64,000 bases of DNA from an uncultured Flavobacteriaceae bacterium (lineage in GTDB: Bacteria; Bacteroidota; Bacteroidia; Flavobacteriales; Flavobacteriaceae), in NCBI GenBank assembly GCA_937136455.1, contig CAKZOO010000051.1, positions 62,001 to 126,000 on the forward strand, read 5' to 3'. Position 1 is the first letter of the stretch. Each line of letters opens with the position of its first letter. The position numbers were made by a program, and so were the translations under genes. This document shows positions 1 through 64,000 of the stretch, piece by piece. The notes below the pieces were generated by a model. That model saw nothing but the letters and a program-made list of their open reading frames with translations, was not told where the DNA came from and did no database searches.

Positions 1-362
1 GCGTAAAAATTATTTCACTTTCTGATACAGTTGGGACTGCCAAGACAGAGGATATACAAATGCTTTTTGAGCGATTGATCCCCAGGTATCCGCAGATAGA
101 GTTTGGAGCTCATTTACACACACACCCTAAGTCTTGGAAGCCCAAAGTCGAAGCGGCATTTTTAGGAGGGTGTAGACGCTTCGATGGAGCAATTCAAGGA
201 TTTGGTGGTTGTCCTATGGCTATGGATGCTCTCACTGGCAATATGCCTACTGAGAAAATTCTCTCTTTTTGTTCGAAGCACAAATTAGAAACGGGTGTCA
301 ATTGGATGGCATTTGAAGCGGCTCATAACAAAGCGACAGACTTATTTGGCAAATACCATTAA
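1..362 (+). CDS. hydroxymethylglutaryl-CoA lyase, C-terminal fragment (5' end outside window)
   Basis: Frame 3 is open from the window edge (VKIISLSDTVGTAKTEDIQMLFERL...GAHLHTHP...RRFDGAIQGFGGCPMAMDALTGNMPTE), matching the HMG-CoA lyase C-terminus. Confidence 0.9.
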   Translation, partial: VKIISLSDTVGTAKTEDIQMLFERLIPRYPQIEFGAHLHTHPKSWKPKVEAAFLGGCRRFDGAIQGFGGCPMAMDALTGNMPTEKILSFCSKHKLETGVNWMAFEAAHNKATDLFGKYH

Positions 363-380
363 AAACTTATTTTTTATCTG

Positions 381-388
381 TATATTTG
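381..388 (+). promoter_or_regulatory. -7 promoter box TATATTTG upstream of guaB
   Basis: Exact match to the Bacteroidota -7 consensus TAnnTTTG, 23 bp before the ATG. Confidence 0.6.
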
Positions 389-411
389 CACGCAATTAAT
401 CCTTAATTGCC

Positions 412-1884
412 ATGGAAGCTCATCAAAACAAAATTATTGGAGAAGGTCTAACGTACGACGACGTTCTATTAATTCCAGCCTATTCGGAAATACTTCCTAG
501 AGAAGTGTCCATCGAATCAAAATTTACAAAAAATATCAGTCTTAATGTTCCTATTGTTTCTGCAGCAATGGATACCGTTACTGAATCTAAAATGGCTATT
601 GCTATGGCTAGAGAGGGTGGTATTGGTGTATTGCATAAAAACATGACCATAGAACAACAAGCCCTAAAGGTTCGCAAAGTTAAAAGAGCTGAAAGTGGAA
701 TGATTATCGATCCTGTAACACTGCCCATAAGTGCTACTGTTAAAGATGCAAATGATGCAATGAGAGAATACAGCATTGGAGGTATTCCTGTTGTTGGTGA
801 AAACAAGGAGCTGTTGGGTATTGTGACCAATAGAGATTTGCGTTTTGAAAAGAAAAATGACAAAAAGATTTCTGAAGTAATGACTTCAGAGCACATTGTT
901 ACTGCATCTGCAGGAACTTCACTTACTCAAGCTGAAGCAATCCTTAAGAAACACAAAATTGAAAAACTACCTGTTGTTGATGATCAAAATAGATTAATAG
1001 GATTAATCACTTTTAGAGATATAACAAAACTAGGTCAAAAACCTATTGCAAATAAAGATGTTTATGGACGATTAAGAGTAGCTGCTGCTATTGGTGTAAC
1101 TGGTGATGCTGTCGATAGAGCAGAGGCACTTGTCAACGCTGGGGTGGATGCTATTATTATCGATACAGCTCACGGACATACCAAAGGTGTAGTTAGTGTA
1201 CTCAAAGAAGTTAAATCTAAGTTTCCTCAAATTGATGTAGTTGTAGGAAATATCGCTACAGCTGAAGCTGCTAAATATCTTGTTGAAGCAGGTGCTGATG
1301 CTGTTAAAGTTGGAATTGGACCAGGTTCAATCTGTACGACTCGTGTAGTTGCTGGTGTTGGATTTCCTCAATTTTCAGCAGTTCTAGAAGTTGCTGCAGC
1401 GATCAAAGGATCTGGAGTTCCAGTAATTGCAGATGGAGGAATTCGCTATACAGGAGATATTCCTAAAGCAATCGCAGCTGGGGCTGACTGTGTGATGCTC
1501 GGTTCACTTCTTGCAGGAACTAAAGAATCACCAGGAGAAACCATTATATACGAAGGACGTAAGTTTAAGTCTTACAGAGGTATGGGTTCAGTAGAAGCGA
1601 TGAAACAAGGATCTAAAGATCGTTACTTCCAAGATGTAGAGGACGATATTAAAAAGTTAGTTCCAGAAGGAATTGTAGGAAGAGTACCTTATAAAGGAGA
1701 ACTTTATGAGAGTATTCACCAATTCGTAGGTGGATTAAAAGCAGGTATGGGATACTGTGGAGCAAAAGACGTTCCAACCCTTAAAGAATCTTCTCGCTTT
1801 GTGAAAATTACAGCAAGTGGAATACACGAATCACATCCACACGATGTAACCATTACCAAAGAATCTCCTAACTACAGTAGATAG
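412..1884 (+). CDS. guaB: IMP dehydrogenase
   Basis: 490 aa; tandem CBS domains; [17 protein letters not shown] and [11 protein letters not shown] motifs. Confidence 0.98.
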
Positions 1885-1915
1885 GAATTACTTACAATGA
1901 TAAAATTTTAGATAG

Positions 1916-2428
1916 TTATTGGCCTGCGTAAGTGGGCCAATCTTTTGTTTTATAGATATTATCTCCAAAGTATATAGCAACTTTTAGGAAAGGATCCACT
2001 TCTTGATATCCCGTTAAAGGAGCGAGCATTTTCTGTCCTTCGTCTAAAAACACAACAGTAGGGTAGCTGAGTTTCCCTTGAAGAAGCGCTAGAGCAAGTT
2101 CGTGATAACCACTTCTTCCACTTGAGACAAATTTGAATTCTTTTCCGTCATAAGTGATTGGTTCTTTTCCCTCAGCATCAAACTTTACCATATAAAAATT
2201 CTCATTCATATAGGCCGCTACTTTTGGATTTTGAAAGGTATTCTGATCCATTACTTTACACCATTTACACCAGTCTGTGTAAACATCAATAAACATCTTT
2301 TTAGGATTTTCTTCAGAGTTTTGAAGTGCAACAGCCTCATCCCAACTCATCCAATTGATTTCTTGAGCTTGTAGTTGTGAAACTACTCCTATCACAAGAG
2401 TAATCACTATAGTGTAAAATAATTTCAT
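1916..2428 (-). CDS. exported thioredoxin-family protein
   Basis: Signal peptide followed by TDWCKWCKVMD (CxxC) and YPTVVFLDE. Confidence 0.9.
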   Translation of the reverse strand: MKLFYTIVITLVIGVVSQLQAQEINWMSWDEAVALQNSEENPKKMFIDVYTDWCKWCKVMDQNTFQNPKVAAYMNENFYMVKFDAEGKEPITYDGKEFKFVSSGRSGYHELALALLQGKLSYPTVVFLDEGQKMLAPLTGYQEVDPFLKVAIYFGDNIYKTKDWPTYAGQ

Positions 2429-2484
2429 AGCAATATATTATTTCACTAAAGTACAATAAAAGTCCTAAAGTTGTGTAACAATAG

Positions 2485-3720
2485 TTATTGTGCGCTAACA
2501 GCTTCTTTAGTAAATACTCCTTTAAGATCAATTTGATTTCTGAGAAGATCCTCCATCGATTCTCTTTCTCTGATCAAATGAGCCTGATCGTTGTACCAAA
2601 GTACTTCGGCTGGCTTAAATCTAGAGTTGTAGTTACTAGCCATTGAGAAACAATAAGCTCCGGCATTGTCTAATGCAAGAATATCACCCTCAGTAATTTC
2701 AGCGATTTTAACGTTGGTGGCAAAAGTATCAGTCTCACAAATATATCCCACAACAGAATAGAAACGATCTTTTCCTTTTGGATTTGAAATATTGCTGATG
2801 TGGTGTTTAGCACCGTACAACATTGGTCTAATTAGGTGATTAAACCCAGAATCAACCTGAGCAAATACAGTAGATGTAGTTTGTTTTACAACATTTACTT
2901 TAACTAAAAATTTACCTGCCTCACTTACTAAGAATTTACCAGGCTCGAATCCTAGTGTCAAATCTTTGCCGTATTCTCTGCAGAATTCGTTGAAACGATT
3001 CGAAAGCTTTTTTCCTAATTCTTCTATATTGGTTTCAATATCACCTTCTTTGTACGGAACTTTAAATCCAGATCCAAAATCGATAAAGTCTAAGTCTTTA
3101 AAATTTTTGGCAGTGTCAAACAAAATCTCAGAAGCGTAAAGGAAAACATCGATATCTAAGATATCACTTCCAGTGTGCATGTGAATTCCATTGATATTCA
3201 TTCCTGTCAATTCAACAATTCTAAGAATATGCGGAATTTGGTGAATACTGATTCCAAATTTAGAATCGATATGACCTACAGAGATATTAGCATTTCCACC
3301 TGCCATAACATGTGGATTAATACGAACACACACTGGAGTATTTGGATGCTTTGATCCAAATTGCTCCAATAAAGAAAGATTGTCTATATTGATTTGAACA
3401 CCCAGTAAAGCAGCTTCTTCTAATTCTTCTAGAGAAACACCATTTGGTGTAAATATGATATCAGAAGCCTCAAAACCAGCTGCTAATCCCAATTCAACCT
3501 CTTGAATAGAAACAGTGTCTAAACCTGCTCCAAGGCTATTCATTAATCTTAGAACACTAATATTAGAAAGCGCCTTAACAGCGTAATTTAATTTTAAATG
3601 TGGAACATTTGAAAATGCAGTAGAAAGTCGTTCGTACTGACTTTTGATTTTATCAGCGTCGTATACGTATACTGGTGCTCCAAATTCTTTTGCAATCGCT
3701 AGTAGATCCTTGTTTTTCAT
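2485..3720 (-). CDS. lysA: diaminopimelate decarboxylase
   Basis: Fold type III PLP enzyme; YAVKALSN, GFEPGKFLV and CETDTFA motifs. Confidence 0.96.
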   Translation of the reverse strand: MKNKDLLAIAKEFGAPVYVYDADKIKSQYERLSTAFSNVPHLKLNYAVKALSNISVLRLMNSLGAGLDTVSIQEVELGLAAGFEASDIIFTPNGVSLEELEEAALLGVQINIDNLSLLEQFGSKHPNTPVCVRINPHVMAGGNANISVGHIDSKFGISIHQIPHILRIVELTGMNINGIHMHTGSDILDIDVFLYASEILFDTAKNFKDLDFIDFGSGFKVPYKEGDIETNIEELGKKLSNRFNEFCREYGKDLTLGFEPGKFLVSEAGKFLVKVNVVKQTTSTVFAQVDSGFNHLIRPMLYGAKHHISNISNPKGKDRFYSVVGYICETDTFATNVKIAEITEGDILALDNAGAYCFSMASNYNSRFKPAEVLWYNDQAHLIRERESMEDLLRNQIDLKGVFTKEAVSAQ

Positions 3721-3739
3721 GAGGGTCGTAAATTTTCCA

Positions 3740-3747
3740 CAAAAATA
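3740..3747 (-). promoter_or_regulatory. -7 box TATTTTTG upstream of lysA
   Basis: CAAAAATA on the + strand, exact TAnnTTTG on the minus strand. Confidence 0.55.
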
Positions 3748-3884
3748 TACTTTACAAAGGTCTCATACAAGAGGATTATTGTAATTATTTAATTTTAAAA
3801 CATTTTGTTTTATTTTTAACAATAATAATTCAAAAAATTACTGAACTAAGCCTTTTTAATAGTTATTATTCCTTTCTGTTTTTC

Positions 3885-3892
3885 TATTTTTG
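3885..3892 (+). promoter_or_regulatory. -7 box TATTTTTG upstream of sucC
   Basis: Exact TAnnTTTG, 22 bp before the ATG. Confidence 0.6.
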
Positions 3893-3914
3893 TATCGAAT
3901 AATAAAGCAAACAT

Positions 3915-5111
3915 ATGAATCTTCACGAATATCAAGGAAAAGAAATTTTAGCGAGCTTTGGTGTTGGAGTACAACGCGGAATTGTTGCCGGGACACCAGA
4001 AGAAGCTGTAGAAGCTGCAAAGCGTTTAACCGAAGAAACAGGTACCGGATGGCATGTGATTAAAGCACAGGTTCACGCTGGTGGTAGAGGTAAAGGTGGC
4101 GGAGTAAAACTCGCTAAAAACTTAGATGAGGTTAAATCAATTGCATCTGATATAATCGGAATGAATTTAATAACTCCTCAAACTTCTGCTGAGGGAAAGA
4201 AAGTTCACCAAGTTTTAGTTGCAGAGGATGTGTATTATCCTGGTGATAGTGAAACTTCAGAATTCTATATCTCTGTTCTTTTAAACAGAGGAACAGGAAG
4301 AAATATGATTATGTACTCTACAGAAGGAGGAATGGATATTGAAGCAGTTGCAGAACATACTCCTCACTTAATCTTTACAGAAGAAATCGATCCTTCAGTT
4401 GGATTAATGCCTTTTCAAGCTAGAAAAATTGCTTTTAACTTAGGTCTTAGCGGTCAGGCATTTAAAGGGATGACAAAATTTGTCGCTTCTCTATACAAAG
4501 CATATGTGGAAAGTGACTCTTCACTTTTTGAAATCAATCCAGTACTTAAAACTTCTGACGATAAGATTTTAGCAGTTGATGCTAAAGTAGTATTGGACGA
4601 TAACGCTCTTTACAGAAGACCAGCTTATGCTGAAATGAGAGATACAAGAGAAGAAAATCTTGTTGAAGTTGAAGCTAAAGAAGTTGGATTAAACTACGTT
4701 GACTTAGATGGAAACGTTGGGTGTATGGTAAACGGAGCAGGTCTTGCAATGGCAACTATGGATTTGATCAAAATGGCTGGTGGTGAACCTGCAAACTTCT
4801 TAGATGTTGGTGGTACAGCAGATGCTAAGCGTGTTGAGCAAGCTTTTAGATTGATTTTAAAAGATGAAAATGTTCAAGCAATCTTGATCAATATCTTTGG
4901 AGGTATTGTGCGTTGTGACCGTGTAGCACAAGGTGTTGTTGACGCCTACACCAATATGGGAGATGAAATTAAAGTTCCTATTATTGTACGACTTCAAGGA
5001 ACAAATGCAGTTGAGGCTAAAGAAATCTTAGATCAATCAGGACTTGCTGTTCATTCAGCAGTGCAATTCCAAGAAGCTGCAGATAAAGTTAAAGAAGTAT
5101 TAGCATCTTAA
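3915..5111 (+). CDS. sucC: succinyl-CoA synthetase (ADP-forming) subunit beta
   Basis: MNLHEYQGKEIL N-terminus; ATP-grasp; INIFGGIVRCD. Confidence 0.98.
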   Translation: MNLHEYQGKEILASFGVGVQRGIVAGTPEEAVEAAKRLTEETGTGWHVIKAQVHAGGRGKGGGVKLAKNLDEVKSIASDIIGMNLITPQTSAEGKKVHQVLVAEDVYYPGDSETSEFYISVLLNRGTGRNMIMYSTEGGMDIEAVAEHTPHLIFTEEIDPSVGLMPFQARKIAFNLGLSGQAFKGMTKFVASLYKAYVESDSSLFEINPVLKTSDDKILAVDAKVVLDDNALYRRPAYAEMRDTREENLVEVEAKEVGLNYVDLDGNVGCMVNGAGLAMATMDLIKMAGGEPANFLDVGGTADAKRVEQAFRLILKDENVQAILINIFGGIVRCDRVAQGVVDAYTNMGDEIKVPIIVRLQGTNAVEAKEILDQSGLAVHSAVQFQEAADKVKEVLAS

Positions 5112-5131
5112 GATAATTACTCAATCATAAC

Positions 5132-5163
5132 AAAAAAGCCGATGTTATTCATCGGCTTTTTTT
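5132..5163. terminator. Rho-independent terminator
   Basis: AAAAAAGCCGATG-TTATT-CATCGGCTTTTTTT, perfect stem with U-tract, downstream of sucC. Confidence 0.92.
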
Positions 5164-5221
5164 GTGGTTTTAACTTAAACAGAAATTTATATTCAAAAGT
5201 ATCGATACATTGTTTTAAATA

Positions 5222-5245
5222 AAATGTAATTAATTAGTTACATTT
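5222..5245. promoter_or_regulatory. Candidate operator of the toxin-antitoxin pair (AAATGTAATTAATTAGTTACATTT)
   Basis: 24-bp palindrome with one mismatched pair; overlaps -7 box TACATTTG at 5239-5246. Confidence 0.65.
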
Positions 5246-5259
5246 GTAAAGATTGATGT

Positions 5260-5592
5260 GTGCGTATAATTGAAATTACAGAAGAGTGTTATGTATTTAT
5301 TCATAATCAAGACGAAAGAACAATTGAAAAATTTTATCAATTAATAGAGGTAATACGTTCTATAAGGGTAGTTAATTCATCGTTTGTTAAAAAGTTGAAA
5401 GAAACTAAATTTTATGAACTAAGATTAAAAGTAAATAATGAATATCGAATAGTATTACTTACTGTTGACCATCAAAATTTTTCTGAATCAAATCATATAA
5501 TTTGTTTGAATGGCTTTATTAAGAAATCAACAAAAGATTATAGAAAAGCACTGAGAAAAGCAGAACAAATAGTAAAAAATTTAAATCAATAG
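5260..5592 (+). CDS. type II toxin-antitoxin RelE/HigB-like toxin (phage-derived Gp49-like family)
   Basis: 110 aa, GTG start; FVKKLKETKFYELRLKVNNEYRIVLLTV...IICLNGFIKKSTKDYRKALRKAEQI is a HigB/Gp49-like signature; followed 2 bp later by an XRE gene. Confidence 0.88.
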   Translation: MRIIEITEECYVFIHNQDERTIEKFYQLIEVIRSIRVVNSSFVKKLKETKFYELRLKVNNEYRIVLLTVDHQNFSESNHIICLNGFIKKSTKDYRKALRKAEQIVKNLNQ

Positions 5593-5594
5593 AA

Positions 5595-5876
5595 ATGTCA
5601 AAAGTATTAAACGCGAATGATTTGTTGTCCTTGCGTTATGGTGAGGAAGGCTCCGTAAAACGTGAAAAGTTTAAAGAAGATGCCTTGGCGTATTATTTTG
5701 GGGAATTGATTAAAAATAGAAGAAAGGAGTTAAAATTAACACAACAGGATTTAGCTACTATTGTAGGAAAGAAACGTCCTTATATAAGCAGAGTTGAAAA
5801 TGGAGAAGATATTCAACTTTCAAATTTTGCAATTATATTAAATGCTTTAGGAATAAGTTTAGAATTTAAATATTAA
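5595..5876 (+). CDS. HigA-like XRE-family antitoxin
   Basis: HTH_3: LIKNRRKELKLTQQDLATIVGKKRPYISRVENGEDIQLSNFAIILNALG. Confidence 0.9.
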   Translation: MSKVLNANDLLSLRYGEEGSVKREKFKEDALAYYFGELIKNRRKELKLTQQDLATIVGKKRPYISRVENGEDIQLSNFAIILNALGISLEFKY

Positions 5877-6148
5877 TCAATAGTTGCTTTCGGTTTTGTT
5901 TTTAAAGACTCTGCTGGATTTTTAGGTTTTTCTTTCGTTCCTCTTAAATAGATCACTAGTCCATTTAGGAAATATCTGAGAATTTGATCTCCACATTCCA
6001 TGTATTTGGGATGATCTTCCTTTCTAAAAAAGGCCCCTAATTCTGATTTGGATACTCTAAGGTCCGCCATTTTTAAAATTTCTACAATGTCTTCATCTCT
6101 TAGTTGAAGAGCAACTCTTAATTTCTTTAATACGTCGTTATTGGTCAT
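5873..6148 (-). CDS. DUF1456 (YehS-like) family protein, single repeat
   Basis: NNDVLKKLRVALQLRDEDIVEILKMADLRVSKSELGAFFRKEDHPKYMECGDQILRYFLNGL. Confidence 0.85.
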   Translation of the reverse strand: MTNNDVLKKLRVALQLRDEDIVEILKMADLRVSKSELGAFFRKEDHPKYMECGDQILRYFLNGLVIYLRGTKEKPKNPAESLKTKPKATID

Positions 6149-7674
6149 CAGTTTTGAATTGGGGTTTGTAATAGTGATAGTATACTAGCGATTCCTTCGG
6201 TGAGGTTTCCTATACGTAAGTTTTCGTTGGGTGCGTGGATGTTATTATCCGGATTAGGTATACGCAGTGAAACAGCATCCACACCTAGTGTTGTAATAAA
6301 TGGAGCTATGGGCTGTGAACCACCAGTGGTTCTTGTTAAAACATACTTGTCTCCAAATAAGGGTTGTAAGCAATCATCCATTAGCGTTCGAATAGGACTG
6401 GATAGTGGTGTTCTAAAAGGTTTAGATCCTATTTTATAGCTAAGTGATGCCATATTCTCATAAATCGATCGTTCTTCATCTGTGGGTTCTCCATCGATTA
6501 ATTCAAATCCTTGTTTTACAATGTGATTTTTTAGAACTTCAATCAAATCTTCAGGTTTTGATTCTTTAACGGTTCTCATATCAATTTCAATTACCACTTT
6601 ATCGGGAATGATTGTTCTGACTTGTTTTCCCGTCCAGGCTGCTTGTATACCTCTTATATTTAAGGAAGGGTATTGAAGGGATCCCTGATAGGAATTAGAG
6701 ACCATTTCCTCAATGGCAATTCCCAATCGCTCGTTTAATTCTATGGGATCCATACTAGCATTGGCGAGTTCTGCATTGACTAAATCATTAAGTACAATAC
6801 CCTTGTAGAAATCATCGACGAGCACCATTCCACTTTCATCTTTCATACTCGCAATTAATCTCGATGCTTTAAAGACTGGGTTTGGAGCGTAGTTTCCGTA
6901 TTGACCAGAATGCAATGGTTCTTTTGGTCCAAATACCGTAAGGGTAGCGGTAACGATACCACGAGCACCAAAGGTCACAGTAGGTTTATTACTCACATCT
7001 CTAGTACCATCCATAATGATTAAATAATCGGCATCAAATGCACTTTTGTTTTCAGTAACAGCTTTTTCAAGGGTAGGAGAACCCATTTCTTCCTGAAAAT
7101 CCAGAAGTAGCTTTAGATTAAATGCAGTCTTCCATTTCTTGGAATGATAGTATTCTAAAGCTGTTAGTAGAGCAGTACTAGGTCCTTTTGAATCAGATAC
7201 AGATCTGCCAAAAACCCTCCAATCTTTATTAGGAGCTGAGCTGTTCTCAAAAGGGATAGTATTCCAACTTCCATCAGCTTGTTGTTCTTTGATCACTATT
7301 TGATAAGGATCCTCTTGATCCCAGCTACTTTTATTGACAGGCTGTCCATCAATCTGAAGGTAAAATAAAACCGTAGGTAAACTGGAGTCGACATTCTTAG
7401 ATGCTAAGAGAACAGGGACTCCATCGGTGGTGATGATCTGAGTAGTGAAATCTAAATTTTCTAAAAGCTCTTTTGAATAATTCAGATTCTTATTCAGTTG
7501 TTCTTGAAACTTTGAATCATTAGCTACTGTCACAAAATCCTTTAGGTTTATTAAGGCTTTAGGAGTCAACTCCTCCGCTAAACTAAAGATCTTGTCGGAT
7601 TTTAATTTTTGAGCCTTTACAACAGTTGTAAAACTGATGATGATGCCCATTAGAATGGTAAGTACTTTATTCAT
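6148..7674 (-). CDS. exported M20/M28-type metallopeptidase
   Basis: Signal peptide; VLFYLQIDGQPV, DFQEEMGSP and IIMDGTRD motifs; ends near NIHAPNENLRI. Confidence 0.88.
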   Translation of the reverse strand: MNKVLTILMGIIISFTTVVKAQKLKSDKIFSLAEELTPKALINLKDFVTVANDSKFQEQLNKNLNYSKELLENLDFTTQIITTDGVPVLLASKNVDSSLPTVLFYLQIDGQPVNKSSWDQEDPYQIVIKEQQADGSWNTIPFENSSAPNKDWRVFGRSVSDSKGPSTALLTALEYYHSKKWKTAFNLKLLLDFQEEMGSPTLEKAVTENKSAFDADYLIIMDGTRDVSNKPTVTFGARGIVTATLTVFGPKEPLHSGQYGNYAPNPVFKASRLIASMKDESGMVLVDDFYKGIVLNDLVNAELANASMDPIELNERLGIAIEEMVSNSYQGSLQYPSLNIRGIQAAWTGKQVRTIIPDKVVIEIDMRTVKESKPEDLIEVLKNHIVKQGFELIDGEPTDEERSIYENMASLSYKIGSKPFRTPLSSPIRTLMDDCLQPLFGDKYVLTRTTGGSQPIAPFITTLGVDAVSLRIPNPDNNIHAPNENLRIGNLTEGIASILSLLQTPIQN

Positions 7675-9668
7675 AGTTTTTTCTTTTGATCTTGTAACAA
7701 CTTGATTTCATCTCGAAACGCAGCAGCAGCTATAAAGTCTAGATCCATGGCAGCCTTTTCCATAAGCTTTCTTCTATTGGTTATGCGTTTGTCGATTTCA
7801 CTCGAGCTGAGGTATTCAACATCTTTTTCTTGAGCTAATTTCTCTTTCTTTTCAAAGTGATATGCAGATACAGAGTTTTTAGTCAGAACATTATCAAGAC
7901 TTTTATTTAGTGCTTTTGGGATAAGGTTGTTTGCTTTGTTATAAGCGTTTTGTTTTTCCCTTCTATAGTTGGTCTCATCAATGGTGAGTTGCATACTCTT
8001 GGTAATCTTATCTGCATACATGATGGCTTTACCATCGGGATGTCTAGCAGCTCTACCAATAGTTTGAGTCAACGAGCGATGAGATCTCAAAAAACCTTCT
8101 TTGTCAGCGTCAATAATTGCTACAAGTGATACCTCTGGAAGATCTAAGCCCTCTCTTAGGAGATTGACTCCAATGAGCACATCATAGATTCCTTTGCGAA
8201 GATCTTGCATTATTTCAACACGCTCTAAGGTATCGACATCCGAGTGGATATATGAACAGCGTATTTGCAATCGAGTCAAATACTTCGTGAGTTCTTCGGC
8301 CATACGTTTGGTAAGGGTTGTTACTAAAGTACGCTCATTCTTTTCAACTCGTTGTCTGATTTCTTCCATCAAATCATCGATTTGATTTTCAGATGGACGA
8401 ACCTCAATGATGGGATCCAACAATCCAGTTGGACGAATAATTTGCTCGGTATACACTCCTTCACAATGAGCGAGTTCATAATCCGCTGGAGTAGCACTCA
8501 CATAGAGCACTTGATTTTGAAGCATTTCAAACTCTTCGAACTTCAATGGTCTGTTGTCCATTGCGGCTGGTAATCGAAAGCCGTATTCCACCAGGTTTTC
8601 TTTTCTAGAACGATCGCCCCCATACATGGCGTGCACCTGAGGAATAGTCACATGAGATTCATCGACTACCATTAGAAAATCATCTGGGAAATAATCTAAA
8701 AGACAAAAGGGCCTTGTTCCAGGATCTCTACCGTCTAAATAACGAGAGTAGTTTTCAATACCAGAACAATAGCCGAGTTCGCGTATCATTTCTAAATCGA
8801 ATTCGGTGCGTTCTTGTAAGCGTTTAGCTTCAAGAGATTTGCCAATTTCTTTAAAGTAATTGACTTGTTTGACCAAATCATCTTGAATTTGATGTATGGC
8901 ATTCTGAAGTACATCTTGAGAAGTCACAAACATATTAGCAGGATAGATTCTCAAATGCTCTACCTTGGATAAAGTTTTGTTATTGAGAGGGTCGTAAAGT
9001 TCCATTTCTTCAATTTCATCACCAAAAAAGTGAATTCGATATGCGTGATCGGTATAGGAAGGAAATACATCAACAACATCTCCATGGATTCTAAAGTTTC
9101 CGTTTTTAAACTCATCGGTTGTCCTAGAATAGAGACTTTGAACCAATAAGTGCAATAATTTTGTTCTTGAAATGACTTGATCAGTTTCAAGTTCAATTAG
9201 ATTTTTCTTGAATTCAACTGGATTACCAATACCGTATAAACAGGAAACCGAGGCGATAACTATGACATCCCTCCTTCCAGAGAGCAGGGAAGAGGTGGTG
9301 CTAAGTCGCATCTTCTCAATATCCTCATTAATGGATAAATCCTTTTCAATGTAGACTCCTGTAACAGGAATATAAGCCTCAGGTTGGTAGTAATCGTAGT
9401 AAGAAACGAAGTATTCTACTGCATTGTTGGGAAAAAACTGTTTGAATTCTGAATAGAGCTGAGCAGCTAAAGTCTTGTTGTGAGCTAAGACTAAGGTTGG
9501 TTTTTGAACTTGTTCAATAACATTGGCAACCGTAAAAGTTTTTCCGGAACCCGTTACTCCCAGTAGGGTTTGATGCGTAACTCCCTCGTTGATCCCTTGA
9601 ACTAATTCTTTAATAGCCTGAGGTTGATCTCCCGTGGGTTTGAATTTGGATTCGACTTTAAACTCCAT
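7671..9668 (-). CDS. uvrB: excinuclease ABC subunit B
   Basis: GVTGSGKTFTVANVI, YYQPEAYIP, DESHVTIPQ; C-terminal UVR motif. Confidence 0.98.
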   Translation of the reverse strand: MEFKVESKFKPTGDQPQAIKELVQGINEGVTHQTLLGVTGSGKTFTVANVIEQVQKPTLVLAHNKTLAAQLYSEFKQFFPNNAVEYFVSYYDYYQPEAYIPVTGVYIEKDLSINEDIEKMRLSTTSSLLSGRRDVIVIASVSCLYGIGNPVEFKKNLIELETDQVISRTKLLHLLVQSLYSRTTDEFKNGNFRIHGDVVDVFPSYTDHAYRIHFFGDEIEEMELYDPLNNKTLSKVEHLRIYPANMFVTSQDVLQNAIHQIQDDLVKQVNYFKEIGKSLEAKRLQERTEFDLEMIRELGYCSGIENYSRYLDGRDPGTRPFCLLDYFPDDFLMVVDESHVTIPQVHAMYGGDRSRKENLVEYGFRLPAAMDNRPLKFEEFEMLQNQVLYVSATPADYELAHCEGVYTEQIIRPTGLLDPIIEVRPSENQIDDLMEEIRQRVEKNERTLVTTLTKRMAEELTKYLTRLQIRCSYIHSDVDTLERVEIMQDLRKGIYDVLIGVNLLREGLDLPEVSLVAIIDADKEGFLRSHRSLTQTIGRAARHPDGKAIMYADKITKSMQLTIDETNYRREKQNAYNKANNLIPKALNKSLDNVLTKNSVSAYHFEKKEKLAQEKDVEYLSSSEIDKRITNRRKLMEKAAMDLDFIAAAAFRDEIKLLQDQKKKL

Positions 9669-9714
9669 GGTCTAAAAATACGAAAGCCCTTTGAATTGAC
9701 CTATGAATGAAATA

Positions 9715-10548
9715 CTAAAGGTCTCTCTTTTTTAAGATGACATACGAAAGGTAGATAAATGTTATTGCCCAAAAGATAGCGATACTAAAATCTCCAATAC
9801 TGGTGTAGTAATCTAATTTCAGTTCTTCTCCTATTTGCTGAGCTACGGTTTGAACAGCTTCAAATCTTGAAAAAGGTTCTTTGAGAAGATTCCACATAGA
9901 ATTTAATGGGAAGAATCCCATGATTGTATCGGTAGTGGAGCTATCGAAGAGTTTCCAGCGTAACATCCCTCTTACAAATCCTTCAAACATTTGCCAGATG
10001 ACGATAAAACCTAAAGCATAGGCTGATTTTTTAACTAATACTCCAGCAAAAAGACAAAAGCTAAAAAAGGTAAAGAGTTTGACAAAATAGGCGAGAATAA
10101 AACTCAAATCGCTAAAAATGATTCCTAATTCGTTGTAATCTGAATACACCAATCCCAATATTAAACTGATGGTGAATATGAAAATAGTCGAGATCAAAGC
10201 AAATACCCCTGACATATAAACCTTTGAGAGAATAAATTCTTTTTTTGAAAGACCATCGATTAAATTTTGTTTGATGGTTTTATAGGAATATTCATTAGCA
10301 GTCATCGAAACGATAATAATGGCTAAAAAGACTTTAAATAAAGCCCCAAAAAAGCTGTTTAAATGCCAGATATAGGGGAAGTTAAAGATTCCTTGTTCTG
10401 CCAAGTGAAATTTTATTGGACCAATATCAAATTTGATAGCAGCGATCAGCGCTAGAGAACAAATAAGTGTAAAATAAGCATAGATAATGACTCTGCTAAT
10501 TTTATTGTTCCAGAGTTTAATAAATTCTATTTCTAAAAGTCGTTTCAT
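9715..10548 (-). CDS. ABC-2 type transporter permease
   Basis: Six TM-like segments; NEYSYKTIKQNLIDGLSKKEFILSKV; overlaps the upstream ATPase gene. Confidence 0.88.
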   Translation of the reverse strand: MKRLLEIEFIKLWNNKISRVIIYAYFTLICSLALIAAIKFDIGPIKFHLAEQGIFNFPYIWHLNSFFGALFKVFLAIIIVSMTANEYSYKTIKQNLIDGLSKKEFILSKVYMSGVFALISTIFIFTISLILGLVYSDYNELGIIFSDLSFILAYFVKLFTFFSFCLFAGVLVKKSAYALGFIVIWQMFEGFVRGMLRWKLFDSSTTDTIMGFFPLNSMWNLLKEPFSRFEAVQTVAQQIGEELKLDYYTSIGDFSIAIFWAITFIYLSYVILKKRDL

Positions 10549-11450
10549 CGTTGGTATTTACTTTTGGTCAAACTCAAGAACTGTTCTTCTAAACTGATGT
10601 ATTCCTTTGTTAAATGTGAAAGATAGATTCCTTTTTCAGACAATTGTTTGTTGAGTTGTTCCGATGGAATTTCAGACTCAATATCTGCTGTGATAAATCC
10701 ATTTTTTTCTCTAATATCAGTTAAGTTGCTGATTGTTTTTAAGGTTTCTATCAATTGCTCATGATCGTTAGATTTGAGCTTGAAAAATCCCTTATGTCCA
10801 TTCATCTCACTTACTTTACCATTGTAGAGTAAATTTCCTTTTTGAAGCACAAGAACATGAGAACACACTTTTTCAACTTCATCTAATAAGTGAGAGGCCA
10901 ATAGAATAGTCGTTCCTTTAGATGCAATTTCAAGAATCAGCGATCGTATTTGGTGTATTCCTTCTGGGTCTAAACCGTTTGTTGGTTCATCTAGAATTAG
11001 AATTTCAGGATCGTTTAACAGAGCTGAAGCAATTGCTAAGCGCTGTTTCATTCCCAATGAGAAGGTGCTAAACTTAGAATCTTTTCGATCCCAAAGATCA
11101 ACTAGTTTTAGCTTTTCTTCGACCTTATCTAATGATACTCCTTTGATTTTACAAACTAGTTCCAAATTCTTTGTAGCAGTGAGATAAGGGTAAAAGTTAG
11201 GACGCTCAATAATAGCCCCCACTTTTTTTAAAGCTTGGTGTACAGAGCTGCTTCCTCCAAACCACTCAAAATTTCCTAAAGAAGGATTTACAACATTGAG
11301 AACCATTCCCAAAGTAGTAGATTTACCACTTCCATTAGGTCCTAATAATCCATAGACATTACCCTTATAGAGTTCAAAACTTAAGTTGTTGACTGCTTTT
11401 AAGGGGCCGTAGTTCTTTGATAGATTGGATGCTGATAAAATAATTTCCAA
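10545..11450 (-). CDS. ABC transporter ATP-binding protein (TTG start)
   Basis: GPNGSGKST Walker A, FSLGMKQRLAIA signature, LILDEPTNGLDP. In-frame TAG upstream with no ATG in between. Confidence 0.93.
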   Translation of the reverse strand: MEIILSASNLSKNYGPLKAVNNLSFELYKGNVYGLLGPNGSGKSTTLGMVLNVVNPSLGNFEWFGGSSSVHQALKKVGAIIERPNFYPYLTATKNLELVCKIKGVSLDKVEEKLKLVDLWDRKDSKFSTFSLGMKQRLAIASALLNDPEILILDEPTNGLDPEGIHQIRSLILEIASKGTTILLASHLLDEVEKVCSHVLVLQKGNLLYNGKVSEMNGHKGFFKLKSNDHEQLIETLKTISNLTDIREKNGFITADIESEIPSEQLNKQLSEKGIYLSHLTKEYISLEEQFLSLTKSKYQR

Positions 11451-11546
11451 TAGTTTATGATTTTGGTCCTATTAATATTGACGAATAAATTAGTAATTTG
11501 TTACTTCTAAGATACAATTGTTTTACAAAATCAGAATTTTAGCACT

Positions 11547-12623
11547 ATGGTTCAAAATATTATGTCCAAAAAAAAGCCTGCTTTTCCAGTTAATGAAAAG
11601 CTGATGGCTTACTTAAAGGAATACAATAGATATATTGAAGTGCCAGTACTCTACGAAGATTTACTTCGCTTTTCAGGGTCAGTAAGTGTATACGATGAAA
11701 ATGATGAAGATACTTTGTGGATTCGAGTGTATTATTCTGAATACGAGCGTGATGAGATTGATCTTAGTCTAAAAAAGGTATACTCAATCCTTCATTCAGA
11801 CGGAAGTGATTATATCATTCCTTATCTAAATGTAGACGCAATTGATTTTTGCACCTTTGGAAATTCTAAACCTTTTAGGGTAAAGATTCGAAACATCATC
11901 AATGACAACTTTACTTATTTCTATGTAAAACAAACAGATGCCTCAAGGATTTATGGATTGGAACTAGAGCATATGTTATCTCCTTATAATTTAAACTTCT
12001 TAGTTCACAAGGACACCCTAATTGAAGAACACATTCTAGGGATACCTGGTGATGTGTTCATCGAATCCTATTTAGAAGACTGTACTACTATTGAAAAGGC
12101 CCAGATCGCCAAGGAGTTTGTAAAATTTAACGAGCGTTGTATGATTCGTTTGTTAGGAGATATGAGGTCCTACAATTATGTGATTGTACCTATTCACGAT
12201 TTTGACCATGTCGAGTATAAAATTAGAGCGATCGATTTTGATCAACAATCATTTGAAGGAAGACTCAATATTTACAGGCCACAGTTTTTTAAAGAAAACA
12301 ATAGAGTCGTGGATATGGTTCGTGAACGCCTTAATGAAGATTCCATTACTCAGTATAAATTAGAAGAACGCTCTATTATGGCCAAGCGTATATTGTCTTG
12401 GGAAAAACGTTTAAACAAGTTGATTAAAGCATCCTTAGAGGATAAAATTTCAGTACAAGAAAATGTCGATCGACTTAAAATGGAAATCTTTGAACTCACT
12501 CATGATTATAGATTTAAATCCTGTAAATCGATGGGGGCTATATTGAATCTAACCCTTAGCTTCGTAAAGAAGAATTATGAAAATGTCACCATGAATGAAA
12601 TTATCACTCGTAAGATACGCTAG
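11547..12623 (+). CDS. uncharacterised protein with a possible protein-kinase-like fold
   Basis: 358 aa. YFYVKQTDASRIYGLELEHML (possible beta3 Lys and alphaC Glu), LLGDMRSYNYVI (D-x4-N catalytic loop), KIRAIDFDQQSF (DFG-like). Confidence 0.6.
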   Translation: MVQNIMSKKKPAFPVNEKLMAYLKEYNRYIEVPVLYEDLLRFSGSVSVYDENDEDTLWIRVYYSEYERDEIDLSLKKVYSILHSDGSDYIIPYLNVDAIDFCTFGNSKPFRVKIRNIINDNFTYFYVKQTDASRIYGLELEHMLSPYNLNFLVHKDTLIEEHILGIPGDVFIESYLEDCTTIEKAQIAKEFVKFNERCMIRLLGDMRSYNYVIVPIHDFDHVEYKIRAIDFDQQSFEGRLNIYRPQFFKENNRVVDMVRERLNEDSITQYKLEERSIMAKRILSWEKRLNKLIKASLEDKISVQENVDRLKMEIFELTHDYRFKSCKSMGAILNLTLSFVKKNYENVTMNEIITRKIR

Positions 12624-12655
12624 TTCTTATACCTAACTCCATAAACATAGTGATT

Positions 12656-13252
12656 ATGAAATCTATTTTTGAACTTTATTTTGATGTATATACTGTTTTT
12701 GAAGAAGTATCAAATGATGTTGTATTTCTAAAAATTAAAGAATTTGCAAGAGTCTGTAGCGATAGAGCTACTTACAATCAATTAAAATCTCTCGTGATCT
12801 GGGATGATTTGGTGATCAATTTTGGAGTAGGATTTGAAATGATTGCTTGTTATGAACAAATCAAAGACCTCGATCCTTCAGAAATCAAACGACTTCGATT
12901 GATCGCTCAAGAGTTTGCTAAAAGTGATCAATTAGATGATTCTTGGATGCGAGCTTTAAAGTGTGAACCGCACTTAGGTTGTGTGTATTACTTTCAACAC
13001 GATGTTCGATTGATGATTCATCAGTACGATGAACCGCTTTTTAGAAGTATCAAAGATCTAAAATGCATCGATTTTTTGAATTCAAACTTTGAGTTCGACC
13101 TTCGACAAGCCAACACCACGAGAGCGCAACAATGGCTCGACACGTATACGAGCTTAGAAGATTCCAATACTGTTGTCGACCTTCAAAAGATGAAAAACGA
13201 TTATTTAAAAAATAAAGTTGATAGCCTCCAACTAGAAGCTTCCTTAGTTTAA
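12656..13252 (+). CDS. uncharacterised protein, co-oriented partner of the preceding gene
   Basis: About 198 aa ORF from ATG 12656, 32 bp after the upstream stop; no family recognised. Confidence 0.7.
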   Translation: MKSIFELYFDVYTVFEEVSNDVVFLKIKEFARVCSDRATYNQLKSLVIWDDLVINFGVGFEMIACYEQIKDLDPSEIKRLRLIAQEFAKSDQLDDSWMRALKCEPHLGCVYYFQHDVRLMIHQYDEPLFRSIKDLKCIDFLNSNFEFDLRQANTTRAQQWLDTYTSLEDSNTVVDLQKMKNDYLKNKVDSLQLEASLV

Positions 13253-13260
13253 CAAACCCT

Positions 13261-14316
13261 TTAGTTGGATTCTTTGTTGAAATAGACAAGGTAATAATAC
13301 ATTTGACGTTCTTCATCCCAACCTTTTTCTACAAATTTCTCAGCAGATTCAGGATTGATAAAATCCATTTTAATCTGAATATTGGTGTCGAGTTGAATGA
13401 TGTTTTTCACTTTTTTTCTAACATCTGACACCGCTTTATTGGCAATGTCAAAAGATGCGACATCTTCAATGGAATACTTAGGTCCCTTTTCAACTTTGTA
13501 ATTTCTGAATTCAGGAATTAAAGCTGGATTATCGATAACCTCATTGATAAAGTTGGTTTCTTCAAAGGAATCGTTCTTGGCGAAGTGATTGACAGCCTTA
13601 TTCATAAAGAGAACCTCTTGTTGTTTGTCCTCAGCTGGCAATACGACATCTTTTGCAAAATCCTTACAGAATTTTAGATAACTCTTTGTGTAAAAATTCT
13701 CATCAGTCATATAATCAACACTTAAAAAGTCATCTAACCAGTATTTAGTATCATAGCGATTCGAGTCGATACTGAGTACTTTATAACCTTCTTCTTTTTC
13801 AGAATTGAGAACAATGCACCCTTTGTCGAGTTTTTTGAGATTAATACCTTTTTCTAAATTCATCTTCAGGTTTTGCTCTCCTTCTTCGAAGATTAAAAAC
13901 TCTTGTTTTAATTCCGATTTAAAAATACCTATGGCATCAACTTTGTTGTTGTCTAAAATGACATCGTGTAAGTAAGTAACATAAAGCTCTCCACTTTTGA
14001 TATGAGGGTGGTTGGATTGATCGTAAAGGTGTTTACCTATCTTTTTTGATACCTGATGTAAGGAATCAGGATTTTCAAAAATTTCATTGACCATATTGTA
14101 GAGTTCGTTAAACTCTAAATCAGCCTCATGTGAAAAACGATAATAGGTTTCTTCTTTTTCTCTGAAAGGTTTAAAGAAAAATTCTTTGAGGTGTCCAACA
14201 AGCTCGTCGTTTAAGGGATACGATGCATCCGATAAGAAAAATGGCTCAGCTTTAGATTTATTACCGACTCTGTGGAGCGATAATTGCTCTATTTGTGTAT
14301 TGTAAAAGTTGATCAT
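13261..14316 (-). CDS. nucleoid-associated protein (NdpA/YejK-like)
   Basis: HPHIKSGELYVTYLHDVILDNNKVDAIGIFKSELKQEFLIF and LNSEKEEGYKVLSID...YDTKYWLDDFL. Confidence 0.85.
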   Translation of the reverse strand: MINFYNTQIEQLSLHRVGNKSKAEPFFLSDASYPLNDELVGHLKEFFFKPFREKEETYYRFSHEADLEFNELYNMVNEIFENPDSLHQVSKKIGKHLYDQSNHPHIKSGELYVTYLHDVILDNNKVDAIGIFKSELKQEFLIFEEGEQNLKMNLEKGINLKKLDKGCIVLNSEKEEGYKVLSIDSNRYDTKYWLDDFLSVDYMTDENFYTKSYLKFCKDFAKDVVLPAEDKQQEVLFMNKAVNHFAKNDSFEETNFINEVIDNPALIPEFRNYKVEKGPKYSIEDVASFDIANKAVSDVRKKVKNIIQLDTNIQIKMDFINPESAEKFVEKGWDEERQMYYYLVYFNKESN

Positions 14317-14333
14317 TAAAGTTTAATAGGGTA

Positions 14334-14846
14334 TTAGTTCCACTGATCGTCAAAGTCCATTGAATCGTAGTTGTCAAATTCATTGAAATCGTCAAATTCA
14401 TCTGATTCTTCATCAAAATCTTGATTGCTATCTTCTGCTTCAAAGACCTTGTCTGGTGGATTGTCTGGAAGTTCACCGTGAGAGTATAATAAATCAGGAT
14501 ATGAATCTCCTTCATTTCTTTTTGAAATATCTGCAAGTTCAATAAAGAAGGTCCACATCAATAAAAAGTCATAGACATAGATGAGTTTGGTTTGATCTTC
14601 ATCTATAATATCTTTAAGATATACAGAAGACATGGAAACTCCATCTTCCATTGCAAATAGAGGGATTTCATCTTCTTGATTCCACTCTCCATCACAGGTG
14701 TAGAATGCTGCCATTTCTCCTGAATCCAATCCAAATGATTGTGAGATAATATTGTGTAAATCTTCTAAACTATCGTTAGAATCTACAGCAAGATCTCTAA
14801 AAACGTCTTCTTTAGCGTCTAAAATGACTCTTATTTTATATATCAT
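14334..14846 (-). CDS. plasmid pRiA4b ORF-3-like family protein with acidic C-terminal tail
   Basis: IYKIRVILDAKEDVFRDLAVDSNDSLEDLHNIISQSFGLDSGEMAAFY; D/E-rich C-terminus. Confidence 0.8.
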   Translation of the reverse strand: MIYKIRVILDAKEDVFRDLAVDSNDSLEDLHNIISQSFGLDSGEMAAFYTCDGEWNQEDEIPLFAMEDGVSMSSVYLKDIIDEDQTKLIYVYDFLLMWTFFIELADISKRNEGDSYPDLLYSHGELPDNPPDKVFEAEDSNQDFDEESDEFDDFNEFDNYDSMDFDDQWN

Positions 14847-14870
14847 TACAGTGGTATTAAGGAAGTAAAT

Positions 14871-15902
14871 TTACAATCTTTTTTGAGTTTTAGAAGCAGT
14901 ATTTGATTCTAAAAGAAGGTAGTATTGCAATCCAAAAAGTACAGAGCCTACTACTAGATGAATCGGTTGGCTAAGTATTGGGAAATCAGCGTAATAAATG
15001 ATAATACCGCTAAGGGCAGCGAGAACGACAAAGCCAAATACCCATTTTGTCTTTGGATATCCTAATTGTAACTTTCTAACTCTGAAAAGTAGGTAGGCGT
15101 TAACAAGTAACATTAAGATCGAAAAGGAGCGATGAATGTAAAATAAAACAGGAGGTGCTACAAGCCATGTTTCTGGGTTGGATTCTCCTAAGGATTTAAT
15201 CTGTTCATCGACAAATTCTCTGACTTGGGTGCCCAATACAACTTGAATCAGGGTCATCATCAGAGAGATTCCTATTAATTTTTTTAGAAGAGGATCTGCT
15301 TTGTATTCAACACTTTTAGTAGAACTCTGATAGACAATAGAAATCATCATTCCAATAATTACGAGAGCCATTAACATATGAATGGTAATTTTTACAGGAA
15401 GTAAAACAGAGTAAACAACCGTTGCTCCAAGCCAGGCTTCAAATACCATACCTATGACAACTAAGACTGCCAGCAATGATAATTTCTTATTAGTTTTCCA
15501 ATAGCTAAAACTCCATAAGGCCAAAATGAAAGTGGCCAATCCAGCTAAAGCTCCAAAGAGTCTGTTGATAAACTCAGTCCAGGTGTGATAAGGATTGAAC
15601 TCAGCGTAATCGTGTTTGGTATAAAGTTCCCAATTAGAATCTTTAAAAGTTTCCTCAGTTGTAAAATCACCTGTGGCTTTATACAAACGCTCTTGATGAA
15701 TAATAACTTCGCCTTTGTGAAAGGATTTTCCAGAATCCCAAAGAAGAGTTTCTTCGTTAGTAGGAGGGATCATATAGCCAAAACACTTTGGCCAGTCTGG
15801 ACATCCCATTCCAGACCCTGTCATTCTTACAACGGATCCAGCAATAACTACGATATACACTAACACCAAGGTAATCTTTGCGAAATTTAGATAGGCTTTC
15901 AT
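14871..15902 (-). CDS. ctaA: heme A synthase (COX15/CtaA)
   Basis: VVIAGSVVRMTGSGMGCPDWPKCFG; multiple TM helices. Confidence 0.93.
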   Translation of the reverse strand: MKAYLNFAKITLVLVYIVVIAGSVVRMTGSGMGCPDWPKCFGYMIPPTNEETLLWDSGKSFHKGEVIIHQERLYKATGDFTTEETFKDSNWELYTKHDYAEFNPYHTWTEFINRLFGALAGLATFILALWSFSYWKTNKKLSLLAVLVVIGMVFEAWLGATVVYSVLLPVKITIHMLMALVIIGMMISIVYQSSTKSVEYKADPLLKKLIGISLMMTLIQVVLGTQVREFVDEQIKSLGESNPETWLVAPPVLFYIHRSFSILMLLVNAYLLFRVRKLQLGYPKTKWVFGFVVLAALSGIIIYYADFPILSQPIHLVVGSVLFGLQYYLLLESNTASKTQKRL

Positions 15903-17320
15903 ATGTTTGATGCTTTAAGCCCCATTGACTCACCTTTTTTAATGGTAAATTCAAGAGCTGATTCATATTCATTGGGAATTTCACCTTCTAAAATAGCTTC
16001 TTTGATAGCTTCCTTGATCATTCCTACTTCTTTAGAAGGCTGTAAGTTGAATAATTTGATGATTTCTTCACCGCTTATCGGTGGTTGAAAATTTCGGATG
16101 TGATCGCGATGTTCAACCTCGACTATTTTTTGACGAACTATTTGAAAGTTGTTCTTGTAACGGCGTTGTTTCTTAGGGTTTTTAGTAGTGATATCCGCCT
16201 CGCAGAGGGTCATCAAATCTTCAATATCTTCTCCAGCGTCAAAGATGAGTCGTCTAACAGCAGAATCGGTTACAAAATCTTCAGCGATGACAATTGGTCT
16301 AGAGCTCATCGATACAATTTTTTTGACGTATTTCATCTTCTCATTTAAAGGAAGATGCAATCGTTTAAAGAGTTTGTATACCATTTTTGAACCTATAAAC
16401 TCGTGACCGTGAAAAGTCCAACCAATATTTTTGTCAAATCGTTTAGTCGGTGCCTTTCCGATATCATGTAATAAAGCGGCCCATCTGAGCCACAGATTGT
16501 CTGTGTTTTCTGATATATTGTCAACGACCTCCAAGGTGTGCCAAAAATTGTCTTTATGTCGTTGACCTTCAATTTCTTCGATACCTTCAAGAGCAATCAA
16601 CTCTGGAAGTATATAGTGAAGTAAGCCCGTTTGATGCAATAGTTTAAAACCGTGACTAGGTTTTGGAGCCAGTAAGATTTTATTGAGTTCTTCAACAATA
16701 CGCTCATTTGATACAATGGAAATACGGTCCTTGTTACGCCCAATAGCGTTTAGTGAATCCTTTTCAATTTTAAAATCTAATTGAGTAGCAAATCGAATCG
16801 CTCTCATCATTCGAAGTGGATCATCGGAGTAGGTGATATCAGCATCTAAAGGAGTTCGAATACATTTATTCTTTAGGTCTTCAAGACCATCAAAGGGGTC
16901 TATTAAATCACCAAAATCTTCTGAATTAAGAGAAAGAGCTAGTGCATTAATAGTAAAGTCTCTTCTGTTTTGATCGTCTTCTAAACTCCCACTCGCCACC
17001 TTTGGGTTTCTGCTGTCTTCTGAATAACTCTCTTTTCGAGCTCCAACAAATTCAAGGATGAGGTCCTTGTACTTGATCATGGCCGTCCCGTAATTTTTAA
17101 ATACAGAAATTTCTGAACTGCCTTTTAATGCTTTAGAAACTTCTTGAGCATATTCAATACCATTTCCAATGACCACAATATCAATGTCTTTTGGATTTTC
17201 TTTACCCAATAGAAAATCACGAGTAAATCCACCGATAACAAAGGATGATAATCCCATGGATTCAGATACCTCATTGAGGGTTTTAAACACGGGATCTTTT
17301 AAGGCCTCTTTGTGATTCAT
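15899..17320 (-). CDS. CCA tRNA nucleotidyltransferase / poly(A) polymerase family with HD domain
   Basis: VIGGFTRDFLLGKENPKDIDIVV nucleotidyltransferase motif; RRDFTINALAL; LLHDIGKAPTKR HD motif. Confidence 0.94.
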   Translation of the reverse strand: MNHKEALKDPVFKTLNEVSESMGLSSFVIGGFTRDFLLGKENPKDIDIVVIGNGIEYAQEVSKALKGSSEISVFKNYGTAMIKYKDLILEFVGARKESYSEDSRNPKVASGSLEDDQNRRDFTINALALSLNSEDFGDLIDPFDGLEDLKNKCIRTPLDADITYSDDPLRMMRAIRFATQLDFKIEKDSLNAIGRNKDRISIVSNERIVEELNKILLAPKPSHGFKLLHQTGLLHYILPELIALEGIEEIEGQRHKDNFWHTLEVVDNISENTDNLWLRWAALLHDIGKAPTKRFDKNIGWTFHGHEFIGSKMVYKLFKRLHLPLNEKMKYVKKIVSMSSRPIVIAEDFVTDSAVRRLIFDAGEDIEDLMTLCEADITTKNPKKQRRYKNNFQIVRQKIVEVEHRDHIRNFQPPISGEEIIKLFNLQPSKEVGMIKEAIKEAILEGEIPNEYESALEFTIKKGESMGLKASNI

Positions 17321-17326
17321 TTTTTA

Positions 17327-17896
17327 TTAACTCCTTATGATACGTACTTCTCCGTTATTTTTAAGCTTGATAATGGTAGAAGCAGTAGTGTGGTTGAATT
17401 CTGGCTGTAAAGGTACTATATAGTCTACAGCTGTTAAAATCTTCTCATCAATTTCTTCAAACTGTTTAGGGGTAGGTGATCCTGAAATATTAGCCGATGT
17501 AGAAACGATTGGTTTCCTGAAATTAGTGATGAGGTATCTACAAAATTTGTCTTTAGCAACTCTAATTCCAAGACTGTTATCATCTGCAATTACATTTGAA
17601 GCGACCCCAAGAGGTTCATCATAGATAATGGTCGTAGGTTTTTCACTGTAATCAATAATGTCATAGGCGGCATCCGGTACGGACTTAACATGGCGCTCCA
17701 ACATCCCGATATCGCTGACTAAGCAAATCATTGATTTGCTATCAGCCCTGTTTTTAATCTTGTAAATTTTATCAACTGCTTCTGGATTAGAGGCGTCACA
17801 TCCTAAACCCCATACAGTATCAGTTGGGTAAAGTATGACTCCTCCGTTGGAAAGTACTTCTTTTGCTTTTGCAAGTGCACGTTTAAATTCTTCCAT
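17327..17896 (-). CDS. L-threonylcarbamoyladenylate synthase (Sua5/YciO/YrdC family)
   Basis: GGVILYPTDTVWGLGCDASNPEAVDKIYKIKNR; STSANISGSPTP. Confidence 0.93.
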   Translation of the reverse strand: MEEFKRALAKAKEVLSNGGVILYPTDTVWGLGCDASNPEAVDKIYKIKNRADSKSMICLVSDIGMLERHVKSVPDAAYDIIDYSEKPTTIIYDEPLGVASNVIADDNSLGIRVAKDKFCRYLITNFRKPIVSTSANISGSPTPKQFEEIDEKILTAVDYIVPLQPEFNHTTASTIIKLKNNGEVRIIRS

Positions 17897-17913
17897 AATT
17901 TTAGATAAAAAAT

Positions 17914-17942
17914 AAAGCTGATAATCATTGACTATCAGCTTT
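17914..17942 (-). terminator. Intrinsic terminator downstream of dapD
   Basis: AAAGCTGATA / TATCAGCTTT stem; T-rich tract follows on the minus strand. Confidence 0.75.
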
Positions 17943-17980
17943 ACAAAGTTCCGTAAAATAGCTTAAAGTAAAAAGTATTT

Positions 17981-18796
17981 TTACACCGCTACATCATAGG
18001 TTCTCAAGGCGTCGTTCAAAGAGGTCTTCTTATCAGTACTCTCTTTTCTTTTTCCGATGATTAAAGCACATGGAACACCGTATTCTCCTGCAGGGAATTT
18101 TTTGTTGTAAGTCCCAGGAATAACTACTGAACGAGCAGGAACAATTCCTTTCATTTCAACAGGCTGATCTCCAGTGACGTCAATAATTTTTGTTGAAGCT
18201 GTTAGAACCACATTAGCACCGAGTACCGCTTCTTTTTCAACGCGAACTCCTTCGACAACAATCGACCTTGATCCTAAGAAAGCATTGTCTTCAATGATCA
18301 CTGGCGCTGCTTGTAAGGGCTCTAATACACCTCCGATTCCAACACCACCACTAAGGTGAACATTTTTTCCAATCTGTGCACAACTTCCTACGGTTGCCCA
18401 AGTGTCAACCATGGTCCCCTCATCAACATAAGCCCCAATATTTACATAAGAAGGCATTAAAATAGTACCTGGAGAAATAAAAGCTCCATGACGTGCTACA
18501 GCATTAGGAACCACACGGATTCCTTTTTCTTTATAACCACGTTTTAGTGGCATTTTATCGTGGTATTCAAAGATTCCAGCCTCAAGAGTTTCCATCTTTT
18601 GAATTGGGAAATACAATACAACTCCCTTTTTTACCCATTCGTTAATTTGCCATCCATCTTCAGTAGGCTCTGCACAACGAAGTTCACCGTTGTCTAATTT
18701 TTGAATTACTTCTCTAATTGCTTCTTGAGTACTGGCATCAGTCAAAAGACTTCGGTCATCCCAAGCAGCTTCTATTTTTGATTGTAAATCGGTCAT
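17981..18796 (-). CDS. dapD: 2,3,4,5-tetrahydropyridine-2,6-dicarboxylate N-succinyltransferase
   Basis: Left-handed beta-helix repeats; VVPNAVARHGAFISPGTILMPSYVNIGAYVDEGTMVDTWATVGSCAQIG. Confidence 0.97.
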   Translation of the reverse strand: MTDLQSKIEAAWDDRSLLTDASTQEAIREVIQKLDNGELRCAEPTEDGWQINEWVKKGVVLYFPIQKMETLEAGIFEYHDKMPLKRGYKEKGIRVVPNAVARHGAFISPGTILMPSYVNIGAYVDEGTMVDTWATVGSCAQIGKNVHLSGGVGIGGVLEPLQAAPVIIEDNAFLGSRSIVVEGVRVEKEAVLGANVVLTASTKIIDVTGDQPVEMKGIVPARSVVIPGTYNKKFPAGEYGVPCALIIGKRKESTDKKTSLNDALRTYDVAV

Positions 18797-18875
18797 ATCA
18801 TTTAAAATTTTGACAAAGATAATGCCTTCAGCCTTAATTCTCTCTTAAAATTTATAGGTATAACAAATTAAGCTG

Positions 18876-18883
18876 TAATTTTG
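18876..18883 (+). promoter_or_regulatory. -7 box TAATTTTG upstream of ruvX
   Basis: Exact TAnnTTTG; overlaps the ORF-track TTG start at 18881. Confidence 0.55.
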
Positions 18884-18895
18884 CAAAAAAAGATT

Positions 18896-19306
18896 TTGAG
18901 CAGAATAGTAGCTATTGATTTTGGAACGAAACGTTCAGGTATTGCAGTGACAGACCCTATGAAAATTATCGCTTCGGGTTTGTGTACAGTACCAACATCA
19001 GAGCTAATGGACTATCTCAAAAACTATATGAAAAATGAAGCGGTTGAATGTGTGGTTTTGGGTCTTCCCAAACAGATGAACAATCAAGATTCAGAATCAG
19101 AAGTGCATATCAAAGAGTTTATTGCGACTCTTCAAAAAGAAATGCCATTGATGAAAATTGAGCGTCAAGACGAGCGATTTACTTCTAAAATGGCTTTTGA
19201 TACCATGATTGCTTCTGGATTAAAAAAAGAAAAAAGAAAAGATAAGGCCTTGATCGATGAAATCAGTGCAACCATTATCTTACAGGACTATTTAAATAAA
19301 CAATGA
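18896..19306 (+). CDS. ruvX: Holliday junction resolvase-like protein RuvX/YqgF (TTG start; ORF track begins at 18881)
   Basis: SRIVAIDFGTKRSGIAVTDP...VVLGLPKQMN...DERFTSKMA. Confidence 0.9.
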   Translation: MSRIVAIDFGTKRSGIAVTDPMKIIASGLCTVPTSELMDYLKNYMKNEAVECVVLGLPKQMNNQDSESEVHIKEFIATLQKEMPLMKIERQDERFTSKMAFDTMIASGLKKEKRKDKALIDEISATIILQDYLNKQ

Positions 19307-19896
19307 TGATTTTACCTATTGTGGCCTACGGTGACCCAGTACTTAGAAAAGTTTCAAAAGATATCAATAAGGATTACCCTGATCTAGATCAATTAATAGA
19401 GAATATGTGGGAAACCATGTACGCTTCTCACGGTGTAGGTCTAGCAGCTCCTCAAATTGGAAGAGCGATTCGTTTATTTGTAATAGACACAGAGCCCTTT
19501 TCAGATGATGAAGACTTAAGCGAACAAGAGCGTTCTCAGCTTGCCGATACGAAGATGGTCTTTATCAATGCTAAAATCATTGAAGAAACAGGTGAGGAGT
19601 GGAGTTTTAACGAAGGCTGTTTAAGTATACCAGATATTAGAGAAGAAGTATTGCGTCAGCCAACGGTGACTATTGAGTTCTGTGATGAAAATTTTGAAAA
19701 AAAGACACAGACTTTTGATGGGATTATAGCAAGAGTCATTCAACACGAATACGATCATATCGAAGGAATTCTATTTACTGATAAACTCAGCCCTTTAAAA
19801 AAGCGTATCCTCAAAGGAAAGCTTAGCAATATTTCTAAGGGTAAGATTCAAGTGGATTACCGTATGCGCTTTCCAGAATTAAAAAAGAGGAGATAG
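19303..19896 (+). CDS. def: peptide deformylase
   Basis: GVGLAAPQIG, EGCLSIP and QHEYDHIEG motifs; ATGA overlap with ruvX. Confidence 0.97.
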   Translation: MMILPIVAYGDPVLRKVSKDINKDYPDLDQLIENMWETMYASHGVGLAAPQIGRAIRLFVIDTEPFSDDEDLSEQERSQLADTKMVFINAKIIEETGEEWSFNEGCLSIPDIREEVLRQPTVTIEFCDENFEKKTQTFDGIIARVIQHEYDHIEGILFTDKLSPLKKRILKGKLSNISKGKIQVDYRMRFPELKKRR

Positions 19897-19947
19897 GTTT
19901 TTATTTCTTCACAAGAAGTATCATATTTGCCAAAATTTTTAAAACCT

Positions 19948-20379
19948 ATGAAATTAGATAAAATACTTTCGATTCCAGGAAAGCCAGGATTGTACGAAAT
20001 TGTAACCCAAACAAGAGTTGGATTTGTAGCCAAATCCATTAACGATGATAAAAAGATCAGTGTGAGTTACAAGAATAATATCAGCGTTTTATCTGAGATT
20101 GCAATCTATACTTTAGACGAAGAAGTTCCTTTAAAAGAGGTTTTTAAGAATATCTTTCAAAAAGAAGTAGGTAAAAATACTTCTGTTTCTCATAAAGCTT
20201 CTAAGGAAGAACTCGAAGAGTACTTTTTTGAGGTGTTACCAAACTTTGATGAGGATAGAGTGTATCCATCTGATATCAAAAAAGTGATTCAATGGTATAA
20301 TATTCTTATCGATAAAGGATTGATTTCCTTAGAAGAAGACAAAAAAGAAGACGCCGAAGCGCCTTCTAAATCTGAGTAA
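19948..20379 (+). CDS. DUF5606 domain-containing protein (ORF track TTG start at 19927 is probably upstream of the true ATG)
   Basis: MKLDKILSIPGKPGLYEIVTQTRVGFVAKSINDDKK is typical of this Bacteroidota family. Confidence 0.88.
   Translation: MKLDKILSIPGKPGLYEIVTQTRVGFVAKSINDDKKISVSYKNNISVLSEIAIYTLDEEVPLKEVFKNIFQKEVGKNTSVSHKASKEELEEYFFEVLPNFDEDRVYPSDIKKVIQWYNILIDKGLISLEEDKKEDAEAPSKSE
20341..20367 (-). terminator. Intrinsic terminator of the GH20 gene, inside the convergent DUF5606 CDS
   Basis: Minus strand: AGAAGGCGC-TTCG-GCGTCTTCT followed by TTTTT; begins about 14 nt past the GH20 stop. Confidence 0.8.
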
Positions 20380-20380
20380 G

Positions 20381-21916
20381 TTACTCCCAATTAATATCTG
20401 GTGAAGCGTAATAGTTAATCCCTTCGCGTTTAAAGTAATGCGATTGAGCTTCTAGTCGTTTTTTAAAGTCATCCCAAAGAGTTGTTCCTTTAGGCATCCA
20501 AGCGAGTTCTGCAACTGCTAAAACTCTTGGGAATGCTAAATACTCTAATGATTGAGAATCAAAAATAGTTTCTGACCAGAGCGGTGCTTCCATTCCAAAA
20601 ATGGCTGATTCATCGATACTAGCATAGGAATAAGGATCCCAATCGTAGGCATCTTTAACAGGTACATAGGCGGCCCAATGGAGTCCATAAGGCGATAGGG
20701 AATCGTACTGCATGTCTAAATAGATTTTCTTAGCTGGAGATAAAAGTACTTTTAAGCCTTTTTCTGCAGCCAATGAGGCATTTTCATTTGAAGCCCAGTA
20801 TTGAGCAACAGCAGGACTTGGAACATCAGCATGAGCGATCTCATCCCATCCGATAACTTTTTTATCGTGTTTGCTAACAATCTTACTCACTCGGTTGATG
20901 AAATAGATGAAATCTTCTTTTTTAGTCGAGTGACTTTCATCTCCACCTAAGTGAAAATAGGTGCTTGGGCTTATAGCAGCGATTTCACCAACTACATCAT
21001 CGATAAATTGGTAGACCTTTTCACTATGAGTGTCAAAGGTGCTAAATCCAACTTCCATTCCTTCGTATAGCTCAGGAGTTTTGCCATTTCCATTGAGCTC
21101 AGGGTAAGATACTGATGCTGCATTGGTATGACCAGGCATATCTACTTCTGGAATAATTTCTATATGACGATCAGCTGCATAATCTATTAGGTCTTTGAAT
21201 TCTTCTTGAGTGTAAAATCCACCTGATTCACCACCAACCTCTGTTGATCCTCCGACGGTTGTTAATTTAGGCCAAGATTTAATTTCAATTCTCCAACCCT
21301 GATCATCGGTAAGGTGCATATGAAATTTGTTAATTTTGTAGTATGCTAATTGATCGATATAGCGCTTTACTTCATCAACTGAAAAGAAGTGTCTAGCTAC
21401 ATCGAGCATGGCCCCTCTGTAGCTCATAGCTGGTTTATCTGAGATCGTTCCCGTTGGAATCGCTCTTGTGTTTTCTCTTCCCTGTACTAATTCTACAGAA
21501 ACTAATTGTCTGATGGTTTGAATACCGCGAGAAACTCCAGCAGCACTTGCACCTTTGAGTTGAATCAGTGAGGGATTTATATCAATTTGATAGGCTTCTT
21601 GGTTAGAGTCTTCAATACCAACACTTAGGTTGATCGAGTTTGAAGAATCTTTTTGATCAGTTACCATAAGGTTGAATCCAAAAGCATCTTTTAATGCTCC
21701 TTGTAATAACTCAGCTTGTGTTTTTAAATCAGCACTTTTATAACTAATTGTGGTCTCTGAGTTCAATCCAAAAGCTTTATGAGTAGGATTGATTTCAAGT
21801 GGTTTTGGAATTAAAGCAGTGTCCGCAAGACTGTAGCCTATTTCAATGGGTTGTTCTTGCTTGCAAGACATCAAACTTAGGATGCTTACAAGACTTAGTA
21901 AATAGAGGGTTTTCAT
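20381..21916 (-). CDS. beta-N-acetylhexosaminidase (GH20), lipoprotein signal
   Basis: LMSC lipobox; HMHLTDDQGWRIEIKSWPKLT; YFHLGGDESH; APLWSETI. Confidence 0.95.
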   Translation of the reverse strand: MKTLYLLSLVSILSLMSCKQEQPIEIGYSLADTALIPKPLEINPTHKAFGLNSETTISYKSADLKTQAELLQGALKDAFGFNLMVTDQKDSSNSINLSVGIEDSNQEAYQIDINPSLIQLKGASAAGVSRGIQTIRQLVSVELVQGRENTRAIPTGTISDKPAMSYRGAMLDVARHFFSVDEVKRYIDQLAYYKINKFHMHLTDDQGWRIEIKSWPKLTTVGGSTEVGGESGGFYTQEEFKDLIDYAADRHIEIIPEVDMPGHTNAASVSYPELNGNGKTPELYEGMEVGFSTFDTHSEKVYQFIDDVVGEIAAISPSTYFHLGGDESHSTKKEDFIYFINRVSKIVSKHDKKVIGWDEIAHADVPSPAVAQYWASNENASLAAEKGLKVLLSPAKKIYLDMQYDSLSPYGLHWAAYVPVKDAYDWDPYSYASIDESAIFGMEAPLWSETIFDSQSLEYLAFPRVLAVAELAWMPKGTTLWDDFKKRLEAQSHYFKREGINYYASPDINWE

Positions 21917-21978
21917 ATTGAGTTGTTTTTTTAATGAACCCTAAAAATAAGAATAATATGTTTCAATTTTAAATACTT

Positions 21979-21986
21979 TAGTTTTG
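21979..21986 (+). promoter_or_regulatory. -7 box TAGTTTTG upstream of mazG
   Basis: Exact TAnnTTTG, 18 bp before the ATG. Confidence 0.5.
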
Positions 21987-22004
21987 TAACAAATTTTAAT
22001 TGAA

Positions 22005-22781
22005 ATGAATTCAAAAGCAAAAAAGTTAGAAGCCTTTGGTAGACTCCTAGATATCATGGATGATTTAAGGGAACAATGTCCCTGGGATCGCAAACAAACA
22101 ATGGAGTCACTGCGTCATTTGACCATTGAAGAAACCTATGAACTCGGAGATGCCATACTCAATAACGATATGGAGGAAGTTAAAAAGGAATTGGGAGATC
22201 TCTTATTGCATTTGGTGTTTTACGCTAAAATTGGTTCTGAAACCAATGATTTTGATATAGCAGATGTGTGTGATCAAATCTGTGAAAAACTCATTTACAG
22301 ACATCCACATATCTACGGTGATGTCGAAGTGGCTGATGAAGAAGAAGTCAAACAAAATTGGGAACAGCTCAAATTAAAAGAAGGAAAGAAAAGTGTCCTT
22401 GAAGGAGTGCCAAACGGCTTACCTGCTATGGTAAAGGCCAATAGAATTCAGGATAAAGTTGCAGGTGTAGGATTTGATTGGGATCATACATATCAAGTTT
22501 GGGAGAAGGTAAAAGAAGAGTTAGCAGAGTTTGAGGCTGAGGTTAATACTCAGGATCCTTCAAAGATGGAGCAGGAATTTGGAGACTTGATTTTTTCATT
22601 GATCAACTATGCACGCTATCTTAAAATTAACCCTGAAAATGCTCTTGAACGAACCAATATGAAGTTTATCAATCGTTTTAAGTCCATGGAGCAACAAATC
22701 AAATCAGAGTGTAAAAATCTCAAAGAGATGAATTTAAAAGAGATGGATCAATATTGGGATGCTGCAAAGGCTAAGGAATAA
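22005..22781 (+). CDS. mazG: nucleoside triphosphate pyrophosphohydrolase
   Basis: LREQCPWDRKQTMESLRHLTIEETYELGDAI; two MazG domains. Confidence 0.96.
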   Translation: MNSKAKKLEAFGRLLDIMDDLREQCPWDRKQTMESLRHLTIEETYELGDAILNNDMEEVKKELGDLLLHLVFYAKIGSETNDFDIADVCDQICEKLIYRHPHIYGDVEVADEEEVKQNWEQLKLKEGKKSVLEGVPNGLPAMVKANRIQDKVAGVGFDWDHTYQVWEKVKEELAEFEAEVNTQDPSKMEQEFGDLIFSLINYARYLKINPENALERTNMKFINRFKSMEQQIKSECKNLKEMNLKEMDQYWDAAKAKE

Positions 22782-22808
22782 ATTTTAAAGCAGCATAAAA
22801 GAATATCC

Positions 22809-22816
22809 TATCTTTG
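22809..22816 (+). promoter_or_regulatory. -7 box TATCTTTG upstream of the MATE gene
   Basis: Exact TAnnTTTG, 8 nt before the ATG. Confidence 0.6.
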
Positions 22817-22824
22817 CCCAACTT

Positions 22825-24204
22825 ATGATAAAACTCAACGATTATACCAGAGAATTTAAGAAGAACTTAAAACTGTCAGGACCTGTTATTATGGGCTTGC
22901 TGGGTCATACCTTTGTTGCATTTGCAGATAATATAATGGTGGGCCAATTAGGTACCGCTGAACTCGCAGCAGTGTCTCTCGGAAATAGTTTTGTCTTTAT
23001 CGCCATGTCTTTGGGAATAGGATTTTCTACTGCAATAACACCATTGGTGGCTGAGTCTGATGGAGCAAACGATGTAAAGGCCGGAAGGTCAGCTCTTAAA
23101 CACGGTTTAGTGCTTTGTACAGTGATGGGATTTGCTCTTTTTGGATTGATGCTACTCATGAAACCACTAATGCATCATATGAACCAACCCAAGGAGGTGG
23201 TCGAACTAGCCCTACCATATTTAGATGTAGTGGCTTTCTCATTAATTCCTCTAGTTATTTTTCAAGCATTTAAGCAGTTTTCTGAGGGCCTTTCTCATAC
23301 TCAGTATCCCATGTATGCTACTATTGTAGCCAATGTGGTCAATATAACAATCAATTACTTACTCATCTTCGGAAGCTTTGGTTTTCCAAAACTTGGAATT
23401 GTTGGTGCTGCTATTGGAACCCTAATTTCCCGTTTTGTGATGGTAGTGATGATATGGTATCAACTTCGATCTAGAAAGAAATTTCACGATTATGTCACCA
23501 ACTTTAATTTTAGACTTTTAGAAATCAGTAAGCTAAAGCATATCTTAAAATTAGGTTTTCCATCTGCACTGCAATTCTTTTTTGAAGTCGCTGTATTTAC
23601 TACTGCAATTTGGCTTAGTGGAGTGCTTGGAAAAAATGCACAGGCCGCCAATCAAATTGCACTCAATCTCTCTTCGATGACCTATATGGTGGGTATGGGA
23701 CTGGGAGTCGTGGCGATGATTCGAGTTGGGAACCAAAAGGGAATCAAGGATTACTTCAACCTTAGAAGGATCGCTCAATCGGTATTCTTACTGACACTCA
23801 TCTTTGAAGTTGTTTTTGCACTGTTCTTTTTAGTAGGTAGAGAATTTCTTCCAAGCATCTATTTGGATACCAATGATCTAGTCAATCAATTGGACAATAT
23901 GGAGGTGATTAAACTTGGAGCAGAACTTCTTTTAATAGCTGCTTTTTTTCAAATATCAGATGGACTTCAAGTGGTGGTTCTCGGTGCATTAAGAGGTTTA
24001 CAAGACGTTAATATTCCGACGCTTTTAATCTTTATTTCCTACTGGGTGATCGGTTTTCCAATTAGTTTTTATTTGGGTTTACACACTGATTTAAAGAGCA
24101 ATGGAATATGGATAGGGCTCTTAGCTGGATTGAGCTCGTCAGCTATATTGTTGTATCTTAGATTTAATTATTTAACCAAGAAATTGCTTGTGAGCAATTC
24201 GTAA
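22825..24204 (+). CDS. MATE family efflux transporter
   Basis: 12-TM-like protein; VGQLGTAELAAVSLGNS; GVVGAAIGT-like repeat. Confidence 0.95.
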   Translation: MIKLNDYTREFKKNLKLSGPVIMGLLGHTFVAFADNIMVGQLGTAELAAVSLGNSFVFIAMSLGIGFSTAITPLVAESDGANDVKAGRSALKHGLVLCTVMGFALFGLMLLMKPLMHHMNQPKEVVELALPYLDVVAFSLIPLVIFQAFKQFSEGLSHTQYPMYATIVANVVNITINYLLIFGSFGFPKLGIVGAAIGTLISRFVMVVMIWYQLRSRKKFHDYVTNFNFRLLEISKLKHILKLGFPSALQFFFEVAVFTTAIWLSGVLGKNAQAANQIALNLSSMTYMVGMGLGVVAMIRVGNQKGIKDYFNLRRIAQSVFLLTLIFEVVFALFFLVGREFLPSIYLDTNDLVNQLDNMEVIKLGAELLLIAAFFQISDGLQVVVLGALRGLQDVNIPTLLIFISYWVIGFPISFYLGLHTDLKSNGIWIGLLAGLSSSAILLYLRFNYLTKKLLVSNS

Positions 24205-24216
24205 TACAAGTCTTTA

Positions 24217-24444
24217 ATGGAATTTCCAAAGTTTATATTAGGCGATAATACTGATTATCCAGAAGCAATTTTCGTGATTCACACCGAATTTCCCAGATTC
24301 ATAATCAATCTTCAAGATGATGAAATTCAGTGGTTTGAAGAGTTTTCAAAAGAGGATGAAGAAGAGTTAGAAGCTGAAACGGTTCGAATGATTGAAGAAG
24401 CTTCTGCTTTCTACGATAGAGAGGTATCAAGATATCAAGACTGA
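24217..24444 (+). CDS. small conserved-looking acidic protein
   Basis: 75 aa ORF fitted between MATE and PAP2 genes; MEFPKFILGDNTDYPEAIFVIHTEFPRFIINLQDDEIQWFEEF. Confidence 0.75.
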   Translation: MEFPKFILGDNTDYPEAIFVIHTEFPRFIINLQDDEIQWFEEFSKEDEEELEAETVRMIEEASAFYDREVSRYQD

Positions 24445-24445
24445 A

Positions 24446-25018
24446 ATGCAAAGGCTTTTAGAATTCGATAAATCACTCTTTTTACTGATCAATAATTCAG
24501 GAGTTGAAGCTTTGGATTGGTTTTGGTTGTTTATGTCGAACACTAAAATGGCTATCCCTATTTATTTGTTTCTAATCTATGTGCTCTATAAAAAGATTGG
24601 TTGGAGACTTACCTTGTATGCACTTGGATTTGTTGTGTTGTTAATCCTATGTGCAGACCAACTCTCCAACTTCTTAAAATACGGCACTCAACGTTTAAGA
24701 CCCTGTCATCAACAGGAACTCATCCCACAGATGCGATTGCTCAAATCCACTTGTGGAGGTTATTACAGCTTTTTTTCAGCTCATGCCGCTAATAATTTTG
24801 CAGTATTTGGTTTTTTGTTTTTGATACTTAAATCCAAAACCAAAAAATGGATTTATTTATTACTCCTTTGGGCATTTTTAGTTGCTTTTAGCCGCATTAT
24901 GATAGGAGTACATTTTCCTTTAGATGTACTTGTGGGGAGTTTTGTGGGAATCTTCTTTGCTTATGTGTTTTACAAGATATACGATCGTTTATTCTCTTCT
25001 AAACTCGTATCGCGTTAA
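24446..25018 (+). CDS. PAP2-family phosphatase (ATG 24446 preferred over ORF-track 24392)
   Basis: KYGTQRLRPCH, YSFFSAHAANNFA and SRIMIGVHFPLDVLVGS phosphatase motifs. Confidence 0.94.
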   Translation: MQRLLEFDKSLFLLINNSGVEALDWFWLFMSNTKMAIPIYLFLIYVLYKKIGWRLTLYALGFVVLLILCADQLSNFLKYGTQRLRPCHQQELIPQMRLLKSTCGGYYSFFSAHAANNFAVFGFLFLILKSKTKKWIYLLLLWAFLVAFSRIMIGVHFPLDVLVGSFVGIFFAYVFYKIYDRLFSSKLVSR

Positions 25019-25882
25019 GTTGCTGTAGACTTCACCTTTTTTTAGTATTGCAGATGCAAAGTCTTCGTGATTAGGACTATCAGTGAAATTCTGTGCTTCG
25101 ATGCAAAACCCAACTCCGCTCTCTGGAGTGTAAATGACAGCAGTAGGTTGATTCGTAATCGCTTTGATTCTCATCTTAGTTTTTGGAGAATACACCTCTA
25201 TACGCTTTGAATTATCGATCACAAATGAAGTGTCTAATTGTGTTGATCCAAGTCTTTTGGGCTTATTAAAATCAAAAGGATGTCCCTTGACACTGATTAA
25301 ATTACCAGTAGGGCATAGATTTTCTTTTGTTTCTAAGAAATGCTCCGAAGGTATTTTGAATTCAAGATGATTGAATTGATTCGAATTATCTAATTTGAAA
25401 TAGGCGTGATGGGTGAGATTGACAAGGGTAACGGCATCAGTTTGAGCCTCAAATTTTACTTCAAGGACTTTCTCGGCTAAGGTGTAGGTAACACTGACAT
25501 TTAGATTTCCAGGATAACCATCCTCAAGGTGTTTACTGTAATAGGAAAATGTGATGGAAGGAGAAGGTCCGTTTTTTATCGTTTGGAGTTTCCAAACCCT
25601 TTTTGAGAATCCTACACCACCGTGAAGGTGAACTCCATCAGTTGTTTGAATTGGGTATTCTTTGCCTTCTATTGTTACAGAATCAGAACAAATACGACCT
25701 GCAAATCGTCCAACAACGGCATTGAGGCAGGTATTGTCATTTAGGTGATCTTCTGGGTGTTCTAGACTGTGAACGACTTCCTGTATTCCCTTAGAATCTT
25801 TATAAGTTAGTTTGTGAATTCTTGCACCAAAGTCAATAACTGTTAGTGACAGATATTCATTTTCTAAATTATATTCCTTCAT
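24989..25882 (-). CDS. aldose 1-epimerase / galactose mutarotase
   Basis: NAVVGRFAGRI, DGVHLHGG, NLTHHAYFKLD and CIEAQNFTDSPNH motifs. Confidence 0.94.
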   Translation of the reverse strand: MKEYNLENEYLSLTVIDFGARIHKLTYKDSKGIQEVVHSLEHPEDHLNDNTCLNAVVGRFAGRICSDSVTIEGKEYPIQTTDGVHLHGGVGFSKRVWKLQTIKNGPSPSITFSYYSKHLEDGYPGNLNVSVTYTLAEKVLEVKFEAQTDAVTLVNLTHHAYFKLDNSNQFNHLEFKIPSEHFLETKENLCPTGNLISVKGHPFDFNKPKRLGSTQLDTSFVIDNSKRIEVYSPKTKMRIKAITNQPTAVIYTPESGVGFCIEAQNFTDSPNHEDFASAILKKGEVYSNLTRYEFRRE

Positions 25883-25885
25883 TTA

Positions 25886-26614
25886 TTATTTTATGAGTTG
25901 TAGTGTACTAAAAATACTAGCATTGATCCATCCTTGGTTTTTGTCTTCTCCTGGAACAAATACCGAACCGATAAAATTTTCTCGTTCTTTACTGCCATCA
26001 TTGTCACAATACGCTAAAGCGAATCCTACTTTAGTAGTTGCTTCTAATTGAAGAGGAGTAGCATTTTGTCCGTCTATAAACGAATCGTCATATAGTTTTA
26101 CGAATAATTCCCAAGTATAGGTGTTTCCATTCTTAGTGTGGGCAGAGCTTATATGATCGTTGTAATATCGAGGGTTTTTATCTGGAGCAATGTCGATAAC
26201 GTTACCGTCATAGGCAACGTGATAGGCAAAGGCATTGTGATTGTACTGGTGCTCACCACCAGAGTTGTCACTATCGACAAATACTTCAACACAGTCGTCG
26301 TCCCACCAAAGTGTCAGGGGATCTTTGTATTGATCGTAAATGATATCATCTACTACTTCCACAAGTAAGTATAATCCTTTAGTATTCCATCGTATTTTAT
26401 ACCTTCCTGAAAAATCTTCTGAACTATATGGTGCACCAATCCATCGTTGATCTAATGCTAGCCATGGAGACTCACTCCAAAAGCTTTCAGTAGCTTTTCC
26501 ATCAACTTTAAACTCTTCATTAGTTTGCTTGATTTCTAAAATATGATGGTCCTCTTTTTGAGCAAATAGCGTAAATGAACTCAGTAATGCTACAAGTATG
26601 AATCCTTTATTCAT
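25886..26614 (-). CDS. exported CBM9-like sugar-binding domain protein
   Basis: Signal peptide; FKVDGKATESFWSESPWLALDQRW, YLLVEVVDD and WWDDDCVEVFVDSDNSGG. Confidence 0.85.
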   Translation of the reverse strand: MNKGFILVALLSSFTLFAQKEDHHILEIKQTNEEFKVDGKATESFWSESPWLALDQRWIGAPYSSEDFSGRYKIRWNTKGLYLLVEVVDDIIYDQYKDPLTLWWDDDCVEVFVDSDNSGGEHQYNHNAFAYHVAYDGNVIDIAPDKNPRYYNDHISSAHTKNGNTYTWELFVKLYDDSFIDGQNATPLQLEATTKVGFALAYCDNDGSKERENFIGSVFVPGEDKNQGWINASIFSTLQLIK

Positions 26615-27254
26615 GGTGATCTTCCTTTAAATACTTTGAATAGTTTTGTTTAAAACGATCGAATCGAGGCTTGGAAACATTGATGATGTAAGGACTAAAA
26701 GGGTTATTCGACTCATAATTTTGATGGTAATCTTCAGCTTTGTAAAAGATTCCAATCGGTTGCACTTCTGTGACGATAGGTCTGTCGTAAATCCCATCTT
26801 TTGTTAGTTTCGAAATATAATTTTCAATAATTTTTTTCTCACTTTCATTGCTGTAAAAGGCGATGGAGCGGTACTGCGTTCCTGTATCTGGACCTTGCCT
26901 GTTTAAGGTTGTTGGATCGTGAGACCCAAAAAAAACCTCAACGAGTTCAGAAAATGATATTACATTAGGGTCGTAGTGAACTTCTACAGTTTCAGCATGA
27001 TCAGTTTTACCATACCCTACCTTTTCATAAGTTGGGTTAGGTGTTGTTCCTCCAGCATACCCTGAAATCGCCTCGCTAACTCCTTTTACACTTTCATATA
27101 CCGCTTCAACACACCAAAAGCATCCGCCAGAAAAGTAAGCAACAGCTTCTTTTTGATTTTCCATATCTATTCTTGATTTTGATTGAGACCACATTGAACT
27201 TGAGATTATAAAAATCCCAAAACCGAGTACTGTTGTTAGTTTATTTAATTTCAT
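26607..27254 (-). CDS. msrA: peptide-methionine (S)-S-oxide reductase
   Basis: AYFSGGCFWCVEAVYESVKGV...GYAGG...YHQNY; N-terminal signal peptide. Confidence 0.96.
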   Translation of the reverse strand: MKLNKLTTVLGFGIFIISSSMWSQSKSRIDMENQKEAVAYFSGGCFWCVEAVYESVKGVSEAISGYAGGTTPNPTYEKVGYGKTDHAETVEVHYDPNVISFSELVEVFFGSHDPTTLNRQGPDTGTQYRSIAFYSNESEKKIIENYISKLTKDGIYDRPIVTEVQPIGIFYKAEDYHQNYESNNPFSPYIINVSKPRFDRFKQNYSKYLKEDHHE

Positions 27255-27257
27255 ATT

Positions 27258-28814
27258 TTATTGAACACCGGGTTGTTTTAAAATAAAACCTTCTTCTTCT
27301 TTTTTAGCTTTTACTAGTTGTTTTACTTCTTCCAGTAATCCCTTAGCATCATAAATAATGCCATCTTTTACGGTGTATTTGACGCCTCCAACTCTTACAA
27401 CTTCATTGTCCTCTGTTAATTTAATCGCACCTGTTCCATAAAGAACTTTTAAATTGACAAGGGGATTTTCCTCAACAATTACAAAGTCTGCTTTCTTACC
27501 AATTGTGACCGATCCGATTTCATCACTCATGCCCAGGAGCTCTGCTCCGTTAAGCGTTGCTGCTTGAATAACTTCAAGAGGGTGGAAGCCAGCTTCTCTG
27601 AGAAGTTCCAACTCTCTGACATAGGCAAAGCCGTAGAGTTGAAAAATAAATCCAGAGTCAGATCCAGCAGTAACACGTCCTCCTCTGTTTTTGTATTCAT
27701 TGACAAATTGCATCCATAGTCTGTAATTGCGTTTCCAAACCACTTCTTGCTCAGTTCCCCAATAGTGCCAGTAGGAACCATGAGATATCATACTGGGCTG
27801 ATAGTACCTCCAAAGGGATGGTAGGGTGTATTCTTCGTGCCATTCAGCTCTTCGAGCTCGTTGAAGGTCTCTATTGGCTTCGTAAATATTAAAAGTAGGG
27901 TCTAGGGTGAAGTCTAGAGAAAGGAGTTCTTCCATGACCTCATTCCACTTTTTTGAGCCTGGCCCTGCTGCTTGTTCCCAGAGTTTTCCAGCTTCTTCAA
28001 AACGGTGCTGCTCGTTTTGATAGTTGTAGTTAGAAGGGTAGTTTTGAACTGTTTTATCGTCAAACAGAGCTTCAGGTAGACCGTACCAATGTTCCATTGA
28101 ATTCAAACCTGCTCTGGCTGAATGAAGCACATTCCATCGTGCGACATCCATCTGTGCGTGGTGAAAGGCAGAACGAAGTCCAATTCGTTTATTTTCACGA
28201 ATGGCTGCATCTAAGATTTCTGGTTCAGAACCAAAGAATTTAATACCATCTGCACCATTTTTTTTGTTCTGTTGTACCCATTCGATGGCCTGTTGCGGAG
28301 TACTAATGGGAGTTTTACTTCCTTCACCAAAACCAGTATAAGTTTTGATTCTAGGTGCTAGAATTGAATTTTTAGCAGATTTTTCTTTGAGATCAACAGT
28401 AAAATGAACACCTCGACCACTAGGCTCTCTAACGGTGGTTATACCGTGTCCCATCCATAGTCTAAATACGTATTCAGGTTCTGCACCTTGAGACACACCA
28501 CCTATATGTGCATGTGAGTCTACAAAGCCAGGAAGTAAGTACATTCCAGTAGCATCTAATTCTTTGCCACCTTCTTTTAGTTGAGGCCTTCTTTTTTCAT
28601 TGATGGGAACATTGGGATATCCAACGACTCTGATGTCCTTGATAATATTATTTTCAACAACAATATCGATAGGTCCTCTTGGAGGTGCTCCGTTACCATT
28701 GATAAGGGTAACCCCTCGGATAATCAGTTGTGAATAGGGGCCATCTCCACTTGTGGATTGAGCAAATGTAAGACTTAAAAAAGTACAGAATAAAACACTA
28801 AATAGGATTCTCAT
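27258..28814 (-). CDS. exported amidohydrolase family protein
   Basis: LLPGFVDSHAHIGG; ATLNGAELLGMSDEIGSVTIGKKADFVIV. Confidence 0.94.
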   Translation of the reverse strand: MRILFSVLFCTFLSLTFAQSTSGDGPYSQLIIRGVTLINGNGAPPRGPIDIVVENNIIKDIRVVGYPNVPINEKRRPQLKEGGKELDATGMYLLPGFVDSHAHIGGVSQGAEPEYVFRLWMGHGITTVREPSGRGVHFTVDLKEKSAKNSILAPRIKTYTGFGEGSKTPISTPQQAIEWVQQNKKNGADGIKFFGSEPEILDAAIRENKRIGLRSAFHHAQMDVARWNVLHSARAGLNSMEHWYGLPEALFDDKTVQNYPSNYNYQNEQHRFEEAGKLWEQAAGPGSKKWNEVMEELLSLDFTLDPTFNIYEANRDLQRARRAEWHEEYTLPSLWRYYQPSMISHGSYWHYWGTEQEVVWKRNYRLWMQFVNEYKNRGGRVTAGSDSGFIFQLYGFAYVRELELLREAGFHPLEVIQAATLNGAELLGMSDEIGSVTIGKKADFVIVEENPLVNLKVLYGTGAIKLTEDNEVVRVGGVKYTVKDGIIYDAKGLLEEVKQLVKAKKEEEGFILKQPGVQ

Positions 28815-28867
28815 ATCGTAAATGATTTTATAAAAAATGAATTTACGAAAAATTGTCGAGCATCTAC

Positions 28868-31800
28868 CTATTTAGAAAGAAGTACCCATTGACCACTAGC
28901 AATCAAGGGTTCTGCTTGTTTGAACTTAAGCGATTTTACTTCTCCACTCATGACATTTTTAATCTCAACACGATCGTTACGACCTATTTTTGCGTGCTCT
29001 CTTACAATGGTTTCAACTTTAGATGGACTTCCTGAGGCAGAAGCAGATGCAGCTCTGCTTTGTGCTGCGAGTTCATCAGTGTTGGGGATTTCTTCTTTAG
29101 AGAGTTCTACATGGTCCTTTTTAGCTTTGACTTTACTCGCATCTTGGATTGGTGTATTTTCAGATGGAATTTCACCTTTAAACAAGAATGAGATGATGTC
29201 TTTATTAAGCATTTCAACCATTGTTTTGAAAAGTTCAAAAGCTTCAAATTTGTAAATCAATAAGGGGTCTTTTTGTTCGTGAACCGCCAATTGAACGGAT
29301 TGTTTCAACTCATCCATCTTTCTTAAGTGAGTCTTCCAAGCATCATCAACTATGGCTAAGGTGATGTTTTTCTCAAAATCATCAACAAGGGTCTTTGCTT
29401 TGGATTGGTATGCTTTTTCGAGATTGGTCACTACATTGAGAGTCTTAATTCCATCGGTAAATGGAACGACAATACGTTCGTACTTATTTGTCTGATCTTC
29501 GTACACACGTCGAATTACAGGAAGCGCGATTTCAGCAGCACGTTCCATCTTTTCTTTGTAGTGTGTAAATGCAGATTCGTAAACTTTTTTAGTGATATCA
29601 TCTGGTCTCCCTTTTGTAAATTCTAATTCACTTACAGGGGAGGTGATACTAAAGTATTTGATGAGTTCAAACTCAAAGTTTTTAAAGTCAGATACCGCAG
29701 CATTTGATTCAACAATAATTTCACAGGTATCGTAAATCATATTGGCAATATCCAATTTAAGACGATCTCCCTTGAGTGCGTGTCTTCTTCTTTTGTAAAT
29801 CACTTCACGTTGAGCATTCATCACATCGTCGTATTCCAAAAGACGTTTACGAACCCCAAAATTGTTTTCTTCTACTTTTTTCTGAGCGCGTTCAATTGAT
29901 TTGGTCATCATAGAATGCTGAATCACTTCACCTTCTTCAAGCCCCATGCGATCCATGAGTTTAGCGACACGATCCGATCCGAATAAACGCATTAAATTGT
30001 CTTCAAGAGATACGTAAAATTGAGAACTTCCAGGATCTCCTTGACGTCCGGAACGACCTCTTAGCTGACGGTCCACACGTCTTGAATCGTGACGTTCAGT
30101 ACCAATAATAGCTAAACCTCCATTCTTTTTGACGATTTCAGATAATTTGATATCAGTACCACGTCCAGCCATGTTGGTGGCAATAGTTACCATTCCTTCT
30201 TTCCCTGCTTCAGATACAATATCTGCTTCTTTTTTGTGAAGCTTTGCATTGAGGACATTATGAGGAATTTTTTGAATAGTCAACATTCTAGAGAGCAATT
30301 CTGAAATTTCTACAGATGTGGTTCCAATAAGTACTGGTCTTCCTTCTCTAGAGAGTTTGACAACTTCTTCTCCAACAGCATTGTATTTTTCTCTTTTGGT
30401 TTTGTAGATTAGATCTTCACGATCTGCTCTAGCAATTGGTCTGTTGGTAGGTATTTCTACCACATCAAGTTTGTAGATTTCCCAGAATTCTCCGGCTTCA
30501 GTAATCGCTGTACCCGTCATCCCTGAAAGCTTGCGATACATTCTAAAGTAATTTTGAAGCGTTACTGTTGCATAGGTTTGAGTCATTGCCTCAATCTTTA
30601 CATTTTCTTTTGCTTCTATTGCTTGATGTAATCCGTCGGAATAACGTCTTCCGTCCATGATACGACCAGTTTGCTCATCTACGATAAGAACCTTATTGTC
30701 CATCACCACGTATTCGATATCTTTTTCAAATAGGGTATAGGCTTTAAATAACTGAGTTAAAGTATGAATGCGTTCACTCTTTACACCAAAATCTTTAAAA
30801 AGTTCGTCTTTGAGTTCAGCTTCTTGTTCGATGTCTAAATTTTGACTCTCGATAGCTGCAATTTCTGAACCGATATCAGGAAGTACAAAGAAATCTTTGT
30901 GGTCTTCGTCAGAAATGGTCGCAACCCCTTTTTCGGTTAATTCAACCTGATTGGTTTTTTCGTCAATTGTAAAATAGAGTTCCTCATCTACAAGGTGCAT
31001 TTCTCTATTGTTGTCTTGCATATAGAAGTTTTCAGTCTTCTGCAATAACATTTTAATTCCTTCTTCACTTAAGAATTTGATCAGTGCTTTGTTCTTAGGA
31101 AGTCCTCTGTGAACTCTCAAAAGCAAAAAACCTCCTTCTTTGGTATCTCCATCAGCGATTAATTTTTTGGCTTCTGCAAGTACTCCATTAAGGTATTTTC
31201 TCTGTTGTGCTACTAGATCCGCAACCTTTGGTTTGAGTTCATTAAACTCATGGCGATCTCCATGAGGAACAGGTCCAGAAATAATTAGTGGTGTTCTAGC
31301 ATCATCGATTAGTACTGAATCCACCTCATCTACAATAGCGTAATGATGGGGGCGTTGAACCAGTTCAGATGGATTGTGAGCCATATTGTCTCTCAGGTAA
31401 TCAAAACCAAATTCATTGTTAGTACCATAGGTAATATCAGCTAAATAGGCTGCTCTTCTTCCCTCAGAATTCGGCTGGTGATTGTCGATACAATCCACAC
31501 TTAATCCGTGAAATTCAAATAAGGGTGCCATCCATGCACTATCCCTCTTGGCGAGGTAATCGTTTACTGTTACTAAGTGAACTCCTTGTCCTGCTAACGC
31601 ATTGAGGTATACAGGAAGAGTTGCAACTAATGTTTTACCTTCACCAGTTTGCATTTCAGCAATTTTTCCTTGGTGAAGCACCATTCCTCCGATGAGCTGC
31701 ACATCGTAATGAATCATATCCCATTTGACAGGGGTTCCAGCAGCATCCCACTCTGTCTGCCAAATAGCATGATCTCCACTGAGTTGTACATATTGTTTTG

Positions 31801-32227
31801 AACCAGAAATTTTGATGTCAAAACTAGAGGCTTTTACTTTAATGGTATCGTTTTCAACAAATCTTCTCGCAGTTTCTTTTACAACTGCAAAAGCTTCTGG
31901 TAGTAGTTCGTTTAGGGTATCTTCTGTCTTTTTGTAAATGACGTCTCTTAGCTCATCGATTCTTTGATAAGCTTCATCGTTCTTGTCGACATCTAATTCA
32001 TTTTCTATTTGAAGTTCAAGACTTTTAATTTCTTCATTTTCAGTTTGAATGGAACTTGCAATTCGCTCTTTAAAAGTAGTAGTCTTGGCTCTTAATTCAT
32101 CATGACTCAATGCTTTTAGTCCTTCTTCGAAACTCTTGATTTGTGAAATGATAGGTTGGAGTTCTTGTACGTCTCTCTTTGCTTTATCCCCTACAAAAAC
32201 TTTTAGGATCTTATTTACAATACTCAT
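28868..32227 (-). CDS. secA: preprotein translocase subunit SecA
   Basis: 1119 aa; [51 protein letters not shown]. Confidence 0.98.
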
Positions 32228-32311
32228 AATATGTGTTATCTAACCGTAAGGTTGCTTAATTTGTTCAGTTAAAGGCAAAAGTCATGCCTATTTGAATAGC
32301 TTCAAAAATAC

Positions 32312-32342
32312 ATAAAAAAAAAGCCTCCTAAGAGACTTTTTT
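32312..32342 (-). terminator. Putative intrinsic terminator downstream of the DUF2795 gene
   Basis: AAAAAGcCTC-CTAA-GAGaCTTTTTT with one mismatch. Confidence 0.6.
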
Positions 32343-32364
32343 GACTAATTATGTCATGTTTTTT

Positions 32365-32613
32365 TTAATACTCGTCTTCATTCCAAAGATAATCCTCATC
32401 AGTAGGATAATCTGGCCAAATTTCATCGATGGATTCATAGATCTCTCCACCTTCTTCTTCCATGGATTGAAGGTTTTCAACAACCTCTAAAGGCGCTCCA
32501 GTTCTAATAGCATAATCGATTAATTCGTCCTTTGTTGCTGGCCAAGGAGCATCACTTAAATACGAAGCTAATTCTAATGTCCAATACATAGTTGTAAAAT
32601 AAAATTTTTGCAA
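32365..32613 (-). CDS. DUF2795 domain-containing protein
   Basis: 82 aa; MYWTLELASYLSDAPWPATKDELIDYAIRTGAPLEVVENLQSMEEEGG. Confidence 0.85.
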   Translation of the reverse strand: MQKFYFTTMYWTLELASYLSDAPWPATKDELIDYAIRTGAPLEVVENLQSMEEEGGEIYESIDEIWPDYPTDEDYLWNEDEY

Positions 32614-32677
32614 AAATAAATTTTATAACAACAAAAGCAAGTAAATGTGCAAGTATTTTAAGATAAATTAACGATGA

Positions 32678-33208
32678 TTATGGTAACCACTTAATTTCAA
32701 GTACATTAAGTTTGTGTGAATAGTATCGTGAAAGGCAAAATAAAGCGTCAGATAAACGGTTTATATAGACGAGTATTTCAGGTTTTAAAGAATATTTATT
32801 GTCATAGCTGACAAGATGTCGCTCTACACGTCTACAAACTGCTCTTGCAATTTGAATATTAGATACGAGCGGGTGTCCGCCATAGATAATGAAGTTTCGA
32901 AGAGGAGGCAATTCATCTTGAATTTGATCAATGACTAATTCTAGTTCCTTTATCGAATTATCTGTAGGAAAATCAGTGGTCATTTGATCAGTAGCAACAA
33001 ATCCACCAATTGCTAAAAGCGAATGTTGAATCCCGATAATTAAGGGATGGTATTCGGTTTGATTTTGATCATCTCTGAGTTTACCCATCCAAGCCTGTAA
33101 TTCATCTAGATCTCCTAAAACTGAAAACACTAGTTCGTCTTTTGGACGCTTTTTTTGATCTCCGAGAGAGGATAGTCCACGATCTCCTTTTTTAGTGTAA
33201 ATACTCAT
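32678..33208 (-). CDS. cob(I)yrinic acid a,c-diamide adenosyltransferase (PduO type)
   Basis: YTKKGDRGLSSLGDQ; GDLDELQAWMG; ARAVCRRVERHLV; YINRLSDALFCLSRY. Confidence 0.9.
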   Translation of the reverse strand: MSIYTKKGDRGLSSLGDQKKRPKDELVFSVLGDLDELQAWMGKLRDDQNQTEYHPLIIGIQHSLLAIGGFVATDQMTTDFPTDNSIKELELVIDQIQDELPPLRNFIIYGGHPLVSNIQIARAVCRRVERHLVSYDNKYSLKPEILVYINRLSDALFCLSRYYSHKLNVLEIKWLP

Positions 33209-33684
33209 GTTCTTAATTTAAAATGTTCTTTGCGTTGAGTCGGTCTAAAAAACAACAAACCAAAGTGGTAACAATCAATACTGACATCAATTTTTGTGTT
33301 TTCACAGAGTTGATTCCAAATTTTGGTCTGTTCTTTGGATTCGTATAAATCGGTAACAAAGATAGGATTTTTACCTTCTAAAATGGCTTTGTCTATTATC
33401 TCAAACTCCTTTGTTGAATAACAATGAAGTTGTCCTTCAGCTGATGGATCAGTTTTCACGTCTGAAATAATTGAATACAAATGCTTTAATGAATCAGAAC
33501 AATTAATTTGACGGAATTTAAAATAGGAAATAACTCTCTGTAGTCCTTGAAGTGTTCGATTCTTATTTTTGATTTGTTTATTTCTGAGTCCCTGAGTGTA
33601 TAGTTTGTAAACAAATGGAGAATGAATTCCGTGTTGGTTTTTAGAATCCCATAAAAATTGAATGTATGTTATAACCCCTCTCAT
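33205..33684 (-). CDS. methyltransferase-family-like protein apparently lacking the SAM-binding core
   Basis: N-terminal NQHGIHSPFVYKL and C-terminal IDCYHFGLLFFRPTQRKEHFKLR resemble a Bacteroidota class I methyltransferase family; only 159 aa. Confidence 0.55.
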   Translation of the reverse strand: MRGVITYIQFLWDSKNQHGIHSPFVYKLYTQGLRNKQIKNKNRTLQGLQRVISYFKFRQINCSDSLKHLYSIISDVKTDPSAEGQLHCYSTKEFEIIDKAILEGKNPIFVTDLYESKEQTKIWNQLCENTKIDVSIDCYHFGLLFFRPTQRKEHFKLRT

Positions 33685-33686
33685 TT

Positions 33687-35540
33687 CTAAGAATCTAATA
33701 GTTCACCGAGTTCAAACCACTTTAGGGTGAGCTCGTCGATGGTGTTTGTTAATTGCTTTAGTGTTTTAGAGCGCTTTTCAATTTCATCAAGCTCGATACC
33801 CTCTTCTAAGAAGGAAGCCTCTAAAGCACTTTTTTCCGATTCTAAACGTTTGATTTTGGTTTCTAGTTTATTGAATTCCTTTCGATTGTTGTGCTGTGTT
33901 TTTTGTGTATCGTCTTCACGAGTGTTTTGAATTCTCTGGTCTTTACTGCTCTGTTGTGGTTTTGAATCCTCATAGACTCTGTAATCGGAATAATTTCCTG
34001 GAAAATCTTCAATTTCTGAACTAGACTTAAACACAAATAAATGATCGACTATTTTGTCCATAAAAAAACGGTCATGCGATACCACAACTAAACAGCCAGG
34101 AAAGTCCAGTAAAAATGACTCCAATACTCCAAGGGTGACAATATCTAGATCATTGGTGGGTTCGTCTAGAATTAAAAAATTGGGATTTTGAATTAGAACG
34201 GTACAGAGATAAAGTCTTTTTCGTTCACCACCACTTAGCTTTTCAACGAAGTCGTATTGTTTTTTACCCTCAAACAAAAAACGTTCAAGCAATTGAGACG
34301 CACTGATTTGTCTCCCTTTTTTTAAGGGAATATAATCTCCGTAATCCCTGATGACATCGATGACTTTTTGCCCTGGTTTGACTTCGATCCCCCCTTGAGT
34401 GTAATAACCAATTTTTATGGTTTCACCGAAGACTATTTTTCCACTATCTGGCTTTTGAGATCCAGATATGAGGTTCAAAAAGGTCGATTTTCCAGTGCCA
34501 TTTTTGCCGATGATTCCTAAGCGTTCACCCTTTTGAAAATTATAATTAATTCCCTCGAAAAGAGTTTTTTCTCCGTAAGACTTCGATATGTTGTGAAGTT
34601 CGATAATCTTATTTCCCAAACGTTCCATTTGAAATTCAATTTCAACCTGGTGATCATTTCTTCTCTGATGAGCTCGTTCTTTTATCTGTGAAAAATCATC
34701 AATTCTAGATTTTGATTTGGTAGTTCTCGCCTTGGGCTGTCTTCGCATCCAGGAGAGTTCTTTTTTGTAGAGTTGTTTACTCTTATGGAGTTCAACGGCC
34801 TCTTGTTGTAGTCTCATTTCCTTTTTCTCAAGAAAATAAGAGTAATTTCCGCTATAAGGATAAAGAATTCCTTCATCCAGTTCTAGAATTTGATTACACA
34901 CACGCTCGAGGAAATAGCGATCGTGGGTGACCATGAATAAAGCAATTTTTTCTTTTGCAAAATAGTCTTCTAACCATTCAATCATTTCTAAATCCAAATG
35001 GTTGGTCGGCTCGTCAAGAATCAGTAGATCTGGTTTGTTGAGTAGTGCATTGGCAAGTGCTAGCCTTTTTCGTTGTCCCCCTGAGAGTTCTTTTACTTTG
35101 AGATCTAAGTCCTCTAGTTTTAACTTATAGAGAATTTGCTTGTATTGAGTTTCAAAGTCCCAAGCTTGATGGCGATCCATAGCTTCGAATGCTTTTTGAT
35201 AAACCGTTTCATCTTCTGGATTTTTAAGTGCAATTTCGTAATTGTGAATGACTTCTAAAATCTCATTGTCAGAATCAAAAATGCTTTCTTCAATGGTTTT
35301 GTTTTCGTCTAACTCAGGTTCTTGAGCTAAGTAGGAGGTGCGTATGCCTTTTCGGTAATTGACCATCCCTGTATCGGGGACATCTGCTCCGGATAAAATA
35401 TTGAGAATGGAAGTTTTACCACTGCCGTTCTTTGCAATTAATGCTACTTTTTGCCCTGCGTTTAATCCGAAAGACAATCCTTCAAAGAGCACTAAATCCC
35501 CATAGGATTTACTGATTTGTTCAACACTTAAAAGATTCAT
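33687..35540 (-). CDS. ABC-F family ATP-binding protein
   Basis: Two ABC cassettes (KNGSGKTS, KNGTGKST), two LSGGxRKRL signatures, ABC_tran_Xtn linker, C-terminal coiled coil. Confidence 0.96.
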   Translation of the reverse strand: MNLLSVEQISKSYGDLVLFEGLSFGLNAGQKVALIAKNGSGKTSILNILSGADVPDTGMVNYRKGIRTSYLAQEPELDENKTIEESIFDSDNEILEVIHNYEIALKNPEDETVYQKAFEAMDRHQAWDFETQYKQILYKLKLEDLDLKVKELSGGQRKRLALANALLNKPDLLILDEPTNHLDLEMIEWLEDYFAKEKIALFMVTHDRYFLERVCNQILELDEGILYPYSGNYSYFLEKKEMRLQQEAVELHKSKQLYKKELSWMRRQPKARTTKSKSRIDDFSQIKERAHQRRNDHQVEIEFQMERLGNKIIELHNISKSYGEKTLFEGINYNFQKGERLGIIGKNGTGKSTFLNLISGSQKPDSGKIVFGETIKIGYYTQGGIEVKPGQKVIDVIRDYGDYIPLKKGRQISASQLLERFLFEGKKQYDFVEKLSGGERKRLYLCTVLIQNPNFLILDEPTNDLDIVTLGVLESFLLDFPGCLVVVSHDRFFMDKIVDHLFVFKSSSEIEDFPGNYSDYRVYEDSKPQQSSKDQRIQNTREDDTQKTQHNNRKEFNKLETKIKRLESEKSALEASFLEEGIELDEIEKRSKTLKQLTNTIDELTLKWFELGELLDS

Positions 35541-36685
35541 GCTCTAGAGGTGTTTAAATACGATTTAACAAGTAAAATAGTGAGTGAAGTAATAAGTGGA
35601 TAAAGTGTAAAATTAAATGACTGTAAGCCGCTTAAAGCAATGATAGGAATGAAAAGTATTCCAAATAGGATGATCAGATGAATTGCCTTTATTAGTTTAG
35701 GCTTTATTTTTTTTGAGGCTATTAAAATCAATAATAAAGGGTTGGCCCACAATATATTAAAGTTGTTTTGAGTCATATCATGATCAGTCAAAAACCACAA
35801 AAATAAAATGCCAACACCAACTGCTGCTGCTAATCCAAATAGAGTTGAAGACCAATAAGTAATCGAGACCGTTTTAATGATCAAGCCCAAAGTTATCACA
35901 AGAATTAAACTAAAGATCACTAAGGGAGAAACTACAGAAAAGCTAGACTCATTTGATTTGGTTTGAGGGATAAGTTCTCTTTGAGAAGCTACTAAAGCTT
36001 CAGTTCCAATGCTGCTGTTTTTCAATTGTAATTCAATATTCTCAGGCAAGAAACGATGCTGGTAATCGGTGGCTACATTGTCAATTTTAGAACCTAAAGC
36101 AATGTCAATTCCCAATGCCCCCCAGCTATTTAGGTCTAGACGATCGTTTATTAAAGCTCTAAAACTTTTGTTTTGAGGAATAAATTCTTCCTCAAAGTTG
36201 ATGTCACTGCTAGCGAGGTCGATTACATCGATCATTTTAGTGGCACAATTGTTAAAAAAGAAGTGATAGGAATAAGTTCTGTTTTCAGGCTTCGCATTGT
36301 TTTCAAGAAACTGAAGTAGTTTGTTTTGTTGCTGGGTATTGAGATTTAATTCCTGTTCTACAACTGAGCGCCCTTCTATTCGATATTGATTGATGAAATC
36401 ACTGCTGCGATGTCTTACGAGCATATAATCCAATCTACCTTTGGCAAAGTTGAGATAAAAATTAGGTTGAGTAAAATCAAAAACACCGTAATTGTAGATC
36501 AGATCCATTCGATTGACTGGATCTTTAACGCGTATTGCTGAATGTCCAAATTTGGAATAGAGTTCCTCTCCAGGACCACAAGTTAGAATGCTTATTTTTG
36601 CCTCTTTTGACAGATAGGGAATTTGAGCCCAACTGAAGTTAAAGAGCAATATTGTAAAAAAAATGAGGATCTTGTTTTTCATCAA
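35537..36685 (-). CDS. DUF4105 domain-containing exported membrane protein
   Basis: LLTCGPGEELYSKFGHSAIRVKDP-type motif; YNYGVFDFTQPNFYLNFAKGRLDYML; C-terminal TM helices. Confidence 0.9.
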   Translation of the reverse strand: MMKNKILIFFTILLFNFSWAQIPYLSKEAKISILTCGPGEELYSKFGHSAIRVKDPVNRMDLIYNYGVFDFTQPNFYLNFAKGRLDYMLVRHRSSDFINQYRIEGRSVVEQELNLNTQQQNKLLQFLENNAKPENRTYSYHFFFNNCATKMIDVIDLASSDINFEEEFIPQNKSFRALINDRLDLNSWGALGIDIALGSKIDNVATDYQHRFLPENIELQLKNSSIGTEALVASQRELIPQTKSNESSFSVVSPLVIFSLILVITLGLIIKTVSITYWSSTLFGLAAAVGVGILFLWFLTDHDMTQNNFNILWANPLLLILIASKKIKPKLIKAIHLIILFGILFIPIIALSGLQSFNFTLYPLITSLTILLVKSYLNTSRA

Positions 36686-36756
36686 CTACAAATATCGATA
36701 AAATTTGTGGGAAACAACAGGGCTTCATCTCATTCTTATTTGTGTATCTTTACCCT

Positions 36757-37491
36757 ATGAAATCAATCAAATCATTTGTGCCAAATGCCATAAGTTTTTT
36801 AAATCTCAATTCAGGGGTATTGGCTGTTATTGCTGCATTAGATGGGCAGTTAGTTTTATCTGTAGGCTTTGTTCTCTTAGGAATTTTCTTTGATTTTTTT
36901 GACGGTTTAGCTGCCAGAGCTCTCAATGCAAAAAGTCAATTAGGAGTGCAATTGGATTCTTTTGCCGATTTAATCACTTCAGGACTAGCACCGGGTATAT
37001 TATTGATGCAGTTAATGGTATCAGCCACTTTCGGAGCTTCATCTCAATTATCACTATTTGAAGCAGTAATGGAGCAACCCCTAATACTTATCGGATTGTT
37101 TGTGCCTATGGGATCTGCTTTTCGCTTGGGGGTGTTTAATATAGACGATAGTCAATCAGATTCCTTTATTGGTTTACCGACTCCAGCGAATGCGATTCTC
37201 TTATCCTCATTAGTATTAATTAAATCCTATCAAGCTGATAGTTTTTTGACTCCACTGATTCACAATAGCTATTTCTTGATGTTTATCGCTGTATTGAGCG
37301 CCTTTTTGCTCAATGCACCTGTGCGCTTGTTTTCTTTTAAGTTTACAAATCTCAGTTTTAAAGACAACAAACTTAGAATACTCTTAATAGTATTGATAGT
37401 GATTTTTCTGGTTGTATTTAAGTGGAGTGGCCTACCGATGATTATTCTCACATATCTACTCTTAGGGAATTGGAAAAGCCTTAAAAAGTAA
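36757..37491 (+). CDS. pssA: CDP-diacylglycerol-serine O-phosphatidyltransferase (ATG 36757)
   Basis: [39 protein letters not shown]-alcohol phosphatidyltransferase motif. Confidence 0.95.
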
Positions 37492-38221
37492 TCTTCTTCT
37501 CTCTGAGTTCGAAATTTTGACCTAGGTAAACTTTACGTACCATTTCGTCTTTTGCCAGGTCCGAAGGAGTCCCCGATTTTAGAATTCCACCTTCAAACAT
37601 CAAATAAGAACGCTCCGTAATCGCAAGAGTTTCTTGTACGTTGTGATCGGTGATTAAGATTCCAATATTTCTGTTTTTAAGTTGAGCTACAATGCGTTGA
37701 ATGTCTTCAACAGCTATGGGATCCACTCCAGCAAATGGTTCGTCTAAAAGAATGAAATTTGGATCTGTGGCTAGAGCTCTTGCAATTTCAGTGCGACGTC
37801 GTTCACCGCCCGAGAGTAAGTCTCCTCGGTTGGTTCTAATATGATTAAGACTGAATTCAGCTAAAAGAGATTCTAATTTTTCTTCTTGCTGTTGTTTGCT
37901 GTAATCGGTGAGTTGTAGAACACTCAAGATATTGTCTTCTACACTTAATTTTCTAAAGACAGATGCTTCTTGAGCTAGGTATCCAATACCATTTTGAGCT
38001 CGCTTGTACATGGGGTAGGAAGTGATGTCCTTATCATTGAGGTAAATAGCCCCTCCATTGGGTTTGATAAGTCCAACAATCATATAGAATGAGGTTGTTT
38101 TTCCAGCGCCATTAGGACCGAGTAGTCCGACAATTTCTCCTTGTTTTACTTCGAGAGAAATGCCTTTAACGACTTTTCTTCCTCTGTAGGATTTAATGAT
38201 ATTTTCAGCTCTTAGTATCAT
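37481..38221 (-). CDS. lptB: LPS export ABC transporter ATP-binding protein
   Basis: [53 protein letters not shown]. Confidence 0.96.
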
Positions 38222-38222
38222 A

Positions 38223-38570
38223 TTAAACGGTTTCTTCTAGTACTTCCCAATATTCATAAGCTCTTCTCAAATGAGGTATTACAATAGTTCCTCCAACAAG
38301 GGTGGCAATACTTAAGGTTTCCATAACTTCTTCTTTAGAGGCTCCAGCTTCTTTGCTCTTCTCGAGGTGATATTTGATACAGTCATCACATCGAAGGACC
38401 GCAGAAGAAACCAAACCTAAAAGCTCTTTAGTCTTTTCGTCTAGGGCTCCTTTAGTATAAGCATTGGTATCGAGATTAAAGATACGTTTAATTATTTTGT
38501 TGTTGTCAGCCAATAGCTTATCGTTCATTTTAGAACGATACTCGTTAAACTCTTGAACAGGATTACTCAT
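38223..38570 (-). CDS. carboxymuconolactone decarboxylase family protein
   Basis: [41 protein letters not shown] (AhpD-like CxxC). Confidence 0.93.
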
Positions 38571-39390
38571 TCTTTTTTTCTTTTCGTTTTTCTCGTTTTA
38601 ATACGATTCTAGAAATTCCAATGCTGATTTGATACAGTATTAAAATTGGAACAGCAACAATAATTTGACTCGCAATATCTGGAGGAGTGATGATGGCTGA
38701 AAGTATGAAAACGGCAACTACAGCAAATTTTCTGTATTTTTTCATTCCTTCAGGAGTCACTAATCCAACCTTAGTAAGAAAATAGATTAATATGGGTAAT
38801 TCAAATATTAAACCAGAAGCAATAACAGAGGTTCTTATAGTTGAAATATACGATTGTAAGTCAATGTCATTGTGAACCATATCACTTACAGTGTAACTAC
38901 CTAAAAAGTTTACAGAAAGCGGAGCTACTACATAGTATCCAAACAAAACACCTGTGAAAAATAAAAAGGAAGCGATAAAGATAAATCCTTTAGCGTTTGA
39001 ACGTTCCTTTTCATAGAGACCAGGTCCGATAAAACTCCATAGCTCATACAATATGTATGGAAATCCAACGATAAAACCAGCCCATATAGAAGTCCATAAG
39101 TGGGCAGAGAATTGACCTGCCATCTCTCGTGACTGAATTTCAAAGAGGGGTTCAGCTATACAAAAACTATCATCGATTCCAAAGTATTGAGAGATTTTAC
39201 AAAATACTTGATAGGTTGGAAAATCACCGTGATAAGGCCCCAAAAGAACCACGTCAAAAATAAAACCCTTCATCACAAAGGCGACTACTCCGACGATTAA
39301 AACTGCTAATGTTGCCCTAATTAAATGCCATCTAAGTTCTTCTAAATGGTCTAAAAATGACATGGAATTTACGTCTTTCTTTTTACTCAT
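38563..39390 (-). CDS. tatC: twin-arginine translocase subunit TatC
   Basis: MSFLDHLEELRWHLIRA; six TM helices. Confidence 0.97.
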   Translation of the reverse strand: MSKKKDVNSMSFLDHLEELRWHLIRATLAVLIVGVVAFVMKGFIFDVVLLGPYHGDFPTYQVFCKISQYFGIDDSFCIAEPLFEIQSREMAGQFSAHLWTSIWAGFIVGFPYILYELWSFIGPGLYEKERSNAKGFIFIASFLFFTGVLFGYYVVAPLSVNFLGSYTVSDMVHNDIDLQSYISTIRTSVIASGLIFELPILIYFLTKVGLVTPEGMKKYRKFAVVAVFILSAIITPPDIASQIIVAVPILILYQISIGISRIVLKREKRKEKKNE

Positions 39391-40355
39391 TATACGATAC
39401 CTTCTTTTATAAGGTTATGGAGGTGTACCACTCCTTTGTAGTTGTTTTGATCGATCACTATCACTTGAGTGATATTGTGCTTCTGCATTAGAGAAAGAAC
39501 CTCAACCGCAAGAGTAGAGGAAGTAATTGTCTTTGGAGAAGCAGTCATAATATCGATTGCTTTTAAGTTGCTAATATCGTCAAATTGATTTAACATTCGT
39601 CGAATATCTCCATCGGTAATGATTCCAATAACCTTGTTTTGATCCATAACAGGACTTACTCCAAGCATATTTTTTGAAATTTCAACGATAACTTCCTTTA
39701 CAAGGGTGTTTTTGTCAACCTTAGGTTTTAAATTTTCTTTGGCGATATCACCTGCGGTTAAATAGAGTTGTTTTCCAAGAGAACCACCTGGGTGATACCT
39801 TGCAAAATCACTAGCATCAAATCCTCTTTGTTCTAAAAGACAAACCGCTAGAGCATCTCCCATAGCGAGCTGGGTACTCGTAGAAGTCGTTGGAGCTAAA
39901 TTATTAGGACAGGCTTCCTGTTCTACATAGGTGTTGAGAATATAATCGGAATTAGTGCCTAAAAAAGATTCTGGATTTCCAGTGATGGCAATAAGTTTAT
40001 TAGGTCTTCTTTTTAAGAGGGGTATCAATGCTTTTATTTCTGGAGTATTTCCACTTTTTGAAATACAAATCACAACATCTTCATCTTGAATAGTTCCTAA
40101 ATCTCCGTGAATAGCATCGGCAGCATGCATAAAAATCGATGGCGTTCCAGTAGAATTTAGGGTAGCAACTATTTTTGTGGCAATAGCCGCACTTTTTCCA
40201 ATTCCACTAATAACGACCCTTCCCTTGGATTTTAGTATGCAATCAACGGTATGGCTAAAATCATCAGTAAGTAATTCTGACAAGTTGTTAATGGCTTTGC
40301 TTTCCAACTCAAAAGTTCGCTTAGCGCGGTCTAAAATGCGATTACTATCTATCAA
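39390..40355 (-). CDS. kdsD: arabinose-5-phosphate isomerase (KpsF/GutQ family), TTG start
   Basis: SIS domain GIGKSAAIATKIVATLNSTGTPS...HGDLG; CBS pair. Confidence 0.95.
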   Translation of the reverse strand: MIDSNRILDRAKRTFELESKAINNLSELLTDDFSHTVDCILKSKGRVVISGIGKSAAIATKIVATLNSTGTPSIFMHAADAIHGDLGTIQDEDVVICISKSGNTPEIKALIPLLKRRPNKLIAITGNPESFLGTNSDYILNTYVEQEACPNNLAPTTSTSTQLAMGDALAVCLLEQRGFDASDFARYHPGGSLGKQLYLTAGDIAKENLKPKVDKNTLVKEVIVEISKNMLGVSPVMDQNKVIGIITDGDIRRMLNQFDDISNLKAIDIMTASPKTITSSTLAVEVLSLMQKHNITQVIVIDQNNYKGVVHLHNLIKEGIV

Positions 40356-40377
40356 ATCTCTGTTTTCTAATTTCTCA

Positions 40378-40385
40378 CAAAATTA
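40378..40385 (-). promoter_or_regulatory. -7 box TAATTTTG upstream of kdsD
   Basis: CAAAATTA on the + strand, exact TAnnTTTG on the minus strand. Confidence 0.5.
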
Positions 40386-40497
40386 AACATTCTTGTTTCA
40401 ACCGTAGTTGAAAGTTTATAAAAATAAGATTATAATTTAAATTCAATGAAAATTTCATATATTGAAGTAGGAAATTACTGACTACAGAATTTTTTAA

Positions 40498-42696
40498 ATG
40501 AGCACTTCAATCGATTTAGAAAAAAAATTAAAGCACTACTTTGGATTTGAGAAATTCAAAGGAAAGCAAGAAGAAGTTATCAAAAACGTTTTAGATGGCA
40601 AACATTCCTTCGTCATTATGCCAACAGGCGGAGGGAAATCACTGTGTTATCAATTACCGGCTTTGATTTTAGAAGGAACTGCAATAGTAGTTTCACCATT
40701 AATTGCTTTGATGAAGAATCAAGTTGATTCTATCAGAGGAGTTTCAGAGGAAAATGGAGTAGCACACGTGCTCAATTCCTCTCTGACAAAGACACAGATT
40801 AAAATTGTTAAAGATGACATTTCAAGTGGAATTACGAAGCTTTTGTACGTAGCTCCAGAATCGTTGACCAAGGAAGAATACGTCGATTTTTTAAGGACCG
40901 TTCCTCTGTCTTTTGTGGCAATTGATGAGGCTCACTGCATTTCAGAGTGGGGACATGACTTTAGACCAGAATATCGAAATTTAAAATCGATTATTGCACG
41001 TCTAAGATCTGATTTACCCATCATGGGGCTAACAGCTACAGCAACTCCAAAGGTTCAAGAGGATATTGTGAAGAACTTAGGCATACAGCAGGCAACCATA
41101 TTTAAGACTTCATTTAACAGGCCAAATCTTTATTACGAAGTTCGTACTAAGACTAAAAACGTTGAATCTGATATTATTCGATTTGTCAAAAAGAATGAGG
41201 GTAAATCTGGAATCATCTATTGTTTGAGTAGAAAGAAAGTTGAAGAATTAGCACAGGTATTGCAAGTAAACGGGATCAGTGCAGTGCCTTATCACGCTGG
41301 ATTTGATGCTAAAACACGAGCAAAGTATCAAGATATGTTTCTAATGGAAGAAGTAGATGTTGTAGTTGCAACCATCGCTTTTGGTATGGGAATCGACAAG
41401 CCTGATGTGCGTTATGTAATCCATCACGATATTCCAAAGAGTATCGAGAGTTACTATCAAGAAACAGGTAGGGCAGGCCGAGATGGAGGGGAAGGTCATT
41501 GTTTAGCTTTTTATTCCTATAAGGATGTTGAAAAGCTGGAAAAATTCATGTCTGGAAAACCAGTAGCAGAACAAGAAATTGGAAATGCCCTACTACAAGA
41601 AATTGTAGCCTATGCAGAAACTTCAATCTCGAGAAGAAAATTCATCTTGCATTATTTTGGAGAAGAATTTGATGAAACGTATGGAGAAGGTGCAGATATG
41701 GACGACAATGTCAGAAATCCCAAAGACAAAGTTGAAGCCAAGGACGAACTGGTCAAACTTTTAAAAGTTGTTCGAGATACTGCTGAAAAGTTTAAATCAA
41801 AAGAAGTTGTCAAGGTACTAATCGGAAAGTCAAACGCCTTAATATCTTCTCATCGAACTAATCAACGTTCTTTTTTTGGTTTTGGAAGTGAACACGATAA
41901 ATATTATTGGATGGCTTTGATTCGTCAAGCGATTATTGCAGGCTTTCTCAAAAAAGAAATAGAACAGTACGGGGTTATTCATCTTACTGAAAAGGGAGTA
42001 GCTTTCTTAGCTTCTCCTGAGTCATTTATGATGACAAGAGATCATAAATACAATGAAGAAAACGATGAGAAAATAGTTCAAGCAGCAAAAAATTCACTGG
42101 GAACGGCCGATACAACGCTGTTTGCAATGCTCAAAGATTTGCGTAAAAAAGAGGCTGGTAAATTAGGGATTCCTCCTTTTGTGATTTTCCAAGATCCATC
42201 ACTTGAAGATATGGCTTTAAAGTATCCAATTTCAATGGATGATTTAGGATCCATATATGGAGTTGGAGAAGGAAAGGCAAAAAAATACGGTAAACCATTT
42301 TTGGCTTTAATTCAAAAGTACGTTGAAGAAAACGATATTATTAGACCGGATGATTTTGTGGTTAAAACTACAGGAGCTAAATCAGGTTTAAAACTCTTTG
42401 TGATTCAATCTATTGATCGAAAATTATCTTTAGATGATATCGCATCTTCAAAAGGTTTGTCTCACGATGAACTCTTAAAAGAAATGGAGCAAATTGTATT
42501 TAGTGGAACCAAACTCGATATTCAATACTGGATCGATGAAATGTTTGACGAAGACATGCAAGAGGAGTTGCACGAGTACTTTTTAGAGGCTCAAAGCGAT
42601 GATATCAGTGAAGCCTCTGCACATTTTGACGGTGATTACGAAGATGAAGAACTTCGCCTGTATCGCATTTCTTTTTTCAGTGAAGTAGCCAACTAA
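40498..42696 (+). CDS. recQ: ATP-dependent DNA helicase RecQ
   Basis: MPTGGGKSLCYQLPAL, DEAHCISEWGHDFRPEYR, GRAGRDG; C-terminal HRDC. Confidence 0.97.
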   Translation: MSTSIDLEKKLKHYFGFEKFKGKQEEVIKNVLDGKHSFVIMPTGGGKSLCYQLPALILEGTAIVVSPLIALMKNQVDSIRGVSEENGVAHVLNSSLTKTQIKIVKDDISSGITKLLYVAPESLTKEEYVDFLRTVPLSFVAIDEAHCISEWGHDFRPEYRNLKSIIARLRSDLPIMGLTATATPKVQEDIVKNLGIQQATIFKTSFNRPNLYYEVRTKTKNVESDIIRFVKKNEGKSGIIYCLSRKKVEELAQVLQVNGISAVPYHAGFDAKTRAKYQDMFLMEEVDVVVATIAFGMGIDKPDVRYVIHHDIPKSIESYYQETGRAGRDGGEGHCLAFYSYKDVEKLEKFMSGKPVAEQEIGNALLQEIVAYAETSISRRKFILHYFGEEFDETYGEGADMDDNVRNPKDKVEAKDELVKLLKVVRDTAEKFKSKEVVKVLIGKSNALISSHRTNQRSFFGFGSEHDKYYWMALIRQAIIAGFLKKEIEQYGVIHLTEKGVAFLASPESFMMTRDHKYNEENDEKIVQAAKNSLGTADTTLFAMLKDLRKKEAGKLGIPPFVIFQDPSLEDMALKYPISMDDLGSIYGVGEGKAKKYGKPFLALIQKYVEENDIIRPDDFVVKTTGAKSGLKLFVIQSIDRKLSLDDIASSKGLSHDELLKEMEQIVFSGTKLDIQYWIDEMFDEDMQEELHEYFLEAQSDDISEASAHFDGDYEDEELRLYRISFFSEVAN

Positions 42697-43736
42697 GCAA
42701 CTACTTTTTCCAAGATTTGGATCGTTCTGGTTTGGGTGTCAAATGAAACTTGTGCGCCGATAGGAATAGTGAAATTTTCAGGGATGTGACCAAAAGACAT
42801 TCCGTAAAGAGAAGGGATTCCAAGGTCTTGAATTCGATCGACGATCACTTCTTTTAATTTGAAACCTCTGCTTACATCTTGTACCTCACATCCGATACAA
42901 ACTCCAAAAACAATACCAGCGGCCTTTTTAAAAGTTTTGCTGCTTCTGAGTTGTGTTAGCATCCGATCGATTCGATAAGGCTTTTCACCGACATCTTCTA
43001 TGAATACAACAGTATCAGTAAAATCAATTTCATAAGGAGTTCCCATCAAAGCACTTATCAAAGTGAGACTTCCGCCGACAGCTTTTCCCTGAGCAGTGCC
43101 AGGAACAATTGTATAGCGATCGTATTCGCTATTGTCTAATTGATCTTCGGGCTTGGATAAGGGGCTTTGTATCGTATGAGATGATTTTTTGCTTCTGAGT
43201 ATATCGTTGAGAGTGTTTCGGCTGTAAGAATTGTTTAAACTGCTTCCTACAGGTCCGTGAAAACCAATCAAACCTGTTTTTTTGTGAATAGCATTCAAGA
43301 GTGCTGTAATATCACTAAAACCTACTAGAGGTTTTGGATGAGCAGCAATGAGATCGTAATCGAGTTGATCGAGAATTCTTGTTGTTCCGTAGCCACCACG
43401 AGCACAAATAATCGCATCGATATTTGGATTGGCAAACGCTTTGTTAATTTCAGAAGCTCTGAACTCATCTTCGTTGCTGAAATAACCGTGGTGATTCATA
43501 ATAGATGAATCGTAGATTACTTCAAAGCCCATTTGAGTGATCCCTTCTATAGAAATCTCAAGCTTGTGCTCATCAATAGCAAAACCAGGAGCTATCAGTT
43601 TGATTTTTGCTCCTGGTTTAAGTTTATTTCCTAATCGTTTAGGGGGAGTTTCTTGAGTTATTAGTGAGGTTCTCGGTAAAAGTGTTGTGGAACTCAATCC
43701 CAATAAGCCTGTCAAAAAAACTCTTCGTTTATTCAT
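42693..43736 (-). CDS. LD-carboxypeptidase (S66 family)
   Basis: KLIAPGFAID; ICARGGYGTTRILDQLDY; GFSDITALLNAIH; FIEDVGEKPYRIDRML. Confidence 0.94.
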   Translation of the reverse strand: MNKRRVFLTGLLGLSSTTLLPRTSLITQETPPKRLGNKLKPGAKIKLIAPGFAIDEHKLEISIEGITQMGFEVIYDSSIMNHHGYFSNEDEFRASEINKAFANPNIDAIICARGGYGTTRILDQLDYDLIAAHPKPLVGFSDITALLNAIHKKTGLIGFHGPVGSSLNNSYSRNTLNDILRSKKSSHTIQSPLSKPEDQLDNSEYDRYTIVPGTAQGKAVGGSLTLISALMGTPYEIDFTDTVVFIEDVGEKPYRIDRMLTQLRSSKTFKKAAGIVFGVCIGCEVQDVSRGFKLKEVIVDRIQDLGIPSLYGMSFGHIPENFTIPIGAQVSFDTQTRTIQILEKVVA

Positions 43737-43742
43737 ATGTTT

Positions 43743-45035
43743 TTAATCCTTATTTATTCGTCTTAATTGGCGTCTGATTTTTCTGATGGCATTCTGAATC
43801 GATTTATCTGGTTCTATAATATTATAAGCTCCCCAAAATTCAGGATCAGAAAATCCGTCTGCTTCTTCAGCTAAGATAATAGAACTTCTAACGCGATCTC
43901 TATATCTGATTCGTTGTTTTTCAGTGAGCTCTTCCCAATCAGTTATTGCCATCTCAGCTTGCATCGAATATAAGGAATTAAATAATCTCTTTTCCCATTC
44001 TACTTTTAAAGTCATTTGAATGTTGCTGTATCCGTAGTACCATTGATTGTTTTTTTCTCTGTAATCAACTTTGTACAATACTTCAGTTGGGTATACAAAG
44101 GCGTCTTTAGGTTTTTTCTTTACGAAGAGACGGGCTGCTCGTTCCTTATCAGTAATATGAAGAGCGAATATAGCATTGGTAAGTAATTTGTTTTCGATGT
44201 CAATATAAAGATTCCCGGTGTATAGCTGCTCTTTAGTACTTTCTTTTGGTTCAAAATGAACGATATAAATAATCTTGTCATTAATTCTGGTAGAGCCGTT
44301 AAAACTAAAATCGTATAAATTGATTAGCTCCTCTGAGAAAATAAAATCACTGTACTTCATAATGTCGATATACAGTGCGTTATAAGGACCTCCTTGAAAT
44401 TTCATCGCCAAGGTATCTTTTGGGCTGTAATCAGTGCTTTTTCTTGCTTTTACAATTGAAATAGCATCGTTTACATCACTGTTATAAGGACGTTTTAAAA
44501 CAGTTACTACTGCCTCAGCTAAAGCAATATTTTTTGTCCTTCTCTTGACTTGCTCTCGGTAGAAAGCTGTCATGAATTTAGACTGGTCAAAGTAATTAGA
44601 GCCCTTATTCGCCATGACATCCAATACTAATTGAGCAGGATTTCTTGGGGCAATAACATTGACCTCTTGTAAGAGCAATTCCGAAGTTTCCATTAAAATA
44701 GTACTGTCGTTAGCTAGAGATGCAATTGGAATGAGTGCAGTTTGATAACCGACGTATTGTACCATCAAATTTCTTTCTGTTAGCTCTTTTGGTACTTTAA
44801 TGAGATATTCCCCAGCATTATTACTGACCGAACTGGCATTTGTTCCTTCTATAGTAATGGTGGCAAATAACAAAGGTTGTTTTGATTTGCTATCTACAAT
44901 ACTCCCTCTGTATTCTACATAATCATCCTGATTTATGGATTCTTGTGCTTGAAGTAGTGGAGTAAATAGAAGTGCAAATACAATGAAAAAGCTCTTGGTC
45001 AATTTGGTAGAACGCTTTAAAAGAGTTGTTTTCAT
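43743..45035 (-). CDS. carboxypeptidase-like regulatory domain-containing protein
   Basis: YRGSIVDSKSKQPLLFATITIEGTNASSVSNNAGEYLIKVP (CarboxypepD_reg-like); signal peptide. Confidence 0.85.
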   Translation of the reverse strand: MKTTLLKRSTKLTKSFFIVFALLFTPLLQAQESINQDDYVEYRGSIVDSKSKQPLLFATITIEGTNASSVSNNAGEYLIKVPKELTERNLMVQYVGYQTALIPIASLANDSTILMETSELLLQEVNVIAPRNPAQLVLDVMANKGSNYFDQSKFMTAFYREQVKRRTKNIALAEAVVTVLKRPYNSDVNDAISIVKARKSTDYSPKDTLAMKFQGGPYNALYIDIMKYSDFIFSEELINLYDFSFNGSTRINDKIIYIVHFEPKESTKEQLYTGNLYIDIENKLLTNAIFALHITDKERAARLFVKKKPKDAFVYPTEVLYKVDYREKNNQWYYGYSNIQMTLKVEWEKRLFNSLYSMQAEMAITDWEELTEKQRIRYRDRVRSSIILAEEADGFSDPEFWGAYNIIEPDKSIQNAIRKIRRQLRRINKD

Positions 45036-45226
45036 GATGTAAAGATTTAGGTTAGGAACAACTCAAAGAAGTCGTTCTATTAAATTTACCTATAATACCA
45101 CAAATATTGTTCCAAGAAAATGTTAAAAAGGATGGTCAAAGTGTATTTTAGTTAAAAACCCCTTAAAAATTCAGAAAGATGCAACTATCTTCATGAAGTG
45201 TTTTATATTTATGTTTTAAAATTTCT

Positions 45227-46825
45227 ATGAATAAAGACCATCTTTTATATAGTGAGACAGGATATTTTTCCAAAATAATTCTTGACTATATCAGTGGAGA
45301 AAAAAATCTTCAATCATTTTATGGCAATCAACCAGACTTGGATGGTTTTAAGAACCAAATTGAGTTAAAAAGAAATTTTTCAAAATCTCATAGAAAGCAA
45401 TTAGTTGACTCATTGCTCAAGCAATATCAAGCTGTTGAGACAACGGACTTGGTCTTAAATCGAATCGAATTATTGTCTAATGAGAATACATTTACAATAA
45501 CAACGGGACATCAACTTAATTTATTTACAGGACCTCTTTATTTTTTATACAAGATCATTTCTGTTATTAACTTGTGTAAATCTCTCAAGGAAACCTATCC
45601 CGATTACGACTTTGTTCCAATTTATTGGATGGCTACTGAAGATCACGATTTTGAAGAAATTAACCATTTTTATTTGAAGGGTAAGGTCTTTAGATGGGAA
45701 GGACAGGAACATCAATCGGGGGCAGTAGGCTCTTTTAAAACGGAAGGTTTAAATACTGTATTGGAATTGCTTTCATCAGAATTGGGGTCTTCTGATGCAG
45801 CAAAAGAACTTGCGGATCTCTTCAGAAAAACTTACACAGAACACAACACCTTAGGTGAGGCAACTTTTTATTTAGCGAATGAATTGTTTAAGGAAGAAGG
45901 ACTGGTTGTATTAGAACCTAACATTGCCGATTTAAAAAAACTATTTATTCCTCAGATTAAAAGAGATCTCATAGATCAAATAGGTTTTAAAGAAGTAAGT
46001 GCAACCATTGAATTGCTTCAAAATAAATCGTATCCAATTCAAGTCAACCCAAGGGAACTCAATTTTTTCTATTTAAAAGACGGATTGAGAGAGCGATTAG
46101 TTGAAGAAAATGGAAACTATACTGTTTTAAATACACCAATTCAATTTTCAAAGGAAGAACTCTTAAAAGAAATTGATCAACATCCACATCGATTTTCTCC
46201 GAATGTTATTACTAGACCTCTTTATCAAGAAGTAATTCTTCCAAATCTAGCTTATATTGGTGGAGGAGGAGAACTAGCCTATTGGTTAGAGCTTCAATCG
46301 ATGTTCAAGGCTCAAGAAAGCGTTTTTCCAATTTTAATGCTACGAGATTCGGCACTTGTGATGAATCAAAAACAATTTGATAAAATTCAAAAGTTAGGTC
46401 TTTCAAAAGCTGACTTGTTTTTAGATAGAGGTGATTTAATCAATAGACATATTCGAAGAATTTCAAATATCGATATTGATTTAAGTCCTTTAAAAGAACA
46501 GTTAAAGGAGCAATTTGAAAAATTATATAAAATAGCAAATCAAACGGATGCTTCGTTTTTAGGAGCAGTAAAAGCTCAAGAAGTAAAGCAGTTAAAGGGA
46601 ATTGACAAACTGGAAAAACGATTGCTCAAAGCTCAGAAACGAAAACTCAGTGAAGAAGTTATTCGACTTGTCAATTTACAAGAAGAGCTTTTTCCTAGAG
46701 AGGGCTTACAAGAGCGAAATACTAATTTTTCTGAGTTTTATTTGGAGTATTCCTCATCATTTAAAGAAGGATTATTAAGTCATTTAAATCCTTTAAACAA
46801 GGAATTTACCATTTTAATATTTTAG
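45227..46825 (+). CDS. bshC: bacillithiol biosynthesis cysteine-adding enzyme
   Basis: TTGHQLNLFTGPLYFLYKIISVINL; FVPIYWMATEDHDFEEI; LPNLAYIGGGGELAYWLEL. Confidence 0.96.
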   Translation: MNKDHLLYSETGYFSKIILDYISGEKNLQSFYGNQPDLDGFKNQIELKRNFSKSHRKQLVDSLLKQYQAVETTDLVLNRIELLSNENTFTITTGHQLNLFTGPLYFLYKIISVINLCKSLKETYPDYDFVPIYWMATEDHDFEEINHFYLKGKVFRWEGQEHQSGAVGSFKTEGLNTVLELLSSELGSSDAAKELADLFRKTYTEHNTLGEATFYLANELFKEEGLVVLEPNIADLKKLFIPQIKRDLIDQIGFKEVSATIELLQNKSYPIQVNPRELNFFYLKDGLRERLVEENGNYTVLNTPIQFSKEELLKEIDQHPHRFSPNVITRPLYQEVILPNLAYIGGGGELAYWLELQSMFKAQESVFPILMLRDSALVMNQKQFDKIQKLGLSKADLFLDRGDLINRHIRRISNIDIDLSPLKEQLKEQFEKLYKIANQTDASFLGAVKAQEVKQLKGIDKLEKRLLKAQKRKLSEEVIRLVNLQEELFPREGLQERNTNFSEFYLEYSSSFKEGLLSHLNPLNKEFTILIF

Positions 46826-46827
46826 TT

Positions 46828-48204
46828 ATGATGCACAATATTGATATCGATGTAGTTGAAATGACTATGGATATTATGAAATATGTCATTGGTCGAATCA
46901 CACGATCCAATCCAGACATGGGGTTAGCAATTTCGGAAGAGGAACTCAAAGAAAAAGTAGGGGAGACCATTACTGACAAAGGAATTGGAGGAATGAAGGC
47001 TTTTGAACTCTTTAGGGAGGTGTTAGTCAAACATACCGTGCCCATTGACAATCCAAAACATTTAGCCTTTGTTCCGGCAGCACCAACAAGAGCGGCAATT
47101 CTATTTGATTTAGTAACAGCAGCATCTTCTATTCACGGTTCCTATTGGATGGAAGGAGCAGGAGGAATATTTTGTGAAAATGAAGCTATGTCTTGGATTG
47201 TATCCTTAACTGGATTGCCAAAGGGTTCATTTGGGGTATTTACAAGTGGAGGTACAGCAGCAAATTTATCTGCAGTTGTTACCGCAAGAGAGCATTGGAG
47301 ATCAAAATCACAAGATCATCAATATAAAAGAGGAATTATTCTCTGTTCCTCTCAGGCTCATTCGTCGGTAAAAAGCATGGTTAAAATAATTGATGCTGAT
47401 ATCCTAACAATACCTACGCAAGAATCATTGACAAAAGAAGATTTAGATGCAGCATTCAGTCAATTGTCAGTTGCAGATCAAAGTCGTTTATTTGCAGTAG
47501 TAGTCAACGCAGGGACTACCAATGCAGGAGTCATCGATAGGATGGATGAAGTTGCAGAATTTTGTCGAGAAAATAACCTTTGGATGCATGTCGATGCAGC
47601 TTACGGAGGTGGTGCGTTGATGTCTGCAAAAGTTAGAGAGGAATTTAAAGGAATTGAATTTGCGGACAGTATTACTATTGATCCTCATAAATGGTTTTTT
47701 GCTCCTTATGACTGTGGTGCGATCATTTATAAAAATCCCGAATTAGCTAAAAAAGCACATACCCAAGAGGGGACTTATTTAGATATATTTAACCAAAAGG
47801 GAATGGAAGGTTTTAACCCTTCTGATTATCAAATTCAATTGACACGACGCGTTAGAGGTCTGCCACTGTGGTTTTCCTTAGCAATGCACGGAACGGATCG
47901 CTACAAGCAGGCAGTGGATGCTGCTCTAGATTTGGCTCAAGTTGCAGCTGAATTAATTCGCGATTACGATTACTTATCCTTAGTTAGACCTGTAAGTTTA
48001 TCAGTGGTACTTTTTAAGCGTGAAGGATGGACTGCTGAAGATTATCGAATGTGGACTTTAAAAAATCTTGCAGATAATTTTGCCTTGGTAACACCGACTA
48101 AATATCAAATTGATGGTCAAATGGAGACCATTGCACGATTTTGTTTTATCAATCCTGAAACTACAAAAGAAGATATCAAGGCTATTTTAGATTCCATGAA
48201 TTGA
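46828..48204 (+). CDS. pyridoxal-dependent decarboxylase (group II)
   Basis: GVFTSGGTAANLSAV; MHVDAAYGGGAL; SITIDPHKWFFAPYDCGAI. Confidence 0.93.
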   Translation: MMHNIDIDVVEMTMDIMKYVIGRITRSNPDMGLAISEEELKEKVGETITDKGIGGMKAFELFREVLVKHTVPIDNPKHLAFVPAAPTRAAILFDLVTAASSIHGSYWMEGAGGIFCENEAMSWIVSLTGLPKGSFGVFTSGGTAANLSAVVTAREHWRSKSQDHQYKRGIILCSSQAHSSVKSMVKIIDADILTIPTQESLTKEDLDAAFSQLSVADQSRLFAVVVNAGTTNAGVIDRMDEVAEFCRENNLWMHVDAAYGGGALMSAKVREEFKGIEFADSITIDPHKWFFAPYDCGAIIYKNPELAKKAHTQEGTYLDIFNQKGMEGFNPSDYQIQLTRRVRGLPLWFSLAMHGTDRYKQAVDAALDLAQVAAELIRDYDYLSLVRPVSLSVVLFKREGWTAEDYRMWTLKNLADNFALVTPTKYQIDGQMETIARFCFINPETTKEDIKAILDSMN

Positions 48205-48305
48205 TTTTGGCAGAATTTTTGAATAGTAGCTATCGATATTGTTAGGTTTAATGACTATTCTTGAAAATAGCTTAAAAATGAACTTCTAATTAACGTTCAA
48301 ATTAT

Positions 48306-48313
48306 TATTTTTG
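48306..48313 (+). promoter_or_regulatory. -7 box TATTTTTG upstream of guaA
   Basis: Exact TAnnTTTG ending 3 nt before the ATG. Confidence 0.6.
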
Positions 48314-48316
48314 CGC

Positions 48317-49849
48317 ATGCATAATAACGTCCTTATTTTAGATTTTGGCTCACAGTATACTCAACTCATCGCTAGGAGAGTACGAGAGCTCAACATTTTT
48401 TGTGAGATTAAACCTTACAATAAACTTCCAGAGAATTTAGATATTTACAAAGCAGTCATCCTTTCTGGGTCTCCTTTTTCAGTGAGATCTGAGGATGCTC
48501 CACATCCTGATTTGTCACAAATACAAGGTAAAAAACCACTCCTTGCGGTATGCTATGGAGCACAGTATTTAGCTCATTTTGGAGGTGGAGAAGTAGCTCC
48601 TTCAAATACTAGAGAATACGGTAGGGCTAAATTATCTTATTTAGACCATACAGATCATTTTTTCGATGGTGTCAATGCTGGTTCTCAGGTTTGGATGAGT
48701 CATTCTGATACTATTAAGCATCTGCCTATTAATGCGAAATTGATCGGTAGTACAGATGATGTCAAGAACGCTGCTTATAAGATAGAAGGAGAGATAACTT
48801 ATGCGATTCAATTCCATCCTGAGGTATACCATTCTACAGATGGAGCAAAGATGCTCAAAAACTTCTTAGTAGATATCGCTGGTGTCAATCAAGATTGGAC
48901 TCCAGATTCATTTGTTCACGAGACCGTAGAAGAACTTAAAAAGACTGTTGGTTCTGATAAGGTAATTTTAGGATTATCTGGTGGGGTTGATTCTACTGTA
49001 GCAGCAGTATTACTTCACAAAGCCATTGGATCTCATTTACACTGTATATTTGTCAATAATGGTCTGCTTAGAAAAGATGAGTTTTCACAAGTATTGGATC
49101 AGTATAAACATATGGGTCTTAACGTAAAAGGTGTCGATGCATCAGATCGTTTTTTAGACGCATTGAAAGGAATCAGTGATCCAGAAACAAAACGCAAGAC
49201 TATTGGTAAAGTATTTATCGATGTTTTTGACGACGAATCCCATAAGGTTGAAGATGCTAAATGGTTAGGTCAAGGTACGATTTATCCAGATGTGATCGAA
49301 TCAGTATCTGCAACTGGAGGCCCTTCAGCTACGATCAAGAGTCACCACAACGTAGGTGGTCTTCCTGATTATATGAAATTAAAAGTAGTAGAACCACTTA
49401 AACTTCTTTTTAAAGACGAAGTAAGAAGAGTAGGTGCTGCCTTGGGTATCGATGCTAAATTATTAGGTAGACACCCTTTCCCAGGCCCAGGTCTTGGAAT
49501 TAGAATTTTAGGAGATATTACTCCTGAAAAAGTTCGTATTCTTCAAGAAGTTGACGCTGTGTTTGTCAATGGACTCAGAGAGTGGGGATTGTACGACAAG
49601 GTATGGCAGGCAGGAGCTATGTTACTTCCTGTAAATTCTGTTGGAGTAATGGGAGATGAACGTACCTATGAAAAATGTGTTGCCCTAAGAGCAGTTGAAA
49701 GTACCGATGGTATGACTGCTGATTGGGTGAATTTTCCTTATGAATTTTTGCAAAAGGTATCGAATGATATCATTAATAAGGTTCCAGGTGTTAATAGAGT
49801 GGTATACGATATTAGCTCAAAGCCGCCTGCAACCATAGAATGGGAATAA
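48317..49849 (+). CDS. guaA: GMP synthase (glutamine-hydrolysing); ATG 48317 rather than ORF-track TTG 48311
   Basis: [56 protein letters not shown]. Confidence 0.97.
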
Positions 49850-51393
49850 TGATTTTAAAAAGGAATTTACTGACTGTATTATTCTTGTTTTCCTTGTTGG
49901 GTTATGCACAACAAACGGGAACTTATAAGATTAAACCGTCGGATAACCGATGGAGAATTCTCAAGGATTTTCAGATCAGTCAGGATTCTTTTTTAAAGTT
50001 AAATCCTCATCTTTCCCAAGATGAGAACTCCTTGCCAATTGGGGTTACAATTCAACTACCAATTGCCTTAGAAAATTCCCTAAATGTAGGAGATTCCATT
50101 TTCATCCGAAAAGATGTTCCAATTGATCAATTCATCATTCACAGAGTTAATCCTAAGGAAACTTTTTACGACTTAGTAAGAACCTATCAAACTCCACTAA
50201 GGGATCTCTTGGATTACAATCCAGGATTGTTGTTGACCGGTTTGCAAATTGGAATGAACCTTAAAGTTAGGGCTTATAAACAACAATCAATTTCGTACAA
50301 ACTTGGTTTTAGAGAGCCTCTTTTTGAGCCTTTTTACAGTGATTCAAAAGAATACACTATAGCCTATCCACTTCCTTTTAGAACAGATAAATCAGTTCTT
50401 TTAGATACGCTTTTAATGGAAAAAACCTTTGAGGCGAGAAGGGATATGAAGTTTAGTATTCACTTTTATCAAGGAGCATTGATGGCAATTGAACAATTGG
50501 CAAAACACGATATTCATATCACTCCCATACCGATCGACACTCAATTAGACAACGCTCATTTAGCACTTAGGTTGATGAATCTCGACAGTCTTAATTTTGA
50601 TGCGATTATCGGTCCTCTAAGCAGTAGAACTTATAAGGCAGCGACTTCTTATGCGATGCGAAACGATATTCCTATCGTTTATCCTTCTGCATCTGAAAAC
50701 AGTTATGATTATCCCAAAGCACATATGCCGATACCCTCTGATTCGATTTTTAGAAATAGGGTATTGAGATTAGCTTCATTGCGTTACAGCAATGAAAAAG
50801 TATTGATTGTAGCAGATTCTTTGAATATTGATGCAAAAGAAGCCATCGTCAACCAATTTCCAAATGCTGTTCCTTTAGAACTCATTAAAGAAGTTTCTGT
50901 CGATGTGGATACCTTGTCTTCTAGGTTAGATTCTATAATTCCGAACTGGGTTTTTGTAGAGACTCAAAATGTGAAATTAGCTTCTTCTATCAGTTCTATG
51001 TTGAATTCTTCTCTGAGAGATTCTGTAAAGATTAAAATGTTTACTACCAACTACAGTAGTGCTTTTGAAAATGACATTGTCGATCAACAACAGTTGACCA
51101 ACCTCAATTTTACCTATCCTAATTTCTATTCATTACTCAATAATGAGGAATTTTCCGTGGCTTTTGAAGAACGATTTGGTTATTATCCAGATCGATACGC
51201 TCTAAGAGGTTATGATCTAACCCTCTACACTGCTTTAGAAGTGCTCGATAATTCCTTAAGTCATATCAAGCGAAAACTGCCTTACCTTACCCATCGTCTA
51301 GGGTTTGTGCAAGACAGTTTACAAAGAGGTTATTTCAATAGAAGTTCCTATATTCTTCGTTACGAAGCTATGGACATTAAACTTTTTGATTAA
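49840..51393 (+). CDS. PBP1-like and LysM domain-containing protein
   Basis: Signal peptide; LysM-like [28 protein letters not shown]; periplasmic-binding fold [32 protein letters not shown]. Confidence 0.88.
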
Positions 51394-52250
51394 ACATCAC
51401 AGACTTTAAAAGCTTTCTTTAAAGAGTCAATCTTATCCTCGTATTTGCAGATGAACTCCTGAGCAACGACTCCAGTATATCCCGTTTCAAGGATCGCTTT
51501 CATAATTGCGGGATAGTAGAGTTCCTGAGTTTCATCAATCTCGTTTCTTCCTGGTACTCCTGCAGTGTGGTAGTGTCCAAAGTACTGGTGATGGTCTCTG
51601 ATGGATCTAATGATATCTCCTTCTTGAATTTGCATATGATAGATGTCGAAGAGTAATTTGAAGTTTTCAGAACCCAATCCTTTGCAAAGAGCAATACCCC
51701 AGGCCGAGTTATCACACATATAGTCTTTGTGGTCTTTTTGATTAAATAATTCCATCTGAATAACGACACCGTGCTTTTCAGCAAGTGGCATGATTTGTTT
51801 TAATCCCATAATACAATTAGCTAGTCCATCTGTATCACTCATTCCTCTTCGATTTCCACTAAAACAGATGAGGTTTTTAAATCCGTTTTCTGCCACTTTA
51901 GGAATCATTTCACTATAGCGTTTAATGAGTTCAGGATGATACTGAGGATCGTTCCAGCCCTCTGTTAAACTAATTTCTGCTCCGTTACACATCGAACAAT
52001 TAATGTTGTATTTATGGAGTAAGGGCCAGTCTTTTGGCCCGAGGAGGTCAATATTTTTAATGCCGAGCTGACTCAGAATTTGAAGTAAGTCTTCAAGAGG
52101 AATATCGTTAAAACACCATTCACAAACAGAGTGGTTAATGTTATTTTTGAGTTCAAATTTTTTATCTTCTGTTTTGATAAAGTCTTTTGGGTAGGCAGTT
52201 AGTCCAATGGTAGACACAGCTGCAGTTCCAATGAAATCTCTTCTTTTCAT
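51390..52250 (-). CDS. TIM-barrel isomerase/epimerase (hydroxypyruvate isomerase-like), Tat-type signal
   Basis: MKRRDFIGTAAVSTIGL; FDIYHMQIQEGDIIRSIRDHHQYFGHYHTAGVPGRNEIDETQELYYPAIM. Confidence 0.92.
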   Translation of the reverse strand: MKRRDFIGTAAVSTIGLTAYPKDFIKTEDKKFELKNNINHSVCEWCFNDIPLEDLLQILSQLGIKNIDLLGPKDWPLLHKYNINCSMCNGAEISLTEGWNDPQYHPELIKRYSEMIPKVAENGFKNLICFSGNRRGMSDTDGLANCIMGLKQIMPLAEKHGVVIQMELFNQKDHKDYMCDNSAWGIALCKGLGSENFKLLFDIYHMQIQEGDIIRSIRDHHQYFGHYHTAGVPGRNEIDETQELYYPAIMKAILETGYTGVVAQEFICKYEDKIDSLKKAFKVCDV

Positions 52251-52280
52251 GTATTAGGGGTTTATTTTAAATAAATATAG

Positions 52281-53975
<1,695 letters not shown>

Positions 53976-54009
53976 GATTTAATTGTAATTCACTCAGTGA
54001 ATATATGTT

Positions 54010-55833
54010 ATGGAAGAAAAAAAATTAGACGTCAATTCGATTGTAGGTTTTGTGCTCATTTTTGGGATACTGATCTATATGTTTTATATCAATCAACCTA
54101 CTGCTGAAGAACTCGCTGCTCAAAAGCAACAAGAACAAGTAGAACAAAAAGCAAAAGAAAAGGATAGTGCAACAGCTGATTATACTAATGTAACTCCATC
54201 TCCTGTTGATGCAATTCAAGAAGGACAGCAATTAGGAGCTTTTAAATTAGCTGGATCAACAGCTTCTGTTTCAGAACTCTCCAATGATAAACTTAGTTTA
54301 AAAGTAAGTCATAAGGGTGGACAACTTAATTCTGTTCAACTAATTGAATTTAATACTTTTAAAGGGGAACCTGTTTATTTAATTAAGGATAACAACTCTA
54401 AATTCGATATTGAATTTACGGATCGTGAAAACAGAATTATTCACACTGCTGACTTATTGTTTGAATTAGTGTCAACTTCAGATTCTGCACTTACATTACA
54501 ATCTAAACTATCTGAAAACCAATTCATAGAATTCATCTATTCTTTAAATAATGAGGATTATATGGTTGATTTTGCAGTGCGCTCACAGGGTGTAGCACCA
54601 CTGATCAATCCATCCAACAATCCAAAATTAAGTTGGTCAATGGATGCACTACGTCACTCTAAAAGTGTCGTCTATGAAAATCGTTACACCAGAACGGTAT
54701 TCCGACACGAAACTGACAAAGTTGGTAAATTATCACAGGGAGGATCAGATGATGAAGTTGGAGAGGACGTACAGTGGATCTCTTATAAACAACACTTTTT
54801 TAGCAGTGTATTAATACCTCAAAACAATTTTGAAAAGGTGAGTTTCACTTCTGAAACACTTTCTGACGAAGAATCTGAAGAAGCTGTGTTTTTAAAGCGT
54901 TTTAATTCTTATACGGAGCTTTCCTATACAGCTAATGAATTTTCAAATCAATTCAGATGGTTCTTTGGACCTACGGATGTAAAGGTATTATCTCAGTATG
55001 AAAACTTAGAATTAGAATCTGCAATTCCATTTGGTTGGGGAATTTTTGGGTGGTTGAATCGCTATGTGTTTACACCGGTTTACACCTTCTTAAGTTCGTT
55101 CTTACCTTTTGGTATCGCTATTATTGTGATGACGATCCTCGTTCGATTGCTGATGTCACCTGTGACCTATAAATCGTATTTATCTCAGGCAAAAATGAAG
55201 GTATTACGTCCTGAGATTGACGAAATCAATGAGAAGTACAAGGACAATGCGATGAAAAAGCAGCAAGAAACCATGGCATTGTATTCTAAGGCTGGAGTGA
55301 ATCCGATGAGTGGTTGTGTTCCAGCACTATTGCAAATGCCTATTTTCTACGCCCTCTTTATGTTCTTCCCATCGGCTTTTGTGCTCAGACAAAAATCATT
55401 CTTATGGGCGGAAGATTTATCGTCATACGACACCGTGTTGCAATTGCCATTTAAGATCCCATTTTACGGTGATCACGTAAGTTTATTTCCTCTATTAGCA
55501 TCTGTTGCTATTTTCTTTTACATGAAAATGACTACAGGTCAAAATATGCCCACACAACCAGGAATGCCTAATATGAAATTCATATTGTATCTATCTCCTG
55601 TAATGATGTTGTTTTTCTTTAACTCTTATGCAAGTGGATTGAGTTTGTATTACTTTGTGTCGAACCTTATTACGATCATTATTATGTTAGTGATTAAGAA
55701 CTACATCATTGATGAGGATAAGATTCACGCGAGAATTCAAGAAAACAAACTAAAGCCTAAGAAAAAGAGCAAGTTTCAAGAACGCATGAAAGAAATGATG
55801 GAACAAGCTGAGCAACAAAAGAAGGCTAAGTAA
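54010..55833 (+). CDS. yidC: membrane protein insertase YidC
   Basis: N-terminal YidC periplasmic domain; FGIAIIVMTILVRLLMSPVTYKSYLSQAKMKVLRPEI; GVNPMSGCVPALLQMPIFYALF. Confidence 0.97.
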   Translation: MEEKKLDVNSIVGFVLIFGILIYMFYINQPTAEELAAQKQQEQVEQKAKEKDSATADYTNVTPSPVDAIQEGQQLGAFKLAGSTASVSELSNDKLSLKVSHKGGQLNSVQLIEFNTFKGEPVYLIKDNNSKFDIEFTDRENRIIHTADLLFELVSTSDSALTLQSKLSENQFIEFIYSLNNEDYMVDFAVRSQGVAPLINPSNNPKLSWSMDALRHSKSVVYENRYTRTVFRHETDKVGKLSQGGSDDEVGEDVQWISYKQHFFSSVLIPQNNFEKVSFTSETLSDEESEEAVFLKRFNSYTELSYTANEFSNQFRWFFGPTDVKVLSQYENLELESAIPFGWGIFGWLNRYVFTPVYTFLSSFLPFGIAIIVMTILVRLLMSPVTYKSYLSQAKMKVLRPEIDEINEKYKDNAMKKQQETMALYSKAGVNPMSGCVPALLQMPIFYALFMFFPSAFVLRQKSFLWAEDLSSYDTVLQLPFKIPFYGDHVSLFPLLASVAIFFYMKMTTGQNMPTQPGMPNMKFILYLSPVMMLFFFNSYASGLSLYYFVSNLITIIIMLVIKNYIIDEDKIHARIQENKLKPKKKSKFQERMKEMMEQAEQQKKAK

Positions 55834-55859
55834 TCAATTCAGTTGTCTTTTATTTATTG

Positions 55860-55867
55860 TAATTTTG
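55860..55867 (+). promoter_or_regulatory. -7 box TAATTTTG upstream of mnmA
   Basis: Exact TAnnTTTG. Confidence 0.5.
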
Positions 55868-55880
55868 TCTTTTCTTCAAG

Positions 55881-57071
55881 ATGAAAAAAGTTGTCGTAGG
55901 TTTATCCGGAGGAGTTGATTCCAGTGTAGCAGCCTATCTCTTAAAAGAACAGGGATATGAGGTCATAGGACTTTTTATGAAAAATTGGCACGATGACACT
56001 GTGACAATTTCAGATGAGTGTCCTTGGCTTGAAGACAGCAATGACGCCCTATTAGTTGCTGAAAAACTAGGCATACCATTTCAGACAGTCGATTTAAGCG
56101 AGCAGTACAAAGAACGTATTGTAGACTATATGTTTGCTGAATACGAAAGAGGAAGAACCCCAAACCCAGATGTGCTCTGTAATCGCGAGATTAAATTCGA
56201 TGTATTTATGGATATCGCGATGAGTTTAGGAGCGGATTATGTAGCAACAGGTCATTATTGTAGAAAAGGGGAGCTGATTGATCAGCAGGGAAACACTCAT
56301 TATCAATTGTTATCTGGAAAAGATCCCAATAAAGATCAATCCTATTTTCTTTGTCAATTATCACAAGAACAACTTTCAAAAACGCTTTTTCCAATAGGTG
56401 AGTTATTAAAACCAGAAGTTAGAGCAATTGCAGCAGAGCAAGATTTAATTACTGCAGAGAAAAAAGATTCTCAAGGATTGTGTTTTATCGGAAAGGTTCG
56501 CCTTCCTGATTTTTTACAACAGCAACTCAAACAAAAAAAAGGGGCCATTGTTGAAATCCCAGCTGATTTAGATTTATACAATCAAAAACAAACTTCATTT
56601 GAATCCATAGAAGAGGAATTGGTAAAGACTTCAAAGGCTTTTTCATATGAGTTGTCCAATGGAAAAATTGTAGGGGAACACATTGGTGCTCATTTCTTTA
56701 CAGTAGGTCAGCGCAAAGGATTAGATGTGGGAGGAACCCCTGAGCCACTCTTTGTAATCGCAACGGATGTCAAAGAAAATATCATCTATACAGGGCAGGG
56801 TAAGTCTCATCCTGGGCTCTATCGATCGGCTCTGAAGATCGATGCCTCTGAAATGCATTGGGTACGTGAGGATCTAAAGCTCAAAGACGGAGAATCTATG
56901 GAAGTAATGGCTCGTATCCGCTATAGACAACCCTTGCAAAAAGCAAGACTCTACAGTTTTGAAAAGGCTACTTATATAAAGTTTGACGAGCCTCAATCGG
57001 CTATCACAGAAGGACAGTTTGCAGCTGTATATCAAGGAGAAGAATTAATAGCTTCAGGAGTAATCAACTAG
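55881..57071 (+). CDS. mnmA: tRNA 2-thiouridine(34) synthase
   Basis: [54 protein letters not shown]. Confidence 0.97.
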
Positions 57072-57073
57072 TT

Positions 57074-58015
57074 ATGAACTCCATTTGTAACTTATTCAAT
57101 ATTCAATACCCCATCGTCCAAGGAGGAATGGTTTGGACCAGTGGTTGGCGATTAGCAGCTGCTGTATCCAATGCTGGTGGTCTTGGATTGATCGGTGCTG
57201 GATCAATGTCTGCTGATCTACTAGAAGAACACATTTTAAAGTGTCAGAAGGCTACCGAAAAGCCTTTTGGAGTCAATATTCCACTCTTGTATTCCAAGGT
57301 AGAGGAGCAATTGGAAGTTATTGTTAGGAACAAGGTTTCGATCGTGTTTACCTCTGCTGGAAACCCGATGACCTACACCTCGTATCTCAAAGAAAAGGGA
57401 ATCAAAGTGGTGCATGTAATCGGAAGCACTAAACAAGCTTTAAAAGCACAATTAGCTGGTGTCGATGCTGTCGTTGCTGAAGGATTTGAAGCAGGTGGTC
57501 ACAATTCAAAAGATGAAACAACAACACTTGTGCTGATCCCTGAAATAGCTAAAGCCGTTTTAATTCCAGTCATTGCTGCTGGAGGAATAGCATCTGGTGA
57601 AGCCATAATAGCTGCCATGGCATTAGGAGCTAAAGGTGTACAAATTGGAACTCTTTTCTTGATGTCTAAAGAATCAAGTGCTCACGATAACTACAAGGAC
57701 TATCTTACAAAACTAGAACAAGGAGGAACCAGCTTGACGCTAAAAGAACTGACTCCTGTTCGAATGGCTAAAAATCAATTCTACAACGAACTCATGGATT
57801 TATATGCTAGACATGCCTCTGTGGAAGAGTTAAGAGTAAAACTCTCAAAAGGGAGATCTAAGAAGGGGATTTTCGAAGGAGATCTATCCCAGGGGGAACT
57901 CGAAGTAGGTCAGGTGGCTTCTTCAATTACTGAGATACAATCAGTTGAAGAGCAATTCAAAAAATTGATCTTAGAATACAAACGATCTTATGCTCAATTA
58001 AAGAAGGAGCTCTAA
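57074..58015 (+). CDS. nitronate monooxygenase family protein
   Basis: YPIVQGGMVWTSGWRLAAAVSNAGGLGLIGAGSM; AEGFEAGGHNSKDETTTLVLIPEI; GAKGVQIGTLFL. Confidence 0.93.
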   Translation: MNSICNLFNIQYPIVQGGMVWTSGWRLAAAVSNAGGLGLIGAGSMSADLLEEHILKCQKATEKPFGVNIPLLYSKVEEQLEVIVRNKVSIVFTSAGNPMTYTSYLKEKGIKVVHVIGSTKQALKAQLAGVDAVVAEGFEAGGHNSKDETTTLVLIPEIAKAVLIPVIAAGGIASGEAIIAAMALGAKGVQIGTLFLMSKESSAHDNYKDYLTKLEQGGTSLTLKELTPVRMAKNQFYNELMDLYARHASVEELRVKLSKGRSKKGIFEGDLSQGELEVGQVASSITEIQSVEEQFKKLILEYKRSYAQLKKEL

Positions 58016-58740
58016 AAGGCAGTCGCTTTTTTTATTACGATGTTTCGCATTGGCCAATCGCCACTGTCAACTTCTTGAGCGTTGATTTGGTCGACAACCT
58101 CCATGCCTTCAATTACTTGTCCAAAAGGAGTATAGCCACCGTCTAAATGATAGGAGCCAGGTTTGGTAACCACTATAAAAAACTCGTAAGGTGAGGCTAA
58201 TTTGTGTGGGTTGTCTATATCACTACTAGGCATCGATACGACTCCTCTGTGGTGTTTGTGCCCCTTTCGAGTATCGGGTGGTAATAAGTATCGACCAATG
58301 GCTCTTCTCTTTTGTGAGACTTCAGGGATGTCTGCATTTCCACCCTGAATAATAAAACCTTTGACAATTCTGTGAAAATATGTGTTGTTAAAATAGCCTT
58401 TCTTAGCCAAATAGATAAAATTTGCTTTGTGATAGGGGACATTGTCAAAAAGTTCAATCGTAATGTCTCCAAAAGTCGTTTCGAGTTTAACTTTAGTTTC
58501 TTTTAATGTTTTGTTATAATCAAAGAAAAAAGCAATTGCATTCTCTTCATCTAGAACTAAATCTTCTTTAGAGTCTTCCTTAATTACCTCCTTAGATTTT
58601 TCATGTAAGACAACTTGATCTTTGACTTGATTTCTGCTTGAATTTGAACTATCTTTAATATCAGCATTTTTATTCTGATTACAAGAAGTCAAGAACAGTA
58701 GGGTGATAAGACTATAGGTTATTTTATAAAAGCGTTGCAT
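58012..58740 (-). CDS. cyclophilin-type peptidylprolyl isomerase, lipoprotein
   Basis: LLFLTSC lipobox; FHRIVKGFIIQGGN; GVVSMPSSDIDNPHKLASPYEFFIVV. Confidence 0.95.
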   Translation of the reverse strand: MQRFYKITYSLITLLFLTSCNQNKNADIKDSSNSSRNQVKDQVVLHEKSKEVIKEDSKEDLVLDEENAIAFFFDYNKTLKETKVKLETTFGDITIELFDNVPYHKANFIYLAKKGYFNNTYFHRIVKGFIIQGGNADIPEVSQKRRAIGRYLLPPDTRKGHKHHRGVVSMPSSDIDNPHKLASPYEFFIVVTKPGSYHLDGGYTPFGQVIEGMEVVDQINAQEVDSGDWPMRNIVIKKATAF

Positions 58741-59383
58741 GGATTTTGATCATTTTACATCTGTATTCTCAAAAATAGAAAATTTACCACTGCCAGGAAA
58801 ACAGGCACACTATTCTATGACCTCAAAAATAAGGGCAATTCAGATGGCTAGTGAAAATTTTAATGAAAAAAAAGCTAAAAAAGCTGCTGTTTTAGCTCTT
58901 TGCTATCCTGATATTCATTGCAAAACCAATTTGTTATTTATTAAAAGAAAGACAATTGAGGGAGATATTCACTCAGCTCAAATAGGATTTCCTGGTGGAA
59001 GTATTGAAAAAAACGACACTTCTATATTGCATACGGCCATCAGAGAAGCAGAGGAAGAGGTTGGGATTCAAAAAAGTGAAATCGATAAAATTTTAGAACT
59101 GAGCCAGCTTTATATTCCACCATCAAACTTTTTAGTGCATCCCTTTTTGGCAATAAGTCCAAAACAACCCGATTTCAGGATTCAAGAAGAGGAGGTAGAT
59201 TCCATCCTTGAAATTCCGTTGACTTATTTCTTAGACGATAATAATATTTGTTCTCATAAAATTTCAAATTCATATCTCACTGACGTTGATTTTCCTGCAT
59301 TTAACTATAACAATCACTTAATATGGGGAGCTACCGCTATGATGCTCGGAGAAATTCGTAGTTTGATTAAACAAATCATTTAA
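58739..59383 (+). CDS. CoA pyrophosphatase, NUDIX family
   Basis: IGFPGGSIEKNDTSILHTAIREAEEEVGI Nudix box. Confidence 0.95.
   Translation: MDFDHFTSVFSKIENLPLPGKQAHYSMTSKIRAIQMASENFNEKKAKKAAVLALCYPDIHCKTNLLFIKRKTIEGDIHSAQIGFPGGSIEKNDTSILHTAIREAEEEVGIQKSEIDKILELSQLYIPPSNFLVHPFLAISPKQPDFRIQEEEVDSILEIPLTYFLDDNNICSHKISNSYLTDVDFPAFNYNNHLIWGATAMMLGEIRSLIKQII
58770..58777 (-). promoter_or_regulatory. -7 box TATTTTTG for the cyclophilin gene, inside the NUDIX CDS
   Basis: CAAAAATA on the + strand, exact TAnnTTTG on the minus strand, 29 bp before the cyclophilin ATG. Confidence 0.5.
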
Positions 59384-59417
59384 GTATTGTTTCTATTATT
59401 TGATTAAATTGCACCCT

Positions 59418-60242
59418 ATGTCACTATTCAAGAAAAACCCATTTGGACATTATCTCTTTATAAAGAAGATGTTGATTCGTTATTTAGGAATCTTAACACA
59501 TTCAAGATATAAGCGATTTAATGAACTTAAAATAGAGGGTTCAGAAATAATTAGAGATCTTCCCGATACCAAGGTGTTATTTGTGTCGAATCACCAAACC
59601 TATTTTGCTGATGTTGTAGCCATGTACCACGTTTTTAATGCGAGTTTAAAAGGTAGAATTGATTCCATCAAGAATGTTGGATATCTGTGGAACCCAAAGC
59701 TCAATATTTACTACGTTGCAGCGAAGGAAACAATGAAAGGTAGTTTTATAGCAAAAGTACTCGCTTATGCAGGATCTGTTAGTATTGATAGAACTTGGAG
59801 AGCTGCAGGACAAGATGTCAACAGGCAGGTCAAATTAAGTGATATCACCAACATTGGAAAAGCTTTAGAAGATGGATGGGTTATTACTTTTCCACAAGGG
59901 ACTACAACTCCTTGGAAACCTATCAGAAAGGGTACCGCTCATATCATTAAGCGCTATCAACCCATTGTCATTCCGATTGTTATCGACGGTTTTAGACGAT
60001 CTTTTGACAAAAAAGGACTTCGAATTAAAAAGAAAGGAATTCTTCAGTCAATGGTGATTAAAGAACCTTTAGATATTGATTACGAAAACGAGTCTATTGA
60101 TCAAATCGTCGAAAAGATTGAATTTGCTATAGAACAACATCCTTCATTTCTAAAGGTGCTTACCAAAGAACAAATCGCCGAGATCGAAGAAGAGAACAAA
60201 CTTCGCTATTACGACTTGGAAAAGGAAAGTGATAAAGAATAA
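59418..60242 (+). CDS. 1-acyl-sn-glycerol-3-phosphate acyltransferase family protein (ATG 59418)
   Basis: VLFVSNHQTYFADVVAMYH (NHxxxxD); VITFPQGTTTP; KRYQPIVIPIVIDGFRRSF. Confidence 0.9.
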   Translation: MSLFKKNPFGHYLFIKKMLIRYLGILTHSRYKRFNELKIEGSEIIRDLPDTKVLFVSNHQTYFADVVAMYHVFNASLKGRIDSIKNVGYLWNPKLNIYYVAAKETMKGSFIAKVLAYAGSVSIDRTWRAAGQDVNRQVKLSDITNIGKALEDGWVITFPQGTTTPWKPIRKGTAHIIKRYQPIVIPIVIDGFRRSFDKKGLRIKKKGILQSMVIKEPLDIDYENESIDQIVEKIEFAIEQHPSFLKVLTKEQIAEIEEENKLRYYDLEKESDKE

Positions 60243-60243
60243 A

Positions 60244-60269
60244 AAAAAGAGGCTTTAAAGCCTCTTTTT
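60244..60269. terminator. Bidirectional intrinsic terminator between convergent genes
   Basis: AAAAAGAGGCTTTAAAGCCTCTTTTT. Confidence 0.88.
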
Positions 60270-60283
60270 AATTTGAAATCGTT

Positions 60284-61702
60284 TTACTTTCTGTAATCAA
60301 GTGCTGGTTTTCGATTTCCAATCATAGGAATATATTTAAAATCAGCTCCTCTGCGATCCATTAGTTCTTGTTTCGCTTTCTCAATTGTTTTTGGATTTTT
60401 AAAGAGATCAATAGCAGTCATTCCTAAAGTTTTAGCAGCGACCATCATTCCTTTTTTTCCGATTGACATTCCTCCAGCTGATACCGCTTGCCATGAGTGA
60501 GCAGGTGTTCCAGGAACCCAAGTAGCTGTACTGAGTCCAGCAGTAGGAACTGTAAAACTCACATCGCCAACATCTGTAGAACCAGCAGCTTTGCCTACTT
60601 CTTTATACGGTTGAATTGTGTTTGTACTATTTAAGTCTTTTGGATTGCTTAAGGTTTTTGAAATTTCTTCAGCATAAGCTTTTTCATCTTCATTATATTG
60701 AAAACCACCCACTTTAACTAAATTGTCATACATGAGTTTTTGGAGTGTTAAATTGGGGAGTAATTCATGAGTACCACCAATTAGTTCATAATCCATAGTA
60801 GTTCCGGTACCAATAGCAGCTCCTTTGGCAGCATTGACAATTTTTTCAAAAATATCCATTACGACCTCTCTGTTTTTGTCTCTAGCGTAGTAATATACTT
60901 CAGCGAAATTAGGAACTACATTTGGAGCTTTTCCACCTTGTGTAATAACGTAGTGAATACGCGATCCATCAGGAATGTGTTCTCTGAGCATATTTACCAT
61001 CATATTCATGCCTTCTACTGCGTCTAAAGCAGATTTGCCTTGATCAGGAGCTGCGGCCGCATGTGCAGATACTCCGTAGAATCTAAATTTTGCAGATTTG
61101 TTAGCAAGGGCAGCACCAGCATTTGCATTGTTGTTATTTCCAGGATGCCAGTGTAAAACAGCGTCAACATCATCAAAAACACCCTCTCGTGTCATATAGA
61201 CTTTTCCAGATCCTCCTTCTTCAGCAGGACAACCATAAAATCGAATCCTACCTTCTTTTTTATTGTCTTTAAGCCAATTTTTTACCGCAATTGCTGCAGC
61301 TGTAGATGCGGTTCCAAATAAGTGATGTCCACAAGCATGACCCGCATTTCCTCCAGCGGATTCTTGATGGGTAATAGCTTTTTGGGATAGTCCAGGAAGT
61401 GCATCGAATTCACCTAAAATTCCGATTACAGGTCCTGAAGAACCATATTCAGCCACAAAAGCTGTTGGAATATCAGCAATTCCTTTAGTGATTGTAAATC
61501 CTTCGTTTGCAAGAGTTTCTTGAAGCAAGGCTGAACTCTTTTCTTCCAAATATCCCATTTCAGCCCAATCCCAAATTTGTTGAGCGATATTGTTAAAAGT
61601 TTCTGTGTTGTCTTCTAATTGTTTAATGGCTTTAGAAGAACTTTGAGCTTGAATAGATACACTACTCAAGATGAGCAATAATAAGGGTAATTTTTTATAC
61701 AT
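60284..61702 (-). CDS. exported M20-family amidohydrolase (AbgB-like)
   Basis: GILGEFDALPGLSQ; GNAGHACGHHLFGTAS; CPAEEGGSGKVYM; VLHWHPG. Confidence 0.93.
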   Translation of the reverse strand: MYKKLPLLLLILSSVSIQAQSSSKAIKQLEDNTETFNNIAQQIWDWAEMGYLEEKSSALLQETLANEGFTITKGIADIPTAFVAEYGSSGPVIGILGEFDALPGLSQKAITHQESAGGNAGHACGHHLFGTASTAAAIAVKNWLKDNKKEGRIRFYGCPAEEGGSGKVYMTREGVFDDVDAVLHWHPGNNNNANAGAALANKSAKFRFYGVSAHAAAAPDQGKSALDAVEGMNMMVNMLREHIPDGSRIHYVITQGGKAPNVVPNFAEVYYYARDKNREVVMDIFEKIVNAAKGAAIGTGTTMDYELIGGTHELLPNLTLQKLMYDNLVKVGGFQYNEDEKAYAEEISKTLSNPKDLNSTNTIQPYKEVGKAAGSTDVGDVSFTVPTAGLSTATWVPGTPAHSWQAVSAGGMSIGKKGMMVAAKTLGMTAIDLFKNPKTIEKAKQELMDRRGADFKYIPMIGNRKPALDYRK

Positions 61703-61749
61703 AGTTGTTTAGTTTTTGAACCAATTAAATTAAAAAAAAAAGTCATACA

Positions 61750-62646
61750 TCACTTTCTTGGATGATACTTATTTAAAACCTTAGTTAGGTGAGTCTTATC
61801 CATATGTACGTAAATTTCAGTTGTAGTGATGCTTTGGTGTCCAAGCATTTGTTGAATAGCTCTAAGATCTGCACCGTTTTCCAAAAGATGTGTGGCAAAT
61901 GAATGTCTAAAGGTATGAGGGCTAATGGTCTTCTTAAACCCGGTTTTTACTGATAACTGTTTAATGATTGTAAAAATCATAGCTCTTGTTAGTTGTGCTC
62001 CTCGTCGGTTTACAAAAAAGAGATCAGAGCTTTCTTTTTTAAAAGGAAAATGTGGTCTGACCAATTCTTGATAGTGTTTCATGCATTTGATCAGGTAATC
62101 ATTAAGTGGTATAAATCGCTCTTTGTCTCCTTTACCAAGTACTTTGAGAAACCCTTCCTTAAAAAACAGATCTGAACATTTTAGATTTAGTAGTTCAGTT
62201 ACTCTTAAACCACAGCCATAAAGCGTTTCTAGAATCACATAATTGCGTTCCCCTTCATTTGAAGATCGATCTATCGCAGCTATTAATTGATCGATTTCAT
62301 TTACAGATAAAACCTCGGGTAATTTTCGACCAATTTTTGGAGTTTCAATTAAATCCATAGGATTATCTGGTCGGTAATCTTCAAAAACTAAATAATCAAA
62401 AAAATTTTTTAAACCAGAAATGAATCGAGCTTGACTCCTAGGACTAATGTTTTTAGACAGATTGTAAATGCTTGTTTTTAAAAGCTCTTGATCGATTTTA
62501 ATAGGACTTATGTCAATATGATTTTCAATCAAATAATTAGATAATTTGTTGAGATCTAGAGTGTAATTTTTGATTGTATTTTCACTGAGTCCACGTTCTA
62601 TTCTAATGTAAATCAGGTAATCTTTAATATGATTTTTCCAGTTCAT
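61750..62646 (-). CDS. xerD: tyrosine recombinase XerD/XerC
   Basis: TLYGCGLRVTELLNLKCSDL; SPHTFRHSFATHLLENGADLRAIQQMLGHQSITTTEIYVHM (R-H-x-x-R-H-Y). Confidence 0.95.
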   Translation of the reverse strand: MNWKNHIKDYLIYIRIERGLSENTIKNYTLDLNKLSNYLIENHIDISPIKIDQELLKTSIYNLSKNISPRSQARFISGLKNFFDYLVFEDYRPDNPMDLIETPKIGRKLPEVLSVNEIDQLIAAIDRSSNEGERNYVILETLYGCGLRVTELLNLKCSDLFFKEGFLKVLGKGDKERFIPLNDYLIKCMKHYQELVRPHFPFKKESSDLFFVNRRGAQLTRAMIFTIIKQLSVKTGFKKTISPHTFRHSFATHLLENGADLRAIQQMLGHQSITTTEIYVHMDKTHLTKVLNKYHPRK

Positions 62647-62670
62647 TTTGATTGATAATTTATGACACTA

Positions 62671-62684
62671 TTGACTTATGTCAA
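62671..62684. promoter_or_regulatory. Candidate CRP/FNR-type operator TTGAC-TTAT-GTCAA in the divergent xerD/MFS spacer
   Basis: Perfect 5-bp inverted repeat with N4 spacer. Confidence 0.3.
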
Positions 62685-62753
62685 CAAGTTTATCATGAAA
62701 ATTAGTTTAGTTCCATTAGTTTTGATTAAATTTACTTGAATTGAGTATAATTT

Positions 62754-64000
62754 ATGGAAAAAACCGACCAAATAAAAACAAATAAGGCTCATGTTAAACC
62801 TTTTTTGTTTTTAAATTTTTTCTTGTTTGCAATGCTGTTAAATTCAGTTGGTATTGTCATACTTAAAGCTCAAAAAGTATACGGTATCAATCCTCTACAA
62901 GCCAGTGCTATAGAAGCATTTAAGGATCTTCCCATAGCCATTGCAGCATTTTTTGTAGCATCCATCATATCGAGGATTGGTTACAAAACCTCTATGCTAA
63001 TAGCTTTAGGTTTGATAACCTTATCTCAATTATTGCTTTATTACGGTAACAGTTACTATTTAGTATTAGTATTATTTGCGAGTATTGGGTTCAGTTTTGC
63101 GTTGATTAAAATTTCGGTATATACGCTTATAGGATTAGTTTCTGAAACTAAAAATGAACACGCCTCACTTCTTTCATGGGTAGAGGCTATCTTTAGTTTT
63201 GGAGTTGTATTTATGTTTTTGTTTTTCCCATTTTTTAACAATCAAAATATTCAAGATGCTTGGCTTAACGCTTATTTGGTGTTATCGCTGCTCTCAATTA
63301 TATTGTTTTTCTGGTTATTAGTGACTCCATTTAATTTGAAAACACCTCAAATAGATACTTCTTATCTCAAAGAATTTAAGCGTTTTGTGATTTTAAATAG
63401 AAATATAGTGGTGGTCATTTTTCTGCTTTCTACCTTCTTCTTTGTTGCAATTGAACAAGGTGTGATGAGTTGGTTGCCTACTTTTAACAACCTAGGAGTT
63501 CAACTACAAGAAAACTTAGCTATTTTAACAGCTGGTTCCTTTACACTTTCAATTGCTATAGGTAGGGTTGTCAACTCTTTTGTTGTTAAAAAATACAATC
63601 CATTTTCAATTTTATTTACCTGTATTATTTTATCTGAATTTATTATTTATTACGGTATACCAGTTACCTTAAGTGTAGATCTAGAAGGTGTAAATTCATT
63701 GTTTGATATTCCATTGAAGTTTTACACATTTTCTTTAGTTGGTTTCTTCTTAGCACCAATTTATCCAAATCTAAACTCAATAATTTTATCTTCAACTCCA
63801 GTGAGTTTACATTCCCATATGACTGGATTGATTATTATATTTTCAGCGGTAGGAGGAACTCTTGGGTCTAGATTTGTAGGTTATTTAACGAATGAATTCG
63901 GAGTAATTTACGCATTTGATCGAATGTTTATTCCAATAGCGATGCTCTTTCTTTGTGTTCTAATGCTAAAAGTATTGACTACTGATACCGATGATATTAC
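62754..64000 (+). CDS. MFS transporter (sugar-transporter-like), truncated by window end
   Basis: Open frame from ATG 62754 to the window edge: MEKTDQIKTNKAHVKPFLFLNFFLFAMLLNSVGIVILKAQKVYGINPLQASAIEAFKDLPIAIAAFF...; many TM segments; absent from the ORF track. Confidence 0.88.
   Translation, partial: MEKTDQIKTNKAHVKPFLFLNFFLFAMLLNSVGIVILKAQKVYGINPLQASAIEAFKDLPIAIAAFFVASIISRIGYKTSMLIALGLITLSQLLLYYGNSYYLVLVLFASIGFSFALIKISVYTLIGLVSETKNEHASLLSWVEAIFSFGVVFMFLFFPFFNNQNIQDAWLNAYLVLSLLSIILFFWLLVTPFNLKTPQIDTSYLKEFKRFVILNRNIVVVIFLLSTFFFVAIEQGVMSWLPTFNNLGVQLQENLAILTAGSFTLSIAIGRVVNSFVVKKYNPFSILFTCIILSEFIIYYGIPVTLSVDLEGVNSLFDIPLKFYTFSLVGFFLAPIYPNLNSIILSSTPVSLHSHMTGLIIIFSAVGGTLGSRFVGYLTNEFGVIYAFDRMFIPIAMLFLCVLMLKVLTTDTDDI

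Follow-up and report, generated by a model that had tools for sequence, protein, structure and literature searches.

Kinase-like active-site motifs in a protein that belongs to no recognized kinase family raise the question of whether such a protein is a divergent enzyme of the kinase-like (PKL) superfamily or one that resembles it by chance. The case considered here is an orphan kinase-like (PKL) gene at 11547..12623 (+) of the window, which is the whole 64,000-nucleotide stretch of DNA that was analysed (1–64000) and in which we found neither a tRNA nor any Rfam match at the gathering threshold. The open reading frame (ORF) encodes 358 amino acids from an ATG start, exactly as described in the original prediction, and is present in a single copy in its own genome. 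The stretches that had suggested a kinase are all present in the translated product: YFYVKQTDASRIYGLELEHML, read as carrying the β3 lysine (K128) and αC glutamate (E139/E141); LLGDMRSYNYVI, read as the catalytic loop (D205 and N210); and the DFG-like KIRAIDFDQQSF (D230-F231-D232). The start at 11547 is plausible because the N terminus upstream of M6 is also conserved among homologues, whereas a shorter start at M6 is disfavoured, position 6 being Ile in 24 of 111 members.

Kinase active-site residues are invariant in the family

The motif by itself is weak evidence and only mildly unusual, recurring in approximately 3–4% of unrelated or shuffled proteins: the bare pattern D-x4-N-x(12-35)-[DN]F[DGN] was present in 26 of 920 neighbouring unrelated genes, and shuffling the query left it in 3.8% of the copies. 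Conservation, on the other hand, is strong evidence and lifts the motif well above chance. K128, E141, P146, E160, H162, G165, G204, D205, N210, D230, F231, D232 and Q233 are identical in 149/149 family members, the most distant of which are approximately 38–45% identical to the window protein, and E139 (148/149) and G105 (146/149) are near-invariant. The hypergeometric chance that five D/N/K/E residues named beforehand would all land in the invariant set is approximately 2e-4. K, E, D, N and the DFD, on whose conservation among homologues the original prediction had made its case depend, are thus conserved throughout, and the invariance extends beyond the residues that it had listed to P146, the hinge E160-x-H162-x-x-G165 and Q233 following the DFD. 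Together these residues run in the order seen in PKL enzymes, that is, β3 Lys, αC Glu, αC–β4 Pro, hinge, catalytic Asp-x4-Asn and DF(G/D).

Predicted structure and the case for a kinase fold

An AlphaFold model built with 81 Flavobacteriaceae sequences (pLDDT 86.3, pTM 0.85) sets these residues on elements that succeed one another as in kinases, β1-β2-β3(K)-αC(E)-β4-β5-hinge-αD-αE-D/N loop-β7-β8(DFD)-helices. In its secondary structure, the predicted N-lobe strands β1–β3 (residues 94–102, 110–116 and 121–129; 11826..11933, +) are followed by a predicted αC helix (residues 132–144; 11940..11978, +) that carries E139 and E141. The β1–β2 turn, FGNSKPFR (G105, invariant N106, P109, R111), occupies the place of the glycine-rich loop; the invariant K128 (codon 11928-11930) ends predicted β3; and P146 stands just after αC, as in the αC–β4 loop. 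Strands at 151–154 and 157–161 then lead into the hinge, the predicted β5–hinge segment TLIEEHILGIPGD (residues 157–169; 12015..12053, +) containing the invariant E160, H162 and G165. Past the hinge, helices 168–174 and 181–205 reach the catalytic-loop motif G204-D205-M-(R/H)-x-x-N210 (12156..12176, +), after which come strands 207–218 and 221–235, with the putative metal-binding D230-F-D232-Q233, the equivalent of DFG (12234..12245, +), near the end of the second. From there on the model contains helices only, forming a divergent, mostly helical C-terminal region (residues 234–358; 12246..12620, +) with invariant Y243, P245, N251 and Q269; no APE-type activation segment was seen after the DFD in the family alignment. 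The catalytic loop itself reads D-M-R-S-Y-N in Flavobacteriaceae and D-M-H-(S/A)-G-N in several distant loci (L122–L130 and L147–L151), the latter version being nearer to the D-x-H-x-G-N of UbiB and small-molecule kinases.

Structural searches agreed with this assignment locally. Foldseek returned 16 PDB matches at E<0.001, all of them kinases or pseudokinases (best, the JAK2 JH2 domain at 2.6e-4), and five matches at E<0.001 in a viral library, all Ser/Thr kinases. The best PDB matches have whole-chain TM scores of 0.24–0.34 (by query or target length) and an rmsd of approximately 15 Å, so the matches are local and do not confirm the global fold, especially that of the C-lobe, which as modelled is clearly divergent from textbook kinases. 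The bilobal kinase fold that had been expected is thus supported by the order of its elements and by matches that at E<0.001 are exclusively to kinases, but not confirmed by whole-chain superposition. The model extends αE as far as D205 and includes N210 in strand 207–218 (local pLDDT approximately 76), a geometry of the catalytic loop that known kinases do not show; this helix–strand junction may be an artefact of the shallow alignment. The core refolded alone (residues 88–297) gave a low-confidence model (pLDDT 59).

Taking residue conservation and model together, we consider it very probable that the protein has a kinase (PKL) fold. The opposing view, that this is a Bacteroidota-specific protein of some other fold that keeps D-x4-N and DFD for other metal- or nucleotide-dependent chemistry, would accommodate the missing sequence family match, the low whole-chain TM scores and the frequency of the bare motif. 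It is nevertheless unlikely, given that the predicted PKL secondary-structure elements carry the invariant residues in the complete PKL order and that every significant Foldseek match is a kinase.

An unnamed family and its probable activity

Searches of the query against Pfam, NCBIfam, PADLOC, PHROGs and PDB sequences gave no kinase match and chance matches alone, and 40 diverse members, or their alignment, found no relevant model in Pfam, NCBIfam or PDB sequences. PKL catalogues have listed 20 families (Kannan et al. 2007, PMC1821047) and 72 families (KINtaro 2024); in the literature searched, limited to open-licence papers, we found no description of the present family under any of these or other names. 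The label of an atypical or cryptic kinase-fold family is a fair one, since no family model matches the protein, which is most likely the founding member of an unnamed PKL-superfamily family.

With its full set of kinase active-site residues, the protein probably belongs to the kinase superfamily as an enzyme that uses ATP. On the combined grounds of sequence conservation and the model, we think it probable that the family is a new one within the PKL superfamily and a catalytically competent, soluble ATP:substrate phosphotransferase; while conservation, predicted topology, single copy and phyletic spread are observations, it is from them that we infer fold, activity and class of substrate. In such an enzyme, ATP-Mg2+ would be bound between a β-rich N-lobe and a helical C-lobe, with K128, held by αC E141 (or E139), positioning the α- and β-phosphates and E160-x-H162 serving as the hinge. 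Mg2+ would be chelated by N210 together with D230 of the DFD, and D205 would orient the acceptor hydroxyl. The segment after the DFD is short, with the family-specific invariants Q233, Q234, Y243 and P245 and with neither an APE motif nor the HRD arginine, which suggests that the enzyme is probably not switched by phosphorylation of an activation loop and probably acts on one dedicated substrate, either a metabolite or a single conserved protein.

Among PKL proteins there are some that catalyse AMPylation or glutamylation (PMC10870513). The family could comprise pseudokinases or non-phosphorylating PKL enzymes (AMPylases or glutamylases, as SelO and SidJ) that bind ATP but transfer AMP or another group, or act as scaffolds. 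The best Foldseek matches being the JH2 pseudokinase domains of JAK and TYK2, the presence of DFD in place of DFG and the absence of the HRD histidine all point that way, but K, E, D, N and D are all kept in every one of the 149 members, which pseudokinases usually do not do, and we judge this reading quite unlikely.

Distribution and genomic context

The family was present in 159 of 201 Flavobacteriaceae genomes (approximately 80% of those sampled). At the level of the order the count was 50 of 198 genomes, and across Bacteroidota as sampled it was 100 of 396 (approximately a quarter), some of these outside the class of the window. Among the matches listed, identity was approximately 58–74% for nearly all of those in Flavobacteriaceae. 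Nearly always there is one copy per genome. One genome (G468) has two, the second being a divergent paralogue (locus L120) that keeps all catalytic residues, and at a further locus (L131, genome G606) only a 42-codon remnant covering query positions 119–160 is left, possibly a decayed copy. Searches of plasmids and phages with the gene returned no matches, and viral contigs yielded one short matching fragment and nothing more; a plasmid or phage origin was rejected on this basis. The gene probably has a housekeeping role in Bacteroidota.

In Flavobacteriaceae, the gene belongs to a conserved block, with an ABC transporter (ATPase and permease) transcribed divergently on one side and a gene for an NA37 nucleoid protein transcribed convergently on the other. 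We do not take these neighbours for functional partners and read the arrangement as general synteny, because they belong to a long block conserved within Flavobacteriaceae and, beyond that family, do not accompany the gene; no conserved partner was found across Bacteroidota. The adjacent 198-aa ORF (12656..13252, +), hinted at as a partner in the original prediction, loses that standing, with homologues in none of the 200 other Flavobacteriaceae genomes and no Pfam, NCBIfam, PADLOC or phage match. It is a species-level orphan of ordinary GC content outside the conserved unit, placed between the kinase-like and NA37 genes, which are adjacent in most relatives.

A different arrangement appears in six loci of a lineage that, from gene content, we call Rhodothermia-like (L122, L125, L128, L130, L147 and L148), where the kinase-like gene lies immediately downstream of, and on one strand with, a homologue of the bacillithiol glycosyltransferase gene bshA, the junction in most of them being an overlap or gap of a few to 86 bases. 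The homologue was checked for the L148 copy, which matches TIGR03999 at 1.5e-162. This adjacency is the sole contextual lead to a substrate and is suggestive only. It raises the idea of a bacillithiol phosphotransferase acting on a bacillithiol precursor or on a Bsh enzyme, which would be a special case of the phosphotransferase reading and not an alternative to it. The chance that this is so seems slim: adjacency to bshA is confined to one lineage and absent elsewhere, and bacillithiol synthesis (BshA, BshB, BshC) is not known to include a kinase step. A link by co-occurrence was also considered and dropped, since BshC is nearly universal, being present in 385 of the 396 sampled Bacteroidota genomes (97%) as against 100 for the kinase-like gene, and its co-occurrence is uninformative.

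The family is named by no protein-family library that we searched, despite its wide presence in Bacteroidota. If its members are kinase-fold enzymes, they would form a new branch of a broadly important superfamily and offer a concrete single-gene target in the search for a step of phosphorylation (or AMPylation) conserved in a major environmental phylum. We regard it as a serious, if tentative, possibility that the family is a phylum-wide PKL branch of its own, controlling or performing a conserved step in the physiology of Bacteroidota, perhaps one of thiol metabolism, and that its C-lobe is unlike those of known kinases.

Comparison with known kinase families

We compared the family by hhalign with sets of HipA, APH, Pkinase and ABC1 sequences from related genomes of the same phylum, using column shuffles as controls. 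ABC1, Pkinase and APH scored at noise level. With narrow UbiB and small Pkinase sets the catalytic Asp, Asn and DF came into register, and with a larger Pkinase set the hinge LIEEHI-G aligned with the ePK VMEYV-G ('VMEYVxG'), but in each case the scores were not above the controls or were not robust to more diverse alignments; a UbiB match from a narrow alignment (26.3) was lost with a more diverse one (18.6). The HipA profile alone exceeded its shuffles, though the match is weak: it scored 25.1, the highest of 60 column shuffles reaching 22.2, and was in register at G204-D205-x4-N210. With scores that are weak or at noise level, homology to one specific PKL family is not established.

HipA kinases (HipA_C, PF07804) are also bacterial and lack the ePK activation segment, and their x-D-x-H-x-K-N type loop is in register with the G-D-M-R-x-x-N of the family, which has DFD in place of the final Asp motif of HipA. 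That the protein is itself a HipA-type kinase toxin of a toxin–antitoxin module, as HipA being the only kinase profile to beat all of its shuffles, at the catalytic loop, might suggest, is highly improbable for a nearly always single-copy core gene with no HipB-like gene at the locus, no conserved operon partner across Bacteroidota, no PADLOC match and no Pfam HipA match among its members, in a genome where true HipA_C genes are separate. The latter give four matches in the genome of the window (G000), on contigs C54, C102 and C107, two of them lying approximately 1.4 kb apart on C54 (9284-9946 and 11347-11985).

UbiB/ABC1 (PF03109) and APH/choline kinases (PF01636) have a D-x-H-P-G-N loop resembling the D-M-H-(S/A)-G-N of distant members, but the family has no Pfam match to them (40 members), aligns with them by hhalign at shuffle level when diverse alignments are used and has no identified UbiB-specific feature. 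ePK Ser/Thr kinases and the JAK/TYK2 JH2 domains (PF00069/PF07714) are the best Foldseek matches (E 2.6e-4, prob 0.96–1.00) and have the order of β3 Lys, αC Glu, hinge and D-N-DF in common with the family. The family differs from ePKs in having GDM without the HRD His and Arg, DFD without the DFG Gly, and no APE, and these Pfam kinase models matched none of 40 members. Of the ten key residues that Kannan et al. (PMC1821047) list for PKL enzymes, two from the αE/HxD region, H158 and H164, are unmatched, positions D-8 and D-2 being R197 and L203, and for D220 of αF no counterpart could be placed within the helical C-terminal region. The other seven of the ten have invariant or near-invariant counterparts in the family: K72, E91, D166, N171 and D184 correspond to K128, E141, D205, N210 and D230 (149/149), P104 to P146 (149/149), and G52 of the G-loop to G105 (146/149) in the predicted β1–β2 turn.
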